From Phycisphaerae bacterium (GTDB lineage: Bacteria > Planctomycetota > Phycisphaerae > Phycisphaerales > Phycisphaeraceae): a stretch of DNA of 64,000 nucleotides. Position 1 is the stretch's first letter. Every line of letters begins with the position of its first letter. Positions 1 to 64,000 of this stretch are shown here, piece after piece. The stretch is taken from positions 1 to 64,000 of the forward strand of contig JAUHZU010000010.1 of the NCBI GenBank assembly GCA_030425705.1. The letters run 5' to 3'. The position numbers and the translations under genes were made by a program. The notes beneath the pieces are model-generated. The model worked only from the letters and a program-made list of their open reading frames with translations, was not told the DNA's origin and made no database searches.

Positions 1-225
1 ATCGCCGACTTCGCCCGCCTCAAGTGCCTGCACCTGCACCTGGCCCACCACCTCGCCGAACGCGCGGCGGGGCAGGGCGGCACGACGGCCGGCCGGCTGA
101 TCGAGGGGTTGTTGGCAGCGCCCCGCCCGCTACAATCCGCCACGGCTCCGATCAAGCCCCCTGACCCGAAACACCCGGCCCCGCTGCGCGACCGCCTTGG
201 TCGCGCCGGTTGTTCTGCCGCTTGA
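1..225 (+). CDS. possible 3' end of an upstream gene (partial)
   Basis: Frame 1 is open from the window edge to a TGA at 223-225. The first 40 or so codons read like a protein tail (IADFARLKCLHLHLAHHL), leucine-rich and without a recognisable domain. The last third runs through the promoter of the next gene and looks less protein-like, so the true stop may be elsewhere or this may be a chance open frame in GC-rich DNA. No function can be given. Confidence 0.2.
   Translation: MADFARLKCLHLHLAHHLAERAAGQGGTTAGRLIEGLLAAPRPLQSATAPIKPPDPKHPAPLRDRLGRAGCSAA
109..136 (+). promoter_or_regulatory. putative sigma-70-type promoter of ffh
   Basis: TTGTTG (109-114), a 16-nt spacer and TACAAT (131-136) precede ffh. 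A transcript would start near 143 and carry a leader of about 94 nt, ending in a GAAAGGA ribosome-binding site at 224-230. Read from sequence only. Confidence 0.5.
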
Positions 226-236
226 AAGGACCCCCG

Positions 237-1796
237 ATGCTCGGCAACCTCTCCGAGAAGTTTGAGAACGCCCTCCGCCACCTCTCCGGCAAGTCGGAGA
301 TCTCCGAGAACAACGTCCGCGAGGCGATGGACGATGTCCGCACCGCGCTGCTCGAGGCGGACGTGCACTACGAGGTGGCCGATTCGTTCTGCGAGCAGGT
401 GCTCGAGCAGGCGACGGGCGAGAAGGTGCTCAAGGCGGTCGAGCCCGGCCAGCAGATGATCAAGATCGTCAACGACGAGTTGATCCGCCTGCTGGGCGGC
501 GACGAGGCGCTCGCGGCGGCGAACGAGCAGGGCGACGGCTACGTGCCGGGCCAGGCCTCGGCGGGCAGCGAGCTGCTGTTTGTCTCGCCGGGCCCGACGG
601 TCATCATGATGTGCGGGCTGCAGGGCTCGGGCAAGACGACGACCTGCGGCAAGCTGGCCGGCCACTTCAAGAAACGGGGCAAGAAGGTGATGCTCTGCGC
701 CGCGGACCTGCAGCGTCCGGCGGCGGTGACCCAGCTCCAGGTGCTGGCCGATCAGGTCGACCGCGAGGTCGAGGGCCCGGCCGGGGCCGGCGTGTCGTTC
801 TACGGCGAGCCGGAGAAGTGCGCCGAGTACGGCAAGGCCGTGGGCGTCGCGGTCGAGGTCTGCAAGAACGCGCTCAAGCAGGCGAAGCAGGACGGCGTCG
901 ATGTGCTGATCCTCGACACCGCGGGCCGGCTGCACATCAACGACGACCTGATGGGCGAGCTCCGCCGGGTCAACGCCGCGCTCTCGCCGCACAACATCCT
1001 GCTGGTCATCGACGCGATGACCGGGCAGGACGCGGTCAACTCCGCCAAGGCGTTCAACGACCAGCTCGAGCTGGACGGCGTGGTGCTCACCAAGTTCGAC
1101 TCGGACACGCGCGGCGGCGCAGCGCTCACCGTCCGCCAGGTCACCGGCAAACCGATCAAGTACATCGGCACCGGCGAGCATATGGACGCGATCGAGCCGT
1201 TCCACCCCGCCCGCATCGCCGGCCGCATCCTCGGCATGGGCGACATCGTCTCGCTGGTCGAGAAGGCCCAGGAACAGGTCAGCGAAGAAGAGGCCGCCGC
1301 CCTGCAGGAGAAGATGGCGCAGGGCAAGATGACCATGGACGACTTCCTCAGCCAGCTCAAGAAGCTGCGGAAGATGGGCTCGATGAAGTCGATCCTCGGG
1401 ATGATGCCGGGCATCGGCAAGGCGCTCAAGGACCTGCCGATCGAGGAGAAGCAGATCGACCAGACCGAGGCGATCATCCAGTCGATGACCCGCGCCGAGC
1501 GAAATGACGTGGACCTGCTGGACAACAGCCGGCGTCGGCGGATCGCCAAGGGCGCGGGCCAGGACGCCAAGGCCGTGTCGCAGCTCGTGAAGGGCTTTGA
1601 GATGGTGAGCGTCATGGGCCAGCAGATGTCGGGCATGGGCATGCTCGGCCGGATGAAGTCGATGGCGGGCATGGGCTCGGCGGAGATGGCGGCGATGGCG
1701 CAGGGCGCCGCGCAGCCGGGCCGGCTCAAGGGATCGAGCAAGCAGAGCCAGAAGAACAAACGCAAGTTCAAGCAGCGCAGGGGCAAGCGGCGTTAG
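237..1796 (+). CDS. ffh: signal recognition particle GTPase Ffh (SRP54)
   Basis: Binds signal sequences of nascent membrane and exported proteins and, as a GTPase with FtsY, delivers ribosomes to the inner membrane. The 519-residue protein has an N-terminal helical bundle, a G domain with P-loop GLQGSGKTTT (about 127-136), DTAGRL (about 227) and TKFD (about 285), the GTGEHMDAIEPFHP segment, and a methionine-rich M domain from about residue 335 (KMTMDDFLSQL, SMKSILGMMPG) followed by a Lys/Arg-rich tail. The ATG at 237 is chosen over a TTG at 210 because GAAAGGA lies 6 nt upstream of it and the family starts at MLGNLSEKFE. The 4.5S RNA gene was not seen here. The stop overlaps that of the convergent methyltransferase gene. 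Confidence 0.97.
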   Translation: MLGNLSEKFENALRHLSGKSEISENNVREAMDDVRTALLEADVHYEVADSFCEQVLEQATGEKVLKAVEPGQQMIKIVNDELIRLLGGDEALAAANEQGDGYVPGQASAGSELLFVSPGPTVIMMCGLQGSGKTTTCGKLAGHFKKRGKKVMLCAADLQRPAAVTQLQVLADQVDREVEGPAGAGVSFYGEPEKCAEYGKAVGVAVEVCKNALKQAKQDGVDVLILDTAGRLHINDDLMGELRRVNAALSPHNILLVIDAMTGQDAVNSAKAFNDQLELDGVVLTKFDSDTRGGAALTVRQVTGKPIKYIGTGEHMDAIEPFHPARIAGRILGMGDIVSLVEKAQEQVSEEEAAALQEKMAQGKMTMDDFLSQLKKLRKMGSMKSILGMMPGIGKALKDLPIEEKQIDQTEAIIQSMTRAERNDVDLLDNSRRRRIAKGAGQDAKAVSQLVKGFEMVSVMGQQMSGMGMLGRMKSMAGMGSAEMAAMAQGAAQPGRLKGSSKQSQKNKRKFKQRRGKRR

Positions 1797-2554
1797 ATCT
1801 GCCCGACGTAAACCTGCGTGTCGTAGGCGAACGCAACACGGCCATCCTCGGCGGTGTCTTCGAACAGTTCGCGCAGCGCGGCGAGCATCGGCAGATGGTC
1901 CGGGTGGCCGGGCGGTGGGGCGTAGGAGCTGCTCAGCAGCCGGCCCTCAAGGGCGTGGTAGCCGAAGTGCTGGGCGTAGGGGAACGAGGCCCGCTCGTGG
2001 CCGCGTGTGAAGAACGCATCGAACTCCCGGTCGCCGAGCTGGTGGTGGTGGACCGCGCGGTAGTCCGTGCCGTGGGTCTGCAGGAGCGCTTCGTACCGCT
2101 CGGCGAATGGCGATCCGGCGGTGCGGCGGGTGTTCCAGACCAGCGCGACCTTGCCGCCGGGCGTCAGGACCCGTCGGGCTTCCTCGGCGAAGCGCGGCGG
2201 ATCGAACCAGTGGAACGCCTGCGCCGCAACGACCAGCGCGACCGAGCGGTCCGCGAGCGCGGTGGACTCGGCCGAGGCGTTGATACTGTGAAACCCCGGC
2301 CGGTCGGCGAGCCGCGCCTCGGCGGCGGCGCGCATCGCGTCGTTGGGCTCGACCGCGTCCACCACCAGCCCGCGCTCCAGCAGCAACGCCGTCAGGATGC
2401 CCGTGCCCGAGCCAACGTCCGCCACGCGCGTGCCGGGCCCGAGACCCGCGCGTTGCAGCAGCCAGTCCACCGCCGACGCGGGGTAGCTCGGCCGGTAGCG
2501 CACGTAGTTGTCCACGCGGTCGGAGAAGCGGGCCTTGGGGTCGGGCGTGGGCAT
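1793..2554 (-). CDS. class I SAM-dependent methyltransferase
   Basis: A 253-residue soluble methyltransferase. The SAM-binding motif I is VADVGSGTGI near residue 43, followed by an acidic residue at the end of strand 2 (VDAVEPNDAM) and motif VAAQAFHWFDPPRF, which is typical of the Methyltransf_11 group of small-molecule methylases. The substrate cannot be told. It lies 27 nt downstream of the cytochrome/dehydrogenase gene on the same strand and is probably cotranscribed with it. Its TAA and the ffh TAG overlap on opposite strands, so the two genes converge without any terminator between them. Confidence 0.85.
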   Translation of the reverse strand: MPTPDPKARFSDRVDNYVRYRPSYPASAVDWLLQRAGLGPGTRVADVGSGTGILTALLLERGLVVDAVEPNDAMRAAAEARLADRPGFHSINASAESTALADRSVALVVAAQAFHWFDPPRFAEEARRVLTPGGKVALVWNTRRTAGSPFAERYEALLQTHGTDYRAVHHHQLGDREFDAFFTRGHERASFPYAQHFGYHALEGRLLSSSYAPPPGHPDHLPMLAALRELFEDTAEDGRVAFAYDTQVYVGQI

Positions 2555-2581
2555 GGGGCTGGGGTTCCCGAGCGGGCCGGC

Positions 2582-5377
2582 TCAGGCCGCCTTGCTGCCC
2601 CGGCTGCCGACGTACGTGACCGCGCCCAGGAGGACGAGCCCGCCCGTTACGCCGAGCATAAACACCGGGAAGACGATGCCGTGGCTCATGTCCTGCGCGG
2701 GGTTGTAGACGCTCGCCGCGGCGCGGGCGACGGCCTGCTGGGCGCTGCGTTCGGCCTCGAGCGAATCGACGAGTGTCGCGGCCGTGTCGTCGTCGCCGCC
2801 GGACATGACATACAGCGTCAGGTCGCGCAGCTCGTTGGCGTTCAGCGGGTGGACCAGGCCCTGGGGCATCGGCGACAGGTCGTACGGCCCGACCTCCCGG
2901 ACCTCCTCGGCGGGGACGTCGAGCGTCTGGCTCGGGTCGGTCGCGCTGGTGTGCAGGCGGAGCACCGTGTCGTCGTGCAGGACGACACGGCCGACGACCT
3001 TGCGGCCCTCCGCAGTGGTGACGGTGGACCAGGCGTACTGGTCGGTGACCGCCGCGCTGGGGTCGATGATGCCCGCGAGCAGGTCGCGCAGGCCGTAGGT
3101 GCTGCCGACGGTCGTGAGGTCCGGCCCCGCGCTGCCGCCGACGCCCTGGAACCGGTGGCACTGGGCGCACAGCGCGGTCTGGAATAGTTCGGCGCCGCGG
3201 GCGGCGTTGTACCCGGCGGGCCGGTCGAGGACCGCCTCGTAGGCCTCGTCCACGCTCCACGCCCGGCCGGGCCCGCGGGGCGCGGCGTCGGGCCCCAGGG
3301 CCGTCGCGCTGTCGGGCACGATGAGCAGGGCGGCGACGGCCTCCTGCTCCTCGGGGCTGCACGTGGCCAGCGCCTGGGTGCGGATCATGTTGAGGAACCC
3401 GCCGTAGCTGTTGCCGCCGACCGAGCGCGACGCGAGGTTCAGCCAGAGGAAGTAGGCCTGCCGGAGTTCGGGGGTCCAGCCGGTCTTGTGGTTGCGGAGC
3501 AGGAAGGCGTAGTGCAGCGCCTGCACCGGGGGCATCGCGTCGATCATGTTCTTGATGGCGTTGCCGTACTGCGCGTTGCGGGCGATGAGCTCCAGCCACG
3601 CGGGCGGCTCGGGCCGGGTCGCCTGGTTCATGAGGGTGATCGCCCCGTCGACGACGTGCGGGCTGTCGAGGTAGACCAATAGCCGGGCCAGCTCGATGCT
3701 GAGTTGCTCGTCGTCGTGGGGGAAGCGTGCCTCGAAGCGTTGGAGCAGCGTGTCGCGCATCGCCGGGTCGGGCGCCCCCATCCGGCAGAAGGCGAGGACG
3801 TAGACGCGGGTGAGGTCCAGGCGCTGCGCCTCGGTGAGGGCCTTCGCTTCGTGCCGGTTAGCCGCGGCGAGCAGGGCGGGGCGGTCGTCGGCCGAGCCGA
3901 CCCGGGCGAGCGCGAGCAGGGCGTGCGTCGCGGTCACGGCGTCCTGCTCGTCCAGGGCGCGCTGCCGCCAGCGCTCGGCCGGCTGGTGCTCCAGCGCGGT
4001 CCGCGCGGCGAAGCGCACATGCCGGTCGGGGTGGCGCAGCGCCGGCCAGATCGTATCGAGCGCTTCCGCGGGAGCGTCGGGCGTGTGCAGGGCCTCGAGC
4101 GCGTGCCGCCGCTCGGCCTCGGGCGTCGGCGCGGCGGGGCCGGCGCTGGGGGCGGTGTCGGCGTCGCCTTGGTACGTCACGCGGTAGAGCTTCGAGCCCA
4201 GCCGGCGTCCGCCGGTCGTGATGTACATCGCGCCGTCCGTGCCGACGACGGCGTCGGTCAGCGGCAGCGGCGAGCCGGAGAGGAACTCGTGGATGCCCGC
4301 GGTGTAGCTGGCGCCGTCGGGGGCCAGCTCGACCGCATAGATCGTGCCGAAGGTCCAGTCGAGCAGGTACAGCGCATCCTGGTAGCGCGCGGGGAACGCC
4401 GCGCCCGTGCCGAAGAGCACGCCCGTCGGCGAGCCGGGGCCGATGTCCATCACCGCGGGCAGGGAGTCGGGCGTGTACGTCGCCCACTTGCCCGTGCCGC
4501 TGCGCCAGCCGAACTCGCTGCCGCTGACGACGTGGCACACGCGGGTCGGGCGGTACCAGGGCATGCCCATGTCCCACTCCATGTCCGCGTCGAAGGTGAA
4601 CACCTCGCCGTTGCGGTCGACCGCGAGGTCGTACTGGTTGCGGTAGCCGATGCTGATGAGGTCGACCTCGCTCGCGTCGGGGCTGACCTGCAGGACGTAC
4701 CCGCCCGGGGCCATGCGACCCACGGCGTGGCCGTTGGCGTCCCACTCGCGCTGCAGGAGCAGGTCCTCGCCCCAGACGCGCGGGACCCGGCTGTGCGTGA
4801 GGGCGGGCAGGTCGCAGTGGTTGCCGCAGCTCAACAGCAGCGACGCGCCGTCGGGCGCGACAACGATCGCGTGCTGCCCGTGCTCGCCCCCGCCGGGGAT
4901 CGCGAGGATCAGCTCCGGCGCGTCGGGCCGGCCGTCGCCGTCGGGGTCCGCGGCGCGGTACAGCCCCTTGCCCGTGGCCATGATGTAGAGCGCGTCGAAG
5001 GCGTAGCACAGCCCCTGCGCGCCGCCGAGGTTCATGCCCAGCGGCTGAACTTGCGTGGTGCCGTCGCTGCCCAGCGCGGGCGGTGTCACGCGGTAGACCT
5101 CGCCGTACTGGTCCGTGGCGAACAGCGTGCCGCCGGGCCCGGTGCACAGAGCGACCCACGAGCCCTGCGACTCGCCGGGCACGTCGTACAGCACCTCGGC
5201 CTCGAAGCCCGGCAGGAGGCGCAGCCCCAGCGCGTTGGTGTGGTAGGCCGGCCCGTCCGTATCGTCGGCAAGCGCCGCGCCGCCGACAACCACCGCGGCC
5301 ACCCCCAGCACACCCCGCAGCGCCCAAGACAGCCCCGAACGCAGCCCGCGTCGCCTGTTCATCGAGTGATAGATCAT
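2582..5377 (-). CDS. exported PVC-type beta-propeller/HEAT/cytochrome c dehydrogenase-like protein
   Basis: Large periplasmic or membrane-anchored protein of a family expanded in Planctomycetes. Visible parts in order: a signal peptide (hydrophobic LGVAAVVVGGAALA), a sorbosone/glucose-dehydrogenase-like beta-propeller over roughly the first 400 residues (motifs LPGFEAEVLYDVPGE, NGEVFTFDADMEWD), an alpha-helical HEAT-like region, a c-type cytochrome domain with heme motif CAQCH near residue 735 followed by GSAGPDLTTVG, and a C-terminal transmembrane helix (FPVFMLGVTGGLVLLG). It presumably oxidises a sugar-like substrate and passes electrons to its heme; the substrate is unknown. The start at 5377 (931 residues) sits 7 nt behind a -10 hexamer, so the message may be leaderless; an ATG at 5362 (926 residues) is the alternative and gives a more usual signal peptide start. 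Confidence 0.85.
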   Translation of the reverse strand: MIYHSMNRRRGLRSGLSWALRGVLGVAAVVVGGAALADDTDGPAYHTNALGLRLLPGFEAEVLYDVPGESQGSWVALCTGPGGTLFATDQYGEVYRVTPPALGSDGTTQVQPLGMNLGGAQGLCYAFDALYIMATGKGLYRAADPDGDGRPDAPELILAIPGGGEHGQHAIVVAPDGASLLLSCGNHCDLPALTHSRVPRVWGEDLLLQREWDANGHAVGRMAPGGYVLQVSPDASEVDLISIGYRNQYDLAVDRNGEVFTFDADMEWDMGMPWYRPTRVCHVVSGSEFGWRSGTGKWATYTPDSLPAVMDIGPGSPTGVLFGTGAAFPARYQDALYLLDWTFGTIYAVELAPDGASYTAGIHEFLSGSPLPLTDAVVGTDGAMYITTGGRRLGSKLYRVTYQGDADTAPSAGPAAPTPEAERRHALEALHTPDAPAEALDTIWPALRHPDRHVRFAARTALEHQPAERWRQRALDEQDAVTATHALLALARVGSADDRPALLAAANRHEAKALTEAQRLDLTRVYVLAFCRMGAPDPAMRDTLLQRFEARFPHDDEQLSIELARLLVYLDSPHVVDGAITLMNQATRPEPPAWLELIARNAQYGNAIKNMIDAMPPVQALHYAFLLRNHKTGWTPELRQAYFLWLNLASRSVGGNSYGGFLNMIRTQALATCSPEEQEAVAALLIVPDSATALGPDAAPRGPGRAWSVDEAYEAVLDRPAGYNAARGAELFQTALCAQCHRFQGVGGSAGPDLTTVGSTYGLRDLLAGIIDPSAAVTDQYAWSTVTTAEGRKVVGRVVLHDDTVLRLHTSATDPSQTLDVPAEEVREVGPYDLSPMPQGLVHPLNANELRDLTLYVMSGGDDDTAATLVDSLEAERSAQQAVARAAASVYNPAQDMSHGIVFPVFMLGVTGGLVLLGAVTYVGSRGSKAA

Positions 5378-5380
5378 GGC

Positions 5381-5390
5381 TGATAGGATA
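5381..5390. promoter_or_regulatory. shared divergent -10 element between cytochrome gene and serB
   Basis: TGATAGGATA contains TAGGAT (5384-5389) on the plus strand, 9 nt before the serB ATG, and TATCCT (5390-5385) on the minus strand, 7 nt before the ATG at 5377. The two start codons are only 21 bp apart, so the two -10 boxes overlap almost completely and both transcripts would be leaderless or nearly so. Confidence 0.45.
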
Positions 5391-5398
5391 CACCGGAT

Positions 5399-6370
5399 AT
5401 GAACCGATCTGTCGTGATCCTGGCCGGCCCGCGCCTCACCGACGAGCACTTCCGCGCCGTCGCCACCGCGCTCGCGCCCCAGCGCATGGAGCTGGCCAAC
5501 ATCACGCCCCTGTCCCTGCACCCCGACCAGCGGGAGCGCACGCCCGGCGGTGGGCTCGGGGGTTCGTTTGGGGCCGACGCCGCCGTCCTCGCCTTCGAGG
5601 GCGAGCCGCTGCACCCCACGACCCTCGCCCCGGCCATGCTCGAGCTGCACAAGCTCCTGGGCGTGGACGTCAACTGGCTGCCGCAGGACGCGTTCCTGGC
5701 CGACATCAAGCTCGCCGTGTTCGACATGGACTCGACGCTGATCCAGCACGAGGTCATCGACGAGTTGGCCATCGAGGCGGGCAAGGGTGTCGAGGTCGCG
5801 GCCGTGACCGAGAAGGCCATGCGCGGCGAGATCGACTTCGACACCTCCCTGCAGTACCGGGTCAAGACCCTCAAGGGGCTCCCCGATACGACGCTCGCCC
5901 GCGTCGCGGACCGGCTGCGCCTCACCCCGGGGGCCGAGACGCTGATCGCCACCCTACGCCACCGCGGCATCACCACCGCCATCCTCTCCGGCGGGTTCAC
6001 CTGGTTCGCCGAATCCGTCAAACGCCGGCTCGGGCTGGACTTCTACCACGCCAACCGGCTGGAGGTCCGCGACGGGTGCATGACCGGCCAAGTCATCCCG
6101 CCCATCGTCAACGCCGAACGCAAACGCGACCTGCTCGGCGAGATCGCCCGCGACCTGGGCCTCCGCCCCGAGCAGACCCTGGCCGTCGGGGACGGCGCGA
6201 ACGACCTGCTCATGCTCGAGTCCGCCGGGCTCGGCGTCGCCTACCACGCCAAGCCCAAGGTCCAGCAGCAGGCCGCCCTGCGCATCAACGCCACCACGCT
6301 CGAAGGCGTCCTCTACCTCCTGGGCGTCCCCGAAACCGAGTGGGCCCAGCCCCGCCCCGCAGGGGTATAA
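5399..6370 (+). CDS. serB: phosphoserine phosphatase SerB
   Basis: HAD-superfamily phosphatase for the last step of serine synthesis (phosphoserine to serine). In the 323-residue protein the HAD motif I is FDMDSTLIQHEVIDEL (nucleophile Asp about 109), motif II ILSGGFTWF (about 196), and motif III/IV AVGDGANDLLML (about 263). The N-terminal 100 residues form the ACT-like extension found in longer SerB proteins. The cap-region hallmark EKAMRGEIDF is present. There is no ribosome-binding site in the 21 bp between the two divergent starts, consistent with a leaderless message. Other serine pathway genes are not in the window. Confidence 0.93.
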   Translation: MNRSVVILAGPRLTDEHFRAVATALAPQRMELANITPLSLHPDQRERTPGGGLGGSFGADAAVLAFEGEPLHPTTLAPAMLELHKLLGVDVNWLPQDAFLADIKLAVFDMDSTLIQHEVIDELAIEAGKGVEVAAVTEKAMRGEIDFDTSLQYRVKTLKGLPDTTLARVADRLRLTPGAETLIATLRHRGITTAILSGGFTWFAESVKRRLGLDFYHANRLEVRDGCMTGQVIPPIVNAERKRDLLGEIARDLGLRPEQTLAVGDGANDLLMLESAGLGVAYHAKPKVQQQAALRINATTLEGVLYLLGVPETEWAQPRPAGV

Positions 6371-6371
6371 T
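6366..6371 (+). promoter_or_regulatory. perfect -10 hexamer TATAAT upstream of valS leader
   Basis: TATAAT overlaps the serB stop codon and lies exactly 6 nt before an ATG at 6378. It could start a leaderless short reading frame and the valS transcript with a leader of about 275 nt. Confidence 0.45.
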
Positions 6372-6377
6372 CCAGCC

Positions 6378-6449
6378 ATGGCTCACACCCCACGCCCCAT
6401 CCCATCGGCCGGCCCGGCCCCCGCGACCCTCAGCGTCGCCGTTAGCTGA
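6378..6449 (+). CDS. possible 23-residue leader peptide upstream of valS
   Basis: ATG at 6378, six nt behind TATAAT, opens a 23-codon frame (MAHTPRPIPSAGPAP...SVAVS) that ends in TGA at 6447. Two valine codons lie near its end, which is weak support for an attenuation role at valS. A GGGG-ACGA-CCCC hairpin follows the stop. The peptide is proline/alanine-rich with no known relatives that I recognise; it may be chance. Confidence 0.25.
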   Translation: MAHTPRPIPSAGPAPATLSVAVS

Positions 6450-6605
6450 GGGGACGACCCCCACCCGCAGACCCACCGAAGCCCGGACGTGGTGCGCCGC
6501 CGCAGCAAGCACGATGCGCCCGTCCCCTCCCTTCGCTTACGATGATGAAACAAGCAAGCGAGAACACCCCCGCGGGTTGTTCTTTTCGCACACGTTCGAT
6601 GTCCG

Positions 6606-6644
6606 TGCCTAGGCCCTAGGCCCTAGGCCCTACCCCTTAGACCC
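6606..6644 (+). repeat. tandem CCTAGGC repeat directly upstream of valS
   Basis: Three 7-nt units CCTAGGC followed by CCCTACCCCTTAGACCCTG end 7 nt before the valS ATG. On the minus strand this reads as G-runs separated by CCTA, a variant of the 8-bp GGGGCCRA repeats near recO and at 46217-46292. No ribosome-binding site is visible between it and the valS start. Confidence 0.6.
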
Positions 6645-6651
6645 TGCCGCC

Positions 6652-9600
6652 ATGACCACCGCCCACACCCCGCCCCCCAGCGCGACCGACCTGCCCCCGC
6701 AGTACGACCCCACCCAGGTCGAGCCCCACGTCCTCGAACGCTACCTCGCGGACAAGGCCTACGCCGCCTCGACCGACGCGGCCGGCGACCCCTACGCGAT
6801 CGTGATCCCCCCGCCCAACGTCACCGCCGCGCTGCACCTGGGCCACGCGCTCAACAACACCTTGCAGGACATCCTCACCCGTGTCCACCGCATGCGCGGC
6901 TGCAACACCCTCTGGATGCCCGGCACCGACCACGCCGGCATCGCCACCCAGACCGTCGTCGACAAGCGCCTGCAAGCGGAAGGCAAGCCCGCGCTCAAAG
7001 AGCACAAGCAGATGGAGCTCGACGGTGAAGACGGCCGGGGGCAGTTCATCGCCCGCGTGACCGACTGGAAAGACGAGTACGAAGCCGTCATCACCAACCA
7101 GCTCAAGCAGATGGGCTGCTCGTGCGACTGGGACCGCCAGCGGTTCACGATGGACGACCAGTGCGCCAAGGCCGTGCGCGAGGCGTTCTTCCAGCTCTTC
7201 AAGGACGGCCTGATCTACCGCGGCAAGCGGCTGGTCAACTGGGACCCGGTGAGCCAGACCGCGCTCGCCGACGATGAAGTCGAGATGGAGACCATCGACG
7301 GGAACTTCTACTACATGAAGTACCCGGTGTGCGATCCCGACGGAAACGAGACCGGCGCGTTCGCGACCGTTGCGACGACGCGGCCCGAGACGATGCTCGG
7401 GGACACGGCCGTGGCCGTGAACCCCGACGACGCCCCGCGCGCCGAACTCATCGGGCAGTTCGTGAAGCTCCCCATCGTGGGCCGCATCATCCCCATTATC
7501 GGCGACGACTACGTCGTCATCCCCGATGAAGACAGCGAGGACGCCAAGGCCAGGATGGCCTCGGGCTTCCTGAAGGTCACCCCCGCGCACGACCCCAACG
7601 ACTACGAGATCGGCCAGCGCCACGGCCTGCCCATCATCAACGTCATGGCCCCCGACGCGTCGATCTCCATCGACCACGGCTGGCCGGCGGAAGAAGCGCC
7701 CGGCGACAACGAGACGCTCAAGCCCTTCCTCGGTTTATCGCGCGAGGAGGCCCGCAAACAGGTCGTGATCTGGTTCAAGGACCACGGCCTGATGCAGGAA
7801 GTGAAGCCGTATCGCCACGCGGTCGGCCACAGCTACCGCAGCCACGTGCCCGTCGAGCCGTACTACACCGACCAGTGGTACGTGAAGGTGACGGATGACC
7901 GCCTGGCCGGCGCGGCCCTGCGCGCGATGGACGCGTCGCAGTACGAGGGCGATCGTGGCGGCGAACCGGGGCCCGGCCTGAAGTTCTACCCCGACCGCTA
8001 CGCCAAGACATTCCAGACCTGGCACGAGAACATCCGTGACTGGTGTATCTCACGGCAACTGTGGTGGGGGCACCGGATTCCGGTGTGGAGTAAACGATGT
8101 GAAAGCAAGCAAGAAGTTACAGAAGCCTTTCACACATTAGATCAATGCTTGAAGCAAGACATTTTGGAAGATCTATTGCAAGGCGATGGTGATTTGGCCA
8201 GTCTGCGTATGATTGATAACAAGACGGGTGAAATTGTTTCTGCCACCGTTTCAGAGTTCAATCATGGCTTGAATGGTGATGTTTCCATTTTCATTTGTTT
8301 GAAGTCTGAAAGCGATATCCACGCGATTGAGCGTAACGGCTTCACCCAAGACCCCGACGTCCTCGACACCTGGTTCTCCTCCGCCCTCTGGCCACTCTCA
8401 ACCCTCGGCTGGCCCGGCGATACCGACGAACTCGCCAAGTGGAACCCGACGTCCGTGCTCTGCACCGCGCGGGAGATCATCACGCTGTGGGTCTCGCGGA
8501 TGGTCATGTTCAATCGCTACTTTAAGGGCGGGGACCTGCCGTTTAGGGATGTGTTCATCCACGCGATGATCCAGGACGGGCACGGGCAGAAGATGTCGAA
8601 GAGCCTGGGCAACGGCGTGGACCCGATGGACATCATCCACAGCCACGGCAGCGACGCCATGCGCTTCACGCTCACCAAGATGACCACCCAGACCCAGGAC
8701 GTCCGCCTGCCCGTGGACATGGTGGACCCGAAGACCGGCGAGACGTTCTCGCCGACCTACATCACCGCGAAGAACGGCTGCAAGGTCGCCGCGCCGGTCC
8801 AGGAACACAACGGCTCGAAGATGGTGTCGTCCTACGGCCTGGCGTCGGGCGAGGCGAAGCCGACCGACGCGATGCCCCTCGCGCGCAACACCAGCGAGAA
8901 GTTCGACGAGGGCCAGCGCTTCGCGAACAAGCTGTGGAACGCGTTCCGCTTCGCGCTGCCGCTGCTTTCGAGTGACGGGGCAAGCGCACGTTCGGCGAAT
9001 GCGGGCTTCGGGCTCGCGGAGAAGTGGGTCCTGAACCAGTTGGGCAAGACGATCGAGACGGCGGACAGGGCGCTCGCCGAGTACCGCTTCAGCGACTACG
9101 CGACGGCGTTGTACGACTTCGTCTGGCGGGACCTGTGCGACTGGTACGTGGAGATCGTGAAGCCGACGGTGAAGGAGAGCCCGGCCCAGCAGCAGGTGCT
9201 GGCGACGTGCCTCGACGCGTCGCTGCGGCTGCTGCACCCGGTGATGCCGTTCATCACCGAGCGGCTGTGGTCGGCGCTGCGGGCGTCGGCGGGCGGGATC
9301 GAGCGGGTGCCCGGCGTGGCGCTGCCCGACAGCGAGCTGCTGATCCATGCGGGCTGGCCGACGGCCGAGGCGTCGCTGCGGGACGCGGAGGCGGAGCGCG
9401 ACTTCGAGCTCTTGCGTTCGATCATCGAGGCGATCCGCAACGCGCGGAGCGTGTACAAGATCCCGCCGCGGCAGGAGGTCGGGGCGACGACCAAGGCCCC
9501 GGCGCACATCGCGCAGCTCATCTTCAACAACCGGGGGATCACGCTCCCGCTGACGCGGTGCGTCGGGCGCGGCGTGGGCCCGAAGATCGATCGGCCGGCC

Positions 9601-9855
9601 GGCTCGGCGGCGGTGATCGTCGGCGACGTGACGGTGTACCTGCACGATGTGGTCGATGTCGAGGTCGAGAAGCAGCGGCTGGAGAAGGCGCTGGCCGAGA
9701 AGGACAAGGCCGTCAAGATGCTCGAGGGCCGGATGAGCAACAAGAAGTACGTCGACAACGCCCCGGCGCACCTGGTGCAGGAGACGCGCGACCAGCACGC
9801 CGTGGCGGTGAAAGAGCGCGACGCCGTGCAGCAGCAGCTCGACGAGCTGGTGTAA
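6652..9855 (+). CDS. valS: valyl-tRNA synthetase
   Basis: Charges tRNA-Val. The 1067-residue protein has the class I HIGH-type motif LHLGH (about 61), the editing domain with TTRPETMLGDTAVAVNP, the WWGHRIPVW and DVLDTWFSSALWP motifs flanking the catalytic core, KMSKS (about 648), an anticodon-binding domain, and a C-terminal coiled coil (from about 1000). It is longer than typical bacterial ValRS (about 880-950). One extra segment, residues about 479-562, lies where other ValRS carry a zinc-binding insert; here it has no CxxC pair and its DNA (8090-8335) is only about 42% GC. A second extra segment of about 60 residues follows KMSKS (VDMVDPKTGETFSP...). The ATG has no Shine-Dalgarno; tandem repeats abut it. 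Confidence 0.95.
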   Translation: MTTAHTPPPSATDLPPQYDPTQVEPHVLERYLADKAYAASTDAAGDPYAIVIPPPNVTAALHLGHALNNTLQDILTRVHRMRGCNTLWMPGTDHAGIATQTVVDKRLQAEGKPALKEHKQMELDGEDGRGQFIARVTDWKDEYEAVITNQLKQMGCSCDWDRQRFTMDDQCAKAVREAFFQLFKDGLIYRGKRLVNWDPVSQTALADDEVEMETIDGNFYYMKYPVCDPDGNETGAFATVATTRPETMLGDTAVAVNPDDAPRAELIGQFVKLPIVGRIIPIIGDDYVVIPDEDSEDAKARMASGFLKVTPAHDPNDYEIGQRHGLPIINVMAPDASISIDHGWPAEEAPGDNETLKPFLGLSREEARKQVVIWFKDHGLMQEVKPYRHAVGHSYRSHVPVEPYYTDQWYVKVTDDRLAGAALRAMDASQYEGDRGGEPGPGLKFYPDRYAKTFQTWHENIRDWCISRQLWWGHRIPVWSKRCESKQEVTEAFHTLDQCLKQDILEDLLQGDGDLASLRMIDNKTGEIVSATVSEFNHGLNGDVSIFICLKSESDIHAIERNGFTQDPDVLDTWFSSALWPLSTLGWPGDTDELAKWNPTSVLCTAREIITLWVSRMVMFNRYFKGGDLPFRDVFIHAMIQDGHGQKMSKSLGNGVDPMDIIHSHGSDAMRFTLTKMTTQTQDVRLPVDMVDPKTGETFSPTYITAKNGCKVAAPVQEHNGSKMVSSYGLASGEAKPTDAMPLARNTSEKFDEGQRFANKLWNAFRFALPLLSSDGASARSANAGFGLAEKWVLNQLGKTIETADRALAEYRFSDYATALYDFVWRDLCDWYVEIVKPTVKESPAQQQVLATCLDASLRLLHPVMPFITERLWSALRASAGGIERVPGVALPDSELLIHAGWPTAEASLRDAEAERDFELLRSIIEAIRNARSVYKIPPRQEVGATTKAPAHIAQLIFNNRGITLPLTRCVGRGVGPKIDRPAGSAAVIVGDVTVYLHDVVDVEVEKQRLEKALAEKDKAVKMLEGRMSNKKYVDNAPAHLVQETRDQHAVAVKERDAVQQQLDELV
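8090..8335 (+). other. AT-rich in-frame segment inside valS
   Basis: By hand count, 8101-8280 has about 40-43% G+C, against roughly 65-70% on either side. It encodes about 82 residues (SKRCESKQEVTEAF through HAIERNGFTQ) between WGHRIPVW and QDPDVLDTWFSS, uses codons such as AAA/TTA/ATT that are rare elsewhere in the gene, and keeps the reading frame. This suggests a transferred or recombined segment rather than an insertion sequence, since no terminal repeats are seen. Confidence 0.75.
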
Positions 9856-9869
9856 CCCGGCACGGCGGA

Positions 9870-9894
9870 AGCCCTCGCTCATCGAGCGGGGGTT
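9870..9894 (+). terminator. weak hairpin terminator after valS
   Basis: CCCTCGCTC-ATC-GAGCGGGGG forms a 9-bp stem (one G-U pair) 16 nt after the valS stop, followed by only TT. It may act as a weak intrinsic terminator. Confidence 0.35.
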
Positions 9895-9925
9895 CGGTCA
9901 CAAGCGGTAGATGAAAGGAGACACG

Positions 9926-10834
9926 ATGCGGCGGATGGTGTGTTGGCTGGTGCTGTGTATCGCGGTGCCCGCGCTGCCGGCTTGGGCTCAGGCGGAGCGT
10001 GATACGCCGCCCACGGCCGAGGAGCTGGGCACGGTCGTCCCGCTGGAGTTCGGCGTGTTGTTTATCCCCGACGCGTTCGACCCGGACGCCGCGGGCGGGC
10101 TGGACCTGCTGATTCACTTCCACGTCGGGCTGGATTTCCTGGCGCGGCAGGTGGTGGACGCGAGGCTGAACGCGGTGATGATCCACATCTCGCCGGGCGG
10201 GTTCAGCTCGGCGTACCGCGTGCCGTTCGAGGAGGACCGCGAGCTGTTCGGCCGGCTGCTGGACGAGGCGCTGGGCCACGTGCGCGGGCGCGGCGATGTC
10301 GCGGACGACGCCGGTTGGCGGCGGGTGAACATCTCGTCGTTCAGCGCGGGCTACGGCGCGGTGCGTGAGCTGCTCCAGGACGACGGCTACGTCGCGCGGA
10401 TCGACGGGCTGGCGCTCTGCGACACGGTGTATGCCGGCTACGTCCAGCAGGGTGGCGTGAACATCCCCAGCCCCGGGCAGGTCGCGCCGTTCATCGCGTT
10501 CGCCCGGCTCGCGGCGCATGAAGACAGCGGCAAGGTGATGGTGATGACGCACAGCTACCTCGAGCCGGGCACCTATGCCGGGACGCACGAGGTAGCGCAG
10601 GCGGTGGTGGACGCGGTCGGCGCGGACGACCACGCGATCGACGAGGAGGGCCCGCAGGGGATGCGCCTGCTCCGCCGGGCCACGCTCGGCCGGCTCACGG
10701 TGATCGGTGTCGAGGGCAACGACGGGCCGGCCCACATGAAGCACCTGCACACCGTCGCGCACTGGCTGGCGATGCTGGACTGGGGTGAAGAAGAGGAAGG
10801 GGACGAGGGGCGCAGGGGCCGAGGGGCCGAGTGA
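9926..10834 (+). CDS. exported alpha/beta-hydrolase-like protein
   Basis: Signal peptide MRRMVCWLVLCIAVPALPAWA predicts export. The body has an alpha/beta-hydrolase look: a possible nucleophile elbow SSFSAGYGA in mid protein, a downstream D/E-rich stretch, and a late histidine in MKHLHTVAHWL. No substrate can be assigned. The ATG at 9926 is preferred to one at 9911, because AAAGGAG at 9914-9920 would be its ribosome-binding site, giving 302 residues. The last 15 residues (EEEEGDEGRRGRGAE) are encoded by the GGGGCCGA tandem repeat, so the C terminus was probably extended or changed by that repeat. Transcribed after valS in the same direction. Confidence 0.6.
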   Translation: MRRMVCWLVLCIAVPALPAWAQAERDTPPTAEELGTVVPLEFGVLFIPDAFDPDAAGGLDLLIHFHVGLDFLARQVVDARLNAVMIHISPGGFSSAYRVPFEEDRELFGRLLDEALGHVRGRGDVADDAGWRRVNISSFSAGYGAVRELLQDDGYVARIDGLALCDTVYAGYVQQGGVNIPSPGQVAPFIAFARLAAHEDSGKVMVMTHSYLEPGTYAGTHEVAQAVVDAVGADDHAIDEEGPQGMRLLRRATLGRLTVIGVEGNDGPAHMKHLHTVAHWLAMLDWGEEEEGDEGRRGRGAE

Positions 10835-10936
10835 TGCAGCGCGCCGTGTGATCGGCGGCTAGCCGGTTGCATGCGCAACGATGCCGCGGTTCCCCGGCCC
10901 GCCTGTCCCCTTGGCCCCTTAGCCCCTCGGCCCCTA
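10797..10936. repeat. inverted pair of tandem GGGGCCRA repeats (REPIN-like)
   Basis: On the plus strand, 10800-10831 holds four 8-nt units (GGGGACGA, GGGGCGCA, GGGGCCGA, GGGGCCGA). The complement of 10905-10936 holds another four (GGGGCCGA, GGGGCTAA, GGGGCCAA, GGGGAC). The two arms are inverted and flank about 73 bp without a gene. Each arm has four G4 runs with 4-nt loops, so either could form a G-quadruplex. The downstream arm ends exactly at the -10 box of recO. A similar pair is at 46217-46292. Confidence 0.65.
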
Positions 10937-10940
10937 CACT
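10935..10940 (+). promoter_or_regulatory. -10 hexamer of recO (leaderless arrangement)
   Basis: TACACT lies 6 nt (six C) before the recO ATG, with no Shine-Dalgarno. The 19 bases from CCCCTACACT through the ATG are identical to those before the methyltransferase start at 46208. Confidence 0.5.
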
Positions 10941-10946
10941 CCCCCC

Positions 10947-11744
10947 ATGCCACGCTTCAAGGACCAGGCGATCTGCCTCCGCGACCTGGACTGGTCCGAG
11001 ACCAGCCAGCTGGTCGTGCTGCTCACACGGGACCACGGCAAGGTGCGCGGGCTGGCCAAGGGCTCCCGCCGGCAGAGCCCGTCGGCGATCGCGCGGTTCT
11101 CCGGCGGGATCAACCTGCTCAACCGCGGGGAGGCGGTCGTCACCACGCGGCGGAACACGCAGCTCGCGGCGGTGACGGAGTGGGACCTGCAGGACGACCA
11201 CTATGCGCTGCGGCTGGGCCTGCGGGCGCAGCGGCTGGCGATGTACGCGGCGGACCTGTGCAACGCGCTGCTGGCCGACGAGGATGCGCACCCCGGGACG
11301 TTCGAGGCGCTGCGTGTGTTCCTCGCGGCGTTGTGTGCCCCGGCGGGAGGGTCGGCCGAGCGGGCGCTGCTGGCGTTCCAGTGGGCGGTGCTGACCGACT
11401 GCGGGTTCCGACCGGAGTTGGACCGCGACGTCGAGGCGGACGGCCCGCTGGACGCGCTGGGCAAGGCCCCGGCCTACACGTTCGACCCGAAGCTGGGAGG
11501 GTTCACGACGCGGGACGGCGTGGGCGACTCGCCCTGGCGGGTCCGGCGGGGGACGCTGGGGGTCTTGCGCCGGGTCGCGGCCGTCGGCGGGGCAGGAGCG
11601 GCCGACCGCGGCGACGAGGCGGGGGTCGGGCGGGCCAACCGGCTGCTGTGTGCCTACGCCCGGGTGATCCTGGACCAGGAGCTGCCCACGATGCCGGCGG
11701 TGCTCGGGCCCGGGGCGGGGCCGCGTGCCTCGGCGGGGGGCTGA
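10947..11744 (+). CDS. recO: DNA repair protein RecO
   Basis: Recombination mediator that loads RecA with RecF/RecR and anneals strands. The 265-residue protein begins with the OB-fold typical of RecO (FKDQAICLRDLDWSETSQLV, then TRDHGKVRGLAKGSRR) and continues with a helical C-terminal region (YAADLCNALLADEDAHPG; FQWAVLTDCGFRP). The zinc-finger cysteines of some RecO proteins are reduced to single cysteines here. The start is placed 6 nt behind TACACT, implying a leaderless message. It is monocistronic by spacing. Confidence 0.88.
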   Translation: MPRFKDQAICLRDLDWSETSQLVVLLTRDHGKVRGLAKGSRRQSPSAIARFSGGINLLNRGEAVVTTRRNTQLAAVTEWDLQDDHYALRLGLRAQRLAMYAADLCNALLADEDAHPGTFEALRVFLAALCAPAGGSAERALLAFQWAVLTDCGFRPELDRDVEADGPLDALGKAPAYTFDPKLGGFTTRDGVGDSPWRVRRGTLGVLRRVAAVGGAGAADRGDEAGVGRANRLLCAYARVILDQELPTMPAVLGPGAGPRASAGG

Positions 11745-11784
11745 GGGTTATCGGCGCGGCCACGGGGCCCCGGGCGAACCCGCG

Positions 11785-11790
11785 TAAGAT
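11785..11790 (+). promoter_or_regulatory. possible -10 of the ClpP-like gene
   Basis: TAAGAT lies about 103 nt before the ATG at 11893, which has a good AAAAGGA ribosome-binding site at 11879-11885. No clear -35 is seen. Confidence 0.25.
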
Positions 11791-11892
11791 TTCTTGCGTA
11801 CCATCCGTCACGGCCGATGTCGCTGGGTACGCGGCGTTCCGGCCTAATCGACCTCTTTTAACACCCACCCCTATTCCCAAAAGGAACCCCTC

Positions 11893-13293
11893 ATGAGCAC
11901 TCGCAGCACTGGTCTGAAACGGATGATGTCGACCGCGGCGCTGGTCGCCGCCCTGGGCATGCCGACCCTCGCCCTGGCGCAGGCCGCCGAGGTCGCCGCC
12001 GCCAACGACGCCCCCGCGGAGGTCGCGGAAGCCGTGGAATCGGTCGAGGCCGAGGAAGTCCTGAGCGCCGAGGAAGCCGAGAAGAAGGCGATCGCCGAGG
12101 AGATGGAGCAGCTCCAGACCGAGGCCCGCCTGCGTTCGGCGCGTCTGGCGGCCGAGCTGGCGCCGCTGCAGGAAGAGAAGCAGCGTCTGGAAGCGGAGCT
12201 GTCGCTGCTGCGTGCCCGTCAGCAGGCCGAGAACGCCCGCCGGCAGATGGAGAAGGACCAGGCCGACTTCGAGCAGCAGATGGCGCTGTCGGAGATGCAG
12301 CGGGCGGTGGCGGAGATGCAGGCCCAGATGCAGGCGATCACCGCCGAGCAGGGGCTGGCGAACGCCCAGCGTGCCGCGGCGATGTCGGAGCTGCAGGCCC
12401 AGAACCAGCAGCTCGCCGCCGAGGCCGCCGCGCTGACCGCCGAGCTCGGCGCCCTGCAGACCCGCAACAACTACAACGCGATCGACCGCGACGCCATGCA
12501 GTACCCGGCCAACCCGATGGACGGCGACACGCTGACCATCTCCGACCGCCGCATCCCGCTCAACGGCGCGATCGGCAGCGGCATGGCCGACTACATCACC
12601 CAGCGCATCCACTACTTCAACAACCTCAACAACGAGGCCCCGATCTTCATCGTGATCGACGGCTCGCCCGGCGGGTCGGTCATGGAGGGCTTCCGCATCG
12701 TCACCGCGATGCAGAACTCCGAGGCCCCGATCCACGTCGTCGTCAAGTCCTACGCCGCGTCGATGGCCGCCGTCATCACCACGCTCGCCGAGGAGTCGTA
12801 CTGCTACCCCAACGCGCTGATCCTCCACCACCAGATGTCGTCGGGCATGTCCGGCAACCTGACGCAGCAGCGTGAGTCGCTCGAAGAAGGATACGAGTGG
12901 GCCGCCCGCCTGGCCAACCCCGTCGCCGAGAAGATGGGTGTCACCCCCGAGCGCTTCGTCGAGCTGATGTACGAGAACAACTCCGACGGTGACTGGGGCG
13001 AGTTCGGCGATGTCGCCGTCGGCCTGAAGTGGTGCAACCACGTCGTTACCGAGATCCGTGAGACCGCCATCATCACCGCGCCCGGCAGCAGCGCCTCCCG
13101 CGGCATGATGATGCACCAGCACGAGGACATGCCCTTCGCCGGCCTCAGCCAGCACGACCTGTTCCACTGCCCCGTCGAGTACCCCGTCAAGGTCGACGGC
13201 AACGGCCGGTCCTACGTCGAGCTGCCCCGTCTCGCGCCCGGCGACATGTACCTGATCTCCGACAAGGACGACTACTACCGCGAGGCCCGCTAA
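11893..13293 (+). CDS. exported ClpP-like serine protease with N-terminal coiled coil
   Basis: 466 residues: signal peptide (TAALVAALGMPTLALAQA, 15-32), an Ala/Glu-rich region and long coiled coil (about 50-200; heptad-like EEMEQLQTEARLRSARLAAE), then a ClpP/crotonase-fold protease domain (about 205-400). ClpP landmarks are present: oxyanion-type IDGSPGGSVMEGF (about 255), nucleophile region SYAASMAAVI (Ser about 290), and LHHQMSSGMSG with catalytic His about 313; the acid probably lies in NNSDGDW. Cytosolic ClpP proteins have no signal peptide or coiled coil and depend on ClpX/ClpA, so this one must act outside the cytoplasm without AAA+ ATPases. It might resemble the SDH-clan signal-peptide peptidase or membrane-stress proteases; that is inference. 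A strong terminator follows, so it is monocistronic. Confidence 0.8.
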   Translation: MSTRSTGLKRMMSTAALVAALGMPTLALAQAAEVAAANDAPAEVAEAVESVEAEEVLSAEEAEKKAIAEEMEQLQTEARLRSARLAAELAPLQEEKQRLEAELSLLRARQQAENARRQMEKDQADFEQQMALSEMQRAVAEMQAQMQAITAEQGLANAQRAAAMSELQAQNQQLAAEAAALTAELGALQTRNNYNAIDRDAMQYPANPMDGDTLTISDRRIPLNGAIGSGMADYITQRIHYFNNLNNEAPIFIVIDGSPGGSVMEGFRIVTAMQNSEAPIHVVVKSYAASMAAVITTLAEESYCYPNALILHHQMSSGMSGNLTQQRESLEEGYEWAARLANPVAEKMGVTPERFVELMYENNSDGDWGEFGDVAVGLKWCNHVVTEIRETAIITAPGSSASRGMMMHQHEDMPFAGLSQHDLFHCPVEYPVKVDGNGRSYVELPRLAPGDMYLISDKDDYYREAR

Positions 13294-13334
13294 GCCGCGA
13301 CGCCCCGTCAGGACAACCGAATTGACACCCCCCA

Positions 13335-13360
13335 GCCCCCGCCGCAAGGCGGGGGTTTTT
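13335..13360 (+). terminator. strong intrinsic terminator after the ClpP-like gene
   Basis: CCCCCGCC-GCAA-GGCGGGGG: a perfect 8-bp stem with a GNRA tetraloop followed by TTTTT. Confidence 0.9.
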
Positions 13361-13362
13361 CA

Positions 13363-13391
13363 TTGACGGCGTGTTGCCGCCCCGTAAAGAT
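13363..13391 (+). promoter_or_regulatory. promoter of the STN-like gene
   Basis: TTGACG (13363-13368), a 17-nt spacer and AAAGAT (13386-13391; TAAAGA with 16 nt) lie directly behind the terminator and about 50 nt before the ATG at 13441. Confidence 0.5.
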
Positions 13392-13440
13392 GGGGCCGCC
13401 GCGACCGTCCTTGCCAAGCTTCTGTTCCGGAGACCCGCCG

Positions 13441-14640
13441 ATGCGTTTGTTCATGCTGGTCCTATTGCTCGCATCCGCGCCTCTCGCTGCCGGGGGACCG
13501 GTAGAGGGCGCGGTGGAACCGCTGGAAGGGTCCTACGAGGTGCCACGGGTCCGGGTAATGGTGATGGGCAAGGGCTGGGCCTTTGAAGAGCCCCTGGACG
13601 CCTCCGCAAACCTGATGGTGGCCCGCCGGCTGTCGACCCCGCTGCGACTCCCCGAGGGGGAGGTGGGGCTGGACACGGTGCTGGACTGCATCCGCGACCA
13701 GACGGGCGTCGACATCTTCGTGAACTGGCCGAGCTGCGAGCTGGTGGGTGTCGATACGGACACGCCGATCATGCTCGGGCTGACGCACGGCAGCGCCGAG
13801 ACGCTGCTCCGGATGACGATCAAGCAGGCCTCGGCGGAGAACTTCGACGACGACAAGCTGGGGTGGGCCATCCGCGACGGCGTGGTGCAGATCTCGACGC
13901 GTTGGGAACTGAAGGCCGAGACTGAGCTGCGCATCTACGACCTGAGCCAGTTGATACGCAGCCGGTTCCGGCCGGTCGGGCTGGCGTTCGATGCGGATGC
14001 GCGGGAGGAGACGATCGCGTTCCACGCGTGGCGTCGCGGGCAGCGCGAGTACCCCATCAGCGACAACTCGCAACGCCGGCTGCTCGAACAGCAGATCCAG
14101 CAGCTCCAGCGCCGGCTGGAACGGATGGAGAACCCCGAGGCCCAGGAGGGTCCGGACCCGATGGCGTTGGGGCCCGGCGGCGGTGGCGGCGGTCTGTTTT
14201 TTGCAGACAACAGCGACGCCTCGTATCTCGACCCGACATACCACGAGTACATCGACATCCTGATCGAGATGATCCAGGACACCGTCGGCGACCCCGACGA
14301 GTGGCTCGATGAAGAGTCGACGATCGACGAGATGGACGGCATGTTCGTGATCCTCACGACTCGCGAGAACCACCAGGCGATCGAGAGCCAGTTCAACATG
14401 GTCCTCGCCAACGAGCTGCGGGACCAGGCGGCGATCCTGTGCGACGTGCAAGTGATGGAGCTGCTCAGCCGGGCCTCGGCCCTCCAGCTCGAGGGGGACT
14501 TCGAGGGCGCGCTGGTGTTGGCGGACCGGGCGTTGATGATCGACCCGGGGCACATCACCGCCCACGCGATGCGGCAGGTCCTCGTGTCTACGGTCCGCCG
14601 GCTCCGCGAGGCGGAAGAAGCCCGCCAAGATCGCGAATAG
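13441..14640 (+). CDS. exported protein with secretin/TonB N-terminus-like (STN) region
   Basis: 399 residues starting with a clear signal peptide (MRLFMLVLLLASAPLAAG). A segment near residues 70-105 (LPEGEVGLDTVLDCIRDQTG) resembles the short STN/secretin N0 fold in which a single-domain beta-alpha-beta unit opens the protein, and a related repeat appears near 265-320 (YHEYIDILIEMIQDTV). A glutamine-rich helix (LEQQIQQLQRRLERME) and a glycine-rich linker lie between them. Similar exported proteins with an STN-like domain accompany secretins in Planctomycetes, but this gene is alone and its function is not known. ATG chosen because CGGAGACC lies just upstream and the frame-extending TTG at 13363 falls in the promoter. 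Confidence 0.6.
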   Translation: MRLFMLVLLLASAPLAAGGPVEGAVEPLEGSYEVPRVRVMVMGKGWAFEEPLDASANLMVARRLSTPLRLPEGEVGLDTVLDCIRDQTGVDIFVNWPSCELVGVDTDTPIMLGLTHGSAETLLRMTIKQASAENFDDDKLGWAIRDGVVQISTRWELKAETELRIYDLSQLIRSRFRPVGLAFDADAREETIAFHAWRRGQREYPISDNSQRRLLEQQIQQLQRRLERMENPEAQEGPDPMALGPGGGGGGLFFADNSDASYLDPTYHEYIDILIEMIQDTVGDPDEWLDEESTIDEMDGMFVILTTRENHQAIESQFNMVLANELRDQAAILCDVQVMELLSRASALQLEGDFEGALVLADRALMIDPGHITAHAMRQVLVSTVRRLREAEEARQDRE

Positions 14641-14677
14641 CGCGTACACCTCGGTTGTCGACGAGCGTCCGCCTGGC

Positions 14678-15421
14678 TTACGGCGCGGTGTTGAACCAGC
14701 CGTACTCTTCGACGTTGGGGATCAGGCCCCATCCGCCGGGGTATCGGATTTCCCAGTCGGTGTTGACGATCGCGCCGTCTTCGATACCGGTGACGCTGCC
14801 GTCGACCGCGACGTAGTTGCCCGTGCCGTTGTGGACCTGTGACGACTGGTCGTCGAAGGCGTGGGCGGAGTCGAGGAACTGGTTGTTGATGAAGAAATCG
14901 GGGTCTTCTTCGATGATGACCGGGGTCTGTGCCGTTTCGCCGCGGAGCCGCGAGTCGTTCTGGATGTTGCTGTAGCGTGCGCCGGCGAGGATGGTGAGCA
15001 TGCCGTAGTCGAAGTGGCCGTTGCCCGTCCCGTCGCCGGAGTTAGCGCCGTAGTTGGGTTGGCCGACCGGGACGGAGGGGCAGAGGTACAGGTCGGGCGC
15101 TTTCATGTATTCGTAGAGCAGGCCTTCGGTGGGTGCGTTGGCCCAGATGGTGGGGTAGTCGCCGCCGCGCGAGAGCCAGCCGGCGTCGCCTACGTTCTCG
15201 ACCGCGCGCCAGGCGTTGACCGAGATGCCGGGCACGACCTCTTTATTGTCGACGACGTAGGCGTTGAGCCCGATGCCCATCTGGTGGAGGTTGGCCCGGC
15301 ATTCTGCGCCGCGGGCCGACTCGCGGGCCGCACCCAAGGCGGGCAGCAGGATCCCGATCAGCAGCGCGATGATGGAGATGACGACCAGAAGCTCGATCAG
15401 CGTGAAGGCACGACGTTTCAT
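14678..15421 (-). CDS. type II secretion pseudopilin-like protein (DUF1559-like)
   Basis: 247 residues. The N terminus [21 protein letters not shown] is a class III prepilin leader: cleavage after Ala-5 before F, Glu at +5, and a hydrophobic helix. The remainder is a secreted globular domain with [10 protein letters not shown] and a C-terminal [10 protein letters not shown], the H-x-DG-type ending of planctomycete DUF1559 pseudopilins. These are processed by a prepilin peptidase and assembled into short fibres at the inner membrane. Longer upstream in-frame codons (to 15544) lie in the promoter and are unlikely to be translated. The gene is isolated from the pilus cluster at 46-58 kb and divergent from the exoribonuclease gene. 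Confidence 0.82.
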
Positions 15422-15516
15422 AGGAAGATGCTCGAAAGGATGGGTGATGGGCTGGCCGAGTGGTCGGTCCACAGCGGCCCGTTTCCGCCCGTGCGTTTCG
15501 GGGCTTCGCTCACAAA

Positions 15517-15544
15517 ATCCTACTGTTACACGTGTTACATCCAA
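15517..15544 (-). promoter_or_regulatory. promoter of the pseudopilin gene with TGTTACA direct repeat
   Basis: Reading on the minus strand: TTGGAT (15544-15539), a 16-nt spacer, and TAGGAT (15522-15517). The spacer carries two TGTTACA copies (plus-strand 15524-15530 and 15533-15539) around an ACACGTGT palindrome, a plausible operator. Confidence 0.45.
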
Positions 15545-15590
15545 TAACTATTTGTGCTGTTTTTGGAACGGTCCTGCCTGTTGCCGTGGA

Positions 15591-15619
15591 CGGCGAGGGG
15601 CGGGGGGATCGGCTAGCAT
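15591..15619 (+). promoter_or_regulatory. promoter of the exoribonuclease gene
   Basis: TTGCCG (15591-15596), 17-nt spacer, TAGCAT (15614-15619); transcript start expected near 15627, with a leader of about 42 nt. Confidence 0.5.
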
Positions 15620-15668
15620 GGTCGGCTTGCGGTTTTCAGCCGTGATTTTTTCTCCTTCAGGACCCACC

Positions 15669-16682
15669 ATGACCACCGTCCAACGCGTGATGATCGATTC
15701 GCTCGAAGCCGCCCAGCACATCGCCGGCGTCTATGCCGTGCAGAACCTCCAACTCGGCACGACCAAGGCGGGCAAGCCGTTCCTCAAGATGCTGATCGCG
15801 GACAAGACCGGCCGGACCCCGGGCCGGATGTGGTCGACCACCGAGGAGCAGTTCCGGTCTTTGCCGACCGACGGGTTTGTGTACCTGGAGGGCCAGACCC
15901 AGCCGTACCAGGGCGAGATGCAGATCATCGTGAACCAGATCCGCGAGCACGTGCCGACCGAGCGCGAGCTGATGGAGCTGCTGCCGGCGACCGAGCACGA
16001 CGTGGACGAGATGTTCGGAGACGTGCTGCGGCTGCTGCAATCGCTCCAGCACCCGGCGCTCAAGTGCCTGGCGGACCGGTACCTGGAGGACGGCGAGCTG
16101 ATGCAGCGGTTCTGCCAGGCCCCGGCCGCGCAGACGCTGCACCACGCGTACCTCGGCGGGCTGCTCGAGCACACGCTGTCGCTGATGACGCTGGCGGACA
16201 AGATGATCGAGCACTACCCGTACCTGTCGCGCGACATCGTGCTGATGGGGCTGTTCCTCCACGACCTGGGCAAGTGCCACGAGCTGACCTGGATGGAGGG
16301 CTTCGGGTACTCGACGGACGGGCAGCTGGTCGGGCACATCGGCCGGGGCGTCGTGCTGCTGGCGGAGAAGTGCAAGGCCTGCGAAGACCCCGAGCTGGGC
16401 GACGCGGCGGTCGCGGTGCCGGCCGAGCTGCGGTTTGTGCTGGAGCACATCATCCTGAGCCACCACGGCGTGCCGGAGTTCGGGGCGCTGAAGCTGCCGG
16501 CCACGCCCGAGGCGGTGTTCGTGTCGAACCTGGACAACCTGGACGCGAAGATGAACATGGTGCTCGACGCCGCGGGCCGGGGGAAAGACGCGGCCCGGGA
16601 CCTGGGCGGGGCCTTCACCGAGAAGGTCTGGGCGCTGGGCACGCGGGTCTACCGGCCCGACCCGTCCCGGCTGGAGGCCTGA
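15669..16682 (+). CDS. YhaM-type 3'-5' exoribonuclease (OB-fold plus HD domain)
   Basis: 337 residues with an N-terminal OB-fold nucleic-acid-binding domain (VYAVQNLQLGTTKAGKPFL; then GFVYLEGQTQPYQGEM) and a central HD metal-dependent phosphohydrolase domain: HHAYLGGLLEHTLS, then LFLHDLGKCHEL (HD pair) and the later SHHGVPEFG. This order is that of YhaM/CBF1, which degrades RNA and single-stranded DNA 3' to 5'. The length matches (about 310-340). The start was set at the ATG following CAGGACCCACC because the longer frame upstream covers the promoter. Monocistronic. Confidence 0.85.
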   Translation: MTTVQRVMIDSLEAAQHIAGVYAVQNLQLGTTKAGKPFLKMLIADKTGRTPGRMWSTTEEQFRSLPTDGFVYLEGQTQPYQGEMQIIVNQIREHVPTERELMELLPATEHDVDEMFGDVLRLLQSLQHPALKCLADRYLEDGELMQRFCQAPAAQTLHHAYLGGLLEHTLSLMTLADKMIEHYPYLSRDIVLMGLFLHDLGKCHELTWMEGFGYSTDGQLVGHIGRGVVLLAEKCKACEDPELGDAAVAVPAELRFVLEHIILSHHGVPEFGALKLPATPEAVFVSNLDNLDAKMNMVLDAAGRGKDAARDLGGAFTEKVWALGTRVYRPDPSRLEA

Positions 16683-16709
16683 GCAGGGGCGGATTTGCCG
16701 GGAAACGCC

Positions 16710-16742
16710 TTGAACCCGCATAAGCATCGCTTATGATGCGGG
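16710..16742 (+). promoter_or_regulatory. promoter with overlapping inverted repeat before metalloprotease gene 1
   Basis: TTGAAC (16710-16715), 16-nt spacer and TATGAT (16732-16737). Overlapping it, CATAAGC-ATC-GCTTATG (16719-16735) is a perfect inverted repeat and CCCGCAT...ATGCGGG (16715-16742) is an alternative outer pairing. This could be an operator or a terminator for the upstream gene. Confidence 0.4.
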
Positions 16743-16787
16743 CCCGGCGGCTGTGTGTGGTGTTCTGCCTGAAACTGGAGGATTGAG

Positions 16788-17990
16788 ATGCGTCTGAGCC
16801 CGCTTTGTACCGCGACGGCGTTGCTGTGCCTGCCCGCTGTGTCGGCCGGTGCGATCGATATCGTGATCGACTACAGCTACGACACCAACGGCTTTTTCAG
16901 CACAAGCACGGCCGACGGCCTGGCGGCCCGGGCGACGCTCGAGCAGGCGGCGAGCGACTTCTCGGCGCTACTCACCGATTCGTTCTCGGCGATCTCGACG
17001 CCCGACGACTTTGCCAGCTCGGTCTTCAGCGGCATCGTGACCTGGAACTGGAACGCGACGTTCACCAACCCCGCGACCGGCGGCTCGGTGAGTCTGAGCA
17101 ACCCCGACATCGGGGCCGATCAATACATCATCTACGCCGGCGGCCGATCCATCAGCGGGAGCACGCTGGGCATCGGCGGGTCCGGCGGGTTCAGCTGGTC
17201 GACCGGCGGGAACGGCGGGGGGTTCACCTCCGGCGAGATCGACCAAATCAACGCGATCACCGACGCGTTCTCCGACGATGTCGAGAACCGGGAGGAGAGC
17301 TCGGGCTTCGCGGCCTGGGGCGGGTCGATCACGTTCGATACCGACGCCGCGACCAACTGGCACTTCGGGCTCGACGACCCGTCCAGCGGGGAAGACGACT
17401 TCTACTCGGTCGCGGTGCACGAGCTCGGCCACGCCCTGGGGCTCGGCGGCAGCTCGGAGTGGAACGCGCTGATCAACTTCGGCAACGGCACGTTCACCGG
17501 GGCCAACGCCGTCACGGAGTACGGCGGGCCCATCGCCCTGGACCCGCCCGACGGCGCGCACTGGGCGTCGGGCATCATGAGCAACGTCTTCGGCAACGGC
17601 CCGTCGCAGGAAGCCGCGATGGACCCGGACATCACCGAGGGCACCCGCAAGCTCTTTACCGACCTCGACGTCGCCGCGCTCGACGACATCGGCTGGGACA
17701 TCGACTACAGCTTCCGCTTCCTGGACGACAGCGATACGCCGGACCTCAACGGCGACGGCTTCGTGGGCATCGAGGACCTGGACATCCTGTTGGCGAACTG
17801 GGGGACGGCCGCGGGCTCGCCGGCCGGGGGCGACGCGAACGGCGACGGCTGGGTGGACAGCCTGGACCTCGCCATCGTCCAGGGCGCCTGGGGCGACGGC
17901 ACACCGCCGAGCGGCCTGGTCCCTGAACCCGGCTCGCTCGCGCTGCTGGCCCTCGGTGGGCTGGTGCTGGGTCGGCGTCGTCGGCGCTAA
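16788..17990 (+). CDS. secreted metzincin-like metalloprotease with dockerin repeats and PEP-CTERM
   Basis: 400 residues: signal peptide (ALLCLPAVSAGA), catalytic zinc site HELGHALGLGGSSEW (about 211), consistent with a metzincin HExxHxxGxxH-type protease although the third ligand is not His in the usual place (LGLGG), and a late WDIDY. Two dockerin-like calcium loops follow (DLNGDGFVGIEDLD and DANGDGWVDSLDLA, about 314-370), then a PEP-CTERM tail VPEPGSLALLALGG plus Arg-rich end (about 378-400) that directs processing and release by an exosortase. The protease is likely displayed at or released from the surface. ATG has GGAGGATTGAG upstream. A paralogue of the next gene. Confidence 0.85.
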   Translation: MRLSPLCTATALLCLPAVSAGAIDIVIDYSYDTNGFFSTSTADGLAARATLEQAASDFSALLTDSFSAISTPDDFASSVFSGIVTWNWNATFTNPATGGSVSLSNPDIGADQYIIYAGGRSISGSTLGIGGSGGFSWSTGGNGGGFTSGEIDQINAITDAFSDDVENREESSGFAAWGGSITFDTDAATNWHFGLDDPSSGEDDFYSVAVHELGHALGLGGSSEWNALINFGNGTFTGANAVTEYGGPIALDPPDGAHWASGIMSNVFGNGPSQEAAMDPDITEGTRKLFTDLDVAALDDIGWDIDYSFRFLDDSDTPDLNGDGFVGIEDLDILLANWGTAAGSPAGGDANGDGWVDSLDLAIVQGAWGDGTPPSGLVPEPGSLALLALGGLVLGRRRRR

Positions 17991-17991
17991 G

Positions 17992-18041
17992 CCGGCCCTG
18001 CAATCGGCAACGTGTTCCCACGTTCTTTCGGGGCCGGTTTT
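17992..18041 (+). terminator. two-tier terminator after metalloprotease gene 1
   Basis: Outer stem CCGGCCC/GGGCCGG encloses an inner AACGTG-TTCC-CACGTT hairpin and is followed by TTTT. Confidence 0.65.
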
Positions 18042-18086
18042 CCAGCACTTGGCTCTTGTGCCACGCGCGAAGCTACGGGTTTACCC

Positions 18087-18114
18087 TTGACTTCGCGCCG
18101 ATCACCCGTACCAT
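18087..18114 (+). promoter_or_regulatory. promoter of metalloprotease gene 2
   Basis: TTGACT (18087-18092), 16-nt spacer, TACCAT (18109-18114). Transcript start expected near 18121, giving a leader of about 100 nt that includes the C14 tract. Confidence 0.6.
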
Positions 18115-18172
18115 AGTGCCTCCGCTCTCCGGGCTCGGCTCCCCCTCCTGCCGAGTAAGAGCGGCCGACCCA

Positions 18173-18186
18173 CCCCCCCCCCCCCC
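18173..18186 (+). repeat. C14 homopolymer in the leader of metalloprotease gene 2
   Basis: Fourteen consecutive C between the promoter and the start codon, 36 nt upstream of the ATG and about 25 nt upstream of the GGAGA ribosome-binding site. It is the longest homopolymer in the window and is prone to slippage. Confidence 0.85.
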
Positions 18187-18222
18187 GACACACGGCCCGC
18201 CCGGGCCGCTCTGGAGAAAACC

Positions 18223-19536
18223 ATGCCGATCCGTCGCCTGCTGTTCGTCTCGGTATTGACCGTTGGCCCCGCATCCATCGCGCTGGCTGATGTCAACGTC
18301 AACGCGCCGATGCCGATCAGCTACGAACTGACGGTCCAGCCGATCATCGTCTCCAATTCCAACGGCAGCGACACCGCCAACTACTTCGGCAACACCGCTC
18401 AGCAGAACGATATCCACGCCCTGATCGACCAGATCTGGGCCCAGGCCGGCGTCGATGTCACCTGGCTCGCGCCCAACACCTGGAACAGCACCAACGCGAA
18501 CCAGGGGGTCTACAACCTCGACCAGAACGCGTTCTTCGGCGACCAGGCCGGCGTCGGCAACAGCAACCCCAACGTCCTGGACATCTACTTCGTCGAGGAG
18601 ATCCAGGAGTTCGGCATCGGTGCCTTTGATGAAAACACCTCCGCGGGCATCGCGTTTACGCCGGGCAACGGCATCTCGGCGTTCGTCGGCAGCAACCTGC
18701 TGGGCTTCGGCGGCGGACGCGACGTCATCGCTTCGGTCATCGCCCACGAGATCGGACACAACCTCGGGCTGCCCCACATCAGCCAGGCCTTCAACCTGAT
18801 GCAGGCCGGCGGCGCGAGCAACCAGGGCGAACAGCTCAACAGCTCGCAGATCGCGGCCGCGCTCAACAGCCCCTACCTGCAACTCGCCAACTCCGACATC
18901 AGCGACTACGGGCCGTTCGTCACCCTCTTCGCCGGCGACACGGTCTCGGGCAACACCGGCAGCGAGTCGATCACCGGCCCGCTCGCGTCGATCCTCAGCA
19001 GCAACACCCCGAACTTCTCCACCAACCCCACCAGCATCTTCCAGTTCGAGCACGACGGGATCGACACCGACATCGAGCTGCTCTTCAACGACGCGGTCAG
19101 CGACATCGACCTGTTCGTCCACATGAACGACGGCACGGTCGTGGCCCAGGCGATCTCCGAATCCAACAACGAGTTCATCAGCTTCGACGGCTTCACCGCC
19201 GGGACCTACTACATCAGTATCGACGACTTCACGGGCAACGGCGTGCCGTACACCCTGTCGATCGCCGAGACCGTGACCAACACGCCGGACCTGAACGGCG
19301 ACGGTTTTGTGGGCATCGAGGACCTGGACCTCCTGCTGGCGAACTGGGGCAACGCGGCGGGCTCGCCGGCGGGCGGCGACGCGAACGGCGACGGCCTGGT
19401 GAACGCCGACGACCTGGCGATCGTGCAGGCGGCGTGGGGCGACGGCACACCGCCCAGCGGCCTGGTCCCCGAGCCCGGCTCGCTGGCGCTGCTGGCGGCG
19501 GGCGGGGTGCTGGCGCTGCGTCGGCGGCGTGACTGA
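18223..19536 (+). CDS. secreted reprolysin-like metalloprotease with PPC-like, dockerin and PEP-CTERM segments
   Basis: 437 residues: signal peptide (LLFVSVLTVGPASIALA), zinc-binding HEIGHNLGLPHIS at about 176 (a full metzincin HExxHxxGxxH), then a met-turn candidate FNLMQAGG. A C-terminal beta domain (DIDLFVHMNDGTV, GTYYISIDDFTGNG) resembles the PPC domain of secreted peptidases. Two dockerin-like loops (DLNGDGFVGIEDLD, DANGDGLVNADDLA) and a PEP-CTERM tail VPEPGSLALLAAGG plus Arg-rich end follow. The last 100 residues are nearly identical to those of the neighbouring protease, so these tails were duplicated or homogenised. GGAGA precedes the ATG; expression may vary with the C14 tract. Confidence 0.88.
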   Translation: MPIRRLLFVSVLTVGPASIALADVNVNAPMPISYELTVQPIIVSNSNGSDTANYFGNTAQQNDIHALIDQIWAQAGVDVTWLAPNTWNSTNANQGVYNLDQNAFFGDQAGVGNSNPNVLDIYFVEEIQEFGIGAFDENTSAGIAFTPGNGISAFVGSNLLGFGGGRDVIASVIAHEIGHNLGLPHISQAFNLMQAGGASNQGEQLNSSQIAAALNSPYLQLANSDISDYGPFVTLFAGDTVSGNTGSESITGPLASILSSNTPNFSTNPTSIFQFEHDGIDTDIELLFNDAVSDIDLFVHMNDGTVVAQAISESNNEFISFDGFTAGTYYISIDDFTGNGVPYTLSIAETVTNTPDLNGDGFVGIEDLDLLLANWGNAAGSPAGGDANGDGLVNADDLAIVQAAWGDGTPPSGLVPEPGSLALLAAGGVLALRRRRD

Positions 19537-19580
19537 CCGATGCACGCGGCGGTCGGGTCGCGGAGTGGTCATGTGAATCA

Positions 19581-19626
19581 AACAGGCGGCGTGTCGGTGA
19601 CGAAGGGGAGCACCGACCGCCGCTTT
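19581..19626 (+). terminator. terminator after metalloprotease gene 2
   Basis: GGCGGCG/CGCCGC plus TGTCGGTG/CACCGAC arms around an 11-nt loop, with one bulge, followed by TTTTT. Confidence 0.75.
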
Positions 19627-19627
19627 T

Positions 19628-20530
19628 TCATGCGCCGCGCCACGCCTGCCAGTAGGCGGACACCCGGCGGACGAACGCCTGCGGGGTCTCGGCGAGCGCG
19701 AAGCGGCGGGCTTGGGCGACCGACCGGGTGGCGGGCTCCCATTGCAGCGCGCTGGCCTCGGCGAGCGCGGAGGTCAGGGCCTCGGTGCCCTCGAGCTTCC
19801 CGGCGGACGCGAGCAGCAGCGGGTCCAGCGTGACCTTGTCGGCCGCGTCGGCGGCGTCGCGGAGCAGGCCACGCTGGGGCTTAAGCATGGCGGGGCAGGC
19901 CTTCGTCAGCGTGTCCAACGCGTCGGCCAGGAGCGCAAGTGCGCTGCCCGCGGCGGACAGCTTGCCGGGATCGGCGAGGGCGGCGTCTGCCGCGCGTCGC
20001 GCGGCGCGGTAGCAGCCGGCCAGCCCGGGCGGAGGGGTGTCGCCATCAGGGCACGGGCCACCATCGGTCTCCGGCCAGTGGCCGACGTGCCCACGCAGCT
20101 CCGCCAGCTCCGCGACCAGCCGGTACACGACCGGGTCAAACTGCTGGCCCCGCGTCCGCAACGCGAGCGCGCCCCGGCGGTGCTGCGCCAACTGTTTGCG
20201 CAACGACTTGACGGCCGCGTCGCCCGCATCAGTCCCCGCGGCCTTCACCAGCGCGTCGAGCCGCGCGATCAGCCGACGGCCCTCGCGTGCCTCGCCCAGC
20301 GTCTTACCGATCGCGGCGAGCCGCTTGCGGTCCCGGCGGTACACCTCGCGCGGCAGCGCCGGGCCGACCAGGTCCGCGACCGCACGGGCCCGGCCCACCG
20401 CGCGGCCGGCCTGCGCCGCGGGGTCCCGCTTGGCGCTGCGCGACATCGCCTGGATGGCCGTCTCCAGCTCGGCGCACACCTGTCGGCGGGCACCGGCACA
20501 TACGGGTTCGCGTCGTTTGAAGCTGCTCAT
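19628..20530 (-). CDS. CHAD-domain protein
   Basis: 300 residues, almost entirely alpha-helical and Ala/Arg/Leu-rich, with the CHAD pattern of two four-helix bundles (AIQAMSRSAKRDPAAQ; VVYRLVAELAELRGHVGHW; AYWQAWRG at the end). CHAD proteins bind inorganic polyphosphate and are often found near polyphosphate enzymes; no such enzyme is seen in this window. No signal peptide, so cytosolic or granule-associated. The ATG at 20530 starts MSSFKRRE; longer in-frame codons upstream are without support. The gene lies 147 bp downstream of the asparaginase gene on the same strand. Confidence 0.75.
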   Translation of the reverse strand: MSSFKRREPVCAGARRQVCAELETAIQAMSRSAKRDPAAQAGRAVGRARAVADLVGPALPREVYRRDRKRLAAIGKTLGEAREGRRLIARLDALVKAAGTDAGDAAVKSLRKQLAQHRRGALALRTRGQQFDPVVYRLVAELAELRGHVGHWPETDGGPCPDGDTPPPGLAGCYRAARRAADAALADPGKLSAAGSALALLADALDTLTKACPAMLKPQRGLLRDAADAADKVTLDPLLLASAGKLEGTEALTSALAEASALQWEPATRSVAQARRFALAETPQAFVRRVSAYWQAWRGA

Positions 20531-20597
20531 GGCGTCGGGGCGTCGTGTTAGGATTCCGTGAACGGGAGGGCCATCATAGCGGTCCCCGCCGAAAGCC

Positions 20598-20669
20598 CCA
20601 GCAAACACGGCGAAAACACACACGCCTCACAACACACACAACGCCGCCCCGAAGCAAGCGGCGCGCGTC
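20598..20669 (-). other. A/C-rich tract and hairpin between asparaginase and CHAD genes
   Basis: The plus strand at 20598-20643 is nearly pure A/C (repeated ACACA). Next to it, CGCCGC...GCGGCG can fold; on the minus strand the hairpin is followed by TTGTGTG, so it may be a weak terminator for the asparaginase transcript. Confidence 0.35.
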
Positions 20670-20677
20670 TCGCGGGT

Positions 20678-21166
20678 TTAGGCCGTCTCGAACCGGCCTT
20701 CCGCGCGGTTCTTGCGGACGTGCCCGGCGTCGAAGACCCGGCCGTTCATCGCCAGGTACACGCCCGGCTCGAGCGTCTGCAGCACGCCCCACGCGAAGCC
20801 GATGTTGAACACCGCGTCGGTCTGCGCCATCCGGGCCGGCTGCATCGCGCCGGTCAGCACCACCGTCTTGCCCAGCGGCCTGGCCACGCCGTCGAGCGCC
20901 TCGGCGGTCTGGGCCATCGTGTCCGTGCCGTGCGTGATGAGGATGTGCTCGGCCGCGCTCTCCCGGACCGCCTCGCGCACGAGCGCGCGGTCGGCGTCGG
21001 TCATGTCCAGCGAGTCCTTGGACATCAGCCGACGCAGCGCGTGCTCCTGCTGGACGCCCGCCTGGCCCAGGACGAACTCGATCGCAGGCTCGCCGACCTG
21101 GAACGCCGAGAGCGCGTCGAAATAGACCTTGTCGATCGTGCCGCCGACGGTGAGGATCTCGATCAT
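20678..21166 (-). CDS. half-size asparaginase domain protein
   Basis: 162 residues comprising only the N-terminal asparaginase domain: VGGTIDK near the N terminus with the nucleophile Thr, ITHGTDTMAQTAEAL with the Thr-Asp pair, and VLTGAMQPARMAQTD. Full bacterial asparaginases have about 320 residues with a second domain that completes the active site; that domain is absent. Stand-alone proteins of this length exist in many bacteria and their activity is not clear. It starts 6 nt after the bamA stop, so it is the second gene of that operon. Confidence 0.8.
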   Translation of the reverse strand: MIEILTVGGTIDKVYFDALSAFQVGEPAIEFVLGQAGVQQEHALRRLMSKDSLDMTDADRALVREAVRESAAEHILITHGTDTMAQTAEALDGVARPLGKTVVLTGAMQPARMAQTDAVFNIGFAWGVLQTLEPGVYLAMNGRVFDAGHVRKNRAEGRFETA

Positions 21167-21172
21167 GGCGGG

Positions 21173-23566
21173 TCAGTTGAAGGGCAGGTCGATGCTGAAG
21201 CTGAAGATCTCCGTCTCGTCGCCGTCCTGGTCGATGAGGGGGACGGCGAAGTCGATGGCGATCGGGGCCTGGCCGAAGAACGGGATGATGAAGCGGAAGC
21301 CCGTGCCGATCGCGACGCGCCACTCGTCCAGGCCGAAGTCTTCCTGCACCGTGCCCTGGTCGGTGAAGATCGCCCAGCGAACGGTTTCTTCGTAGAGCGG
21401 GACCTCGTACTCCAGCCGGGTGAGCAGGCGGAACCGACCGCCGACCGGGTCGTCGCCCAGGAGCATCGTGTCGTTCTGGATGCCGCGGGGCCCGACGCCG
21501 CGGAAGTCAAAGCCGCGGAAGTTCCGGCCACCGGCGTAGAACCGCTCGAACAGCGGGATCTCGTCGTTGTCCTCGAAGATGTAGCCCATCTCGGCGCTAA
21601 AGCTGAGGATGCTCTTGCGGCCGAGGAAGTCCTCGTCCAGCGTCCAGAACTTGTTGAAGGCGACGTTGATCTTCGTGAAGTCGTAGTCGCCGCCGAGCGC
21701 GCCGTACTGGTCGAGGTTGATGACCAGCCGGCTGCCGCGGGAGGGCAGGATGTTCGAGTCGGTGGTGGACCGGGTGAGCGATGCGCCCAGCGCGGTCAGC
21801 GCGTTGGAGCCGGAGACGGCGAACACGTCCACCGGCGCGGTGGGGTCGATGTCGTCGATCTCGACCTGCTCGTAACGCATGCGGACCGAGCCGGTCCACA
21901 CGTCGCCCAGGCGTCGGCCGAGGCTGACCAGCACGCGGTTGCGGCCCTCGTCGAAGTCCTCCCGCTCGCTCTGCGAGGACCGCAGGTTGATGTCGAAGAA
22001 GTAGTCGGACTCGAACAGGTACGGCTCGCGGAAGCCGATCTCGAAGAGGCTGTTGCGGTTGCCCGGGGCGATGGTGAGGTTGAAGCGTTGCCCCGCGCCG
22101 AGGAAGGCCTCGCCGCTGAGAAACTCGTCGAGGCTCTCGGGGGTGTCGGAGATGTCGAAGTTGCGCTGGTTGAGCGTGACCCCGCCGGAGACGCCCAGGT
22201 CGGAGTTGACGCCGACGAAGAAGTTGAACGAGCCGGTGTTGCGTTCGTTGATCTCGATGAGGATGTCGCGGACCGGGTCGTCGGGGCTGCCCAGCAGGGT
22301 GACGGTGCCGGCGGTAAACAGCGAGCTCTCGCGGACCAGCGCGCGGGTGAGTTCGAGCCCGGCGTAGTCGATGGGCCTGCCCGGCTCGATGCCGTTGACC
22401 CGCTGCAGGACCTCTTCGATCTTCGTGCGGGTGTTGCCGATGACGGTGATGGTGCCCGCGCGGGTCGGGCCGGCGCCCTCGTCGATGCGGACGACGACAT
22501 CGACCGTCGCGTTCTCACGGTCGAACAGCCGGTCGATCGTGACCTGCGTGTCGATGTAGCCCAGTCGGCCGTACCACACGCGGATGGATGCTTCCGAGTC
22601 CTCGATGCGCTGGTCGGAGAAGACCCCGCCGCTCACGATGGCCATGAGCATCTCGATCTGCCGGGGCTGGAACAGGTGCCGGTCGGTGGGCTGGCCCTGG
22701 CGGGTGAAGCTCACGTCGATCGCGTCGACGATGTAGCGCGGGCCTTCCTTGATCTGGAAGGTGACGATGGCGTCGCGGTTGTTGGGCGACAGCGAGATGG
22801 TTCGGCCGACGTCGGCCTCGAGGTAGCCGGCGTTCTGGTAGTACTGCCGGATCGCCGCGGCGTCGAAGTCCAGCAGCGTGCGGTTGAGGTGGCCCTTGTA
22901 GAACAGCAGGAAGTACTCGTTGCTGCGGATGCGGTCGCGGAGCGCCTCGTTGCGGAACACCTCGTTGCCCTCGAAGCGGATCTCCAGGATCCGCACCTTC
23001 GGGCCCTCGACGACGCGGTAGACCAGCTCGCGCCGGTCGGTCAGGGCGTCCTCGTCGAAGCTCACGCTGGTCGCGAAGTAGCCCTGGTCCTCGTAGGCCT
23101 GCTCGATCGCGCGGGCACCGCGCTCGATCAGCGAGCGGTCGATCGGGTCGCCGGCCCGGAGGACGACGCGGGTGAGCAGCTGGTCGGTGTTGAACCGCTT
23201 GTTGCCCTGGAAGCGGATCCCGGCCAGGGCGGGCTCCTCGTTGACGCGGAAGACCACGGCGATCGTGCCGTCGCCCAGGTCTTGCACGGCCGACTCGATC
23301 GGCGGGCCGAACCGGCCGAGCATCTCCAGCCGCTGGATGTCCTCGCGGATGACGCGGGCGGAGTACGCCTGCCCGGCGCGGGTACGAAGGGCGTTGCGGA
23401 CCAGCTCCTCGGAGACGTTCTCGAGGCCCTCGATCCGCACCTCGGCGATGGGCCGGCCCTCGGGGTCGATGCCCTGCGCGTCGGCCCGGGGTGCCAGGCC
23501 CAGCAGCGCCGCGAGGACGATCAGGGCGATCAGGCGGGGGACTCGGGCACGGTCGGTCTCGGGCAA
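21173..23566 (-). CDS. bamA: outer-membrane protein assembly factor BamA (Omp85)
   Basis: 797 residues: signal peptide (LIALIVLAALLGLAPRADAQ), five POTRA-like repeats over about residues 35-420 (IAEVRIEGLENVSEELV; IRFQGNKRFNTDQLL; ILEIRFEGNEVFRNEALRD), and a 16-strand-type barrel region ending in aromatic-terminated strands. The motif GGRNFRGFDFRGVGPRG contains the VRGF/RGF loop-6 element of Omp85 proteins, and the C terminus ends in IDLPFN. It inserts beta-barrel proteins into the outer membrane, supporting an asymmetric outer membrane in this bacterium. The start is a TTG with GGAG about 13 nt upstream; no ATG is available, so the exact start is unsure. Confidence 0.92.
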   Translation of the reverse strand: MPETDRARVPRLIALIVLAALLGLAPRADAQGIDPEGRPIAEVRIEGLENVSEELVRNALRTRAGQAYSARVIREDIQRLEMLGRFGPPIESAVQDLGDGTIAVVFRVNEEPALAGIRFQGNKRFNTDQLLTRVVLRAGDPIDRSLIERGARAIEQAYEDQGYFATSVSFDEDALTDRRELVYRVVEGPKVRILEIRFEGNEVFRNEALRDRIRSNEYFLLFYKGHLNRTLLDFDAAAIRQYYQNAGYLEADVGRTISLSPNNRDAIVTFQIKEGPRYIVDAIDVSFTRQGQPTDRHLFQPRQIEMLMAIVSGGVFSDQRIEDSEASIRVWYGRLGYIDTQVTIDRLFDRENATVDVVVRIDEGAGPTRAGTITVIGNTRTKIEEVLQRVNGIEPGRPIDYAGLELTRALVRESSLFTAGTVTLLGSPDDPVRDILIEINERNTGSFNFFVGVNSDLGVSGGVTLNQRNFDISDTPESLDEFLSGEAFLGAGQRFNLTIAPGNRNSLFEIGFREPYLFESDYFFDINLRSSQSEREDFDEGRNRVLVSLGRRLGDVWTGSVRMRYEQVEIDDIDPTAPVDVFAVSGSNALTALGASLTRSTTDSNILPSRGSRLVINLDQYGALGGDYDFTKINVAFNKFWTLDEDFLGRKSILSFSAEMGYIFEDNDEIPLFERFYAGGRNFRGFDFRGVGPRGIQNDTMLLGDDPVGGRFRLLTRLEYEVPLYEETVRWAIFTDQGTVQEDFGLDEWRVAIGTGFRFIIPFFGQAPIAIDFAVPLIDQDGDETEIFSFSIDLPFN

Positions 23567-23858
23567 GGGGCGGGCTCCGCGTGGAGGGGTCGGGCCGGCG
23601 GAGTTTACCCCAAATGCGGGGGTGTGGACGCGTGGTGGACGGGCCGAGGCGCGCGCCGGGCTTGCCCGGCTGGGGGGTGGCCCCTAAACTTGCGTGTCCG
23701 TTTCAGCGGCGGGAAGGGATCGCCCCAAAGGCCAGGTCCGGGGCCCCGGCGCTGATCGACGACAGCAAGCGGCGTCCGAATGGCCCGCCCGCGGTTGGCC
23801 CGAGGTCGGGCCCTGCCGCTGCCCCTACCCCTCCGCCGCCCGAGCCCAAGGGAACCCC

Positions 23859-25016
23859 ATGACGATGACCCGAGCCGACGCCGCCGAACCCGACGCCGAC
23901 CTTGCCAAGGGCCAACGCCCCTCCGACGCGCTCGGGCCCGACCGGCTCAAGTCCATGCTCTACGACATGATGCTCATCCGCCGCTTCGAAGAGAAGACGA
24001 TGCAGGCGTACATGCAGCAACAGATCGGCGGGTTCTGCCACATCTACATCGGCCAGGAGGCCGTCGCCGTCGGCTCCATCGGGGCCCTCAAGGACGACGA
24101 CCCCATCGTAGGGGCCTACCGCGACCACGGCTTCTCGCTCGCCCGCGGCATGCACCCCAACTACTGCATGGCCGAGATGTTCGGCAAGGTCACCGGCTGC
24201 GCCAAGGGCAAGGGCGGGTCCATGCACATGTTCGACAAGGACCGCCACATGTACGGCGGCCACGCGATCGTCGGCGGGCAGTGCCCGCTCGGGGCCGGGC
24301 TCGCCTTCGCCGCCCAGTACGAGGGCAAGGACAACGTCACCCTCTGCTACCTCGGCGACGGGGCGCTCAACCAGGGCGGCTTCTTCGAGGCCATGAACCT
24401 CGCCGCGATCTGGAACCTGCCGGTCATCTTCGTCCTCGAGAACAACAGCTACTCGATGGGCACGCACATCAACCGTGGCACGGCGATGGCCAACGACCTC
24501 GCCGCCCGGGCCGAGGCCTTCGGTATGCGCTACGCCGAGTGTGACGGGCTGGACGTCCTCGCCGTCTACGACTGCTTCGCCGACCAGGTGAGCAAGACCC
24601 GCAACGCCAAGAACCCGCAGTGGGAGCGCGGCAACTGGGACAGGATCAGCTACTCCCGTGAAGGCAGCACGCCCGGCCCGGCGTTCATCAACGTCAAGAC
24701 CTACCGCTACCAGGGCCACTCCATGAGCGACCCGCAGAAGTACCGCAGCAAGGACGAGGTCGGCGGGTACAAGGACCGCGATCCGATCAACGTGCTGGTC
24801 AACCAGCTCATCGAGTCGGGCAAGGCCACGCAGGATGAGTGCGACGCGATGGATAAGCAGGCCAAGCAGGCCAGCCAGGACGCCGTGAAGTTCGCCAAGG
24901 ACTCGCCGGAGATGCCGGCGGAAGAGATGTTCACCGACGTCTACGCCAACCCGTTCGGCCCGTACGTCAAGGGCGGTATGCCCAACATCGTGACGAACGA
25001 AAACAGCGGTGAATAG
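23859..25016 (+). CDS. pdhA: pyruvate dehydrogenase E1 component, alpha subunit
   Basis: 385 residues. Decarboxylates pyruvate with thiamine diphosphate as part of the E1 heterotetramer. Landmarks: MLIRRFEEKTMQAYMQQQ, GFCHIYIGQEAVAVG, the phosphorylation-loop-like region, and the ThDP/Mg motif GDGALNQGGFFEAMNLAAI with NNSYSMGTHINR. The ATG follows AAGGGAACCCC; a longer frame upstream to 23694 is not preceded by a good site and does not resemble the family. Followed by a small membrane peptide, a lipoprotein and pdhB, so the E1 genes are not directly adjacent. No dihydrolipoamide dehydrogenase gene is in the window. Confidence 0.95.
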   Translation: MTMTRADAAEPDADLAKGQRPSDALGPDRLKSMLYDMMLIRRFEEKTMQAYMQQQIGGFCHIYIGQEAVAVGSIGALKDDDPIVGAYRDHGFSLARGMHPNYCMAEMFGKVTGCAKGKGGSMHMFDKDRHMYGGHAIVGGQCPLGAGLAFAAQYEGKDNVTLCYLGDGALNQGGFFEAMNLAAIWNLPVIFVLENNSYSMGTHINRGTAMANDLAARAEAFGMRYAECDGLDVLAVYDCFADQVSKTRNAKNPQWERGNWDRISYSREGSTPGPAFINVKTYRYQGHSMSDPQKYRSKDEVGGYKDRDPINVLVNQLIESGKATQDECDAMDKQAKQASQDAVKFAKDSPEMPAEEMFTDVYANPFGPYVKGGMPNIVTNENSGE

Positions 25017-25122
25017 GCGGACCAACGCGATCCTGGCGATCTTCATCGTGATCGCGTTTGTGGTCTTAGTGATCTGCGGCCTGATCGCGTGGCACGCCGC
25101 CAAGACGTTCTATACGGGCTAG
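25009..25122 (+). CDS. 37-residue single-span membrane peptide overlapping the pdhA stop
   Basis: GTG at 25009 lies within the last codons of pdhA (GGTGAATAG) and starts a frame ending at TAG 25120-25122. The product is MNRRTNAILAIFIVIAFVVL then VICGLIAWHAAKTFYTG: two Arg at the N terminus, one long hydrophobic helix and a short polar tail, so N-in by the positive-inside rule. Overlap with pdhA suggests translational coupling. No family recognised. The hydrophobic pattern and codon use support a real gene, but it is too small for certainty. Confidence 0.55.
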   Translation: MNRRTNAILAIFIVIAFVVLVICGLIAWHAAKTFYTG

Positions 25123-25184
25123 AAACTGATCAGGTGAGAATCGTAGCGTGCTCAACCTTCTTTAGGTGCAAGATAGAAGCCTTT

Positions 25185-25694
25185 ATGCCCGTGCATGACG
25201 CCGACCACACCCGACCCGCCACGACCGTGCTTGCGGTGGTCTGTGCGCTGGTCACGCTGCTCGGCTTCGCCGCCTGCGACCGCGCCTCGACCAGCACGCC
25301 CGCCCCCGACGCCGGGCTGACCGCGCAGGAGAACACGATCCGGGACGCCGTCGCGGCCATGCAGCAGCGCGGCGACGGCGCGACGCTCATGGTCCTCGAC
25401 GCCGACGAGAACCCGATCCTCAAGCTCGCCCACCAGCCCGACGGCATCACCGCCGAACTCCCGTTGGACTGGCTGGACGATAACCAGCTCGCCGCTGCCC
25501 GCACGCTCTTCGCCGACGCAGGAGCGGCCGGGTCGGGCCTGCCCGACCGCAACACGACCGACTTGTTCCCCTCCCTCACCGTGACGCTCGGCGGCGACCC
25601 CGAACAGGCCGCCCGCTTCACCGCCGACCTGATGGAGCAGGCCTACGCCCTCGCCCCGCAGGATGAACTCCTCTTCGAGACCGAAAACGACTAG
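25185..25694 (+). CDS. putative lipoprotein between pdhA and pdhB
   Basis: 169 residues. N terminus MPVHDADHTRPATTVLAVVC and VTLLGFAACDRAS look like a lipoprotein signal peptide with Cys at the end of the hydrophobic stretch. The rest is an acidic soluble domain rich in D/E/A (ENTIRDAVAAMQQRGDGATL; LTVTLGGDPEQAARFTADLM) and has no family I recognise. An upstream ATG-less extension to 25089 is in frame, but would put a non-exported leader before the hydrophobic region. Its position between the E1 subunit genes suggests cotranscription; a functional link to pyruvate dehydrogenase is not shown. Confidence 0.55.
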   Translation: MPVHDADHTRPATTVLAVVCALVTLLGFAACDRASTSTPAPDAGLTAQENTIRDAVAAMQQRGDGATLMVLDADENPILKLAHQPDGITAELPLDWLDDNQLAAARTLFADAGAAGSGLPDRNTTDLFPSLTVTLGGDPEQAARFTADLMEQAYALAPQDELLFETEND

Positions 25695-25709
25695 CCCACG
25701 GGAATCACC

Positions 25710-26759
25710 ATGGTTGCCACGATGACCGACCGCACGATCCAGTACCGCGACGCCCTCCGTGAAGCCATGGAGGAGGAGATGCGCAACGACGAACGCATCT
25801 TCCTCATGGGCGAGGAGGTCGCCGAGTACAACGGGGCCTACAAGGTCAGCCAAGGGATGCTCGAAGAGTTCGGCCCCCGCCGTATCGTGGACTCGCCGAT
25901 CAGCGAGACCGGCTTCGCGGGGCTGGGTGTTGGGGCGGCGATGTACGGCCTGCGCCCGATCATCGAGTTCATGTCATGGTCCTTCTGCCTCGTCGCGGCC
26001 GACCAGATCCTCAATAACGCGCCCAAGATGCTCTACATGTCCGGCGGGCAGTTCGGCTGCCCGGCCGTGTTCCGCGGCAACAACGGCGCGGGCGGGCAGC
26101 TCGGCTCCACCCACTCCTGGTGCGTCGAGTCACTGTTCAGCCACGTGCCCGGCGTGAAGCTCGCGGTGCCCTCGACCCCCCGCGACGCGAAGGGCCTGCT
26201 CAAGGCCGGCATCCGCGACATCGACCCGTTCTTCAACCTCGAGTCCGAGCGCATGCTCGGCATGGGCGGCCGGGGCGACAAGGACTACTCCCGCTACCTG
26301 CACGGCGGCAAGTGGGCCCCGCCGGAGAACGACCCGGACTTCGTCATCCCCCTGGGCCAGGCCGACATTAAGAAGGAAGGCGCCGACTGCACGATCGTCA
26401 CGGCCGGCCGGCCGGTCCACTTCGCGCTGGAGGCCGCCGAGGCGCTGGAGCAGGAGGGGATCGACGTCGAGGTCGTGGACGTCCGCACCTACCGCCCGCT
26501 GGACATCGAGACGATCGCCAAGAGCGTCCGAAAGACGAGCTACGCCGTGGTCGTGGACCAGTCCTGGCCGTTCGCCTCGGTCGCCAGCGAGGTCGCCACG
26601 CAGATCTACGAGCAGTGCTTCGACGACCTGGACAACCAGGTGATCCGCGTCAACAACGACGACATCCCCGCGCCGTACAACCGCGACCGGGAGCAGGACA
26701 TGCTCCCCAACGCGAGGAAGATCGTCGAGGCGGTCCGCGCGGTGACCTACAACGCCTGA
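25710..26759 (+). CDS. pdhB: pyruvate dehydrogenase E1 component, beta subunit
   Basis: 349 residues, partner of PdhA. Hallmarks: AMEEEMRNDERIFLMGEEV, FGPRRIVDSPISETGFAGLGVGAA, EFMSWSFCLVAADQI, and the C-terminal transketolase domain (TIVTAGRPVHFALEAAEAL; EVVDVRTYRPLDIETIAKSV; PAPYNRDREQDMLPN). The ATG is followed by a second ATG at codon 5; the first is taken because GGGAATCACC precedes it. Comes 15 nt after the lipoprotein gene. The next gene is 480 bp away, so pdhB probably ends this transcription unit. Confidence 0.95.
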   Translation: MVATMTDRTIQYRDALREAMEEEMRNDERIFLMGEEVAEYNGAYKVSQGMLEEFGPRRIVDSPISETGFAGLGVGAAMYGLRPIIEFMSWSFCLVAADQILNNAPKMLYMSGGQFGCPAVFRGNNGAGGQLGSTHSWCVESLFSHVPGVKLAVPSTPRDAKGLLKAGIRDIDPFFNLESERMLGMGGRGDKDYSRYLHGGKWAPPENDPDFVIPLGQADIKKEGADCTIVTAGRPVHFALEAAEALEQEGIDVEVVDVRTYRPLDIETIAKSVRKTSYAVVVDQSWPFASVASEVATQIYEQCFDDLDNQVIRVNNDDIPAPYNRDREQDMLPNARKIVEAVRAVTYNA

Positions 26760-27239
26760 CCGGCGGGTCGGCCGGAATCCATGCCCTGGCAGCGGTTTAG
26801 CGGGATTCGACTAGAGATTCGCCCTGAACCGGGCTCAGCGGTGTCCGATAACCGCAACCGGTTCAATTCGGACCCGGTTTCCGGATAGCCCCGGGGCCTT
26901 GTGAGCCGCGGCTGGGCACCCCGCCAGGGGCTTGAAAATGGGGGGTTTGAGGGGGTCAGCGAGGTTTTTTCCAGATTTGTCGATGCCCGGCAACCTTTTT
27001 CTCACAAAAAAGTTACGGGACGTGGGCGCACCCTCTTCCCTTGTTTGACAAGCCCAGCTATAATTTTTTCGGACGAGGACTTGTCCCCGTTCAATTGTGT
27101 GGCAGACTTTGCCACGACGATAGGATTTGCCCGCGGTGGGCGCGGGCGTGAAATTGCGTATCGGCCTGATCGTCATTCATCCACTCGTACACGATCCAGC
27201 CAGCCTCGTTAGACCCAGGGAAGAAGGAGTCGCTCCACT
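26760..27239. other. 480-bp intergenic region with promoter and structured leader
   Basis: No convincing gene lies here. It is relatively AT-rich, with T6 and A6 runs and an AT hairpin CTTTTT-CTCACA-AAAAAG at about 26994-27011. TATAAT is at 27059-27064; a TTGACA sits only 8 bp upstream, too close to be its -35. The leader after it can form GGAC/GTCC, GTGGCA/TGCCAC and GCCCGCG-GTGGG-CGCGGGC hairpins in a row before an AAGAAGGAG ribosome-binding site. Confidence 0.5.
27059..27064 (+). promoter_or_regulatory. -10 TATAAT upstream of the exported protein gene
   Basis: Perfect consensus hexamer about 176 nt before the ATG at 27240. No -35 at the right distance, so activation or an extended leader is likely. 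Confidence 0.45.
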
Positions 27240-27983
27240 ATGAACACTGAACTCACCAAGACTGTTTTGTCGGGTATCGTCTGTGCCGGCCTCGCCGGCG
27301 GGGCGTTCGCCGGCGTCGCCGACGTTGACATTGTCAGCGGCGCGACCCACAGCGGCGTCAGCCTGTCCGTGACCGTCCAGGAATCCTCCATGGCCGGCTA
27401 CGACTTCGAATTCATCATCGCCAACAACTCGACCGGCAACGGTGCCGCCATCACCGGCATCTACTTCGAAGCCGGCTGGGCCACCAGCGGCCTGCTCTCG
27501 GGCAGCAACCTCGAGCGCAACCTGTCGACCACCGGCGACGGTGCCCTCGGCGGCGTGAACTTCCGCGAAGGCAACGGCGACCCCGCAGGGATCGCTGGCT
27601 GGACCGACTCGCTGGTCAGCTACGATGTCCGCGACTCGTCGCCGGGCATGGAAGCCGTCTGGCTGGGCGTTGACGAAGGCGAATCCGCCCGCATCGCGTT
27701 CCAGGCCGGTAGCTCGGGCGTGACCCTCGCCGACCTCGAAGCGGCCCTGGGCAGCTCCGGCTTCAACATCGCCATCCGCCTGCAGGACCTCTTCACCAGC
27801 GACAACTACGTCGCCGGCTGGGGCCTGGCGACCCTCGACTCCGCGGGCGCACTGCCCGGCGAAGGCGACGGCGGCGACGAAGGCGAAACCGGCGAAGCCA
27901 CCAGCATGCCGACCCCGACCGCGGCCGCGGCCGGCCTGGCACTGCTCGCCATCGCGGGCTACCGCCGGCGTCGTGACGGCTAA
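27240..27983 (+). CDS. exported protein with PEP-CTERM-like sorting tail
   Basis: 247 residues: signal peptide (TVLSGIVCAGLAGGAFAG), a beta-rich body (VSLSVTVQESSMAGYDFEFI; NIAIRLQDLFTSDNYVAGWG) like surface-adhesion or cohesin-type domains, an acidic Gly/Glu linker (GEGDGGDEGETGE), and a C-terminal tripartite tail: PTPTAAAAGLALLAIAGYRR, where PTP replaces the PEP motif. It is probably processed by the same type of sortase as the PEP-CTERM proteases. GAAGAAGGAG precedes the ATG. It lies between pdhB and pdhC, but its own promoter and terminator suggest an inserted, independent unit. Confidence 0.7.
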   Translation: MNTELTKTVLSGIVCAGLAGGAFAGVADVDIVSGATHSGVSLSVTVQESSMAGYDFEFIIANNSTGNGAAITGIYFEAGWATSGLLSGSNLERNLSTTGDGALGGVNFREGNGDPAGIAGWTDSLVSYDVRDSSPGMEAVWLGVDEGESARIAFQAGSSGVTLADLEAALGSSGFNIAIRLQDLFTSDNYVAGWGLATLDSAGALPGEGDGGDEGETGEATSMPTPTAAAAGLALLAIAGYRRRRDG

Positions 27984-28014
27984 GCCGACACACCCGACCC
28001 CCTGACTCCAACGC

Positions 28015-28045
28015 AGCCCCCGGCCAATCGCCGGGGGCTGTTTTT
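28015..28045 (+). terminator. strong terminator after the exported protein gene
   Basis: AGCCCCCGGC-CAATC-GCCGGGGGCT, a perfect 10-bp stem, followed by GTTTTT. Confidence 0.92.
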
Positions 28046-28093
28046 CTGCGCTTAGGCACCACCTGCCGGGGTGCGGACGGGCCGCCACCAACC

Positions 28094-28099
28094 TACAAT
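28094..28099 (+). promoter_or_regulatory. -10 hexamer of pdhC
   Basis: TACAAT about 94 nt before the pdhC ATG; the -35 region is GC-rich and unclear. Confidence 0.4.
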
Positions 28100-28192
28100 C
28101 GCTCCGGCGAAGCCCGTCAACGCTCGCCGCAGGCCGCACATTGACCGCCTGATCCCCACCCGCGCCACCTCACAAACCGTCAGGAGCCCGCC

Positions 28193-29512
28193 ATGCCTAT
28201 CACCGTCGAAATGCCCCGCCTCTCGGACACCATGGAAGAGGGCACCCTGATCAAGTGGAATGTTAAGCCCGGCGATGCCGTCTCCGCCGGCGACCACCTC
28301 GCCGACGTCGAGACCGACAAGGCCACCATGGAGCTCCAGGCCTTCGAGGACGGCACAGTCGCCAAGCTGGTCCTTGAGGAGGGCCAGACCGTGCCCATCG
28401 GCCAAGCCATCCTGATCCTGACCGAGGACGGGGAGTCCGTCGAGGACGCCGCGAAGGCCGACGTCTCCAAGGCCGGCTCATCCGCGAAGCCCAAGCAGGA
28501 GGACGCGCCTGCCGAGGACCCGGCCCCCGCCCCGGCCGCAGACACCAAGGCGTCGGCGTCGAGCGGTGGCACCAAGCTCCGCGTCTCGCCGCTGGCGCGC
28601 AAGCTGGCTGAGGAGCACGGCCTGGACCTCGCCCGTATTGAGGGCAGTGGGCCTGACGGCCGGATCATCAAGCGCGACGTCCTTAAGGCCGCCGAGGGCG
28701 GTGGGGCAGCACCTTCACCAGCCGGGGCAGAACGCGGCACCGCCCCAGGTCAGGCTTCGCCGGCCCCCGCCCCCGCGCAGGCCCCGGCGAAGCTCGAATC
28801 CAAATCCACCCCCGTGCCCGGTATGCGCAAGACCATCGCCAAGCGGCTGGTCGAGTCCAAGACCACCGTGCCGCACTTCCAGGTCTCCGTCGCGATCGAC
28901 ATGGACCCGCTGCTCGAGCTGCGCGAGACGCTCAACCAGCAGCTCGCCTCCCAGGGCATCAAGCTCTCGGTCAATGACTTTGTCACCCGTGCCGTCGCCC
29001 TCGCGTGCGTCCAGCACCCCGCGGTCAACAGCTCGTGGATGGGCGACACGATCCAGCAGCACGGCACGGTCAATGTCGGCACCGCGATCTCCCTCCCCGC
29101 CGAGCGCGGCGGTGGGCTCGTCGTCGCGGTGATGCGCGACGTCCAGAACAAGGGGCTCCGCCAGATCAGCCAGGAGGTCAAGGACCTGGCCGGCAAGGCC
29201 CGCGGCCGGGGGCTCGCCCCCGAGGAGATGAGCGACTCGACCATCACCATCTCCAACCTCGGCATGCCGCAGTACGGTGTGACGCAGTTCACCGCGATCA
29301 TCAACCCGCCCAACGCCGCGATCGTCGCGATCGGCGCCGCGATCGAGAAGCCGGTTGTCCGCACGGTGCACGGCGAGAAGAAGATTGTGATCGGCCATGA
29401 GATGACCGCGACCGCCTCGGGCGACCACCGCGTGGTCGACGGCGCCGTCCTCGCCGAGTACCTCACGACCCTCCGCAACCTGCTGGAAAACCCCGCGGGC
29501 CTGCTGGTCTAG
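28193..29512 (+). CDS. pdhC: dihydrolipoamide acetyltransferase (E2 of pyruvate dehydrogenase)
   Basis: 439 residues. One N-terminal lipoyl domain (VETDKATMELQAFEDG; lipoyl Lys about 42), an Ala/Pro-rich linker, a peripheral-subunit-binding domain (VSPLARKLAEEHGLDLARIE), a second flexible linker, and the catalytic acyltransferase domain with GMRKTIAKRL at its start and DHRVVDGAVLAEYL at its end. It forms the complex core and transfers the acetyl group to CoA. Only one lipoyl domain is present, as in many Gram-positive and planctomycete E2s. CAGGAGCCCGCC precedes the ATG. Confidence 0.95.
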   Translation: MPITVEMPRLSDTMEEGTLIKWNVKPGDAVSAGDHLADVETDKATMELQAFEDGTVAKLVLEEGQTVPIGQAILILTEDGESVEDAAKADVSKAGSSAKPKQEDAPAEDPAPAPAADTKASASSGGTKLRVSPLARKLAEEHGLDLARIEGSGPDGRIIKRDVLKAAEGGGAAPSPAGAERGTAPGQASPAPAPAQAPAKLESKSTPVPGMRKTIAKRLVESKTTVPHFQVSVAIDMDPLLELRETLNQQLASQGIKLSVNDFVTRAVALACVQHPAVNSSWMGDTIQQHGTVNVGTAISLPAERGGGLVVAVMRDVQNKGLRQISQEVKDLAGKARGRGLAPEEMSDSTITISNLGMPQYGVTQFTAIINPPNAAIVAIGAAIEKPVVRTVHGEKKIVIGHEMTATASGDHRVVDGAVLAEYLTTLRNLLENPAGLLV

Positions 29513-29547
29513 ACCGAGGCATCACAGATCCCCCCTCACACACACCC

Positions 29548-29585
29548 AAGCCGGGCCCGAGCGCAAGCGACGGCCCGGCTTTCTT
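29548..29585 (+). terminator. terminator after pdhC
   Basis: AAGCCGGGCC/GGCCCGGCTT stem with a 14-nt loop, then TCTT. Confidence 0.8.
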
Positions 29586-29615
29586 GAACGCGGCTACCCG
29601 CATGAAGGATAGAGC

Positions 29616-30698
29616 ATGAACGATGCGTCCCCGGATCCCACCGGCACGATCTCGGCTTCCTCGCTCGGTGTTATCGACGACGGTCGGGAGGCGCGTGCCT
29701 TTACGCTCACCAACGCCGGGGGCATGGTCGTGGTGCTCAGCGCTTGGGGGGCGACGCTCGCGGAGCTGCAGGCGCCCGACCGCGACGGCCAGCTCGCGGA
29801 CGTCACGCTCGGCTACGACACGCTCGCGGGCTGGGTCGGCGACACGTCGTACATGAACGCCACCGCCGGCCGGTATGGCAACCGCATCGCCCGCGGCCGG
29901 TTCACCCTTGACGGCACCGGCTACACTCTCGCCACCAACAACGGCGACAACCACCTGCACGGCGGCGCGGTCGGCTTCAACAAACGCCTGTGGGACGCCG
30001 AGCCGTTCGAACGGGCGACCGAACGCGGCGTCGTGTTCCGCTACGCCAGCGCCGACGGCGAGGAGGGCTACCCCGGCGAGCTGTCGGCCGAGGTGGCCTA
30101 CACGCTGACCGACGACCACGCGCTGCGCCTGGACTTCCGCGCGACGACGACCCGGCCGACACCCGTCAACCTCGTGCACCACACCTACTGGAACCTGGCC
30201 GGCGACCCGGCACAGACGGTCCTCGACCACGCGCTGACTCTCCACGCCGACCGGTATTGCCCGATCGACGCGGGCGGCATCCCGCTAGGCGGGCTGGAGG
30301 CAGTGGTCGGCACGCCGTTTGATTTCACGACGCCGCACGCCGTGGGCGAACGCATCGACGCCGACCACCCACAGCTCGCCAACGGGTTGGGCTACGACCA
30401 CAGCTGGGCGGTGCGCGGTGACGCCGGCACGCTCCGGCCGGCCGCGGACCTATACGACCCTGCGTCGGGCCGGGTGATGACGATCGAGACCGACCAGCCC
30501 GCGATCCAGTTCTACAGCGGCAACTACCTCGACGGTGCCCCCGGCAAGGGCGGCCGGCCGATGCCGTACCGCAGCGGGCTCTGCCTCGAGACGCAGCGCT
30601 TCCCCGACACCCCCAACCAGCCCGCGCTCGGCGACGCGACGCTCCGCCCCGGCGAGACCTACCGCCACACGATGGTCCACCGGTTCGGCACCCGCTAG
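29616..30698 (+). CDS. galM: aldose 1-epimerase (galactose mutarotase)
   Basis: 360 residues. Interconverts alpha and beta anomers of hexoses. Active-site landmarks: GRYGNRIARGRF, NNGDNHLHGG (His), LVHHTYWNLAGD (catalytic His), and the catalytic Glu in GLCLETQRFPDTPNQP. Length and motif order match the family. The ATG follows AGGATAGAGC. No sugar operon surrounds it; a bidirectional hairpin follows. Confidence 0.93.
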   Translation: MNDASPDPTGTISASSLGVIDDGREARAFTLTNAGGMVVVLSAWGATLAELQAPDRDGQLADVTLGYDTLAGWVGDTSYMNATAGRYGNRIARGRFTLDGTGYTLATNNGDNHLHGGAVGFNKRLWDAEPFERATERGVVFRYASADGEEGYPGELSAEVAYTLTDDHALRLDFRATTTRPTPVNLVHHTYWNLAGDPAQTVLDHALTLHADRYCPIDAGGIPLGGLEAVVGTPFDFTTPHAVGERIDADHPQLANGLGYDHSWAVRGDAGTLRPAADLYDPASGRVMTIETDQPAIQFYSGNYLDGAPGKGGRPMPYRSGLCLETQRFPDTPNQPALGDATLRPGETYRHTMVHRFGTR

Positions 30699-30701
30699 CG
30701 A

Positions 30702-30733
30702 AGAAAAAGCCCGTGCCGAGGGCGGCACGGGCC
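30702..30733 (-). terminator. terminator of the small minus-strand gene
   Basis: GCCCGTGCC/GGCACGGGC stem; on the minus strand it is followed by TTTTTCTT. It may also stop galM transcripts. Confidence 0.75.
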
Positions 30734-30785
30734 AAGCGTGGAGAAATGCGGGTGGATTACAACAGCCGGACCCCGGCCGAGCGGC

Positions 30786-31049
30786 TCAGGCGTGGGCCGC
30801 GGCGGGCGCTTTCATGTCCTGCTCCTGGAGCGACTTGAAGAACGAGCGGAACACCATCTCGTCGCGGTAGAAGTTCACCGCGATCTCCGCGGCTTCCGGG
30901 TCGGACTCGATCTCGTTCATGAGCGCCTCGTCCTGCGCTTCGGTCAGGCTGCCGTCGACGTGTCGGTGCAGCATCTCGATCAGCTTCGGCTCGCGTTTGG
31001 CGGGCCGATGGAAGGGGTCGGCGTGGAAGCGTTTGAGGATACGGAACAC
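30786..31049 (-). CDS. small anti-sigma-like N-terminal domain protein
   Basis: 87 residues from a GTG start that has a good AAAAGGAG site 6 nt upstream. The centre (LIEMLHRHVDGSLTEAQDEA then LMNEIESDPEAAE) resembles the short helical N terminus of planctomycete anti-sigma/FecR-type proteins, but the membrane span and C-terminal domain are missing and there is no zinc motif. It may be a free regulator that binds an ECF sigma factor; none is nearby. An ATG far upstream (31319) would read through the tRNA terminator and is rejected. Confidence 0.6.
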   Translation of the reverse strand: MFRILKRFHADPFHRPAKREPKLIEMLHRHVDGSLTEAQDEALMNEIESDPEAAEIAVNFYRDEMVFRSFFKSLQEQDMKAPAAAHA

Positions 31050-31307
31050 AGGATTCTCCTTTTCGGTCTGCTCGGGGAGCAGCGGGGGTGGGTGGGTTCT
31101 GCCGGTAGTGAATACAAACCCCGTGCCAAAGCAGAATCGTCGCGTATGACCTGAAAACAGGCGTTTCACGGGGCCGGCGTGCCCATCGACCGCGCGTCGG
31201 CGGCGGGTTGCCTCAAGAGCGCGCAGTCGTGTTTTGGTTGTGTGAGCAGCCCGCCCGAAGTCCCTGGTCGACCAAGAGCCGGGCGGTACCCCGCGTGGCC
31301 GGGCATT

Positions 31308-31340
31308 AAGGAAGCCCACGCCGTGACGGCGTGGGCTTCG
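31308..31340 (-). terminator. hairpin downstream of tRNA-Lys
   Basis: AAGCCCACGCC-GTGAC-GGCGTGGGCTT: 11-bp stem followed on the minus strand by CCTTAA, ending the tRNA transcript. A near-identical stem occurs at 33471-33497. Confidence 0.65.
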
Positions 31341-31350
31341 GTGTGGGAAG

Positions 31351-31424
31351 TCCCCCCTCTAGGACTCGAACCTAGGACCTGCGGATTAAGAATCCGATGC
31401 TCTAACCAACTGAGCTAAGGAGGG
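31351..31424 (-). tRNA. tRNA-Lys (anticodon CTT)
   Basis: A 74-nt cloverleaf on the minus strand. Acceptor stem CCCTCCT pairs with AGGGGGG; D arm TAGCTCAGTTGGTTAGAGC; anticodon loop TTCTTAA (anticodon CTT, reading AAG); T arm CTAGG-TTCGAGT-CCTAG; discriminator A. CCA is not encoded. One U-C mismatch is predicted at the top of the anticodon stem. Confidence 0.95.
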
Positions 31425-31471
31425 GCGGCTGGGTTGTCGGGGCGGGCCGCGGGGCGATGCCGCGCGACCGG

Positions 31472-31500
31472 TATTTTGGCAGACTTGCGGGGGGTGTCAA
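31472..31500 (-). promoter_or_regulatory. promoter of tRNA-Lys
   Basis: On the minus strand, consensus TTGACA (31500-31495), 17-nt spacer, AAAATA (31477-31472), about 45 nt before the tRNA 5' end. Confidence 0.6.
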
Positions 31501-31536
31501 GCGCGGGCGTGGATACCCCTTGCACCGGGCCCGGGG

Positions 31537-31542
31537 TAGGAT
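31537..31542 (+). promoter_or_regulatory. -10 hexamer of membrane protein gene (leaderless arrangement)
   Basis: TAGGAT ends 7 nt before the ATG at 31550, with no ribosome-binding site in between. Confidence 0.4.
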
Positions 31543-31549
31543 GGTGGCC

Positions 31550-32173
31550 ATGCAGAAACCAACCTCCATGATGGTGACGGGGATCCTGAACCTGGCGTTC
31601 GCGTCGCTGGGGCTGCTGATGGGCTGCTGGGGGCTGATCCAGCCGTTCGTCCCGATGCCCGGTGCCGAGGCCTTCGAAGACCTCTACCGCGACGGGATGT
31701 TCCTCACGGTCGTGCTCGGGCTGGGCCTGATCGGGATGGCGACCAAGGGGCTGATGTGGTTCTCGGGGTTCGGGCTGGTGAAGGGCAAGGCCTTCGGCCG
31801 ATCGCTTGGCAACCTGTGGGCCCCGATCTCGATGGTGTACGGGCTGACGAGCACGGCGGCGCAGGGCGCGTACATCCTGCCCAAGACCTTCGCGGCGCAG
31901 ATGGCGTGGATGAAGGCCCAGCCCAACGCCGACTCGCAGATGATGCAGCAGCAGATCCAGATGATGCAGACGATGTCCGACATCATGATCTGGGGGACGG
32001 TGGTGTTCGGGGTGTTCTCGGCGGTGGTGTATCAGGGCATCTTCCTGATCCTGAACAACCGGAAGGCCGTAAAGGACTACCTCGCCGCGCAGGCGTCGGG
32101 GCAGGCGATGCCGCCGCGGCCGGGCGTCGCGGCAGCGTCTGCGGGTGATGGCTCGGACGCGTCGCCCTGGTAG
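31550..32173 (+). CDS. multi-span membrane protein
   Basis: 207 residues with three to four hydrophobic helices (VTGILNLAFASLGLLMGCWG; FLTVVLGLGLIGMATKGLMW; a middle segment; IWGTVVFGVFSAVVYQGIF) and a Met/Gln-rich stretch MMQQQIQMMQTM between the last two. The C-terminal tail is Pro/Ala/Gly-rich and cytosolic. No family recognised. A start at 31541 would overlap the -10 box. Followed 42 bp later by a second membrane protein of similar architecture, suggesting paralogy or a common envelope role. Confidence 0.6.
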   Translation: MQKPTSMMVTGILNLAFASLGLLMGCWGLIQPFVPMPGAEAFEDLYRDGMFLTVVLGLGLIGMATKGLMWFSGFGLVKGKAFGRSLGNLWAPISMVYGLTSTAAQGAYILPKTFAAQMAWMKAQPNADSQMMQQQIQMMQTMSDIMIWGTVVFGVFSAVVYQGIFLILNNRKAVKDYLAAQASGQAMPPRPGVAAASAGDGSDASPW

Positions 32174-32202
32174 CGCGGTTTGGGGGCGGGCGCTGGCCCT
32201 GC

Positions 32203-32208
32203 TACGAT
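32203..32208 (+). promoter_or_regulatory. -10 hexamer of second membrane protein gene (leaderless arrangement)
   Basis: TACGAT lies 6 nt before the ATG at 32215; no Shine-Dalgarno. Confidence 0.4.
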
Positions 32209-32214
32209 CCGTTC

Positions 32215-32946
32215 ATGGCTTGGCGACGCACGATTCAGATCCTCGGCGGGGTGTGCATCGGGATCGGTGTGTTGTCGCTGTGCAGCAACCTGCAGGAATC
32301 GATCGGAGCAATGTTCGGGCCGGTGATGCAGAGCGGGGCTCAGACTGATGGGTCTCAATTCTGGCAAGACCAAGTGAAACTGAATGAGAAGGTCTTGAGT
32401 AATAGGGTGTACCGCGGATATCTAGTGATTCAAGGTGTGTTAGACGCATTGGCGGCGCTGCTTTTGATTGTTGGGGGAATCGGACTGCTTCGCGTCGAAA
32501 ATTGGGGCCGTCGGCTGGCGCTGGTTTGGGGCAGCTATTCACTGTTGAGTTCGGGGGCCTATGTTGTCATGCTTAATCGGTATCTGTTACCAGAAGCTAT
32601 GGCGGTGTCGCGTCAGCCGCTCCCGGATTGGTTCGGGGTGTTTTTCTCTTTGGTGATACTCATGCTGCTTTGGGCGTTTCCTTCAGCTCTGCTGACACTG
32701 TTGACGATGAGGCGAGGAAGACGTGTGTTCGATGAGCCGCCACCAGTGCAAAAGCCGCAATTCGTCGCGAGTCCGCTGTCTGATTCGCCGGGTAGCCAAG
32801 TTCACCCGGTTGACGATCCGTTAGCTAGCAATGCCGCTAAGACATTTAGCTCCATCCCGGCTGGTAAAGCCTCCGCCCCGCCGGCTCCTGCTCCGGCACA
32901 GCAGACCTGGCGCGACGACCCGTGGAACGATCCCGATGCCACCTGA
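32215..32946 (+). CDS. membrane protein with Pro-rich C-terminal tail
   Basis: 243 residues: four hydrophobic helices (QILGGVCIGIGVLSLCSNL; ALAALLLIVGGIGLLR; LVWGSYSLLSSGAYVVML; VFFSLVILMLLWAFPSALL) and a long polar tail with PAPAPAQQTWRDDPWNDPD. No family recognised; similar in plan to the preceding gene. Composition is mosaic: both ends use the GC-rich codons of the genome, whereas the central part (about 32340-32870) is less GC-rich, with codons such as AAT, TTA and AGT. This could reflect recombination with a less GC-rich relative. Confidence 0.6.
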   Translation: MAWRRTIQILGGVCIGIGVLSLCSNLQESIGAMFGPVMQSGAQTDGSQFWQDQVKLNEKVLSNRVYRGYLVIQGVLDALAALLLIVGGIGLLRVENWGRRLALVWGSYSLLSSGAYVVMLNRYLLPEAMAVSRQPLPDWFGVFFSLVILMLLWAFPSALLTLLTMRRGRRVFDEPPPVQKPQFVASPLSDSPGSQVHPVDDPLASNAAKTFSSIPAGKASAPPAPAPAQQTWRDDPWNDPDAT

Positions 32947-33019
32947 GCCGGTACGATGACCCTGCGTCGGCGGAACGCGCCGCCGGCGTCCCTTCCCACT
33001 CCCCTCCAAGGAGACCGAC

Positions 33020-33442
33020 ATGCAAACGATCCCCCGGCTCGTCCTCCCGGCCCTGGCCTGCCTGCTGCTGCTGACCGGCTGCAAGAAACAGGCGGCGTTC
33101 CTCATTGTCGACGCCAACACCAACCAGCCCATCACCAACGCGCTGGTCGACCACAACGCCATCTACGACTTCACCGACCCGCGCGGCGGCAACGGCTACC
33201 TCAAGGAAACCCTCGCGGTCAACGCAGACGGCTGGGTCGAGCTGAACAAGCCCCAGAGCGTCGATAGCTACGTTATCCGCGCCGGCGGGTACCAGGTCCG
33301 CGAGGTCCGCATGACCGAGCCCGGCGAGATGGCCGAGTACATGGTGCTCGGCGGCGCGCAGGTCAAGGAGTGGATCGAGGTCGAGCCGCGCGACGAGGAC
33401 GACGACATCCCGACGTTCATCATTCCCCTTGAGCCGAACTAA
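33020..33442 (+). CDS. putative lipoprotein with Ig/carboxypeptidase-regulatory-like domain
   Basis: 140 residues: lipoprotein signal peptide MQTIPRLVLPALACLLLLTG ending in the lipobox LTGC. The mature part (AAFLIVDANTNQPITNALVD; YVIRAGGYQVREVRMTEPGE) looks like a short beta-sandwich of the carboxypeptidase-regulatory or Big type seen in surface lipoproteins. Strong AAGGAGACC site before the ATG. Followed by a strong terminator; TACGAT at 32952-32957 may be its -10. Confidence 0.7.
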   Translation: MQTIPRLVLPALACLLLLTGCKKQAAFLIVDANTNQPITNALVDHNAIYDFTDPRGGNGYLKETLAVNADGWVELNKPQSVDSYVIRAGGYQVREVRMTEPGEMAEYMVLGGAQVKEWIEVEPRDEDDDIPTFIIPLEPN

Positions 33443-33469
33443 ACCGCGGTGCAACAGGCGCAACAGCAC

Positions 33470-33503
33470 GAAGCCCACGCTCGGCGAGCGTGGGCTTCTT
33501 TGA
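33470..33503 (+). terminator. terminator between convergent lipoprotein genes
   Basis: AAGCCCACGCTC-GGC-GAGCGTGGGCTT: 12-bp perfect stem followed by CTTT. Confidence 0.85.
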
Positions 33504-33531
33504 TGAGCGGTGTGGGTTTCGTGGGCGGCGG

Positions 33532-35064
33532 CTACTCGATCGCGGGGACCTCGACGACCGCGCTGCCGACGCCGGCGCGGTCGATGCACCAGACGGCGAC
33601 GCGCTGGACTTCGCCGGAGCCGGCGAGTTGCAGGCCCGCGTACGCCTCCGTGGCGGGGACGATCGCGCTGGACCACTGCCCGCCGCGCTGGGCCTGCACA
33701 ACCCAGCTTCGTGCGTCGGCGACGGAGGCGGGCTCGACCTGGACGGTGAGCACGTCGCCGTCGACCGCGTAGCCGCGCGGTGTGGGCGGCGCGGGCCGGC
33801 GTTCGGCCAGCCACGGGCTCGCGGGGGTCAGCGCGGGCTCGGTGTACTCCCGGCCCGCCAGCGCGTCGGCCAGGCCCTCGCGGTTCTGCATCAGCGCCTT
33901 CATCGAGAAGTGCACGTGCCCGGCGGGCAGCGCGAACTCGTCGGCGAGGATGCGCGACCAGCGCACCTGCAGCGGGATCTCCGTCGGCCGGAACGCACGC
34001 CCGCTGCCGTCGCCGGTCCGGCTGGTGTATAAGCCCGGCCAGATGTTGCGGCGGTAGGGGTTGTGCTCGTGCCACCACCGCAGCAGCCCGACGAACGACT
34101 GGTCGGGGTTCTCGATCGGCCAGTAGAGCTGCGGCGTGTAGTAGTCCACCCAGCCCTTGGCCAGCCAGAGCGCGGCGTCGGCGTAGAGCTTGTCGTACTG
34201 GTCGAAGCCCTTGATGTACGACGGGTGCCCGGGCCGGTAGATCCCGAACGGGCTGATCCCGAGCTGGACGTGGGGCTTAAGGGCCTTGATGCCTTCGTAC
34301 AGCCGGCGGACGAGCGTGTTCACGCTGTCGCGCCGCCAGTCGTCGCGCGCCAGCTGGCCGCCGGCGGCCCGGTAGGCGTCGTAGCTCGCGTCGTCGGGGA
34401 AAGGGACGGGGTTGCCCGCGTCGTCGTTGACCGGGTAGGGGTAGAAATAGTCGTCCATGTGTACGCCGTCGATGTCGTATCGTTCGACGACGTCGAGCAT
34501 GACGGCCAGGGAGTGCTCGATGACTTCCGGATGACCGGGGTCGAGCCAGAGCTGGTTGCCGTAGGTGCGGACCAGGTCCGGCCGGGTGTTGATGAGGTGG
34601 GTCGGCGCGTGGTCCCCGCGGTGGGTGGGGTGGCCGGCGCGGTAGGGGTTGAACCAGACGTGCAGCTCGATGCCGCGGGCGTGCGCTTCTTTCACGGCGA
34701 ACGCGAGCGGGTCGTACATCGGGCTGGGCGGCTGTCCCTCTGTGCCGGTGAGGTAGTAGCTCCACGGCTCGAGCTCGGAGGGGTAGAGCGCGTCGCACGC
34801 GGGGCGGACCTGCAGCACGATGGCGTTCAGGTTCAGCTCGGTGCACTGGTTGAGGATCGCGATGAACTCGTCGCGCTGCTGGTCGGGCGTCAGCCCCGGC
34901 GCGCTGGGCCAGTCGATGTTCGCGACCGTCGCGACCCACGCCGCGCGGAACTCGCGCGGCACCGGCGGCAGGCCCGCGGCCTCCGTGGGGTCGGGGCCCA
35001 GCGACGCGGACCGGCAGCCGGCCAGCACCATCAATCCAACCAACGCACAGGTCCAGCGTATCAT
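33532..35064 (-). CDS. GHL10-type (DUF187) glycoside-hydrolase-like lipoprotein
   Basis: 510 residues with lipobox LAGC after CALVGLMV. The body is a TIM-barrel of the DUF187/GHL10 family: PREFRAAWVATVANIDWPSA at the start, GIELHVWFNPYRAGH, then YDIDGVHMDDYFYPYP with the putative acid residues, and LGISPFGIYRPGHPS. A C-terminal fibronectin-like region follows (VDGDVLTVQVEPASVADAR). Relatives cleave bacterial or algal polysaccharides, including denuded peptidoglycan strands; the substrate here is unknown. Anchored to the envelope, facing the periplasm or outside. Confidence 0.85.
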   Translation of the reverse strand: MIRWTCALVGLMVLAGCRSASLGPDPTEAAGLPPVPREFRAAWVATVANIDWPSAPGLTPDQQRDEFIAILNQCTELNLNAIVLQVRPACDALYPSELEPWSYYLTGTEGQPPSPMYDPLAFAVKEAHARGIELHVWFNPYRAGHPTHRGDHAPTHLINTRPDLVRTYGNQLWLDPGHPEVIEHSLAVMLDVVERYDIDGVHMDDYFYPYPVNDDAGNPVPFPDDASYDAYRAAGGQLARDDWRRDSVNTLVRRLYEGIKALKPHVQLGISPFGIYRPGHPSYIKGFDQYDKLYADAALWLAKGWVDYYTPQLYWPIENPDQSFVGLLRWWHEHNPYRRNIWPGLYTSRTGDGSGRAFRPTEIPLQVRWSRILADEFALPAGHVHFSMKALMQNREGLADALAGREYTEPALTPASPWLAERRPAPPTPRGYAVDGDVLTVQVEPASVADARSWVVQAQRGGQWSSAIVPATEAYAGLQLAGSGEVQRVAVWCIDRAGVGSAVVEVPAIE

Positions 35065-35153
35065 CGGGGTATCCTCGGAGAGAGAAGCAGGATCTTGACC
35101 TTGTTCATGTTATATAAAAACCGGGCCGCCGCCAGCCCGTCAGGAGAACCCCG

Positions 35154-35687
35154 ATGCCCGACCCCGCCCAGCAGCCCGTCCTGATCTTCGTGGGCGACGA
35201 CTACGAGGACATGGAGCTGCAGTACCCCAAGTACCGCCTCCGCGAGGCCGGCCACCCCGTCGTCGTGGCCGGACTCGAGGCAGGCGTCACCTACCACGGC
35301 AAGCACGGCTACCCGCAGCGCAGCGAGGCGGACGTCGCCGACCTTAACGCCACCGACTTCGCCGGGCTCGTGGTGCCCGGCGGGTGGATGCCCGACAAGC
35401 TCCGGCGGTACGACGCCGTCAAGCGCCTCACCGCCGACATCCACACTCAGGGCAAGATGCTCGGCTCGATCTGCCACGGCGCGTGGATCAACATCTCCGC
35501 CGGCGTCGTCGCGGGCTACCGCTACACGAGCACGCCCGGCATCCGCGACGACCTGGTCAACGCCGGTGTCAGCGCCTGGGTCGATGAAGAAGCCGTGATC
35601 GATCGTCACCACGTCAGCGCGCGTCGGCCCGACGACTGCCCCGCGTTCTGCCGTGCCATGTTGGAAGTGTTGTCCCGGCCATCATGA
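35154..35687 (+). CDS. DJ-1/PfpI family protein
   Basis: 177 residues: VLIFVGDDYEDMELQYPKYR at the N terminus with the conserved Glu, VVPGGWMPDKLR, and the nucleophile elbow GSICHGAWI (Cys) with the adjacent His; EEAVIDRHHVSARRPDD completes the fold. Family members are stress proteases, deglycases or amidases; which is unclear. CAGGAGAACC precedes the ATG. The upstream DNA contains an AT-rich TTATATAAAAA that may serve both this gene and the divergent lipoprotein gene. Confidence 0.88.
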   Translation: MPDPAQQPVLIFVGDDYEDMELQYPKYRLREAGHPVVVAGLEAGVTYHGKHGYPQRSEADVADLNATDFAGLVVPGGWMPDKLRRYDAVKRLTADIHTQGKMLGSICHGAWINISAGVVAGYRYTSTPGIRDDLVNAGVSAWVDEEAVIDRHHVSARRPDDCPAFCRAMLEVLSRPS

Positions 35688-35700
35688 TAAGGAGTTCACC

Positions 35701-36729
35701 ATGAGCCAGACCCCGATTGGAACGACACCCGGTACGCCCCATGCGCTGATCCGACACACCCCGCCGGCGGTCCTGCTCGCCGTGGCGGCGCTGCTGCTGA
35801 TCGGATGCGCCGCACAACGCCCGGCCGCGAGCGGGGCGGAACCCTTGCCGAACCCGAAACCCGACACCACGACGCCGGGCACGTCGGCCGCGGACCGCGC
35901 GCCGAAGACGCTCACACACTACGGGCTGCGCGTCATGACCTACAACATCCGCTGGCCCAACCCCGACGACGGGCCGGACCGGTGGGACGTCCGCCGGCCG
36001 CGCGTGGCACAGAACATCCGCCGGCTCCGGCCCGACCTGCTCGGCGTGCAGGAGTGCTATGGCTTCCAGGCCGACTACCTCCTCGGCGGGCTGCCCGGCT
36101 ACACGCTCGTCGGCGTCGGCCGCGACGACGGCGCGCAGCAGGGCGAGATGACCGCCATCCTTTTCCGCGACGACCGGCTGGAGCTGGTCGATCACGGCCA
36201 CCTCTGGCTCAGCGACACGCCGGACGTGCCCGGCAGCGTCGGGTGGGACGCCGACCTCACGCGCATGGCGACGTGGGCGGTCCTCCGCGACCGGCGGGCC
36301 GGCGACACCTGGCTGGCGGTGAACACGCACTTCGACCACGCCGGGGCGGACGCGCGCACCGAGTCGGCCAGACTGCTGGGGCGGTTCATCCAGGACATGC
36401 GTGCCGAGCTCGGGCCCGACACGCCGGTCGTGCTCATGGGCGACTTCAACGCCGGCGTCCACAGCGCCCCGTACCTCGAGCTCTGCGGCGCGATCGGCGG
36501 GCCGCGCCTCGTCGACGCCTACCGGGCCGCCCGCTACCGCGCCCAGCGCGACGGCCCCGAGGGCACGTTCACTCAGTTCCGCGACCGCCAGAACGGGGCC
36601 CGCATCGACTGGGTCTTGACCTCGCGCAACGTCATCACCCTCGAAGCCGGCATCGACCGGACACGCGTGGACGGCCGATGCCCCTCGGACCACGACCCGG
36701 TCTGGGCGGTGCTCCGGCGGGTGCGTTAG
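35701..36729 (+). CDS. endonuclease/exonuclease/phosphatase-family lipoprotein
   Basis: 342 residues: signal with lipobox LIGC (VLLAVAALLLIGC), a Pro/Thr-rich linker, then an EEP domain with MTYNIRW, LLGVQECYGFQ (catalytic Glu), VNTHFDHAG, VLMGDFNAGVHS and the C-terminal SDHDPVWA. The metal-binding and catalytic residues are all present, so it is likely an active phosphodiesterase or nuclease outside the cytoplasm. AAGGAGTTCACC precedes the ATG. It starts 13 nt after the PfpI gene, so the two are in one operon. Confidence 0.88.
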   Translation: MSQTPIGTTPGTPHALIRHTPPAVLLAVAALLLIGCAAQRPAASGAEPLPNPKPDTTTPGTSAADRAPKTLTHYGLRVMTYNIRWPNPDDGPDRWDVRRPRVAQNIRRLRPDLLGVQECYGFQADYLLGGLPGYTLVGVGRDDGAQQGEMTAILFRDDRLELVDHGHLWLSDTPDVPGSVGWDADLTRMATWAVLRDRRAGDTWLAVNTHFDHAGADARTESARLLGRFIQDMRAELGPDTPVVLMGDFNAGVHSAPYLELCGAIGGPRLVDAYRAARYRAQRDGPEGTFTQFRDRQNGARIDWVLTSRNVITLEAGIDRTRVDGRCPSDHDPVWAVLRRVR

Positions 36730-36841
36730 GCCTGTGCGGCCGCGCTTGTCGCCGCGAGGCGTTCCGCGTACCCTCAACCCGCCGCGGCGGGGGGCGAGTG
36801 TGGCGCGGCGGTTCCCGATCTCTTCCCCAGCGAGGTACCCC

Positions 36842-37174
36842 ATGGCAGGCAGCTACGTGCTCGAGAAAAACGACGGCGGCAAGTTCTACTTCAACCTCAA
36901 GGCCGGCAACCACGAGGTCATCCTCACCAGCCAGATGTACGCCGACAAGGGCGGCGCGATGAACGGCATCGAGTCCTGCCGGACCAACGGCGTGCTCGAC
37001 GAGCGCTTCGAGCGCAAGACCGCCAAGGACGGCTCGCCGTTCTTCGCCCTCAACGCCGCGAACGGCCAGATCATCGGCAAGAGCGAGATGTACTCGTCCG
37101 AGTCCGCCCGCGACAACGGCATCGAATCAGTCAAGAAGAACGCCGCGGACGCGGAACTGAAAGACCAGACGTAA
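36842..37174 (+). CDS. YegP-like DUF1508 tandem-domain protein
   Basis: 110 residues made of two DUF1508 repeats: GKFYFNLKAGNHEVILTSQM with GAMNGIESCRTNG, and SPFFALNAANGQIIGKSEMY with ARDNGIESVKKNA. This duplicated small fold is widespread and of unknown function. The start follows GCGAGGTACCCC; frame extension upstream has no support. Possibly cotranscribed with the preceding gene (112 nt apart). Strong hairpin follows. Confidence 0.9.
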   Translation: MAGSYVLEKNDGGKFYFNLKAGNHEVILTSQMYADKGGAMNGIESCRTNGVLDERFERKTAKDGSPFFALNAANGQIIGKSEMYSSESARDNGIESVKKNAADAELKDQT

Positions 37175-37214
37175 GCCGCGGCCAGCCTTCAGAACTTATC
37201 GATCGGCCACAAAG

Positions 37215-37252
37215 ACAACGCCCCGCGCGGCTGCGCGGGGCGTTGTTGTTTC
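37215..37252. terminator. bidirectional terminator
   Basis: ACAACGCCCCGCGC-GGCT-GCGCGGGGCGTTGT, a 14-bp perfect stem followed by TGTTT, between the DUF1508 gene and the convergent VOC gene. Confidence 0.9.
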
Positions 37253-37276
37253 CAGTGGCCACCAACCGTTGTTGTG

Positions 37277-37654
37277 TTACCCCTTCTTCGCCGATTCCCA
37301 CACCGCGAAGTGCTCGCCCGTTGGGCCCTGCAGCACGGCGAACCAGCCCATCTCCGGCACCTCCATCCGGGGGCAGGCCACCTTCGCACCCAGCGACTCG
37401 GCCTTCTTCACCGTCTCGTCCAGGTCGTCGACCAGGATGTACGACAGCCAGTGCGACGGCACGCCCTCCACCGGGTGGCTCATCATCCCGCCGCCGCACC
37501 CCGGCCCGTCGCCCGACCCGGCGTCGATCAGCGTGTACGTCCCCCCGGGCATCGGCATGTCCTGCAGGTTCCAGTCGAAGAGGTCGCCGTAAAACGACTT
37601 GGCCTTGTCCAGGTCGGTCGTGTTTAGTTCGATATGGCAGAACGGGTTGGGCAT
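37277..37654 (-). CDS. glyoxalase/VOC-family protein
   Basis: 125 residues of the vicinal-oxygen-chelate fold: FCHIELNTTDLDKAKSFYGD at the start, GGMMSHPVEGVPSHWLSYIL, and FAVLQGPTGEHFAVWE at the end. The two beta-alpha-beta-beta-beta units place likely metal ligands at His and Glu in these motifs. Substrate unknown; related proteins include fosfomycin-type and 27-kDa antigen-like VOC proteins. CAAGGAGCACCCC precedes the ATG, which is preferred to one 51 nt upstream. Confidence 0.85.
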   Translation of the reverse strand: MPNPFCHIELNTTDLDKAKSFYGDLFDWNLQDMPMPGGTYTLIDAGSGDGPGCGGGMMSHPVEGVPSHWLSYILVDDLDETVKKAESLGAKVACPRMEVPEMGWFAVLQGPTGEHFAVWESAKKG

Positions 37655-37695
37655 GGGGTGCTCCTTGAGTGAGAGAAAATGAACGTTATGCGTCG

Positions 37696-37772
37696 GGTGC
37701 CACACAGCGCGGCTGTGTGCGTGTGGAACCGATTTAATCGGGCGATCACATACAGCTGCGCTGTGTGGTACC
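37696..37772. repeat. 77-bp imperfect palindrome (MITE-like or long hairpin)
   Basis: Two 24-nt arms (37696-37719 and 37749-37772) pair with only G/A differences that keep G-U pairs in RNA, around a centre that holds CCGAT-TTA-ATCGG. It lies between the VOC gene and the AT-rich orphan, directly beside an AT-rich islet. It could be a terminator for the orphan gene or a small mobile palindrome. Confidence 0.6.
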
Positions 37773-37784
37773 TGTTGTCGAAAA

Positions 37785-38255
37785 CTAACAGAACGGGGTG
37801 TAAGGGGGTAGTGAAAACTTGTTTGGATCGCCGCGATCCCAATCTGTCGGTAAGACCGGGCTCTTCACACCGAACGGTCCATTCCCGGATTGTGTGTAGT
37901 AGTACCGGCTTGATTCTGCTGTGTACCTGCCGCAACACATCAACTCAAGGCACGTTTCATCATCGACAATATCAACAACAGAGATGTCGATCCACTCAGG
38001 AACCTTCCCGTGCCGCCACAAGAACCGGGCAGCTTCATTCGCGTAAAACACATGAAACTGCTTGGTCGGAAGTGTGTCTTCGGGGAAGACCTCCTCGTCA
38101 CCGACTAGAGGGTTCCCGTCGAAAGATGCGTTTGGAATGAGGTAAAATCGCATCGGATCAGGCAATGGGTTGGATAGATACTCCTGCGCAAACTGCACGG
38201 CCTGTTTGGAGGACCGATCCAACAGTTTTTCAAACTCTATCAATGAGTACCCCAT
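37785..38255 (-). CDS. AT-rich orphan protein after the secretion-ATPase gene
   Basis: 156 residues from ATG 38255 (a GTG at 38270 is the alternative). Soluble, with MGYSLIEFEKLLDRSSKQAV, KQFHVFYANEAARFLWRHGK, PEWIDISVVDIVDDETCLE and GNGPFGVKSPVLPTDWD. The pattern of an N-terminal helix and a later PEWIDISV strand recalls immunity-type proteins of polymorphic toxin systems, but I cannot name a family. Its G+C is near 45% in sampled stretches, far below the neighbours, which suggests transfer. It starts 23 nt after the ATPase gene on the same strand, apparently using that gene's transcription. Confidence 0.6.
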   Translation of the reverse strand: MGYSLIEFEKLLDRSSKQAVQFAQEYLSNPLPDPMRFYLIPNASFDGNPLVGDEEVFPEDTLPTKQFHVFYANEAARFLWRHGKVPEWIDISVVDIVDDETCLELMCCGRYTAESSRYYYTQSGNGPFGVKSPVLPTDWDRGDPNKFSLPPYTPFC

Positions 38256-38278
38256 GTGCGATTGCCTCACAGTGGCCG

Positions 38279-39532
38279 CTACTCGTCCAGATACTCCGCC
38301 GGGATGACGCGGAAGACTTCTTCGATCGCGGTGACGCCGCGGGCGACCTTGAGCAGGGCGTTGGACTTGAAGTCGCGCATGCCGTCGCTGAGGGCCTGGT
38401 CACGGATCGCGCCGGTGTCGGCCCCCTTGGCGACGAGGTCGCGGAGCTTGCTGGTCATGGCCATCACCTCGTACACGCCGGTCCGGCCGTTGTAGCCCGA
38501 GTGGCCCTCGCCTGCGCCGGGGGCGTAGAAGGTCTTGCCCTCGCCGGGCTTGAGCAGCTTCTGGATCGGCTCGAAGATCTCGGGCGCGTGGCTGATGTCG
38601 TACTCGACCCGGCGGTCGGGGTCGAGGGTGCGCACGAGCCGCTGGGAGACGACCCCGCGCAGCGCGGTGGCGAGGAAGTGGTCGTTGACGCCCAGGGACC
38701 GCATGGACTCGATCGCCGCGGCCGCGACGGGCGCGTGGATGGTCGAGAGGACCAGGTGCCCGGAGTTCGCGGCGCGGACGGCGGTCGTGGCCGTCTCGGT
38801 ATCGCGGATCTCGCCGATCATGATGATGTCCGGCGACTGGCGGAGCACGCCCTTGAGCAGGTGGGCGAAGGTGAGGTCGATCTGGTGGTTGATCTGCGAC
38901 TGGCGGAAGCCCTCGATGGCGAACTCGATGGGGTCCTCGATGGTGTTGATCTTGCGGGTGCCGTCGTGGAGGTGGCGGAGCGCGGCGTAGAGCGTCGCGG
39001 TCTTGCCGCTGCCGGTCGGGCCGCAGCAGAGGATCAGCCCGCCGGGCGAGTCGAGCATCATCTGCACGCTGGCCAGCTCGTCGTCGGCGAAGCCCAGCTC
39101 GTTCATGGCGTACAGCCCGAAGTCGCGCGACAGCAGGCGGATGACCATGTCCTCGCCGTGCAGCGTCGGGATCGTGCTCAGCCGGAGGTCGACGACGGCG
39201 GTGTCCTCGCTGTCGCCGTCTTCGTCGTCGTCGGCTGGGCGTTCGTAGATCCACCGGCCGTCCGCGGGGTGGCGGTGCTCGGCGACGTCCATGGCGGCGT
39301 TGGCCTTGATGTGCTGGGTGAACTGCTTGCCCAGGTCTTTGCCGACGATGCTGACCGGGCGGATGATGCCCAGGTGCCGGACGCTGATGGCGTAGAAGTC
39401 CTCGTTGGCGAGGATAAACAGATCGCTGGCCTGGAGGGTGACGGCGTGGTCGATGACGCGTTCGACGGCGTCCTCGACGGGCATGGCGGCGATGTCGATC
39501 ATCTGCGAGGCGGTCTGGGCTTGGGTGGGCAT
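38279..39532 (-). CDS. GspE/PilB-family secretion ATPase lacking the N1 domain and zinc site
   Basis: 417 residues. Walker A CCGPTGSGKTATLYAAL, Asp box NTIEDPIEFAIEG, Walker B IIMIGEIRDTETATTA, His box GHLVLSTIHAP; GYNGRTGVYEVMAM closes the domain. Compared with the 581-residue GspE at 47617-49362 it lacks the N-terminal MshEN region and the tetracysteine zinc motif, starting directly in the N2 domain (QASDLFILANEDFYAI). It should power pilus or pseudopilus movement, but it is remote from the main pilus locus. The ATG overlaps the STAS stop by 1 nt (TGATG), so the two proteins are translationally coupled. Confidence 0.87.
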   Translation of the reverse strand: MPTQAQTASQMIDIAAMPVEDAVERVIDHAVTLQASDLFILANEDFYAISVRHLGIIRPVSIVGKDLGKQFTQHIKANAAMDVAEHRHPADGRWIYERPADDDEDGDSEDTAVVDLRLSTIPTLHGEDMVIRLLSRDFGLYAMNELGFADDELASVQMMLDSPGGLILCCGPTGSGKTATLYAALRHLHDGTRKINTIEDPIEFAIEGFRQSQINHQIDLTFAHLLKGVLRQSPDIIMIGEIRDTETATTAVRAANSGHLVLSTIHAPVAAAAIESMRSLGVNDHFLATALRGVVSQRLVRTLDPDRRVEYDISHAPEIFEPIQKLLKPGEGKTFYAPGAGEGHSGYNGRTGVYEVMAMTSKLRDLVAKGADTGAIRDQALSDGMRDFKSNALLKVARGVTAIEEVFRVIPAEYLDE

Positions 39533-39891
39533 CACGCGTTCTCCCGCAGTTTGGATAGGGCCTGGTCCTGGTCGTCGGCGAGCTCGAGGACCTTGTTGAT
39601 GCGCATCATGTCGATGACGCGCTGCACGCCCGGCTGGACGGAGTGGAGCACCAGCCGGCCCCCGGCGTCCTTGAAGGCCTTCTGGCTGGACAGCAGCCAG
39701 CCGATGGCGGCGGAGTCGATGTAGGCGGTCTGGCCGAGGTCGAGCGCGACGCGTTTCTTGTAGCAGCCCTCGCCGAGCACCTTGCGGAGCGGCGCGTCGC
39801 CCTCGGCGGTCATCGCCAGCCCGTCGAGCTGCTCGTCGCAGGCCAGCGCGGCGATGCCGTCGTCCTCGATCCCGATCATTCTGACGCTCAT
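39532..39891 (-). CDS. STAS-domain anti-anti-sigma-like protein coupled to a secretion ATPase
   Basis: 119 residues: N-terminal strand MSVRMIGIEDDGIAAL, central VALDLGQTAYIDSAAIGWLL with the conserved Ser (phosphorylated in SpoIIAA-like proteins) and a C-terminal helix. STAS proteins act in partner-switching regulation with serine kinases. Here it overlaps the following GspE-type ATPase gene by 1 nt; the second STAS gene in the window (49393-49740) also directly precedes a gspE. A possible -10 TAGAAT is at about 39936-39941. Confidence 0.85.
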   Translation of the reverse strand: MSVRMIGIEDDGIAALACDEQLDGLAMTAEGDAPLRKVLGEGCYKKRVALDLGQTAYIDSAAIGWLLSSQKAFKDAGGRLVLHSVQPGVQRVIDMMRINKVLELADDQDQALSKLRENA

Positions 39892-39936
39892 GGGGTCGGC
39901 CCTGTGAGGAGTAGAGAGGTGTCCAGCGGCTAGATT

Positions 39937-40428
39937 CTACAGCGCCGCCACCGCGGCGCGGCGGGCGCAGCAGGTCGCGATGGCGATGGCGTCGGCCACG
40001 TCCGGCGGGTGGGGGGGCTCGGCCAGGCGGTACTGGTGCTGCACCGACCGCTGCACCTGCTCCTTGCTGGCGTGGCCGTTGCCGGTCAGGGACTTCTTCA
40101 CCTCGGTCGCACCCAGCTCGGTGATGGCGACCCCGCGCCGCTGCGCACACAGCAGGATCACCCCCCGGGCGTGGCCCATCACGATCGCGGTCCGCGGGTG
40201 CGCGTAGTGCGCAAACAGCTTCTCCACCGCGACGTGTGTCGGCGACAGCGTCTCGAGCAGCCCGTCCAAATCCTCCGCGAGCTGCGCAAGGCGCTCGGCG
40301 ACGGAGGCCTTGGCGTCGAGCTTGACCACGCCCGCTTCGATCAGGGCCGGCTCGATCGCGCCGGCACGGACCCGCACCAGGCCGTAGCCGGTCAGCCGCA
40401 GGCCGGGGTCGATGCCGAGCACACGCAT
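39937..40428 (-). CDS. ruvC: Holliday-junction resolvase RuvC
   Basis: 163 residues: MRVLGIDPGLRLTGYGLVRV (first catalytic Asp), AVEKLFAHYAHPRTAIVMGH (Glu), TGNGHASKEQVQRSVQHQY and PPDVADAIAIATCC (last acidic pair DVADA). All four acidic catalytic residues are visible. Resolves four-way junctions with RuvAB, which are not in the window. The start lies 6 nt behind a TACAAT (40440-40435 on the minus strand) with no ribosome-binding site, suggesting leaderless translation. Longer in-frame codons upstream fall in the gyrA promoter. Confidence 0.95.
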   Translation of the reverse strand: MRVLGIDPGLRLTGYGLVRVRAGAIEPALIEAGVVKLDAKASVAERLAQLAEDLDGLLETLSPTHVAVEKLFAHYAHPRTAIVMGHARGVILLCAQRRGVAITELGATEVKKSLTGNGHASKEQVQRSVQHQYRLAEPPHPPDVADAIAIATCCARRAAVAAL

Positions 40429-40434
40429 GCCCGG

Positions 40435-40440
40435 ATTGTA
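40435..40440 (-). promoter_or_regulatory. -10 hexamer of ruvC (leaderless arrangement)
   Basis: TACAAT on the minus strand, 6 nt before the ruvC ATG, without a ribosome-binding site. Confidence 0.5.
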
Positions 40441-40511
40441 CCGGCGGCGGCCGGGCGGGCCGGCGGTTTCAACACCCCCGGGGCCGCGCCCACCCGACCC
40501 GTGGATGGCTC

Positions 40512-40517
40512 TATACT
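40512..40517 (+). promoter_or_regulatory. -10 hexamer of the gyrase operon
   Basis: TATACT about 49 nt before the gyrA start; -35 not clear in GC-rich DNA. Confidence 0.4.
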
Positions 40518-40565
40518 GCGGGGCACAACGGATTCCCACCCCGAACAGCCACGGAGGGCTGCGGA

Positions 40566-43073
<2,508 letters not shown>

Positions 43074-43074
43074 C

Positions 43075-43503
43075 ATGTGGCCGTTCAAGAAAAAAGCAAA
43101 AGCTGCGTCTTTGACAGAGCGAAGGATCTACAACGGGTATCCGAAAGACAATCCGACGTTGATTTTGATCGATAACTCATCTAGTGATGTCAGCATAATC
43201 TTAAATGGTGAAGGCGGTGCATACAGTTCAACTCTCAGTATGTTGAGTGTGTTTTGGCTGTCGGCATATTCAAAAGGCTGGCGTGGTCCTGGAATCGAAG
43301 ACACCGAGACCCATGTCTTTGTTGATCTAAAGGAAGGTCTTGCATTGAGTAGCTCAGAATCGCGATCAATGTCCGCAATCTTAGCCAATAGTTTAAGTGC
43401 AGACGCAAAATCAGCATCCGTGGAGTTAATGTCGCAGTTTTCTAAGTTTTGTGCCGCTGGTGGGTTTAGGGTAGTTGAGATGAAAAGGCAGCCTCGTAGT
43501 TAA
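43075..43503 (+). CDS. AT-rich orphan protein between gyrA and gyrB
   Basis: 142 residues starting MWPFKKKAKAASLTE after TGAAGGGG; only one base separates the gyrA stop and the ATG. No domain is recognised; soluble, alpha/beta with NPTLILIDNSSSDVSIILNG and ETHVFVDLKEGLALSSSESR. A sample of 60 bases (43141-43200) is 40% G+C, against about 65-70% in gyrA and gyrB, so the gene was probably acquired and inserted inside the gyrase operon. It may be a gyrase-associated factor or an immunity-like orphan; both are speculative. Confidence 0.65.
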   Translation: MWPFKKKAKAASLTERRIYNGYPKDNPTLILIDNSSSDVSIILNGEGGAYSSTLSMLSVFWLSAYSKGWRGPGIEDTETHVFVDLKEGLALSSSESRSMSAILANSLSADAKSASVELMSQFSKFCAAGGFRVVEMKRQPRS

Positions 43504-43544
43504 GTGCTCACCATCCCCGCGCCTCAGCGTGAGACCTCCCGACA

Positions 43545-45461
<1,917 letters not shown>

Positions 45462-45472
45462 TTCATTGGCAG

Positions 45473-45512
45473 GGTGGGTATCGCTCGCGGACTCGCTCCA
45501 CCCACCCTACGT
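45473..45512. terminator. possible bidirectional hairpin between gyrB and methyltransferase gene
   Basis: AGGGTGGGT/ACCCACCCT, 9-bp stem with a 20-nt loop, between the converging genes; no T-run on either side. Confidence 0.4.
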
Positions 45513-46208
45513 TCCGAGGTAGAAGTTGGTTTCGAGTCGGGCGTCGGTGGGATGCTTCAGGAACCCGCCATCGTAGTCCTTGGTTTTCTTGAGCAGCAGG
45601 AACATGCCCCAGGCCATGCCGGGGAGCAGGCCGGCCAGGGGTTTGGCGAGCGGGGCGGGGAAGGGGTAGAAGTTGCTGCCGCCGCGTGCCTTCAACTTGT
45701 AGCCGCCGGGAAAGCAGGTCTCTAAGAGCTTCAGAAAGTCGTGCTTCGTGTAGCCGCGGACGTGGGCGCTGTGGTTCTGGATCACGCTGGGTTGTCGGCC
45801 AACCGCCAGCAGCAGCCGGTTGTGCAGCGACCCGAGGTTGGGGACGCCGACGATGAGGTGCCCGCCGACGGGCAGGACGCGCGTGACTTCGTGCAGGACC
45901 CAGAAGACTTCTTTGACGTGCTCGAGGATCTGGTTGGCGATGACGACACCGACCGTGCCGTCGTCGAAGGGGAGTTTGTCGCGTTCGAGGTTGAGGTCGT
46001 GGGTGGCGATGTCCTGACCGCGGAGTTCCCGGGCGTACTGCTCGAAGCACTCGACGCCGTGGAGCTGCGCCCCGGGGCAGGCATCGCGGGCGGCGCGCAG
46101 GTCGTCGCCGTGCCCCGCGCCCAGGTCGAGCGCGGCTTGGAACGGCGCGATGTCGCGGAGGTAGCGCGCGACGAGGTGTCGGCCGTAGTTGAGTCGGCGG
46201 TCGATCAT
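45507..46208 (-). CDS. SAM-dependent methyltransferase
   Basis: 233 residues: DLGAGHGDDLRAARDACPGA (motif I), LHGVECFEQYARELRG, HDLNLERDKLPFDDGTVGVV and NQILEHVKEVFWVLHEVTRV (a LEH motif typical of Methyltransf_11), then NLGSLHNRLLLAVGRQPSV. C-terminal Lys/Gly-rich tail. Resembles methylases of cell-envelope sugar or lipid pathways; substrate unknown. Start chosen 6 nt behind TACACT, identical in arrangement to recO; no ribosome-binding site. Confidence 0.8.
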   Translation of the reverse strand: MIDRRLNYGRHLVARYLRDIAPFQAALDLGAGHGDDLRAARDACPGAQLHGVECFEQYARELRGQDIATHDLNLERDKLPFDDGTVGVVIANQILEHVKEVFWVLHEVTRVLPVGGHLIVGVPNLGSLHNRLLLAVGRQPSVIQNHSAHVRGYTKHDFLKLLETCFPGGYKLKARGGSNFYPFPAPLAKPLAGLLPGMAWGMFLLLKKTKDYDGGFLKHPTDARLETNFYLGT

Positions 46209-46214
46209 GGGGGG

Positions 46215-46220
46215 AGTGTA
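46215..46220 (-). promoter_or_regulatory. -10 hexamer of methyltransferase gene (leaderless arrangement)
   Basis: TACACT on the minus strand, 6 C residues before the ATG; the whole CCCCTACACTCCCCCCATG block equals that of recO. Confidence 0.5.
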
Positions 46221-46292
46221 GGGGGAAGGGGCCAAGGGGCCAAGGGGCCGAGTGTGGCGCAAAGCACTTGACCCCTTGGCCCCTCGGCCCCA
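46217..46292. repeat. inverted pair of tandem GGGGCCRA repeats
   Basis: 46219-46252 on the plus strand holds GGGGGAA, GGGGCCAA, GGGGCCAA, GGGGCCGA; the complement of 46269-46292 holds GGGGCCGA, GGGGCCAA, GGGGTCAA. The arms are about 16 nt apart. Four G-runs with 2-4-nt loops make the first arm able to form a G-quadruplex. This is the same family as 10797-10936. Confidence 0.65.
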
Positions 46293-46320
46293 ATCAAAAA
46301 GGAGCGGCGCCGCCCCTCCA
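46293..46320 (-). terminator. terminator of the pilus/secretion operon
   Basis: On the minus strand GGGGCGGC/GCCGCTCC folds back and is followed by TTTTT, 40 nt after the gspF stop. Confidence 0.7.
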
Positions 46321-46359
46321 GCGACACCGCCCCAAGCTTGACGAATGATTGCCCCGGCG

Positions 46360-47574
46360 TCAGCCCGACGCGACGGCGCTGACCTGGAAGATCGGCAGCA
46401 GCAGGGCGATGGCGACGAAGCCGATGATCGCGCCCATCGCGACGACCATCGCCGGCTCGATGAACTTGGTCGCGTTCTTGACCTGCTCGTCGAACTCCTC
46501 TTCGGTGAACTCGGCGACCTTGTGCAGCACCTCGCCCAGCCGGCCGGCCTTCTCGCCGGCGTAGATCATCTGCGCGACGCTGCGCGGCATCAGCTCGCCG
46601 CCCTGGAAGAACGGGTCGGAGAGCTGGCTGCCCGTGCGCAGCCGGCTGTCCACCTTCTCCCAGAACGCCTCGTAGTAGCGGTTGGCGGTGACGGCCCGGG
46701 CGATGGGGATCATCTCCAGGATCGGCACGCCCGCGTCGAGCATCGTGCCCATCGTGCGCGTCGCGCGGGTGACATACAGCTTGCGGAAGAGCGGGCCGAC
46801 CACCGGGACATTGAGCTTGAGGTAGTCGATGACCCCGCGGCCGGACTCGGTGACGAAGCCGGCGACGACCGCGCCGACCAGCAGCAGCGCCCCGCCGAGG
46901 TACGCCCACCACATCGTCTGGAAGCTCTCGCTGAGCCCCATGAGCAGGCGTGTCGGCGCGGGCAGCGCCGCGCCCCGGCCCGAGTAGATCGAGGCAAACC
47001 GTGGCAGGACGAAGACCAGCAGCCCGATCGTGACGACGACCACAAACGACAGCATCACCGCCGGGTAGGTCAACGCGCCGCGGATCTTGCGGAGCGTCGC
47101 GGCCTCGTTGCTCATGTACTTGCTGATGCGGTCGAGCATCCGGCCCATCGTGCCCGACAGCTCGCTCGCCTTGATGAGCGAGCACATCACCGCGGGGAAC
47201 ACCTTGGGGTGGGCGAGCATCGCCGAGCTCAGGTCCGAGCCCGACTCGACACGCTGGGCGACGTCTTCGAGCACGACCTTGAACCCCTCGCACTCCGACT
47301 GCTCGGCACAGCAAGACAACGCGTCGCTGATCGGCACGCCGGTGTCGACCATCACCGAGAGCTGGTGGGCGAAGGTGATGACGTCCTGCCGCTTGATGCG
47401 CTGCCGGCCGGTCTTCGGCTGCCATTCGTCCTCGTCGTGCGCCTCATCGAGGGTGATGACAAACTTCCCCTGGGCGCGGAGCTTGACCCCGGCGTCCTCG
47501 GCGGATTCGGCGGCGATCGTGCCGGTGGCGGTGTCGCCCTTGCTGTCGCGGGTTTTGTAGTGGAACTGGGGCAT
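46360..47574 (-). CDS. gspF: type II secretion/type IV pilus inner-membrane platform protein GspF/PilC
   Basis: 404 residues. Two copies of the T2SS F domain (KRQDVITFAHQLSVMVDTGV and TRATRTMGTMLDAGVPILEM) with transmembrane segments TYPAVMLSFVVVVTIGLLVF, LGGALLLVGAVVAGFV and the final MVVAMGAIIGFVAIALLLPI. It forms the membrane base that couples the ATPase to pilin assembly. The N terminus is an APE-like cytosolic domain (FHYKTRDSKGDTATG). Last gene of the operon, 42 nt after gspE. Confidence 0.93.
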   Translation of the reverse strand: MPQFHYKTRDSKGDTATGTIAAESAEDAGVKLRAQGKFVITLDEAHDEDEWQPKTGRQRIKRQDVITFAHQLSVMVDTGVPISDALSCCAEQSECEGFKVVLEDVAQRVESGSDLSSAMLAHPKVFPAVMCSLIKASELSGTMGRMLDRISKYMSNEAATLRKIRGALTYPAVMLSFVVVVTIGLLVFVLPRFASIYSGRGAALPAPTRLLMGLSESFQTMWWAYLGGALLLVGAVVAGFVTESGRGVIDYLKLNVPVVGPLFRKLYVTRATRTMGTMLDAGVPILEMIPIARAVTANRYYEAFWEKVDSRLRTGSQLSDPFFQGGELMPRSVAQMIYAGEKAGRLGEVLHKVAEFTEEEFDEQVKNATKFIEPAMVVAMGAIIGFVAIALLLPIFQVSAVASG

Positions 47575-47616
47575 GGTTGTGGCCCGTCTCAGGCGGTTAT
47601 ACGGGTGCAGGGTTCG

Positions 47617-49362
47617 TTAGAGCGCGGTCGACTTAAAGACCTCGTCGAGCGTGGTGAGCCCTTTGATCGCTTTGGCGACGCCGTCCTGCTTCAGCGAGGT
47701 GTACCCGCCGGACTTGTCGCAGAGCTCGCGGATCTCCTGGAGCGACGCGCCGCGGCTGATGGCGTCGAGCGCCTCGTCGTTGGGCACGAGCAACTCGTAG
47801 AGCCCCAGGCGGCCGGCGTAGCCGGTGTTGCGGCACTTCTTGCAGCCGACACCGCGGTACAGCCGGTCGAGGGTGTAGCCCTCCTTGCGGAGCTGGTCGC
47901 GCATGCGGCGGGTGTTCTCATCGGGCTCGACGGTCTCGACACAGTTCTGGCAGATCTTGCGGACCAGCCGCTGGGCGAGCACGCCGCGGAGCGACGCGGC
48001 GACGAGGTACGGCTCGACACCGATGTTGAACAGCCGGGTCACGGCGGAGGGGGCGTCGTTGGTGTGCAGCGTCGAGAGGACCAGGTGGCCGGTAAGCGCG
48101 GCCTGGGTCGCGGTCTTGGCGGTCTCCTGGTCGCGGATCTCGCCGAGCATGACGACGTCGGGGTCCTGCCGCAGCAGGGCGCGCAGCGCCTTGGAGAAGG
48201 TGAAGCCGGCCTTGTCGTGGGTCTGGAACTGGTTGACGCCGGGCAGGTTGTACTCGACCGGGTCTTCGACCGTGCTGATGTTGATGTCTTCGCGGTTGAT
48301 CTCGGCGAGCGCGCCGTAGAGCGTTGTGGACTTGCCCGAGCCGGTCGGCCCGGTGACGAGGACCACGCCGTTGGGCTGGTTGATCAGCCCGCGCAGGTTC
48401 TCGAGCATCTCCGGGCTGAAGCCCAGCCGATCGAGGGAAGACACGGCGTTCTTCTGGTCGACGATCCGCATCACGACCTTCTCGCCGAACTTGCCGGGCA
48501 TGGTCGAGACGCGGAGGTCGATCTGCCGCTTGTCGATGCGGATGGTGATCGCGCCGTCCTGGGGGATGCGCCGCTCGGAGATGTCCAGCGCGGACATGAT
48601 CTTGATGCGGGAGACGACCGCGGGCAGCATGTGGTGGGGCGGGGCGATCTTCTCGTAGAGCGCGCCATCGACCCGGAAGCGCACGCGCAGCCGGCCGTCG
48701 TCCGGCTCGATGTGGATGTCGCTGGCGCCCTCGGTGACCGCGGAGTAGACGATGTAGTTGACCAGCTTGATGACTGGTGATTCGCCGGCCGAGTTCTCGA
48801 GGTCCGAGAGGTCGGTGATCTCCTGCTGGACGATGTCGAGGTCCGAGCTCTCGAAGTCGTCCATGACCTCGTCGATGACGAAGACGTCGTCGCCCGCGGA
48901 GGTGATATTGGTCAGCGCGTTGCGGATGTCCTGCTGGGTGGAAGCGACGACCTGGACCTGGTGGCCGGTCATCTTCTCGACTTCTTCCACGACGAAGACG
49001 TTGGCCGGCTCGCTGACGGCGAGGGTGAGCCGGCCCTCGACGAGGAAGAGGGGGACGACCTGGTGCTTCTCGCAGAACTCGCGGGGGACAAGCTCGGCCA
49101 CGGCCGGGTCGATCAGCGCGGGGTTCACCGACGCGAACGGCACGCCGTAGCCCTCGGCGACGGCCTCCATGACCTGGGCCTCGGTCACCATCTTCAGCTC
49201 GACGAGCACCTCGCCGAGCAGCGCCTTCTTGCCCGAGGAGCGTTGGTACTCGAGGGCCTGATCGATCTGCTGCTGGGTGACCAGCCCCTTGTCGAGGAGC
49301 AGGTCGCCGACGCGCGGCGGCGCGGCGGTCGGCTGCGGGTTTTTTGTGTTACGTTCGGTCAT
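47617..49362 (-). CDS. gspE: type II secretion/type IV pilus ATPase GspE/PilB
   Basis: 581 residues. N-terminal MshEN-type domain (VGDLLLDKGLVTQQQIDQAL; VSEPANVFVVEEVEKMTGHQ), N2 domain, ATPase core with Walker A VTGPTGSGKSTTLYGAL (about 335), Asp box STVEDPVEYNLPGVNQF, Walker B VVMLGEIRDQETAKTA and GHLVLSTLHTNDAPSA, and a tetracysteine zinc site (CQNCVETVEP, CKKCRNTG). Length and motifs equal classical GspE/PilB. The MshEN region can bind cyclic di-GMP in some homologues; not shown here. Directly follows the STAS gene. Confidence 0.95.
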   Translation of the reverse strand: MTERNTKNPQPTAAPPRVGDLLLDKGLVTQQQIDQALEYQRSSGKKALLGEVLVELKMVTEAQVMEAVAEGYGVPFASVNPALIDPAVAELVPREFCEKHQVVPLFLVEGRLTLAVSEPANVFVVEEVEKMTGHQVQVVASTQQDIRNALTNITSAGDDVFVIDEVMDDFESSDLDIVQQEITDLSDLENSAGESPVIKLVNYIVYSAVTEGASDIHIEPDDGRLRVRFRVDGALYEKIAPPHHMLPAVVSRIKIMSALDISERRIPQDGAITIRIDKRQIDLRVSTMPGKFGEKVVMRIVDQKNAVSSLDRLGFSPEMLENLRGLINQPNGVVLVTGPTGSGKSTTLYGALAEINREDINISTVEDPVEYNLPGVNQFQTHDKAGFTFSKALRALLRQDPDVVMLGEIRDQETAKTATQAALTGHLVLSTLHTNDAPSAVTRLFNIGVEPYLVAASLRGVLAQRLVRKICQNCVETVEPDENTRRMRDQLRKEGYTLDRLYRGVGCKKCRNTGYAGRLGLYELLVPNDEALDAISRGASLQEIRELCDKSGGYTSLKQDGVAKAIKGLTTLDEVFKSTAL

Positions 49363-49392
49363 TGTGGCTTTCCCCCCACGGGTCGGCGGTGT

Positions 49393-49740
49393 TTACATCC
49401 CCGGCTGGTCGAGGCTCCGCAGCGCCGCGTCGATGTCGTCGTGGCACTCGAAGCGTGCGGAGAGGCGGGTGATCTCGAGGACCTTCCTGACGTGGTTCGG
49501 GCACGCGGCGATGCGGACCTGGCCGAGCATCTCGGCGCAGCGGTCCTGGAGCCAGAGCAGCGTCTCGAGCCCGCGCGAGTCGATAAAGTCGAGCTGCTCG
49601 AAGTCGAGCACAAAGTCGCGGACGTTGTCTTCAAGGCGCTGGAGCGCTTCGCGGCGGAAGCGGTCGGCCTCGTCGATGGAGAGCTCGCCCTTGACCGAGA
49701 AGACGGTGACCGGGCCCTGGTCCTGGTAGTTGATTTTCAT
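49393..49740 (-). CDS. STAS-domain protein in the pilus/secretion operon
   Basis: 115 residues: VTVFSVKGELSIDEADRFRR, LDFEQLDFIDSRGLETLLWL with the conserved Ser, and a C-terminal helix. Compared with the STAS at 39532-39891 it has the SpoIIAA order but differs in most positions. It overlaps the response-regulator gene by 4 nt (ATGA) and precedes gspE by 30 nt, so it is inside the operon and likely controls the machine, perhaps as the target of a PP2C phosphatase or Ser kinase; neither is in the window. Confidence 0.88.
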   Translation of the reverse strand: MKINYQDQGPVTVFSVKGELSIDEADRFRREALQRLEDNVRDFVLDFEQLDFIDSRGLETLLWLQDRCAEMLGQVRIAACPNHVRKVLEITRLSARFECHDDIDAALRSLDQPGM

Positions 49741-50129
49741 CGGTGGGTTTCCTCTGCGGGGTGGGCGGGCCCGACCAGTTCCTGGACGTGGGCCAAGACC
49801 TGCCGGGGGCTGAACGGCTTGGGCAGGACGGCGGAGACGGTGTCGTCGGTCGAGGTGTTGGTGACGGACTCGCGGGCGCTGACGATGAGCACGGGCAGCG
49901 GCGCCTGGCCGGGCAGGTCCCGGGCCATGTCCGCGAGCTGCCGGCCGGTGTACCCGGGCATGAGCTGGTCGGTGATGAGCAGGTCGGGGCGTTGCCGCTG
50001 GATGCGGTCCCAGGCGGCGTGGCCGTCGCTGGCGGTGTCGACGTCGTACCCCGCGCGGCCGAGCGTGAGCGACAGCACCTGCACGATGTGCTGCTCGTCG
50101 TCGGCGATCAGGATGCGGGGGGCGAACAT
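49737..50129 (-). CDS. single-domain response regulator in the pilus/secretion operon
   Basis: 130 residues, receiver domain only: ILIADDEQHIVQVLSLTLGR (acidic pocket DDE), RPDLLITDQLMPGYTG with phospho-acceptor Asp, VLIVSAR (Ser in the switch position) and the Lys of LPKPFSPRQ. No output domain, so it acts by protein interaction, like CheY/PilG. Overlaps the STAS gene by 4 nt, which suggests the two proteins act together. The partner kinase is not in the window. Confidence 0.9.
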   Translation of the reverse strand: MFAPRILIADDEQHIVQVLSLTLGRAGYDVDTASDGHAAWDRIQRQRPDLLITDQLMPGYTGRQLADMARDLPGQAPLPVLIVSARESVTNTSTDDTVSAVLPKPFSPRQVLAHVQELVGPAHPAEETHR

Positions 50130-50242
50130 GCCCTGGATCTCCTAGCCGTGGTGCGGGCCGGCCGGTTGCCTCCTGCCGTGCTCGCGGGTGTGGGCGCGGA
50201 CTTCCCGCGCAGATCCGAGTGATCCTCATCTATGCCATCGGG

Positions 50243-50275
50243 TAGAAACAGGCCGGGGTTAAGCCCCGGCCTGTC
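50243..50275 (-). terminator. terminator after the TPR lipoprotein gene
   Basis: ACAGGCCGGGG/CCCCGGCCTGT 11-bp stem with a 5-nt loop, followed on the minus strand by TTTCTA. It would separate the structural genes from the response regulator/STAS/gspE/gspF part. Confidence 0.7.
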
Positions 50276-50303
50276 GCGTAGATCGGTGAGAAGGGTCGCA
50301 GCG

Positions 50304-51518
50304 TTAGTGCAGGTCGTCGGAGACGCCGGCGAGCAGCCGCTGGGCCCGCGTGTCGTCGGGGTCGATGCGCAGGGCCTGGGCGTAGGCCTCGGCGGCGGCG
50401 GCGGGTCGGCCGTCACGCTGCAGCGCCATGCCGCGCAGGATCAGCGGGGTGGTGCTGTCGGGCGCGGCCTCGGCCGCGCGGTCGAACATCGAGAGCGCCC
50501 GGTCGGTCCGCCCGCGCTTGTGCCAGACCATGCCCGCGAGCGTGTAGCCGCGGTGGTCGTCGGGCGCGAGGTTGATCAGGCGGTTGGCGGACTGCAGGGC
50601 GGCGGCGTAGTCCTCCAGGCGGAGGTTCACCTCGCCGAGCTTGAACCAGTCCTCGGTGGCCGTGGGGTTCGCGCGGGTGAGCTGCTGGTAGACGCCGCGG
50701 GCCTCGCGGTGCTGGTCGTTGCGCTGGTACGCCTCGGCGAGCAGCCGGTGCAGGTCGTCTCGCGTGTTGGCGTAGTCGGTGTACATCAGCAGGCGCAGCG
50801 TCGAGGCGGCCTGGGCGTACTGGCCCGAGGCCATCTGCGAGCGGGCCAGCTCCTCGGCCAGCTTGTGGTCGTCGGGCGCGAGCATCGACGCCTGCTTGAA
50901 CCAGTAGACCGCCTGGGGGTGGTCGGCCTGCCGGCGGTGCAGGTGCCCGAGCATCGCGCGGATCGCCGCGTTCTGGTCGAAGTACACGGCCTTGACCTCG
51001 AGCACCGCGATCGCCTGACCTACGCGGTTGAGCTGGGCAAGCATCTCGGCCTCGGCCAGGGTGTACGACGGGTTGTCCGCGTCGCGCTCCCGCGCGTTGC
51101 CGTAGCTCGTCAGGGCCAGATCGTACTGCTGCCAGCGCTGGTGGATGATGCCCTGGTAGTAGTAGGGCTCGGCCAACTCGGGGTCGAGCGTCCGGGCCTT
51201 CTCCAGACGCCCGAAGCTGATCTCCAGCTCTGAATTCTCCAACGCCACGCGCCCGGCCATGAGCCACAGATGCGGGTTCTCCGGGTCCAGCTCGAGCTGC
51301 TCTTCAACGGTCTTCAGCGCCAGGTTGAGCTGGCCGGTCGCGAACTGCTGGTTGGCCATCTGCAGCGCCAGCTCGGACTTCACATCCTGCCAGCGGTCGT
51401 TGCCTTCTTCGACCCAGCGGTCGTGGTTGCCCTGCTTCTCGGTGCTGTTGCACCCGGTCAGCGCGAGCGGTGCGGAACATGCGGCCAACAGGGCCAGCGT
51501 CATCGGTTTGCGAAACAT
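50304..51518 (-). CDS. TPR-repeat lipoprotein (pilus/secretion locus)
   Basis: 404 residues: lipobox LTGC after a signal of LALLAACSAPLA, then at least eight TPR-like helices (ENPHLWLMAGRVALENSELE; PYYYQGIIHQRWQQYDLALT; DWFKLGEVNLRLEDYAAALQ). By position and type it is a pilotin/PilF-like candidate that could help secretin assembly or bridge pilus parts. ATG chosen because AAGGAGCTCCCC precedes it, not the longer frame upstream. Confidence 0.75.
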   Translation of the reverse strand: MFRKPMTLALLAACSAPLALTGCNSTEKQGNHDRWVEEGNDRWQDVKSELALQMANQQFATGQLNLALKTVEEQLELDPENPHLWLMAGRVALENSELEISFGRLEKARTLDPELAEPYYYQGIIHQRWQQYDLALTSYGNARERDADNPSYTLAEAEMLAQLNRVGQAIAVLEVKAVYFDQNAAIRAMLGHLHRRQADHPQAVYWFKQASMLAPDDHKLAEELARSQMASGQYAQAASTLRLLMYTDYANTRDDLHRLLAEAYQRNDQHREARGVYQQLTRANPTATEDWFKLGEVNLRLEDYAAALQSANRLINLAPDDHRGYTLAGMVWHKRGRTDRALSMFDRAAEAAPDSTTPLILRGMALQRDGRPAAAAEAYAQALRIDPDDTRAQRLLAGVSDDLH

Positions 51519-51582
51519 GGGGAGCTCCTTGTCGTCGACCGGCGGGGCCGGGGGAGGGGGACGGTTCAGGAAACGAATCATC

Positions 51583-51610
51583 GCCGGCGCGTTCCCGCGC
51601 CGGCGATGCG
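51583..51610 (-). promoter_or_regulatory. GC-rich hairpin between secretin and TPR lipoprotein genes
   Basis: CGCCGGCGCG-TTCC-CGCGCCGGCG: 10-bp stem without a T-run, 11 nt after the secretin stop. It could reduce readthrough or protect the 3' end of the secretin message. Confidence 0.45.
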
Positions 51611-51621
51611 TGTGTGTTGTC

Positions 51622-53802
51622 TTACTCGTCGCCGTCGAAGTAGAACTCTTCCCAGGCGGCGTCTTCCCACTGGTCGTCGGTGTCGACGCCGGTGGTCGCG
51701 TCTTCTTCGGGGGCCTGGCCGTCTTCCTCGGCGGCGCGGGCGGCCATCTCCAGCAGCTCGGCGGTCGTCATCGAACGCCAGGAGAAGCCGAAGAACTTCG
51801 CGTACGGCGAGAAGGCCTGGTCGATCACGTCCTGCGTCTCCGCAGCATCGGCGACCGCGTCTTCCTCAGCGGCGGCGTCGGCCTGCTCGAAGCTCTCGTC
51901 GAGCATCTCGTCCAGCCAGGCCTGGTCCGACGCGGCGTCCGCGACGGGCTCCTGCCCGGCGGGCTGCGGCTCGGCCGGGGCGTCGGGCGTGTCCGCCGCG
52001 ACCTCGGCTTCGGGCAGCTCGGGCAGGTCCATGGCCGACATCTCGTCGTCCAGCATCTCGTCAAACACGCGGTGGGTGATGGCGTCGTGGTAGATGTAGA
52101 CCTGTTCGCCGGTGATCTCCTGCTTCAGCAGCAGGGCGTCGAGCATCGACGGGTCCAGGTGCAGGGCCATGTCCACGCAGTAGAGCGACTCGGCCAGCTT
52201 CGCGTCGCGGGCCTCGCCCGCGGGCATCGCCATCGCTTCGTCGAACAGCTGGCGGGCGTTGATCATGTGCTGAGCGGTGAGCTTGGCCTTCGACCAGGGC
52301 AGCAGGCGTTCCCGCTGCGCGACGCCGGCGACGTCCACCTGGGCGCGGGCGTCGTCGCCCATCTGGATCAGCGTTTCGCTCTCGACCACGGTCGCCTTCA
52401 CTAGGAAGATGACTTCCGAGCGGTTGACGCTGTCGTCCTGGCCCTGGAAGGCGGCGCCCAGCAGGGGCACGTCGCCCAGGCCGGGGACCTGGCTGCGGTC
52501 GATGGTGGTGTCGTCCACGAACAGCCCGCCGAGCACGACGGTCTGGCCGGACTCCACGATCACGTTGGTGATGAGCTCGACGGTCTCGGTGTCGGGCGCG
52601 GAGGTCGTGCCGATCGTCCGGATGGTGGCGTCGGACACGCTGGGGCGGAGCTCCAGGCGGATCGAGCCGTCTTCCGCGACGAAGGGGCGGACGGTGAGCT
52701 GGGTACCGACCTCGAGGAACTCAACGGTCTGCGTCTCGCTCGTCTCGGTGACGGTGGTGGACAGGTAGGCGATCTCCTGGCCGACGAGGATGTTGCCGCG
52801 CTGGCGGTCCAGGACGGTGATCTTCGGGCTGGCGATCAGGGTGGTGTCGGTGACCGAGTCGAGGGCACGGATGAACACGGCCGAGTCGCCCGCGGCGACG
52901 CCGACCTTGATGCCCGCGTCGCCCGAGCCGACGTTACCGACGGTGGACGAGGCCCCGCCGATCGGGCTGTCCGCGCCGCCCAGGCCGCCGGTGATGAGGT
53001 TATCCACGGCGTTGAGGGGGCTGGCCATCGCGCCCAGGTCGGTGAACAGCGCGAAGTCGACGCCGAAGGCGTTGGCCTCGGAGAGCGACGCGCTGAGGAC
53101 GGTGGCCTCGATGATGACCTGCTTGGGCTTGGTGTCGAGGATCGCGATCGTGCCGAGGATCTCCTCGACCTTGTCTTCGTAGTCACGGATGACCAGCGTG
53201 GGGTGGCCGGAGTAGGTGTCCGCGCCGCCGTCTTCCATGGAGGCCTCGAAGCCGTCCTCGACGTTGCCGCTGGCGGTGATCGAGCCGGCGTCGGAGAGCA
53301 TGGGCTCGACGAATTTCGCGGCCTCGTCGGCGCGGAGGTAGCTGAGGCGGTGCACCCGCGTGACCATGACGCGGTTGGCTTCCTGCTCGGCCAGCCAGTC
53401 TTCCTCGCTGATGACCTTGATGAAGTTGCCTTCCTCGACCCAGCGGAAACCGTTGGGCAGCAGGACCATGTCCAACGCTTCGTAGAAGTCGACGTCGAAT
53501 AGGTCGGCGCTGACCTTGCCGGACACGTCGCGCGAGGCGACGATGTTGCGTTCGGCCTGGATGCTCAGGAGCTGGAGCACCTGGGTGATCTCCAGGTCCT
53601 TGACGTGGATATCGAAGGTGCCCGAGTCGGCGATCTCGACGCCGCCCTGGCCCTGGCCGCCGTTGTCATCGAACAGCTCGACCGCGTCGGCCCCGCCGTC
53701 CTGACCCGCGGCGTCTTGCCCGCTGACCGGACCGGTATAAACCAACCCGGTCGCGCATACGAAAGCTGCCAACATCTGCTTGGTTGTGAACTGGTTACGC
53801 AT
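51622..53802 (-). CDS. GspD/PilQ-type secretin with long acidic C-terminal extension
   Basis: 726 residues: signal peptide (MLAAFVCATGLVYTGPVSGQ), N0/STN-like region (FDIHVKDLEITQVLQLLSIQ), N-domain repeats (HRLSYLRADEAAKFVEPMLS, KQVIIEATVLSASLSEANAF), and the secretin channel with VGTQLTVRPFVAEDGSIRLE, VVLGGLFVDDTTIDRSQVPG and LGDVPLLGAAFQGQD. About 240 further residues after the channel (from about 490) are acidic and Ala/Glu-rich (AADTPDAPAEPQPAG) and end AWEEFYFDGDE; canonical secretins end soon after the S domain. Forms the outer-membrane pore of the machine. Encoded 49 nt after the PilP-like gene. Confidence 0.88.
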   Translation of the reverse strand: MRNQFTTKQMLAAFVCATGLVYTGPVSGQDAAGQDGGADAVELFDDNGGQGQGGVEIADSGTFDIHVKDLEITQVLQLLSIQAERNIVASRDVSGKVSADLFDVDFYEALDMVLLPNGFRWVEEGNFIKVISEEDWLAEQEANRVMVTRVHRLSYLRADEAAKFVEPMLSDAGSITASGNVEDGFEASMEDGGADTYSGHPTLVIRDYEDKVEEILGTIAILDTKPKQVIIEATVLSASLSEANAFGVDFALFTDLGAMASPLNAVDNLITGGLGGADSPIGGASSTVGNVGSGDAGIKVGVAAGDSAVFIRALDSVTDTTLIASPKITVLDRQRGNILVGQEIAYLSTTVTETSETQTVEFLEVGTQLTVRPFVAEDGSIRLELRPSVSDATIRTIGTTSAPDTETVELITNVIVESGQTVVLGGLFVDDTTIDRSQVPGLGDVPLLGAAFQGQDDSVNRSEVIFLVKATVVESETLIQMGDDARAQVDVAGVAQRERLLPWSKAKLTAQHMINARQLFDEAMAMPAGEARDAKLAESLYCVDMALHLDPSMLDALLLKQEITGEQVYIYHDAITHRVFDEMLDDEMSAMDLPELPEAEVAADTPDAPAEPQPAGQEPVADAASDQAWLDEMLDESFEQADAAAEEDAVADAAETQDVIDQAFSPYAKFFGFSWRSMTTAELLEMAARAAEEDGQAPEEDATTGVDTDDQWEDAAWEEFYFDGDE

Positions 53803-53850
53803 CTGGTTTCGACTCCTTGCCGTGTATCGGCGTGCTGCGTGGGCTGGAAC

Positions 53851-54411
53851 TCAGCCGTCGGACATTCTGAGGATTACAACTAGGTCTTCGAACGATTCGC
53901 TGCGGAGCTTGACCAGGCGTTGCCGAAAATCCAGCTCAATCAGCACAAACCCACCCACGCTGTCCCCGACATGCACACGCACGTCGTCGATCAACGCGAA
54001 CGGCTGGTGGCCCTGGATCACGCCCTGGAGCGTCATCCCACGCGCCTCATCGAGGAGGGCTTCCCGCCGCTCCCACTCATCGTCGATCGGGTCACCCAAC
54101 TGAACCTCCCCCTCGCCCTCCTCGGGCTCGGGGATCCGGTTGTAACGGTCGGGTCGCAGCGCAAACAGGTTCAGCGACAGCTCCTCGGGCAGGTCTACCG
54201 CGACCGTGGGCAGCTCGCGCGGGGGCGCGGCGGCCGGGCCGTCGGCCTGCTCGGCGGCGTCGGGGTCCGCCGTGGCGATCCGCGGCACCTTCTCCAGCAG
54301 GATGAGCCGGCCCCATAACAGCAGGCCCACCGCGGCCAGCGAGAGCATCACGCCGAACCGTTTCTTGTCGGCGGTCATCTGCCGCCAGACCTTGTAGAGC
54401 TTCTTATTCAT
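53851..54411 (-). CDS. PilP/GspC-like inner-membrane protein
   Basis: 186 residues: one N-terminal transmembrane helix (VMLSLAAVGLLLWGRLILLE), a Pro/Ala-rich linker, and a small C-terminal beta domain (MTLQGVIQGHQPFALIDDVR then VHVGDSVGGFVLIEL) like the HR/PilP fold that contacts the secretin. Start overlaps the end of the next upstream gene by 8 nt. Bridge between the inner-membrane complex and the secretin by position and architecture. Confidence 0.7.
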   Translation of the reverse strand: MNKKLYKVWRQMTADKKRFGVMLSLAAVGLLLWGRLILLEKVPRIATADPDAAEQADGPAAAPPRELPTVAVDLPEELSLNLFALRPDRYNRIPEPEEGEGEVQLGDPIDDEWERREALLDEARGMTLQGVIQGHQPFALIDDVRVHVGDSVGGFVLIELDFRQRLVKLRSESFEDLVVILRMSDG

Positions 54412-54955
54412 CGTCGGCCTCCTCGTCGACGAACGCGCCCAACTGGACGACGGTGAGCACCTCGCCCCGGGTGTCTTCGGTGTCGCCGATCATCTCCAGG
54501 CGGTCTACCCGCACGGGGTAGCGCATCGTCTCGACCCGCTGCAGCGCGGCGAACGCGTCGGTAAACCCGCCCTGGAACTCCAGGGAGATCGGCTGCAGCG
54601 TGTAGTCGCGGTAGCGACGCGGGTCGCCCTGCGTGAGCTCGTGGTTGCTGATGCCGCGGTCCAGCAGCGAGCCCGACACGCCGTCGAGCACGCGGAACAC
54701 GTCCCGCTCGGCGGGCAGGGGGCGCTCGTCGGCTTCGAGCTCGGCCTGCGCCTGCTGCGCGTCGGCACGCATCGCCTCGAGGTCCAGCCCGCGGTCACGG
54801 GCCAACGCCTCCTCGGCCAGTTTGACCTGCTCCATCAGCGCCGCGCGGCGCTCGGCCCCGGGCAGGTGCACCAGCATCACGTACCCGGCGATCATCAGCG
54901 CCACCAGGCCCAGCGTCCTGAGCTGGTCTTTCTTCAGGGGGAATCGTTTACTCAT
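54404..54955 (-). CDS. pilO: PilO/GspM-like protein
   Basis: 183 residues: a basic N terminus, transmembrane helix TLGLVALMIAGYVMLVHLPG, a long coiled coil (ALMEQVKLAEEALARDRGLD...) and a C-terminal ferredoxin-like beta/alpha domain (LQPISLEFQGGFTDAFAALQ; VLTVVQLGAFVDE). Matches PilO of type IV pilus alignment complexes. Overlaps the PilN-like stop by 8 nt. Confidence 0.7.
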   Translation of the reverse strand: MSKRFPLKKDQLRTLGLVALMIAGYVMLVHLPGAERRAALMEQVKLAEEALARDRGLDLEAMRADAQQAQAELEADERPLPAERDVFRVLDGVSGSLLDRGISNHELTQGDPRRYRDYTLQPISLEFQGGFTDAFAALQRVETMRYPVRVDRLEMIGDTEDTRGEVLTVVQLGAFVDEEADDE

Positions 54956-55601
54956 GGTGGTCCTCCCCCGTGGTGGTCGGCGAGACGAACGTGCGGTCCA
55001 GGTCGATGCGTGCCACGATCAGGAACTCGCGCGCCTGGTAGGGCCCGGCCGTGGTGACGCCGGACGAGCGCGGGCGCACCTGCGTAAACAGCGGGTGGTC
55101 GGTGAGCGCCTCGGTGAGGTTGACGACGGTCGCCTGGTCGGGCGCGACGCCCATGATGGAGACCTCCAGCCAGTTGGGCTGGGCCTCCGCCGGGGCGGGG
55201 TTGTTCTCTTCGCCGGTGGGAACCGGTGCCGGGTCGGCACGGTGAGCGATGAGCTGCAGGTTGGTGAGCTTGACCGGCTCGGGCGTGAGCTGGGCGAGGG
55301 TCGCGAGGACCTGCGCGGTGGTGACCGGCTGGTTGATCTCGCGGACGATCGCGTGGCGGGCGCGCGTGTCGGCGATCTGCTGCTCGATCGCGCGGGCCTC
55401 CTGCTTGGCGGATTCGAGCTCGGCGACCTGGCCGCGCAGCTGCTCCGCGCGGTTGGCGAGGGCCTCGGACCGGTCGCCCAGCAGCCAGGCCCCGCCCAGC
55501 GCCGCGGCGGTGAGCACGACGGCGATCAGGTTCGCCGGCCGGCGTCGCGCGAGCTGGGTCTGCTCGATGTAGCTGTCGGGAAGGAAGTTGATCTGGTTCA
55601 T
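54948..55601 (-). CDS. pilN: PilN/GspL-like protein
   Basis: 217 residues: MNQINFLPDSYIEQTQLARR is the INLLP-type N terminus that binds PilM, followed by a transmembrane helix (AVVLTAAALGGAWLLG), coiled coil (AEQLRGQVAELESAKQEARA) and a periplasmic ferredoxin-like domain ending FLIVARIDLDRTFVSP. Start overlaps the PilM stop by 4 nt. Part of the PilMNO inner-membrane platform. Confidence 0.82.
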   Translation of the reverse strand: MNQINFLPDSYIEQTQLARRRPANLIAVVLTAAALGGAWLLGDRSEALANRAEQLRGQVAELESAKQEARAIEQQIADTRARHAIVREINQPVTTAQVLATLAQLTPEPVKLTNLQLIAHRADPAPVPTGEENNPAPAEAQPNWLEVSIMGVAPDQATVVNLTEALTDHPLFTQVRPRSSGVTTAGPYQAREFLIVARIDLDRTFVSPTTTGEDHHE

Positions 55602-56548
55602 GCCGCACCTCGCAGGGTCTGGGCGGCGGCGCTGCGGAGCGACAGCCCCGCGGCGACGGCCGAGCAGGTGTCGAGGCATTGCCCGGGCGTGCCCGTGCTG
55701 TCGGGCATCGCTTCGCCAAGCGGGAGGACATCGATCGCCAGCGCGTCGCGGATGGCCTGGACCAGCGGCTCGGGCGCGGCCTGCCCGGTGAGCAGCAGCC
55801 GGCCGGGCTTTTCACCGCGGAAGGTCACGCTGTGGTACCGCAGGCACAGCCCGATCTCACGGGCGAGCTCCGCGTGGTCGGCCTGATCGAGGCCGTCGCT
55901 GGCCGGCAGCAGCTTGTTGAGCAGGACGCGTTCGCCCTGCGCGATCACGGCCTCCAGCGCGTGCTCGCCGACCTGGAGGATGAAGTTGGTCTGGCCGCAC
56001 GGCGTGGCCGCGCGGGCGAGGGCCGCGGCGTTCGCGTCGATCGCCTCGGGCCGGAGCCCCGCCTGGGTGAGCCCGCGGACGTGGGCATCGACCGCCGGCT
56101 GGGTCGCGGTGAGCAGCACGACCTCGCAGCGGATGTCGTGGCCCTGACGGACCTCACCGGCGTAGTAGTACTGCGTAGCCGACGGCCCGGAATGTGTCGC
56201 GCGTTCCTTCGCCTCCCAGGCGACGGCCTGGGGCAGCTCGTGCTCGGGCATCTTGGGCAGGCGGACGTTCTTGTACCGCAGCGACTCGGCCGGCATCGCG
56301 CTGACGCACTGCCTGCCGACAAAGCGGTCCTGCTTGAGCGCCGCGGTGATCGCGTCGGCCAGCACGGCGTCGTAGCCGGCGTCTCCGGGCTTGATCGCCG
56401 CGGAGAACAACGCGGCCGCCTGCGCGGCGAGCGTGTACCCCGCCGACGGGTCCGCGCCCGGTCGGCCCGCCTGCGCGAGCACGACACCGGTCTCGGTGAC
56501 GGCGACGCCGATCGGTCGGCGTGTGTTCTGGTTGTTGCCTCCAAACAT
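55598..56548 (-). CDS. pilM: PilM-like actin-fold protein
   Basis: 316 residues of the actin/FtsA-like fold: GVAVTETGVVLAQAG (phosphate-1-like strand), SAMPAESLRYKNVRLPKM, DANAAALARA, and RLLLTGQAAPEPLVQ. The usual PilM nucleotide-binding glycines are weak at the N terminus. It binds the PilN tail in the cytoplasm and links the platform to the ATPase. First gene of the PilMNOP set. Confidence 0.8.
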   Translation of the reverse strand: MFGGNNQNTRRPIGVAVTETGVVLAQAGRPGADPSAGYTLAAQAAALFSAAIKPGDAGYDAVLADAITAALKQDRFVGRQCVSAMPAESLRYKNVRLPKMPEHELPQAVAWEAKERATHSGPSATQYYYAGEVRQGHDIRCEVVLLTATQPAVDAHVRGLTQAGLRPEAIDANAAALARAATPCGQTNFILQVGEHALEAVIAQGERVLLNKLLPASDGLDQADHAELAREIGLCLRYHSVTFRGEKPGRLLLTGQAAPEPLVQAIRDALAIDVLPLGEAMPDSTGTPGQCLDTCSAVAAGLSLRSAAAQTLRGAA

Positions 56549-56606
56549 GACGGGCTTGCCTCTCCCTAAATCCCTGTTGGCCCGGCGAGTCGTGATCCCT
56601 GAAGTG

Positions 56607-57152
56607 TTACGGCGCGACCGCCTCGACCGTGAGCCGGCCCGAGAACGGTGCGATCTTGATGTCGTAGCGGTGCTCGTCGAACTGGACCCGGACGGTCCCG
56701 CCCGAGGACGGGTTGCCCAGGTCGTCGAACTCGATCCACGTCTCGCCGCCGAAATCGGCGCTGACGATCTGCACGCCCCTGAAGCGCGGGTCGTCGTCGA
56801 AGTCGATGACGTAGTTGGTCGTGGCGTTCCCGCCGAGCACGGGGTTCTGGTCGGCGACCCATGCGCCGGCGTCGGAGTCGTAGTGCTGGACGGTGTAGCT
56901 GTTGCCGTCGGGGTCGAAGAGCACCCGCCGGGCGGCGTTCTGCGCCATCGCCTCGTTCTGCGCGTACAGGGTGTCGGCGACGATCATGCGTGCGCCGGCC
57001 TGGACCCCCAGCGTCCCGCCCCGCAGCATGTGCGGCACGACGATCGCGGCGGCGAGCCCCATGATCGTGACGGTGACGAGCACCTCGATCAGGGTGTAGC
57101 CGCGGCGCGGGGTCGGCCGGTTCGGGCGTGATGGGCGTGGGGTGCGGTTCAT
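56607..57152 (-). CDS. GspH-type pseudopilin
   Basis: 181 residues. Prepilin leader TPRRGYTLIEVLVTVTIMGL (cleavage after Gly, Glu at +5) and a C-terminal beta-rich domain (GGETWIEFDDLGNPSSGGTV; VQFDEHRYDIKIAPFSG) with the HYDSDAG-type loop of GspH/minor pseudopilins. It could cap or initiate a pilus. Start set at the ATG giving the prepilin motif near the N terminus, with no good ribosome-binding site. Confidence 0.82.
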   Translation of the reverse strand: MNRTPRPSRPNRPTPRRGYTLIEVLVTVTIMGLAAAIVVPHMLRGGTLGVQAGARMIVADTLYAQNEAMAQNAARRVLFDPDGNSYTVQHYDSDAGAWVADQNPVLGGNATTNYVIDFDDDPRFRGVQIVSADFGGETWIEFDDLGNPSSGGTVRVQFDEHRYDIKIAPFSGRLTVEAVAP

Positions 57153-57191
57153 AGGTCGTGCGTCCGGGTGCGTGGCCTCGGCGCGGGGGTG

Positions 57192-57476
57192 TTAGTCGCC
57201 TTCGGGCATGGACTCGACCTCGACGCGGACCGCGCCGTCGCGGGTGGTCATCCGGCCGACGCGGTCGCCGACGGCGTCGACGGCGGTCACGATGGCGTCG
57301 AGCTTCTGGATCATCTCGCGGCGTTCCTCAGCGGGGTTGGACCGGCCCTGGGCCTGGGCCTGGGCGGCGGGGTCCAGCGCCTGCGCGGCGTTGGAGTTGT
57401 GCATGCCGGTCCAGAGGTTCAGCCCCAGGAGGACCGCGATCAGCGTCAGCACGGTGTTGAGGTAGGTGGTTTTCAT
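57192..57476 (-). CDS. small single-span protein in the pilus locus
   Basis: 94 residues: helix YLNTVLTLIAVLLGLNLWTG, then an Ala/Gln-rich helical part (AAQALDPAAQAQAQGRSNPA) and MIQKLDAIVTAVDAVGDRV. No prepilin leader and no family recognised. Conserved position next to pseudopilin genes suggests a scaffolding or regulatory part. ATG chosen to put the helix at the N terminus. Confidence 0.6.
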   Translation of the reverse strand: MKTTYLNTVLTLIAVLLGLNLWTGMHNSNAAQALDPAAQAQAQGRSNPAEERREMIQKLDAIVTAVDAVGDRVGRMTTRDGAVRVEVESMPEGD

Positions 57477-57621
57477 GCCGGCGATTCCTGTGTGTGGTGA
57501 GGGGTCCGGGCGTATACGTGGCACGGGCCTGTCGCTGGACATCGACGCAACGGGGCCGGGGGTTTAGGGGTGGTGGGGGGACTGGTTGCTTAAGCAGCCA
57601 GTCCGCACGCGTCGGGTTCCA

Positions 57622-57658
57622 ATAAAAGCGCAGCCGAGGCGTGTGGGCCTCGGCTGCG
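57622..57658 (-). terminator. terminator after the major pilin gene
   Basis: CGCAGCCGAGGC-GTGTGG-GCCTCGGCTGCG, a 12-bp stem, followed on the minus strand by CTTTTATT. A partial terminator here would allow far more pilin message than downstream genes. Confidence 0.85.
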
Positions 57659-57688
57659 TCAGGATTCGTGTGTCGTACGAAGCGTTGC

Positions 57689-58171
57689 TTAGTAGGTCAC
57701 AACGTCGTTGGTGGTGTCGGCGTCGAGTTCAGCGGCCTTGGCAGCCGAGATCGAGGCCTTGAGGATGCCACCGTCCCACACCCAGCCGACGGTAGCGCTG
57801 GCGGTGCCGTCCGTGGTCGGCGTGCCGCTGACGGCGCTGGAGTCGGTGAAGGGGTTGTTGGGGACCTTCTGCAGGTAGGGGCCGTAGGTGAAGTCACCGG
57901 CTTCGGGCGTGGTGCCATCGATCTCGGTCTCACCGGTCAGCTGGGTCCAGCCGGACGACAGGTCGGGGAACGCGTCGTTGTGCTGGTTCTGGTACAGGGC
58001 GATCTGGCTGCGGACGGTCTGCAGCTGGCTGGTCAGGTTGGAGTACTTGGCGGACTCCGACGCGTTCGTGAACTGCGGGATCACGATCGCGGCCAGGATG
58101 CCGAGGATGACCACAACGATCAGGATTTCGACCAGGGTGAAGCCCTTGGCCACCATCTTACGTGCTCGCAT
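57689..58171 (-). CDS. type IV pilin/GspG major pseudopilin
   Basis: 160 residues. MVAKGFTLVEILIVVVILGI is a perfect prepilin leader (cleavage before Phe, Glu at +5) and the helix continues AAIVIPQFTNASESAKYSNL. C-terminal domain has GPYLQKVPNNPFTDSS and VGWVWDGGILKASISA, the GspG pattern of PNNPF. Start at 58171 because AGAGGAG lies just upstream; an upstream in-frame ATG at 58186 overlaps that site. First gene of the operon and followed by a terminator. Confidence 0.92.
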   Translation of the reverse strand: MRARKMVAKGFTLVEILIVVVILGILAAIVIPQFTNASESAKYSNLTSQLQTVRSQIALYQNQHNDAFPDLSSGWTQLTGETEIDGTTPEAGDFTYGPYLQKVPNNPFTDSSAVSGTPTTDGTASATVGWVWDGGILKASISAAKAAELDADTTNDVVTY

Positions 58172-58512
58172 AACTTCTCCTCTCATGAGATTGACTTACT
58201 TCGGCGTGCCGGAGCAACTCGCCCCGAAACAACACGCCCATCATGCGCTAGCCCCTGGACCCCACGGGCCGTGCCGTCTCGTGGCCACGGGTGGAGGCGG
58301 GGGGCTGCCGCATGGTGCCCACCGTGATGATCGGGCGTGACTTATGGGGACTTGACGCGCTTGAAGATCGGACGCGCGTTTTGCAGGCCGCCTGTGCGGG
58401 TTGTGACACACACGCGCATCGGTGCGTCTGAGACACGCAGGCGGTTTGTGGAAGCTGCGCTCTGGCCCGGCTTGGGGCGGTGCTTTGGTGATGTGGTTTG
58501 GGCTGGGGTTGC
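58172..58512. other. 341-bp region upstream of the pilin gene
   Basis: No gene seen. It must hold the promoter of the pilin operon (minus strand) and the end of the Nudix transcript. No convincing sigma-70 or sigma-54 element could be picked out by eye. Confidence 0.4.
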
Positions 58513-58947
58513 CTAGGCCGTGCTGTTGGCGTCGAAGTACGCGACGACCTCGTCGAGCAGCGCCCGGCCTTCCTCGAAGGTGATCTGCAGACGCGTGGAG
58601 GAGGCGTCGCCCCACATGTAGTCGGCGACCTCCTCGGGCTGGACGCGCACGACGGCCGAGACATCCACCGCGCCCAGATAGTAGGTCACGCGTTTCCTGA
58701 CCGACTTGCCCGAGCGCTTCACGAAGCTGTAGGACTCCTCGAACGCCGGGCTGGGCTGGACCCGGCAGACCGCGATGCCGGTCTCCTCGCGGAACTCGCG
58801 CGCGGCGGCGTCGATCGGAGACTCGCCGTCCTCGGGGTGCCCCTTGGGGAAGGACCAGTGGCCCGCGAGGTGCTGGATCAGCAGGAACTCACGCCGGCCG
58901 TTGTTTAGCCGGTAGGGGATCACGCCACAGGAGTAGTCTTGTTTCAT
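58513..58947 (-). CDS. Nudix hydrolase
   Basis: 144 residues. Nudix box GHPEDGESPIDAAAREFREE then TGI matches GX5EX7REUXEEXGU except for the first spacing, with WSFPKG before it. AGVIPYRL at the N terminus resembles diadenosine-polyphosphate hydrolases (AsymAp4A type), which fits the length. Lies 27 nt after the next upstream gene on the same strand. Confidence 0.88.
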   Translation of the reverse strand: MKQDYSCGVIPYRLNNGRREFLLIQHLAGHWSFPKGHPEDGESPIDAAAREFREETGIAVCRVQPSPAFEESYSFVKRSGKSVRKRVTYYLGAVDVSAVVRVQPEEVADYMWGDASSTRLQITFEEGRALLDEVVAYFDANSTA

Positions 58948-58974
58948 GGTTCGGCGTCCTTGCCTGCGGGGTCG

Positions 58975-59424
58975 TTAGTCGTCTTCGCCCGGCCCCATGT
59001 CGCCGAGCTCCAGGAAGCACGCCTGGTACGCGAGCAGCGCCCGCACCAGCGCTTCGCTCGTCGGCGTGTCCAGCCGCGAGCGGAAGACAAAGACCTTGTC
59101 GTCGTCGCGGAAATGCTGCACCGACAGCTTGCCGGCGAAGCCGACATCGACGAGTTCCTCGTCCAGCAGCTCCTCGATCTTGTCGCCGGTGTGGACCAGG
59201 TCGGCCTCGACGGACTCGCTCAGCCAGCGGTCGGGCGTGTACCAGCCGACCCAGACGCTGCCGTCGTCTCCGGCGGTGGCGGCGTAGTAGCAGTCTTCCT
59301 CGACGTGCATCGCGTCGCAGCGGAGGCCGGCCTCGGTGCGTGCGACCGATGCGAAGACGCCGGCGTTGGTGAGCGGGACCAGGGCCTGGTCGAAGAGCGT
59401 GTTGAGCGTATCGGTGGTGGGCAT
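58975..59424 (-). CDS. hypothetical protein of unknown fold
   Basis: 149 residues, acidic (many D/E), with ATAGDDGSVWVGWYTPDRWL and KVFVFRSRLDTPTSEALVRA. The alpha/beta pattern with a late amphipathic helix vaguely recalls YbjN/type-III-chaperone-like folds, but no relative is recognised. Start lies 7 nt behind a TACAAT, suggesting a leaderless message. Probably cotranscribed with the Nudix gene. Confidence 0.6.
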   Translation of the reverse strand: MPTTDTLNTLFDQALVPLTNAGVFASVARTEAGLRCDAMHVEEDCYYAATAGDDGSVWVGWYTPDRWLSESVEADLVHTGDKIEELLDEELVDVGFAGKLSVQHFRDDDKVFVFRSRLDTPTSEALVRALLAYQACFLELGDMGPGEDD

Positions 59425-59431
59425 CCGACAG

Positions 59432-59437
59432 ATTGTA
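59432..59437 (-). promoter_or_regulatory. -10 hexamer of the hypothetical gene (leaderless arrangement)
   Basis: TACAAT on the minus strand, 7 nt before the ATG at 59424; no ribosome-binding site. Confidence 0.45.
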
Positions 59438-59446
59438 ACGCGACGC

Positions 59447-60289
59447 TCACACGCCGCCGCGCTGCCGCACCGCCTCGTAGAGCAGGACCGCCGCGGCGAC
59501 CGAGGCGTTCAGCGAGTCGGCCGTCTCGCCCGCCATCGGGATGCGCACGACCGCGCCGCCCGTGGCCTGGGCCGCGTCGCGCCACCGCCCGTCGAGCCCG
59601 CGGTCCTCGGGCCCGACCACGACCGCGACTTGGCCGGTGAAGTCGGCGCGGGTCATCGGCACGGCGTCGCCCGCCTCGGGGTACGCCGCCAGGACGCGCT
59701 GGCCCGAGCGCTGGAGGTGTTCAAGCGTTTCGTCTTCGGTCAACGACACCGTCGGCATGGTGAAGACCGCGCCGGTCGAGGCGCGGATCGCGTTGGGGTT
59801 GAACGCGTCCACCGCCGCGCCCGCCGCGAGCACGGCCCGGCAGCCCGCGGCGTCGGCGGTGCGCACCATCGCCCCGAGGTTGCCCGGCTTCTCCGTCCCC
59901 ACCGCGACCAGGTCCAACGCGCCCTCTGGGGTGGGCAGCAGCGATGCCGCGCCCCACACCGGCGGCTCGCACACCGCCAGCACACCCTCGGGCTCGCGCA
60001 CGTACGCCAGCTTGCGGAACACCGCCGGGCTCACCACCGCCAGCCAGGCGTCGGCGTGGACGTCGGCGAGCGTGCGCAGCTCGGCCTGTGCCGTGCCGGC
60101 CTCCGTCGCCAGCAGTTCGGGGCAGACCCACAGCTCGCGGAACACCAGCCCCGCGAGGCGGGCCCGCTCGACCGCCCGCCGGCCCTCGGCGAGGATCAGC
60201 CCCGCCTTCCGCCGGCCGCGCTGGTCGCGCAGCTTCGCGGCGGCCTTGACCCGCGGGTTCTGCACGCTGGTGATCTCGTGGGGCTGCAT
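59447..60289 (-). CDS. TrmH/SpoU-family RNA 2'-O-methyltransferase
   Basis: 280 residues. N-terminal L30e-like RNA-binding part (ITSVQNPRVKAAAKLRDQRG; LILAEGRRAVERARLAG) and C-terminal SPOUT knot domain: VGTEKPGNLGAMVRTADAAG, FNPNAIRASTGAVFTMPTV, VAVVVGPEDRGLDGRWRD and IPMAGETADSLNASVAAAVL. The E-D-R-G-L and N-A-S motifs are the SAM knot signature. Methylates a ribose in rRNA or tRNA; target not known. Start 8 nt behind TACGAT (leaderless candidate). Confidence 0.92.
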   Translation of the reverse strand: MQPHEITSVQNPRVKAAAKLRDQRGRRKAGLILAEGRRAVERARLAGLVFRELWVCPELLATEAGTAQAELRTLADVHADAWLAVVSPAVFRKLAYVREPEGVLAVCEPPVWGAASLLPTPEGALDLVAVGTEKPGNLGAMVRTADAAGCRAVLAAGAAVDAFNPNAIRASTGAVFTMPTVSLTEDETLEHLQRSGQRVLAAYPEAGDAVPMTRADFTGQVAVVVGPEDRGLDGRWRDAAQATGGAVVRIPMAGETADSLNASVAAAVLLYEAVRQRGGV

Positions 60290-60297
60290 CAAGCGGT

Positions 60298-60303
60298 ATC
60301 GTA
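60298..60303 (-). promoter_or_regulatory. -10 hexamer of the TrmH-like gene (leaderless arrangement)
   Basis: TACGAT on the minus strand, 8 nt before the ATG at 60289. Confidence 0.4.
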
Positions 60304-60428
60304 GTGGACGAACACGGAGCGGGGACCGCGGATCGGGTAGGGTAGGGCGGGCTTGCCCATGCCGCCGCCGCCCCGCACGGCCGCGCGGACGTCTCACCTC
60401 TCCCAACCAAAACCTCCGGACGACGACG

Positions 60429-61097
60429 ATGCTTGAACGAATCCTGGAACCCGAGGTCATGGACAACCCGTCCGAGGCGACCTCCTACGACGCGATGGAC
60501 CACGCCGCGCCTAACGCCGCGTTCGTCGACCGCCTGTTCGAGCTGGGCATCGACCGGCCGGGGCTGGTGCTCGACCTGGGGACGGGGCCCGGCGACATCC
60601 CGATCCTCCTGTGCCAGCGCTCGGCGGAGGTCGAGGTCGTCGCGGTCGACCTGGCGCAGTCGATGCTGGACCTGGCGGTGAGCAAGGTCGATGCGGCCGG
60701 CCTGGGCGAGCGGGTCGAGCTGCGGCGGATGGATGTCAAGGCGCTGGACCTGCCGGACAACTCGTTCGATGCGGTCGTCAGCAACACGATCCTGCACCAC
60801 CTGCCCGACCCGATCACGATGCTGCACGAGGCGGCGCGCGTGCTCCGGCCCGGCGGGCTGGTGCTGATCCGCGACCTGTACCGGCCGGAGGACCGGGATG
60901 AGCTGGACCGCCTGGTCGCCGAACACGCCGCCGACTGTGATGACGACCAGCGCCGTCTGTTTGCCGAGTCGCTGCACGCCGCGCTGACCCCCGAGGAGTT
61001 CGCCGAGCTGGCCACGCAGGCGGGGTTCGGCGGCTCGGAGATCGTCGTGGATTCGGACCGGCACATGTCGCTGCAGCGGGGCTACGACGCCGCGTAA
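60429..61097 (+). CDS. class I SAM-dependent methyltransferase
   Basis: 222 residues: VLDLGTGPGDIPILLCQRSA (motif I), VVAVDLAQSMLDLAVSKVDA, MDVKALDLPDNSFDAVVSNT and HHLPDPITMLHEAARVLRPG (Methyltransf_11/25 type). It resembles demethylmenaquinone/ubiquinone-type and other small-molecule methylases; substrate unknown. Divergent from the TrmH gene. Confidence 0.85.
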   Translation: MLERILEPEVMDNPSEATSYDAMDHAAPNAAFVDRLFELGIDRPGLVLDLGTGPGDIPILLCQRSAEVEVVAVDLAQSMLDLAVSKVDAAGLGERVELRRMDVKALDLPDNSFDAVVSNTILHHLPDPITMLHEAARVLRPGGLVLIRDLYRPEDRDELDRLVAEHAADCDDDQRRLFAESLHAALTPEEFAELATQAGFGGSEIVVDSDRHMSLQRGYDAA

Positions 61098-61144
61098 TCC
61101 CTGGCCGACGGCCGGCGTCATGCCGTTCTGACCCTGCATTTCCC

Positions 61145-61173
61145 TTGGTTCCGGCCGATTGCGCGGCTACAAT
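61145..61173 (+). promoter_or_regulatory. promoter of the Tyr/Gly-rich lipoprotein gene
   Basis: TTGGTT (61145-61150), 17-nt spacer, TACAAT (61168-61173); short leader with an excellent AAGGAGGTG ribosome-binding site. Confidence 0.65.
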
Positions 61174-61194
61174 TGAGGGATAAGGAGGTGCCGT

Positions 61195-61716
61195 ATGGCC
61201 CCTGGATTGCGTTATGTCATGTCGCCCGTGCTGGTCCTCGCGATGCTGCTCGCATTGGGCGGCTGCCGGTCCACCTCGCAGGGCTACCACTACCGCGGCT
61301 ACGGCAGCCCCGGCGTCCGCGGCGCCTACGAGAACGACCAGGGCTACAACGTCGGCTACACGATCGACAAGAGCCGGCCGCGCCCCGCCGCCGAGAGCCA
61401 CTACTACACCCAGGGCAGCTACATCCACGGCTCGGCCCCGAGCCGGAGCACCTACGTTTCGTACACCCGCTACGAGCCGCGCAGCTACGTCACCGTCGGC
61501 ATCGGCAGCCGGGGCTACTACGACGGCTACCGCAGCCGGGGCGGCTTCGGGCTGTTCTACGGCCGGGACTACGGCTACGGGCACCGCGGCTACTACGGCC
61601 ACGGCGGGGGCTACGGCTACTACGGATCCTCTTACGGCGGGTACTACCACGGCGGCTCGCACTATGGGTCCTACGGCGGGCATCACGGCTCGCACGGCCG
61701 GTACTACTGCGACTAG
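61195..61716 (+). CDS. Tyr/Gly/His-rich lipoprotein
   Basis: 173 residues: lipobox LGGC after VLVLAMLLALGGC, then a low-complexity body dominated by Gly, Tyr, Ser and His (GYYGHGGGYGYYG, HGGSHYGSYGGHHG) ending CD. Such sequences occur in surface or matrix proteins and in metal-rich regions; no domain recognised. Perfect ribosome-binding site and promoter suggest strong expression. It precedes a metal-efflux operon, so metal binding by the His/Tyr repeats is possible but unproven. Confidence 0.75.
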   Translation: MAPGLRYVMSPVLVLAMLLALGGCRSTSQGYHYRGYGSPGVRGAYENDQGYNVGYTIDKSRPRPAAESHYYTQGSYIHGSAPSRSTYVSYTRYEPRSYVTVGIGSRGYYDGYRSRGGFGLFYGRDYGYGHRGYYGHGGGYGYYGSSYGGYYHGGSHYGSYGGHHGSHGRYYCD

Positions 61717-61820
61717 CCCGGACGCACACACCCGGGCGGCCGACACGATCGCCCCCGCTATCGGTCCTGTAACCCCGATCCGTTGTGGCCGATGAAACGA
61801 ACCGGACCGCCGGCTCGTCG

Positions 61821-61826
61821 TATACT
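61821..61826 (+). promoter_or_regulatory. -10 hexamer of the efflux operon (leaderless arrangement)
   Basis: TATACT lies 8 nt before the ATG at 61835; -35 not clear. Confidence 0.5.
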
Positions 61827-61834
61827 CTGAAGCC

Positions 61835-62278
61835 ATGACCCGCCTGTTACGTTCCAACCCGATGCCGGTGCTCGTCGTGCTGCTGGGCCTGATGCCCGCG
61901 GCGTTCGGCATGGCACCGGGTCTGGTGCGCTGCGAGCACGCCGGCGACCGCACCCACGTCGCCGACGCGGCGCACCACGCTCATGTTGACGACCACGCCG
62001 GTCCGCACGACTGCTCGGGGCACACCTCGCCCGCGCAGCCCGATGAGCCGTCGGATGACGCGCCCTGCGAGGACACCCCGTTCGAGATCGACCTCGCCCC
62101 GACGCAAGTGCAGGCCGCGGTCGACCTGCCTGATGCGCCGCTGTTGCCCGTGCCTGCCTGGCTCCCGGCCGATCAGAGCGCATCTGTCGGCATCGCGCAC
62201 GCCGCCTTCTTCGATACCGGTCCTCCTGCCGGTGCCGCCGCGCTGCGCGTCGTCGAGTCCACCATTTTCCGCCTCTAA
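61835..62278 (+). CDS. exported His-rich protein at the head of an RND efflux operon
   Basis: 147 residues: signal peptide (MPVLVVLLGLMPAAFGMAPG), then a His/Asp/Cys-rich stretch (CEHAGDRTHVADAAHHAHVD and DHAGPHDCSGHT) suitable for zinc, copper or cobalt, and a helical remainder without a known fold. It is 87 nt upstream of the CzcC-like gene. Homologous positions in metal RND operons often hold periplasmic metal-binding proteins. It starts 8 nt behind TATACT, so a leaderless message is likely. Confidence 0.65.
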   Translation: MTRLLRSNPMPVLVVLLGLMPAAFGMAPGLVRCEHAGDRTHVADAAHHAHVDDHAGPHDCSGHTSPAQPDEPSDDAPCEDTPFEIDLAPTQVQAAVDLPDAPLLPVPAWLPADQSASVGIAHAAFFDTGPPAGAAALRVVESTIFRL

Positions 62279-62364
62279 TCTCTTGTGATCCAGCCGACCC
62301 GTCGTGTCGGCGCGCTCCTGCTGCGCGCCCACGGACCTCTCGCTGACCCACAAGGGGACTTGTT

Positions 62365-63744
62365 GTGACCGCAAGAACCTGTTTGCCCACGGCGATCACC
62401 GCGCTCGCCGTCTCACTCCTCGCCGGCTGTATCAGCTACGAGCCGGCACCGATCGACCTCGACACGTTCGACCACGATTGGCAGAGCCGGATGTCGGACA
62501 CCGAGGCGCTAGGCATCTTTGCCGAGGGGATCGGTGAGCCGGTCCCGGCGGAACAGAACGGCGGCCTGTCCCTGGACGAGGCCATCGTCGTTGCGCTCTA
62601 CGGCAACCCGGAGCTGCGCCACGCCCGGCTGGAGGCCGGGGTCGAGTTGGCGACGGCCGAGAACGCAGGGCTCTGGGACGACCCGGAGCTGTCCTTCAAC
62701 CTGATGCGCAATGTGGACACGGGCACCGACCCGTGGATCTACGGGGCGTCGCTGGGGTTTACCGTCCCGCTATCGGGCCGGCTGGGCGTCGAGCGCGACC
62801 AGGCGTGGGCGGACTACCAATCGGCTTGGCACGCCGTCGCGGTGGCCGAGTGGGAGCTGGTCCGGGCGCTGACGCGCGACTGGGTCGCTTGGTCGGCGAC
62901 GCTGGCCCAGGCGGAGGCGCAGGGCCGCTACCTGACCGACCTGGACGCCCTGATCTCGACGGCCGACGCGCTGGTCGAGCAGGGCGAATTGTCCCCGGCA
63001 GAAGTGCGTCTGCTGCGGATCGAGCAGGTGCAGCGTGCGGTCACGATGGCCGAGCTGGAGCGTGAGGCGGCGCGTCAGCGACGCGCGCTGATCGCGATGA
63101 TGGGTTTACGGCCCGGCACCGTCTACGCGCTAACGCCCGGCCTGCCCGTGCCCGAGGGCGAGGGTGATACGGAAGGGGATGCGCCCGAGCCGTCAGCGCA
63201 GACCCACCCGCGTGTGTTGGCGGCGGTGGCCGCGTACGAGCAGGCCGAGCAGGCGCTGCGCCGCGAGGTGGTGAAGCAGTACCCGGACCTGTCGATCGGC
63301 CCGGCCTTCGAGAACGACGAGGGCCAGTCGCGCATCGGCCTGGGGCTGGGGCTCCCGCTGCCGTTCTGGAACGCCAACCGGCAGGGCATCGCGCAGGCCG
63401 CCGCGGCCCGCGACGCGGCGCACGCGCGGGTCGAGCTGGCTTACCAGCAGGCGGCGGCGGAACTGCACGAAGCACGGATGCGTCGGCGCTCGGCCGCGAC
63501 CCTGCGCCGCGCCGTCGCGGAAGAGCTGCTGCCGCTGACCACGCAACAGATCGACGAGGCCCGCCGGCTGATCGAACTGGGTGAGGTGGATGTGCTGCTG
63601 CTCAGCCAGGCCGTCGTCGCGGCGGCGGACACGGAACTGATGATGATCCGGCTGCGGGCCGAGCACGCCGCCGCGGCGCTGGACTACGAACGACTGACCC
63701 ACACGCGCTGGACGGCCCGGCCCGAAGCGCGCACGGAGAACTAG
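62365..63744 (+). CDS. CzcC/TolC-family outer-membrane efflux lipoprotein
   Basis: 459 residues, GTG start with AAGGGGAC upstream. Lipobox LAGC, then two repeats of the outer-membrane-factor fold with long helices (ALYGNPELRHARLEAGVELA; WADYQSAWHAVAVAEWELVR; ARDAAHARVELAYQQAAAEL; QQIDEARRLIELGEVDVLLL). Plan and length are those of CzcC/CusC, the outer-membrane exit duct of metal RND pumps. The adjacent His-rich and membrane-fusion genes support a metal efflux role. Confidence 0.87.
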   Translation: MTARTCLPTAITALAVSLLAGCISYEPAPIDLDTFDHDWQSRMSDTEALGIFAEGIGEPVPAEQNGGLSLDEAIVVALYGNPELRHARLEAGVELATAENAGLWDDPELSFNLMRNVDTGTDPWIYGASLGFTVPLSGRLGVERDQAWADYQSAWHAVAVAEWELVRALTRDWVAWSATLAQAEAQGRYLTDLDALISTADALVEQGELSPAEVRLLRIEQVQRAVTMAELEREAARQRRALIAMMGLRPGTVYALTPGLPVPEGEGDTEGDAPEPSAQTHPRVLAAVAAYEQAEQALRREVVKQYPDLSIGPAFENDEGQSRIGLGLGLPLPFWNANRQGIAQAAAARDAAHARVELAYQQAAAELHEARMRRRSAATLRRAVAEELLPLTTQQIDEARRLIELGEVDVLLLSQAVVAAADTELMMIRLRAEHAAAALDYERLTHTRWTARPEARTEN

Positions 63745-63746
63745 CC

Positions 63747-64000
63747 ATGAAACGCACTCATCCCCTGGCGGCGCTCGGCGCCGTGATGACTTTACTCTTG
63801 CCGCTGGCCGGCTGCGGCGGGTCGGGCCCGGACGCAGATGCCGCGGCGCAGGCCGAGGAGCAGAACGAGGCCCCCGATGGGCCTGGCATGTCCGTGCCCG
63901 CCGCGGTGCGTGCCAACCTCGGCATCACGTTCGAGCGGGTCGAGCGGCGCGCGGTGCGGCAGACGATGCGCGTGCCCGGGCAGTTCGAGCTGCTGCCGAC
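63747..64000 (+). CDS. membrane-fusion protein of the RND efflux system (5' part only)
   Basis: Truncated by the window edge after about 84 codons. Lipoprotein signal with lipobox LAGC (AVMTLLLPLAGC), an acidic Ala/Glu linker, then VRANLGITFERVERRAVRQT and MRVPGQFELLP, the start of a CusB/CzcB-type adaptor. Two nt separate it from the czcC stop, so they are in one operon; an RND pump gene would be expected next. Confidence 0.8.
   Translation, partial: MKRTHPLAALGAVMTLLLPLAGCGGSGPDADAAAQAEEQNEAPDGPGMSVPAAVRANLGITFERVERRAVRQTMRVPGQFELLP

Follow-up and report, generated by a model that had tools for sequence, protein, structure and literature searches.

Dispersed palindromes of 8-bp tandem units in Phycisphaerales genomes: a probable non-autonomous mobile element that persists in frame within conserved genes

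INTRODUCTION

Palindromic insertions that lie in frame have already been reported from Rickettsia and some other genomes. The Rickettsia palindromic elements (RPEs), as presented in the passages of one review that deal with them, are dispersed sequences of about 150 bp that sit in frame in unrelated conserved genes, with a recurring peptide (PMC10969869). A 2013 study of intragenic GTAG/CGTC REPs places many of them in DNA synthesis and repair genes and describes tagged REPs in Planctomycetes, as well as REPs whose position in recB is roughly shared by two Xanthomonas species, in the sections considered here (PMC3733652). In the corresponding excerpts of Rehm 2015, G-rich heptamers of Xanthomonas and Nostoc form small arrays in which four units are preferred, and they form quadruplexes in vitro; the Xanthomonas heptamers often occur as inverted pairs, and heptamers are under-represented in coding regions (PMC4692102).

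Here we describe palindromic elements in a 64,000-nucleotide stretch of contig JAUHZU010000010.1 from a Phycisphaeraceae bacterium (the window), in the rest of its genome, and in its relatives. Like RPEs as those passages portray them, they are dispersed, in-frame palindromes in conserved genes with a recurring peptide, but they are usually about 80 to 120 bp long, consist of 8-bp tandem units, and belong to Planctomycetota, the likeness being one of behavior. With the GTAG/CGTC REPs, as far as the cited sections describe those, they share palindromes within genes, repair genes included, and they differ in that the tags are mostly missing, the arms are unit arrays, and a single MutS site holds six unit sequences. 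Short G-rich units, small arrays, and (in Xanthomonas) inverted pairs also recall the G-rich heptamers of the excerpted report, whereas the units here are 8 bp long, a loop motif is shared, and in-frame insertion is frequent. The best fit would be an element that works like an RPE and has arms like the inverted G-rich heptamer pairs of Xanthomonas. In the openly licensed PubMed Central literature we found no report of palindromic in-frame insertions in Phycisphaerae or Phycisphaerales. Described here are their occurrence in Phycisphaerales, with about 20 in-frame copies in one genome and many of these in replication, repair, and translation genes, and the reuse of one exact MutS position by different hairpin units across genera. 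It thus becomes testable whether cells put up with such insertions as junk or repeatedly gain new protein loops from them, and what enzyme mobilizes hairpins whose sequence changes.

RESULTS AND DISCUSSION

A palindrome of 8-bp units adjoins recO

The recO gene occupies positions 10947 to 11744 of the window on the forward strand (NCBIfam TIGR00613, 63.5 bits against a cut-off of 48.7) and follows an open reading frame (ORF) of 307 aa on the same strand (9911 to 10834), for which searches of Pfam at 1e-5 and of NCBIfam at 0.001 gave no match. An initial annotation, made from the sequence of the window, had described 8-bp units repeated four times on each of two opposed arms next to the recO start. 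Direct reading bears this out: the left arm (10798 to 10831, forward) comprises four units and reads AGGGGACG AGGGGCGC AGGGGCCG AGGGGCCG AG, the right arm (10907 to 10935, forward) reads CCCCTTGG CCCCTTAG CCCCTCGG CCCC T, and each arm has the four G4 runs claimed for it. A small correction concerns the units, which prove degenerate, with AGGGGACG and AGGGGCGC each standing once in the left arm. As had been proposed, the final residues of the upstream ORF are encoded in the left arm; the ORF's stop codon TGA (10832 to 10834) follows that arm immediately and opens a loop (10832 to 10906) whose 75 nt are unusually long for the family. The right arm runs into TACACT (10935 to 10940, forward), CCCCCC (10941 to 10946), and the recO ATG at 10947, coordinates that agree with those annotated; TACACT, 6 nt 5' of the ATG, is a putative −10 box of a leaderless promoter and is like the box found in relatives without the element.

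Chance controls were passed by this arrangement. The arms at 10798 to 10826 and 10907 to 10935 are 86% complementary across 29 nt with a spacing of 80 nt, and the predicted RNA fold of 10790 to 10950 has −97 kcal/mol (z = −4.69), which none of 200 shuffles equaled. In the window, CCCCTHRGCCCCT with at most one mismatch has 10 matches versus 0.74 expected, a number reached in none of 100 shuffles; one match lies at 6633 and four lie in a second copy at 46215 to 46292 on the reverse strand. This copy has arms at 46228 to 46254 and 46265 to 46291, followed on the minus strand by CCCCCTACACTCCCCCC-ATG, and it ends in CCCCTACACTCCCCCC-ATG, identical to the recO side; the gene whose start it abuts (45510 to 46208, reverse) encodes a class I SAM methyltransferase (Pfam Methyltransf_11, 41.6 bits). 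When the window was scanned for inverted repeats under more stringent settings, the 46-kb copy alone was detected and the recO copy was missed; six simulated windows yielded nothing. As a separate observation, a 7-bp tandem CCTAGGC (3.6 copies) followed by CCCCTTAGACCCT occupies 6608 to 6645, directly 5' of the valS start at 6652, and is possibly another unit family present as a single arm.

The element belongs to a dispersed family

The sequence is repeated, palindromic, and dispersed. In the genome that contains the window (G000; 4.1 Mb in 21 contigs), CCCCTNNGCCCCTNNGCCCC with at most one mismatch has 33 matches versus 2 for the reversed control, and these fall at 14 separate places, one of which (C13:40774) looks like chance. 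A covariance model built from 17 aligned copies (7 from G000, 9 from its congener G001, and 1 from L068, labeled "uncultured Algisphaera sp.") was searched against G000 and 36 relatives at E ≤ 0.01 and matched 9 of the 37 genomes. It located 10 loci in G000 (19 rows over both strands), 38 in G001 (71 rows), 7 and 9 of which, respectively, are the model's own building copies, and 21 in G010, another genus within the same family (35 rows); the six other matching genomes have one to three rows each. In G002, G003, and G004, of the same genus as G000, there are 1, 2, and 1 rows. The initial annotation had allowed for a unit confined to the few copies seen in the window; with 10 loci in G000 and 38 in G001, it is not.

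The family build is (GGGGCCRA)2-4 AAGTG - loop - CACTYGG (CCCCTYGG)2-3, and the consensus has a direction, running from a unit array through AAGTG, a variable loop, and CGCAACACTYGG to the inverted array. The commonest 5' end, GGAAGKGG, is found in 21 of 47 copies, and 17 of the 47 share a loop motif that reads GCARCACTYGG, CAACACTCGG, or GCAACAC. C-type sister elements in G001 have AGTGGCCR units and inner ends of the same kind as the A-type. Such arrays might have grown in place, with a G-rich 8-bp repeat and its inverted copy expanding through slippage and fold-back repair and no transposition involved. Growth of this kind would suit the varying unit number, the differences between adjacent units, arms that, compared by eye, are not mirrored unit for unit, and the occurrence of different units at the same site in different genomes; for Xanthomonas, the excerpted report counts 70 inverted heptamer pairs in one genome and 75 in another (PMC4692102). 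It would not, however, give inner ends (AAGTG / CGCAACACTCGG) that are common to many copies at unrelated loci, and we consider it unlikely. We favor, at a probability of about 0.78, a non-autonomous palindromic mobile element that is dispersed through the genome and persists in genes, in RNA genes, and between genes.

Because the arm registers slide, no more than 14 base pairs entered the model, and any array palindrome rich in GC might match it; we take its matches in G010, where 18 of 21 loci were read, and those in Deltaproteobacteria MAGs as relatives by architecture and not as proven homologues. The genomes behind six named loci have 5, 35, 8, and 3 rows (planctomycete MAGs) and 36 and 32 rows (Deltaproteobacteria/Desulfobacterales MAGs); on the same terms, these matches suggest that array palindromes extend beyond one order. 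A contig scan for CCCCTYGGCCCCTYGGCCCC, which is not a census, gave at least 114 stretches; a crude count found clear palindromes in 2 of the 114 listed (L068 and L105), and among the 24 read in context, L064, L074, and L082 look palindromic and had been missed by the crude count. In these three, from the Deltaproteobacteria MAG NC_groundwater_1496, the GGGGCCRA/GGGGTCGA arrays are palindromic and their flanks are nearly identical on several contigs, as if each array were contained in a longer element that is itself repeated.

Copies lie in frame within conserved genes

By six-frame reading, 26 of 48 copies are in frame within genes (21 of 38 loci in G001 and 5 of 10 in G000), and the hosts of 23 of these were identified with Pfam (18 of 21 and 5 of 5, respectively). 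Hosts in G001 are priA (twice), mutS, an HSP70 gene, acsA, leuS, valS, ruvB, gltB, a SNF2 helicase gene, nadA, atpG, tgt, purL, rarA/mgsA, queG, and putA, the last with one arm only; four in-frame loci lie in three acetyltransferase-like genes, and at 3395192, 4395606, and 4396071, where hosts have no Pfam match, the in-frame call comes from long open frames. Those in G000 are queG, mutS, ruvB, mfd, and priA. Among the other G000 loci, one is in the RNase P RNA and three are between genes (recO, 46 kb, and rsmD); the tenth locus, C12:42132, is weak (E = 0.002) and outside this reading. The model missed half or degraded copies in two G000 genes, putA and, at a second place, mutS. Farther afield, related units are in frame in genes for a class-III aminotransferase and CTP synthase in G010 (18 of 21 loci read), and, among named genomes, full copies occur in the MutS of L068, a protein identified from its TGPNMAGK motif and by alignment (the genus Algisphaera belongs to Phycisphaerales), and in the DnaE of Phycisphaerales 7-NCT_044 (L105), with single arms in DnaE of CSMAG_2420 (L161) and asparagine synthase of Bin_15R (L149).

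Congeners differ in which sites are filled, and the same sites are used in several genomes. The valS site (STDAAGDP; 6769 to 6792, forward) is empty in the window and filled in frame in G001, and A-type elements are absent at recO and ruvB in G002 and G003. Six sites are common to G000 and G001 (ruvB, priA, mutS, rsmD, recO, and putA), so many copies are old, which counts against the mobile-element reading as far as present-day movement is concerned.

The best reading is an RPE/MITE-like element with mostly stop-free arms that are tolerated as protein loops or RNA helices. Copies would move as DNA, by way of fold-back single strands and a transposase acting in trans. Because the arms carry few stops, a copy of net length 3n can persist in a gene, where it would remain as a Gly/Ala/Pro-rich loop (GAEGPRGQ...QHSAPRPLGPSAPS) that is presumably translated, with selection filtering the insertions. 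In an RNA gene the copy would form a longer helix, as in RNase P P12, and elsewhere it would lie between genes. At recO it lies between the end of the upstream ORF and the leaderless −10-like box, so that, on this reading, the upstream protein took its C terminus from one arm and the other arm became the DNA 5' of the −10 box. The position of hairpins within highly conserved domains could instead point to an intron- or bypass-like insert, excised from the mRNA or passed over during translation; the frame, however, is kept across the insert and in-frame copies are more open, neither of which splicing or bypassing needs, and we find this barely credible.

Two further features of G001 genes were seen. 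Its PriA (L034) contains, in addition to the two A-type inserts, a third one with units of a different type (QWRMADGGWRMEIGE...PPSAIAHRPSN). Palindromes in its acetyltransferase-like genes (L043 and L044, the latter at G001:C1:4394000-4398000) include near-identical C-type copies that stand 465 bp apart in one frame, as if these genes collected them.

In-frame copies are biased toward the sense orientation

In 25 of the 26 in-frame copies the model's better-scoring strand runs along the gene, the exception being gltB with a margin of 1.6 bits. A fair coin would give this at 4e-7, a value that is too generous because 11 of the 26 built and oriented the model and several are orthologous or near-identical pairs; among the 15 copies outside the model, 14 are sense (5e-4). 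The 21 in-frame G001 copies have open frames in 42 of 63 cases on the sense strand and in 38 of 63 on the antisense strand, compared with 15 of 51 and 18 of 51 for the 17 other G001 copies. As antisense frames are nearly as open, random insertion followed by stop filtering alone leaves the sense bias unexplained, and this counts against the mobile-element reading. Both selection for hydrophilic loops and transcription-coupled insertion are possible sources of the bias. In rnpB, which encodes no protein, the copy has its better score in the antisense direction (98.9 versus 86.9 bits). Across four orthologous pairs, a small sample, substitutions number 9 of 107 in the G/C runs, 13 of 73 in the variable unit part, and 38 of 171 elsewhere.

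The family and the REP/REPIN class

The initial annotation had called the element REP/REPIN-type and pointed to a RAYT gene as a check. A dispersed palindromic repeat it is, and published REPs within repair genes (PMC3733652, in the sections cited above) give the comparison some force. True REPs or REPINs would be GTAG-tagged palindromes moved by a RAYT (Y1) transposase. GTAG does stand next to an arm in 8 of 47 copies, both window copies among them, and Y1_Tnp (PF01797) matches exist in G000 (one) and G001 (three), one of them 2.4 kb from the one-armed putA copy, the nearest known copy, which is just outside the fetched stretch. Against this, 39 of 47 copies have no GTAG at the arm, and the commonest 5' end, in 21 of 47, is GGAAGKGG. 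Nor do the copies qualify as CGTC repeats: 14 of 47 have CGTC or GACG anywhere within the outermost 18 nt at one end or the other. No arm was found within the fetched 2.3 to 2.8 kb on either side of the four Y1 loci, and Y1 matches are equally frequent in G002 to G004 (2 each), yet these genomes have one or two model rows each. Because the GTAG tag and the flanking transposase were tested for and not found to mark the family, we do not file it as REP/REPIN, a membership that we regard as quite improbable. The search for a partner transposon covered PF01797; a RAYT origin, examined through this search and the flank check, was set aside, and the Y1 loci, none of them tied to the family by an arm in the fetched flanks, also count against the mobile-element reading. 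Nor do the copies fit the G-rich heptamers, with a 7-nt unit and mostly noncoding positions, as the unit has 8 nt and 21 of 38 G001 copies are in frame. It is RPE-like behavior that they display, as a dispersed palindrome with 26 in-frame copies in unrelated genes of G000 and G001.

The −10-like box at recO does not depend on the element

The element had also been proposed to carry, or to have become, a promoter. Of 23 recO loci, 19 starts were located, G000 and G001 included, and the 4 others were left out. TAnnnT lies 4 to 8 nt before the recO start at 10 of the 19, 8 of which have no element in the 90 nt upstream. G045, from another family, has TACACT at recO and no element, and G010, outside the 19 counted, has TACCAT-N6-ATG. 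Since the −10-like box is present at 8 recO starts without the element, the element did not create it, and the promoter proposal is not supported. The element adjoins a −10-like box that is independent of it, with an effect on expression conceivable. In the window, TAnnnT occurs 4 to 8 nt before an ATG that opens a frame of at least 100 aa at nine genes (a count with no chance control), a hint that many transcripts of this genome may be leaderless; putative −10 boxes of this form include those at 5377 (−), 32215 (+), 40428 (−), 60289 (−), and 61835 (+).

Selection for a device at gene starts such as that of recO, be it a promoter, a quadruplex, or a terminator, would agree with the strong hairpin, with the G4 runs in both arms, and with the arms that abut −10-like boxes at several starts: recO and rsmD in both G000 and G001, the 46-kb gene of the window, and in G001 a gene named cinA by eye and the gene at 1819986. 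Copies at starts are nevertheless a minority, with 26 of 48 in frame inside genes and one in an RNA gene. The presence of the box at recO starts without the element weighs against such a device as well. C-type units have no run of more than 2 G, and one C-type element occupies the place in queG where G000 has an A-type, so that a quadruplex function, too, appears weakened; no T run was found 3' of the hairpin on the recO side. A device selected at gene starts thus seems very unlikely, and the mobile element remains our preferred reading.

The same sites hold different hairpins across genera

The site just before Walker A was readable in 31 MutS proteins (30 genomes plus L068), and in 7 of the 31 it holds hairpin arrays with six unit sequences: GGGGCCRA (G000 and L068), GTGAACA-like (G001), CGGGTNT (G010), GGGATTN (G012), GTGATGA (G013), and GGGGTCT-like (G018). 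Fold z values of the seven range from −4.0 to −8.6 against 100 mononucleotide shuffles. The G000 and L068 proteins are only 65% identical, yet both have GGGGCCRA. Linkers of at least 45 nt that are non-palindromic (z, −1.6 to 1.3) occur in G005, G008, G009, G011, G014, G038, G040, G044, and G048, and the remaining 15 of 31 are short. Relative to chain 7ou2_A the insertion is clean, with residues 609 and 610 flanking 33 extra residues. The RuvB insert is flanked by residues 209 and 214 of chain 6blb_A. Among 17 of 24 RuvB linkers that were readable (the other 7 are not counted as empty), G000 (z = −4.0) and G001 (z = −7.3) hold the A-type, G013 a different palindrome (z = −9.0), and G002 a small hairpin with 11-bp arms (z = −3.5) and no unit array; four others are long and non-palindromic (z, −0.7 to 1.7), and nine are 30 to 33 nt.

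The class A RNase P RNA of G000 (241.6 bits) has the element as an insert in P12. This RNA was matched in 28 of 31 genomes, with P12 readable in 15 of the 28 and the other 13 not counted as empty; unit arrays are present in G000 (A-type), G001, G004, G013, where the unit GTGATGA is the same as in MutS, and G045, and P12 of G003 has a long hairpin with no clear units. Cyanobacterial STRR sequences are direct heptamer arrays within the RNase P RNA gene and thus resemble the P12 arrays as short tandem units in this RNA; here an inverted pair lengthens P12. One place in QueG holds the A-type in G000 and the C-type in G001. Unit families were told apart by sequence reading, and the reuse of sites is given without a statistic.

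Tentatively, and with well under even odds, we suggest that Phycisphaerales and perhaps others (Desulfobacterota) harbor a class of "array palindromes" with 7- or 8-bp units that turn over between genera, whose sites are reused (the MutS loop before Walker A, the RuvB linker, RNase P P12, and QueG) and whose mobilization is dedicated and possibly coupled to transcription. If so, dedicated mobilization would account for the shared sites and the sense bias (25 of 26), and array palindromes would be a repeated route by which flexible loops are added to bacterial core proteins. As a further observation, G007, of the same family as G000, has another 8-bp tandem, mostly CCCCGCTT, whose 29 matches are spread over nine places (e.g., C1:1212324-1212391 and C1:2584834-2584917).
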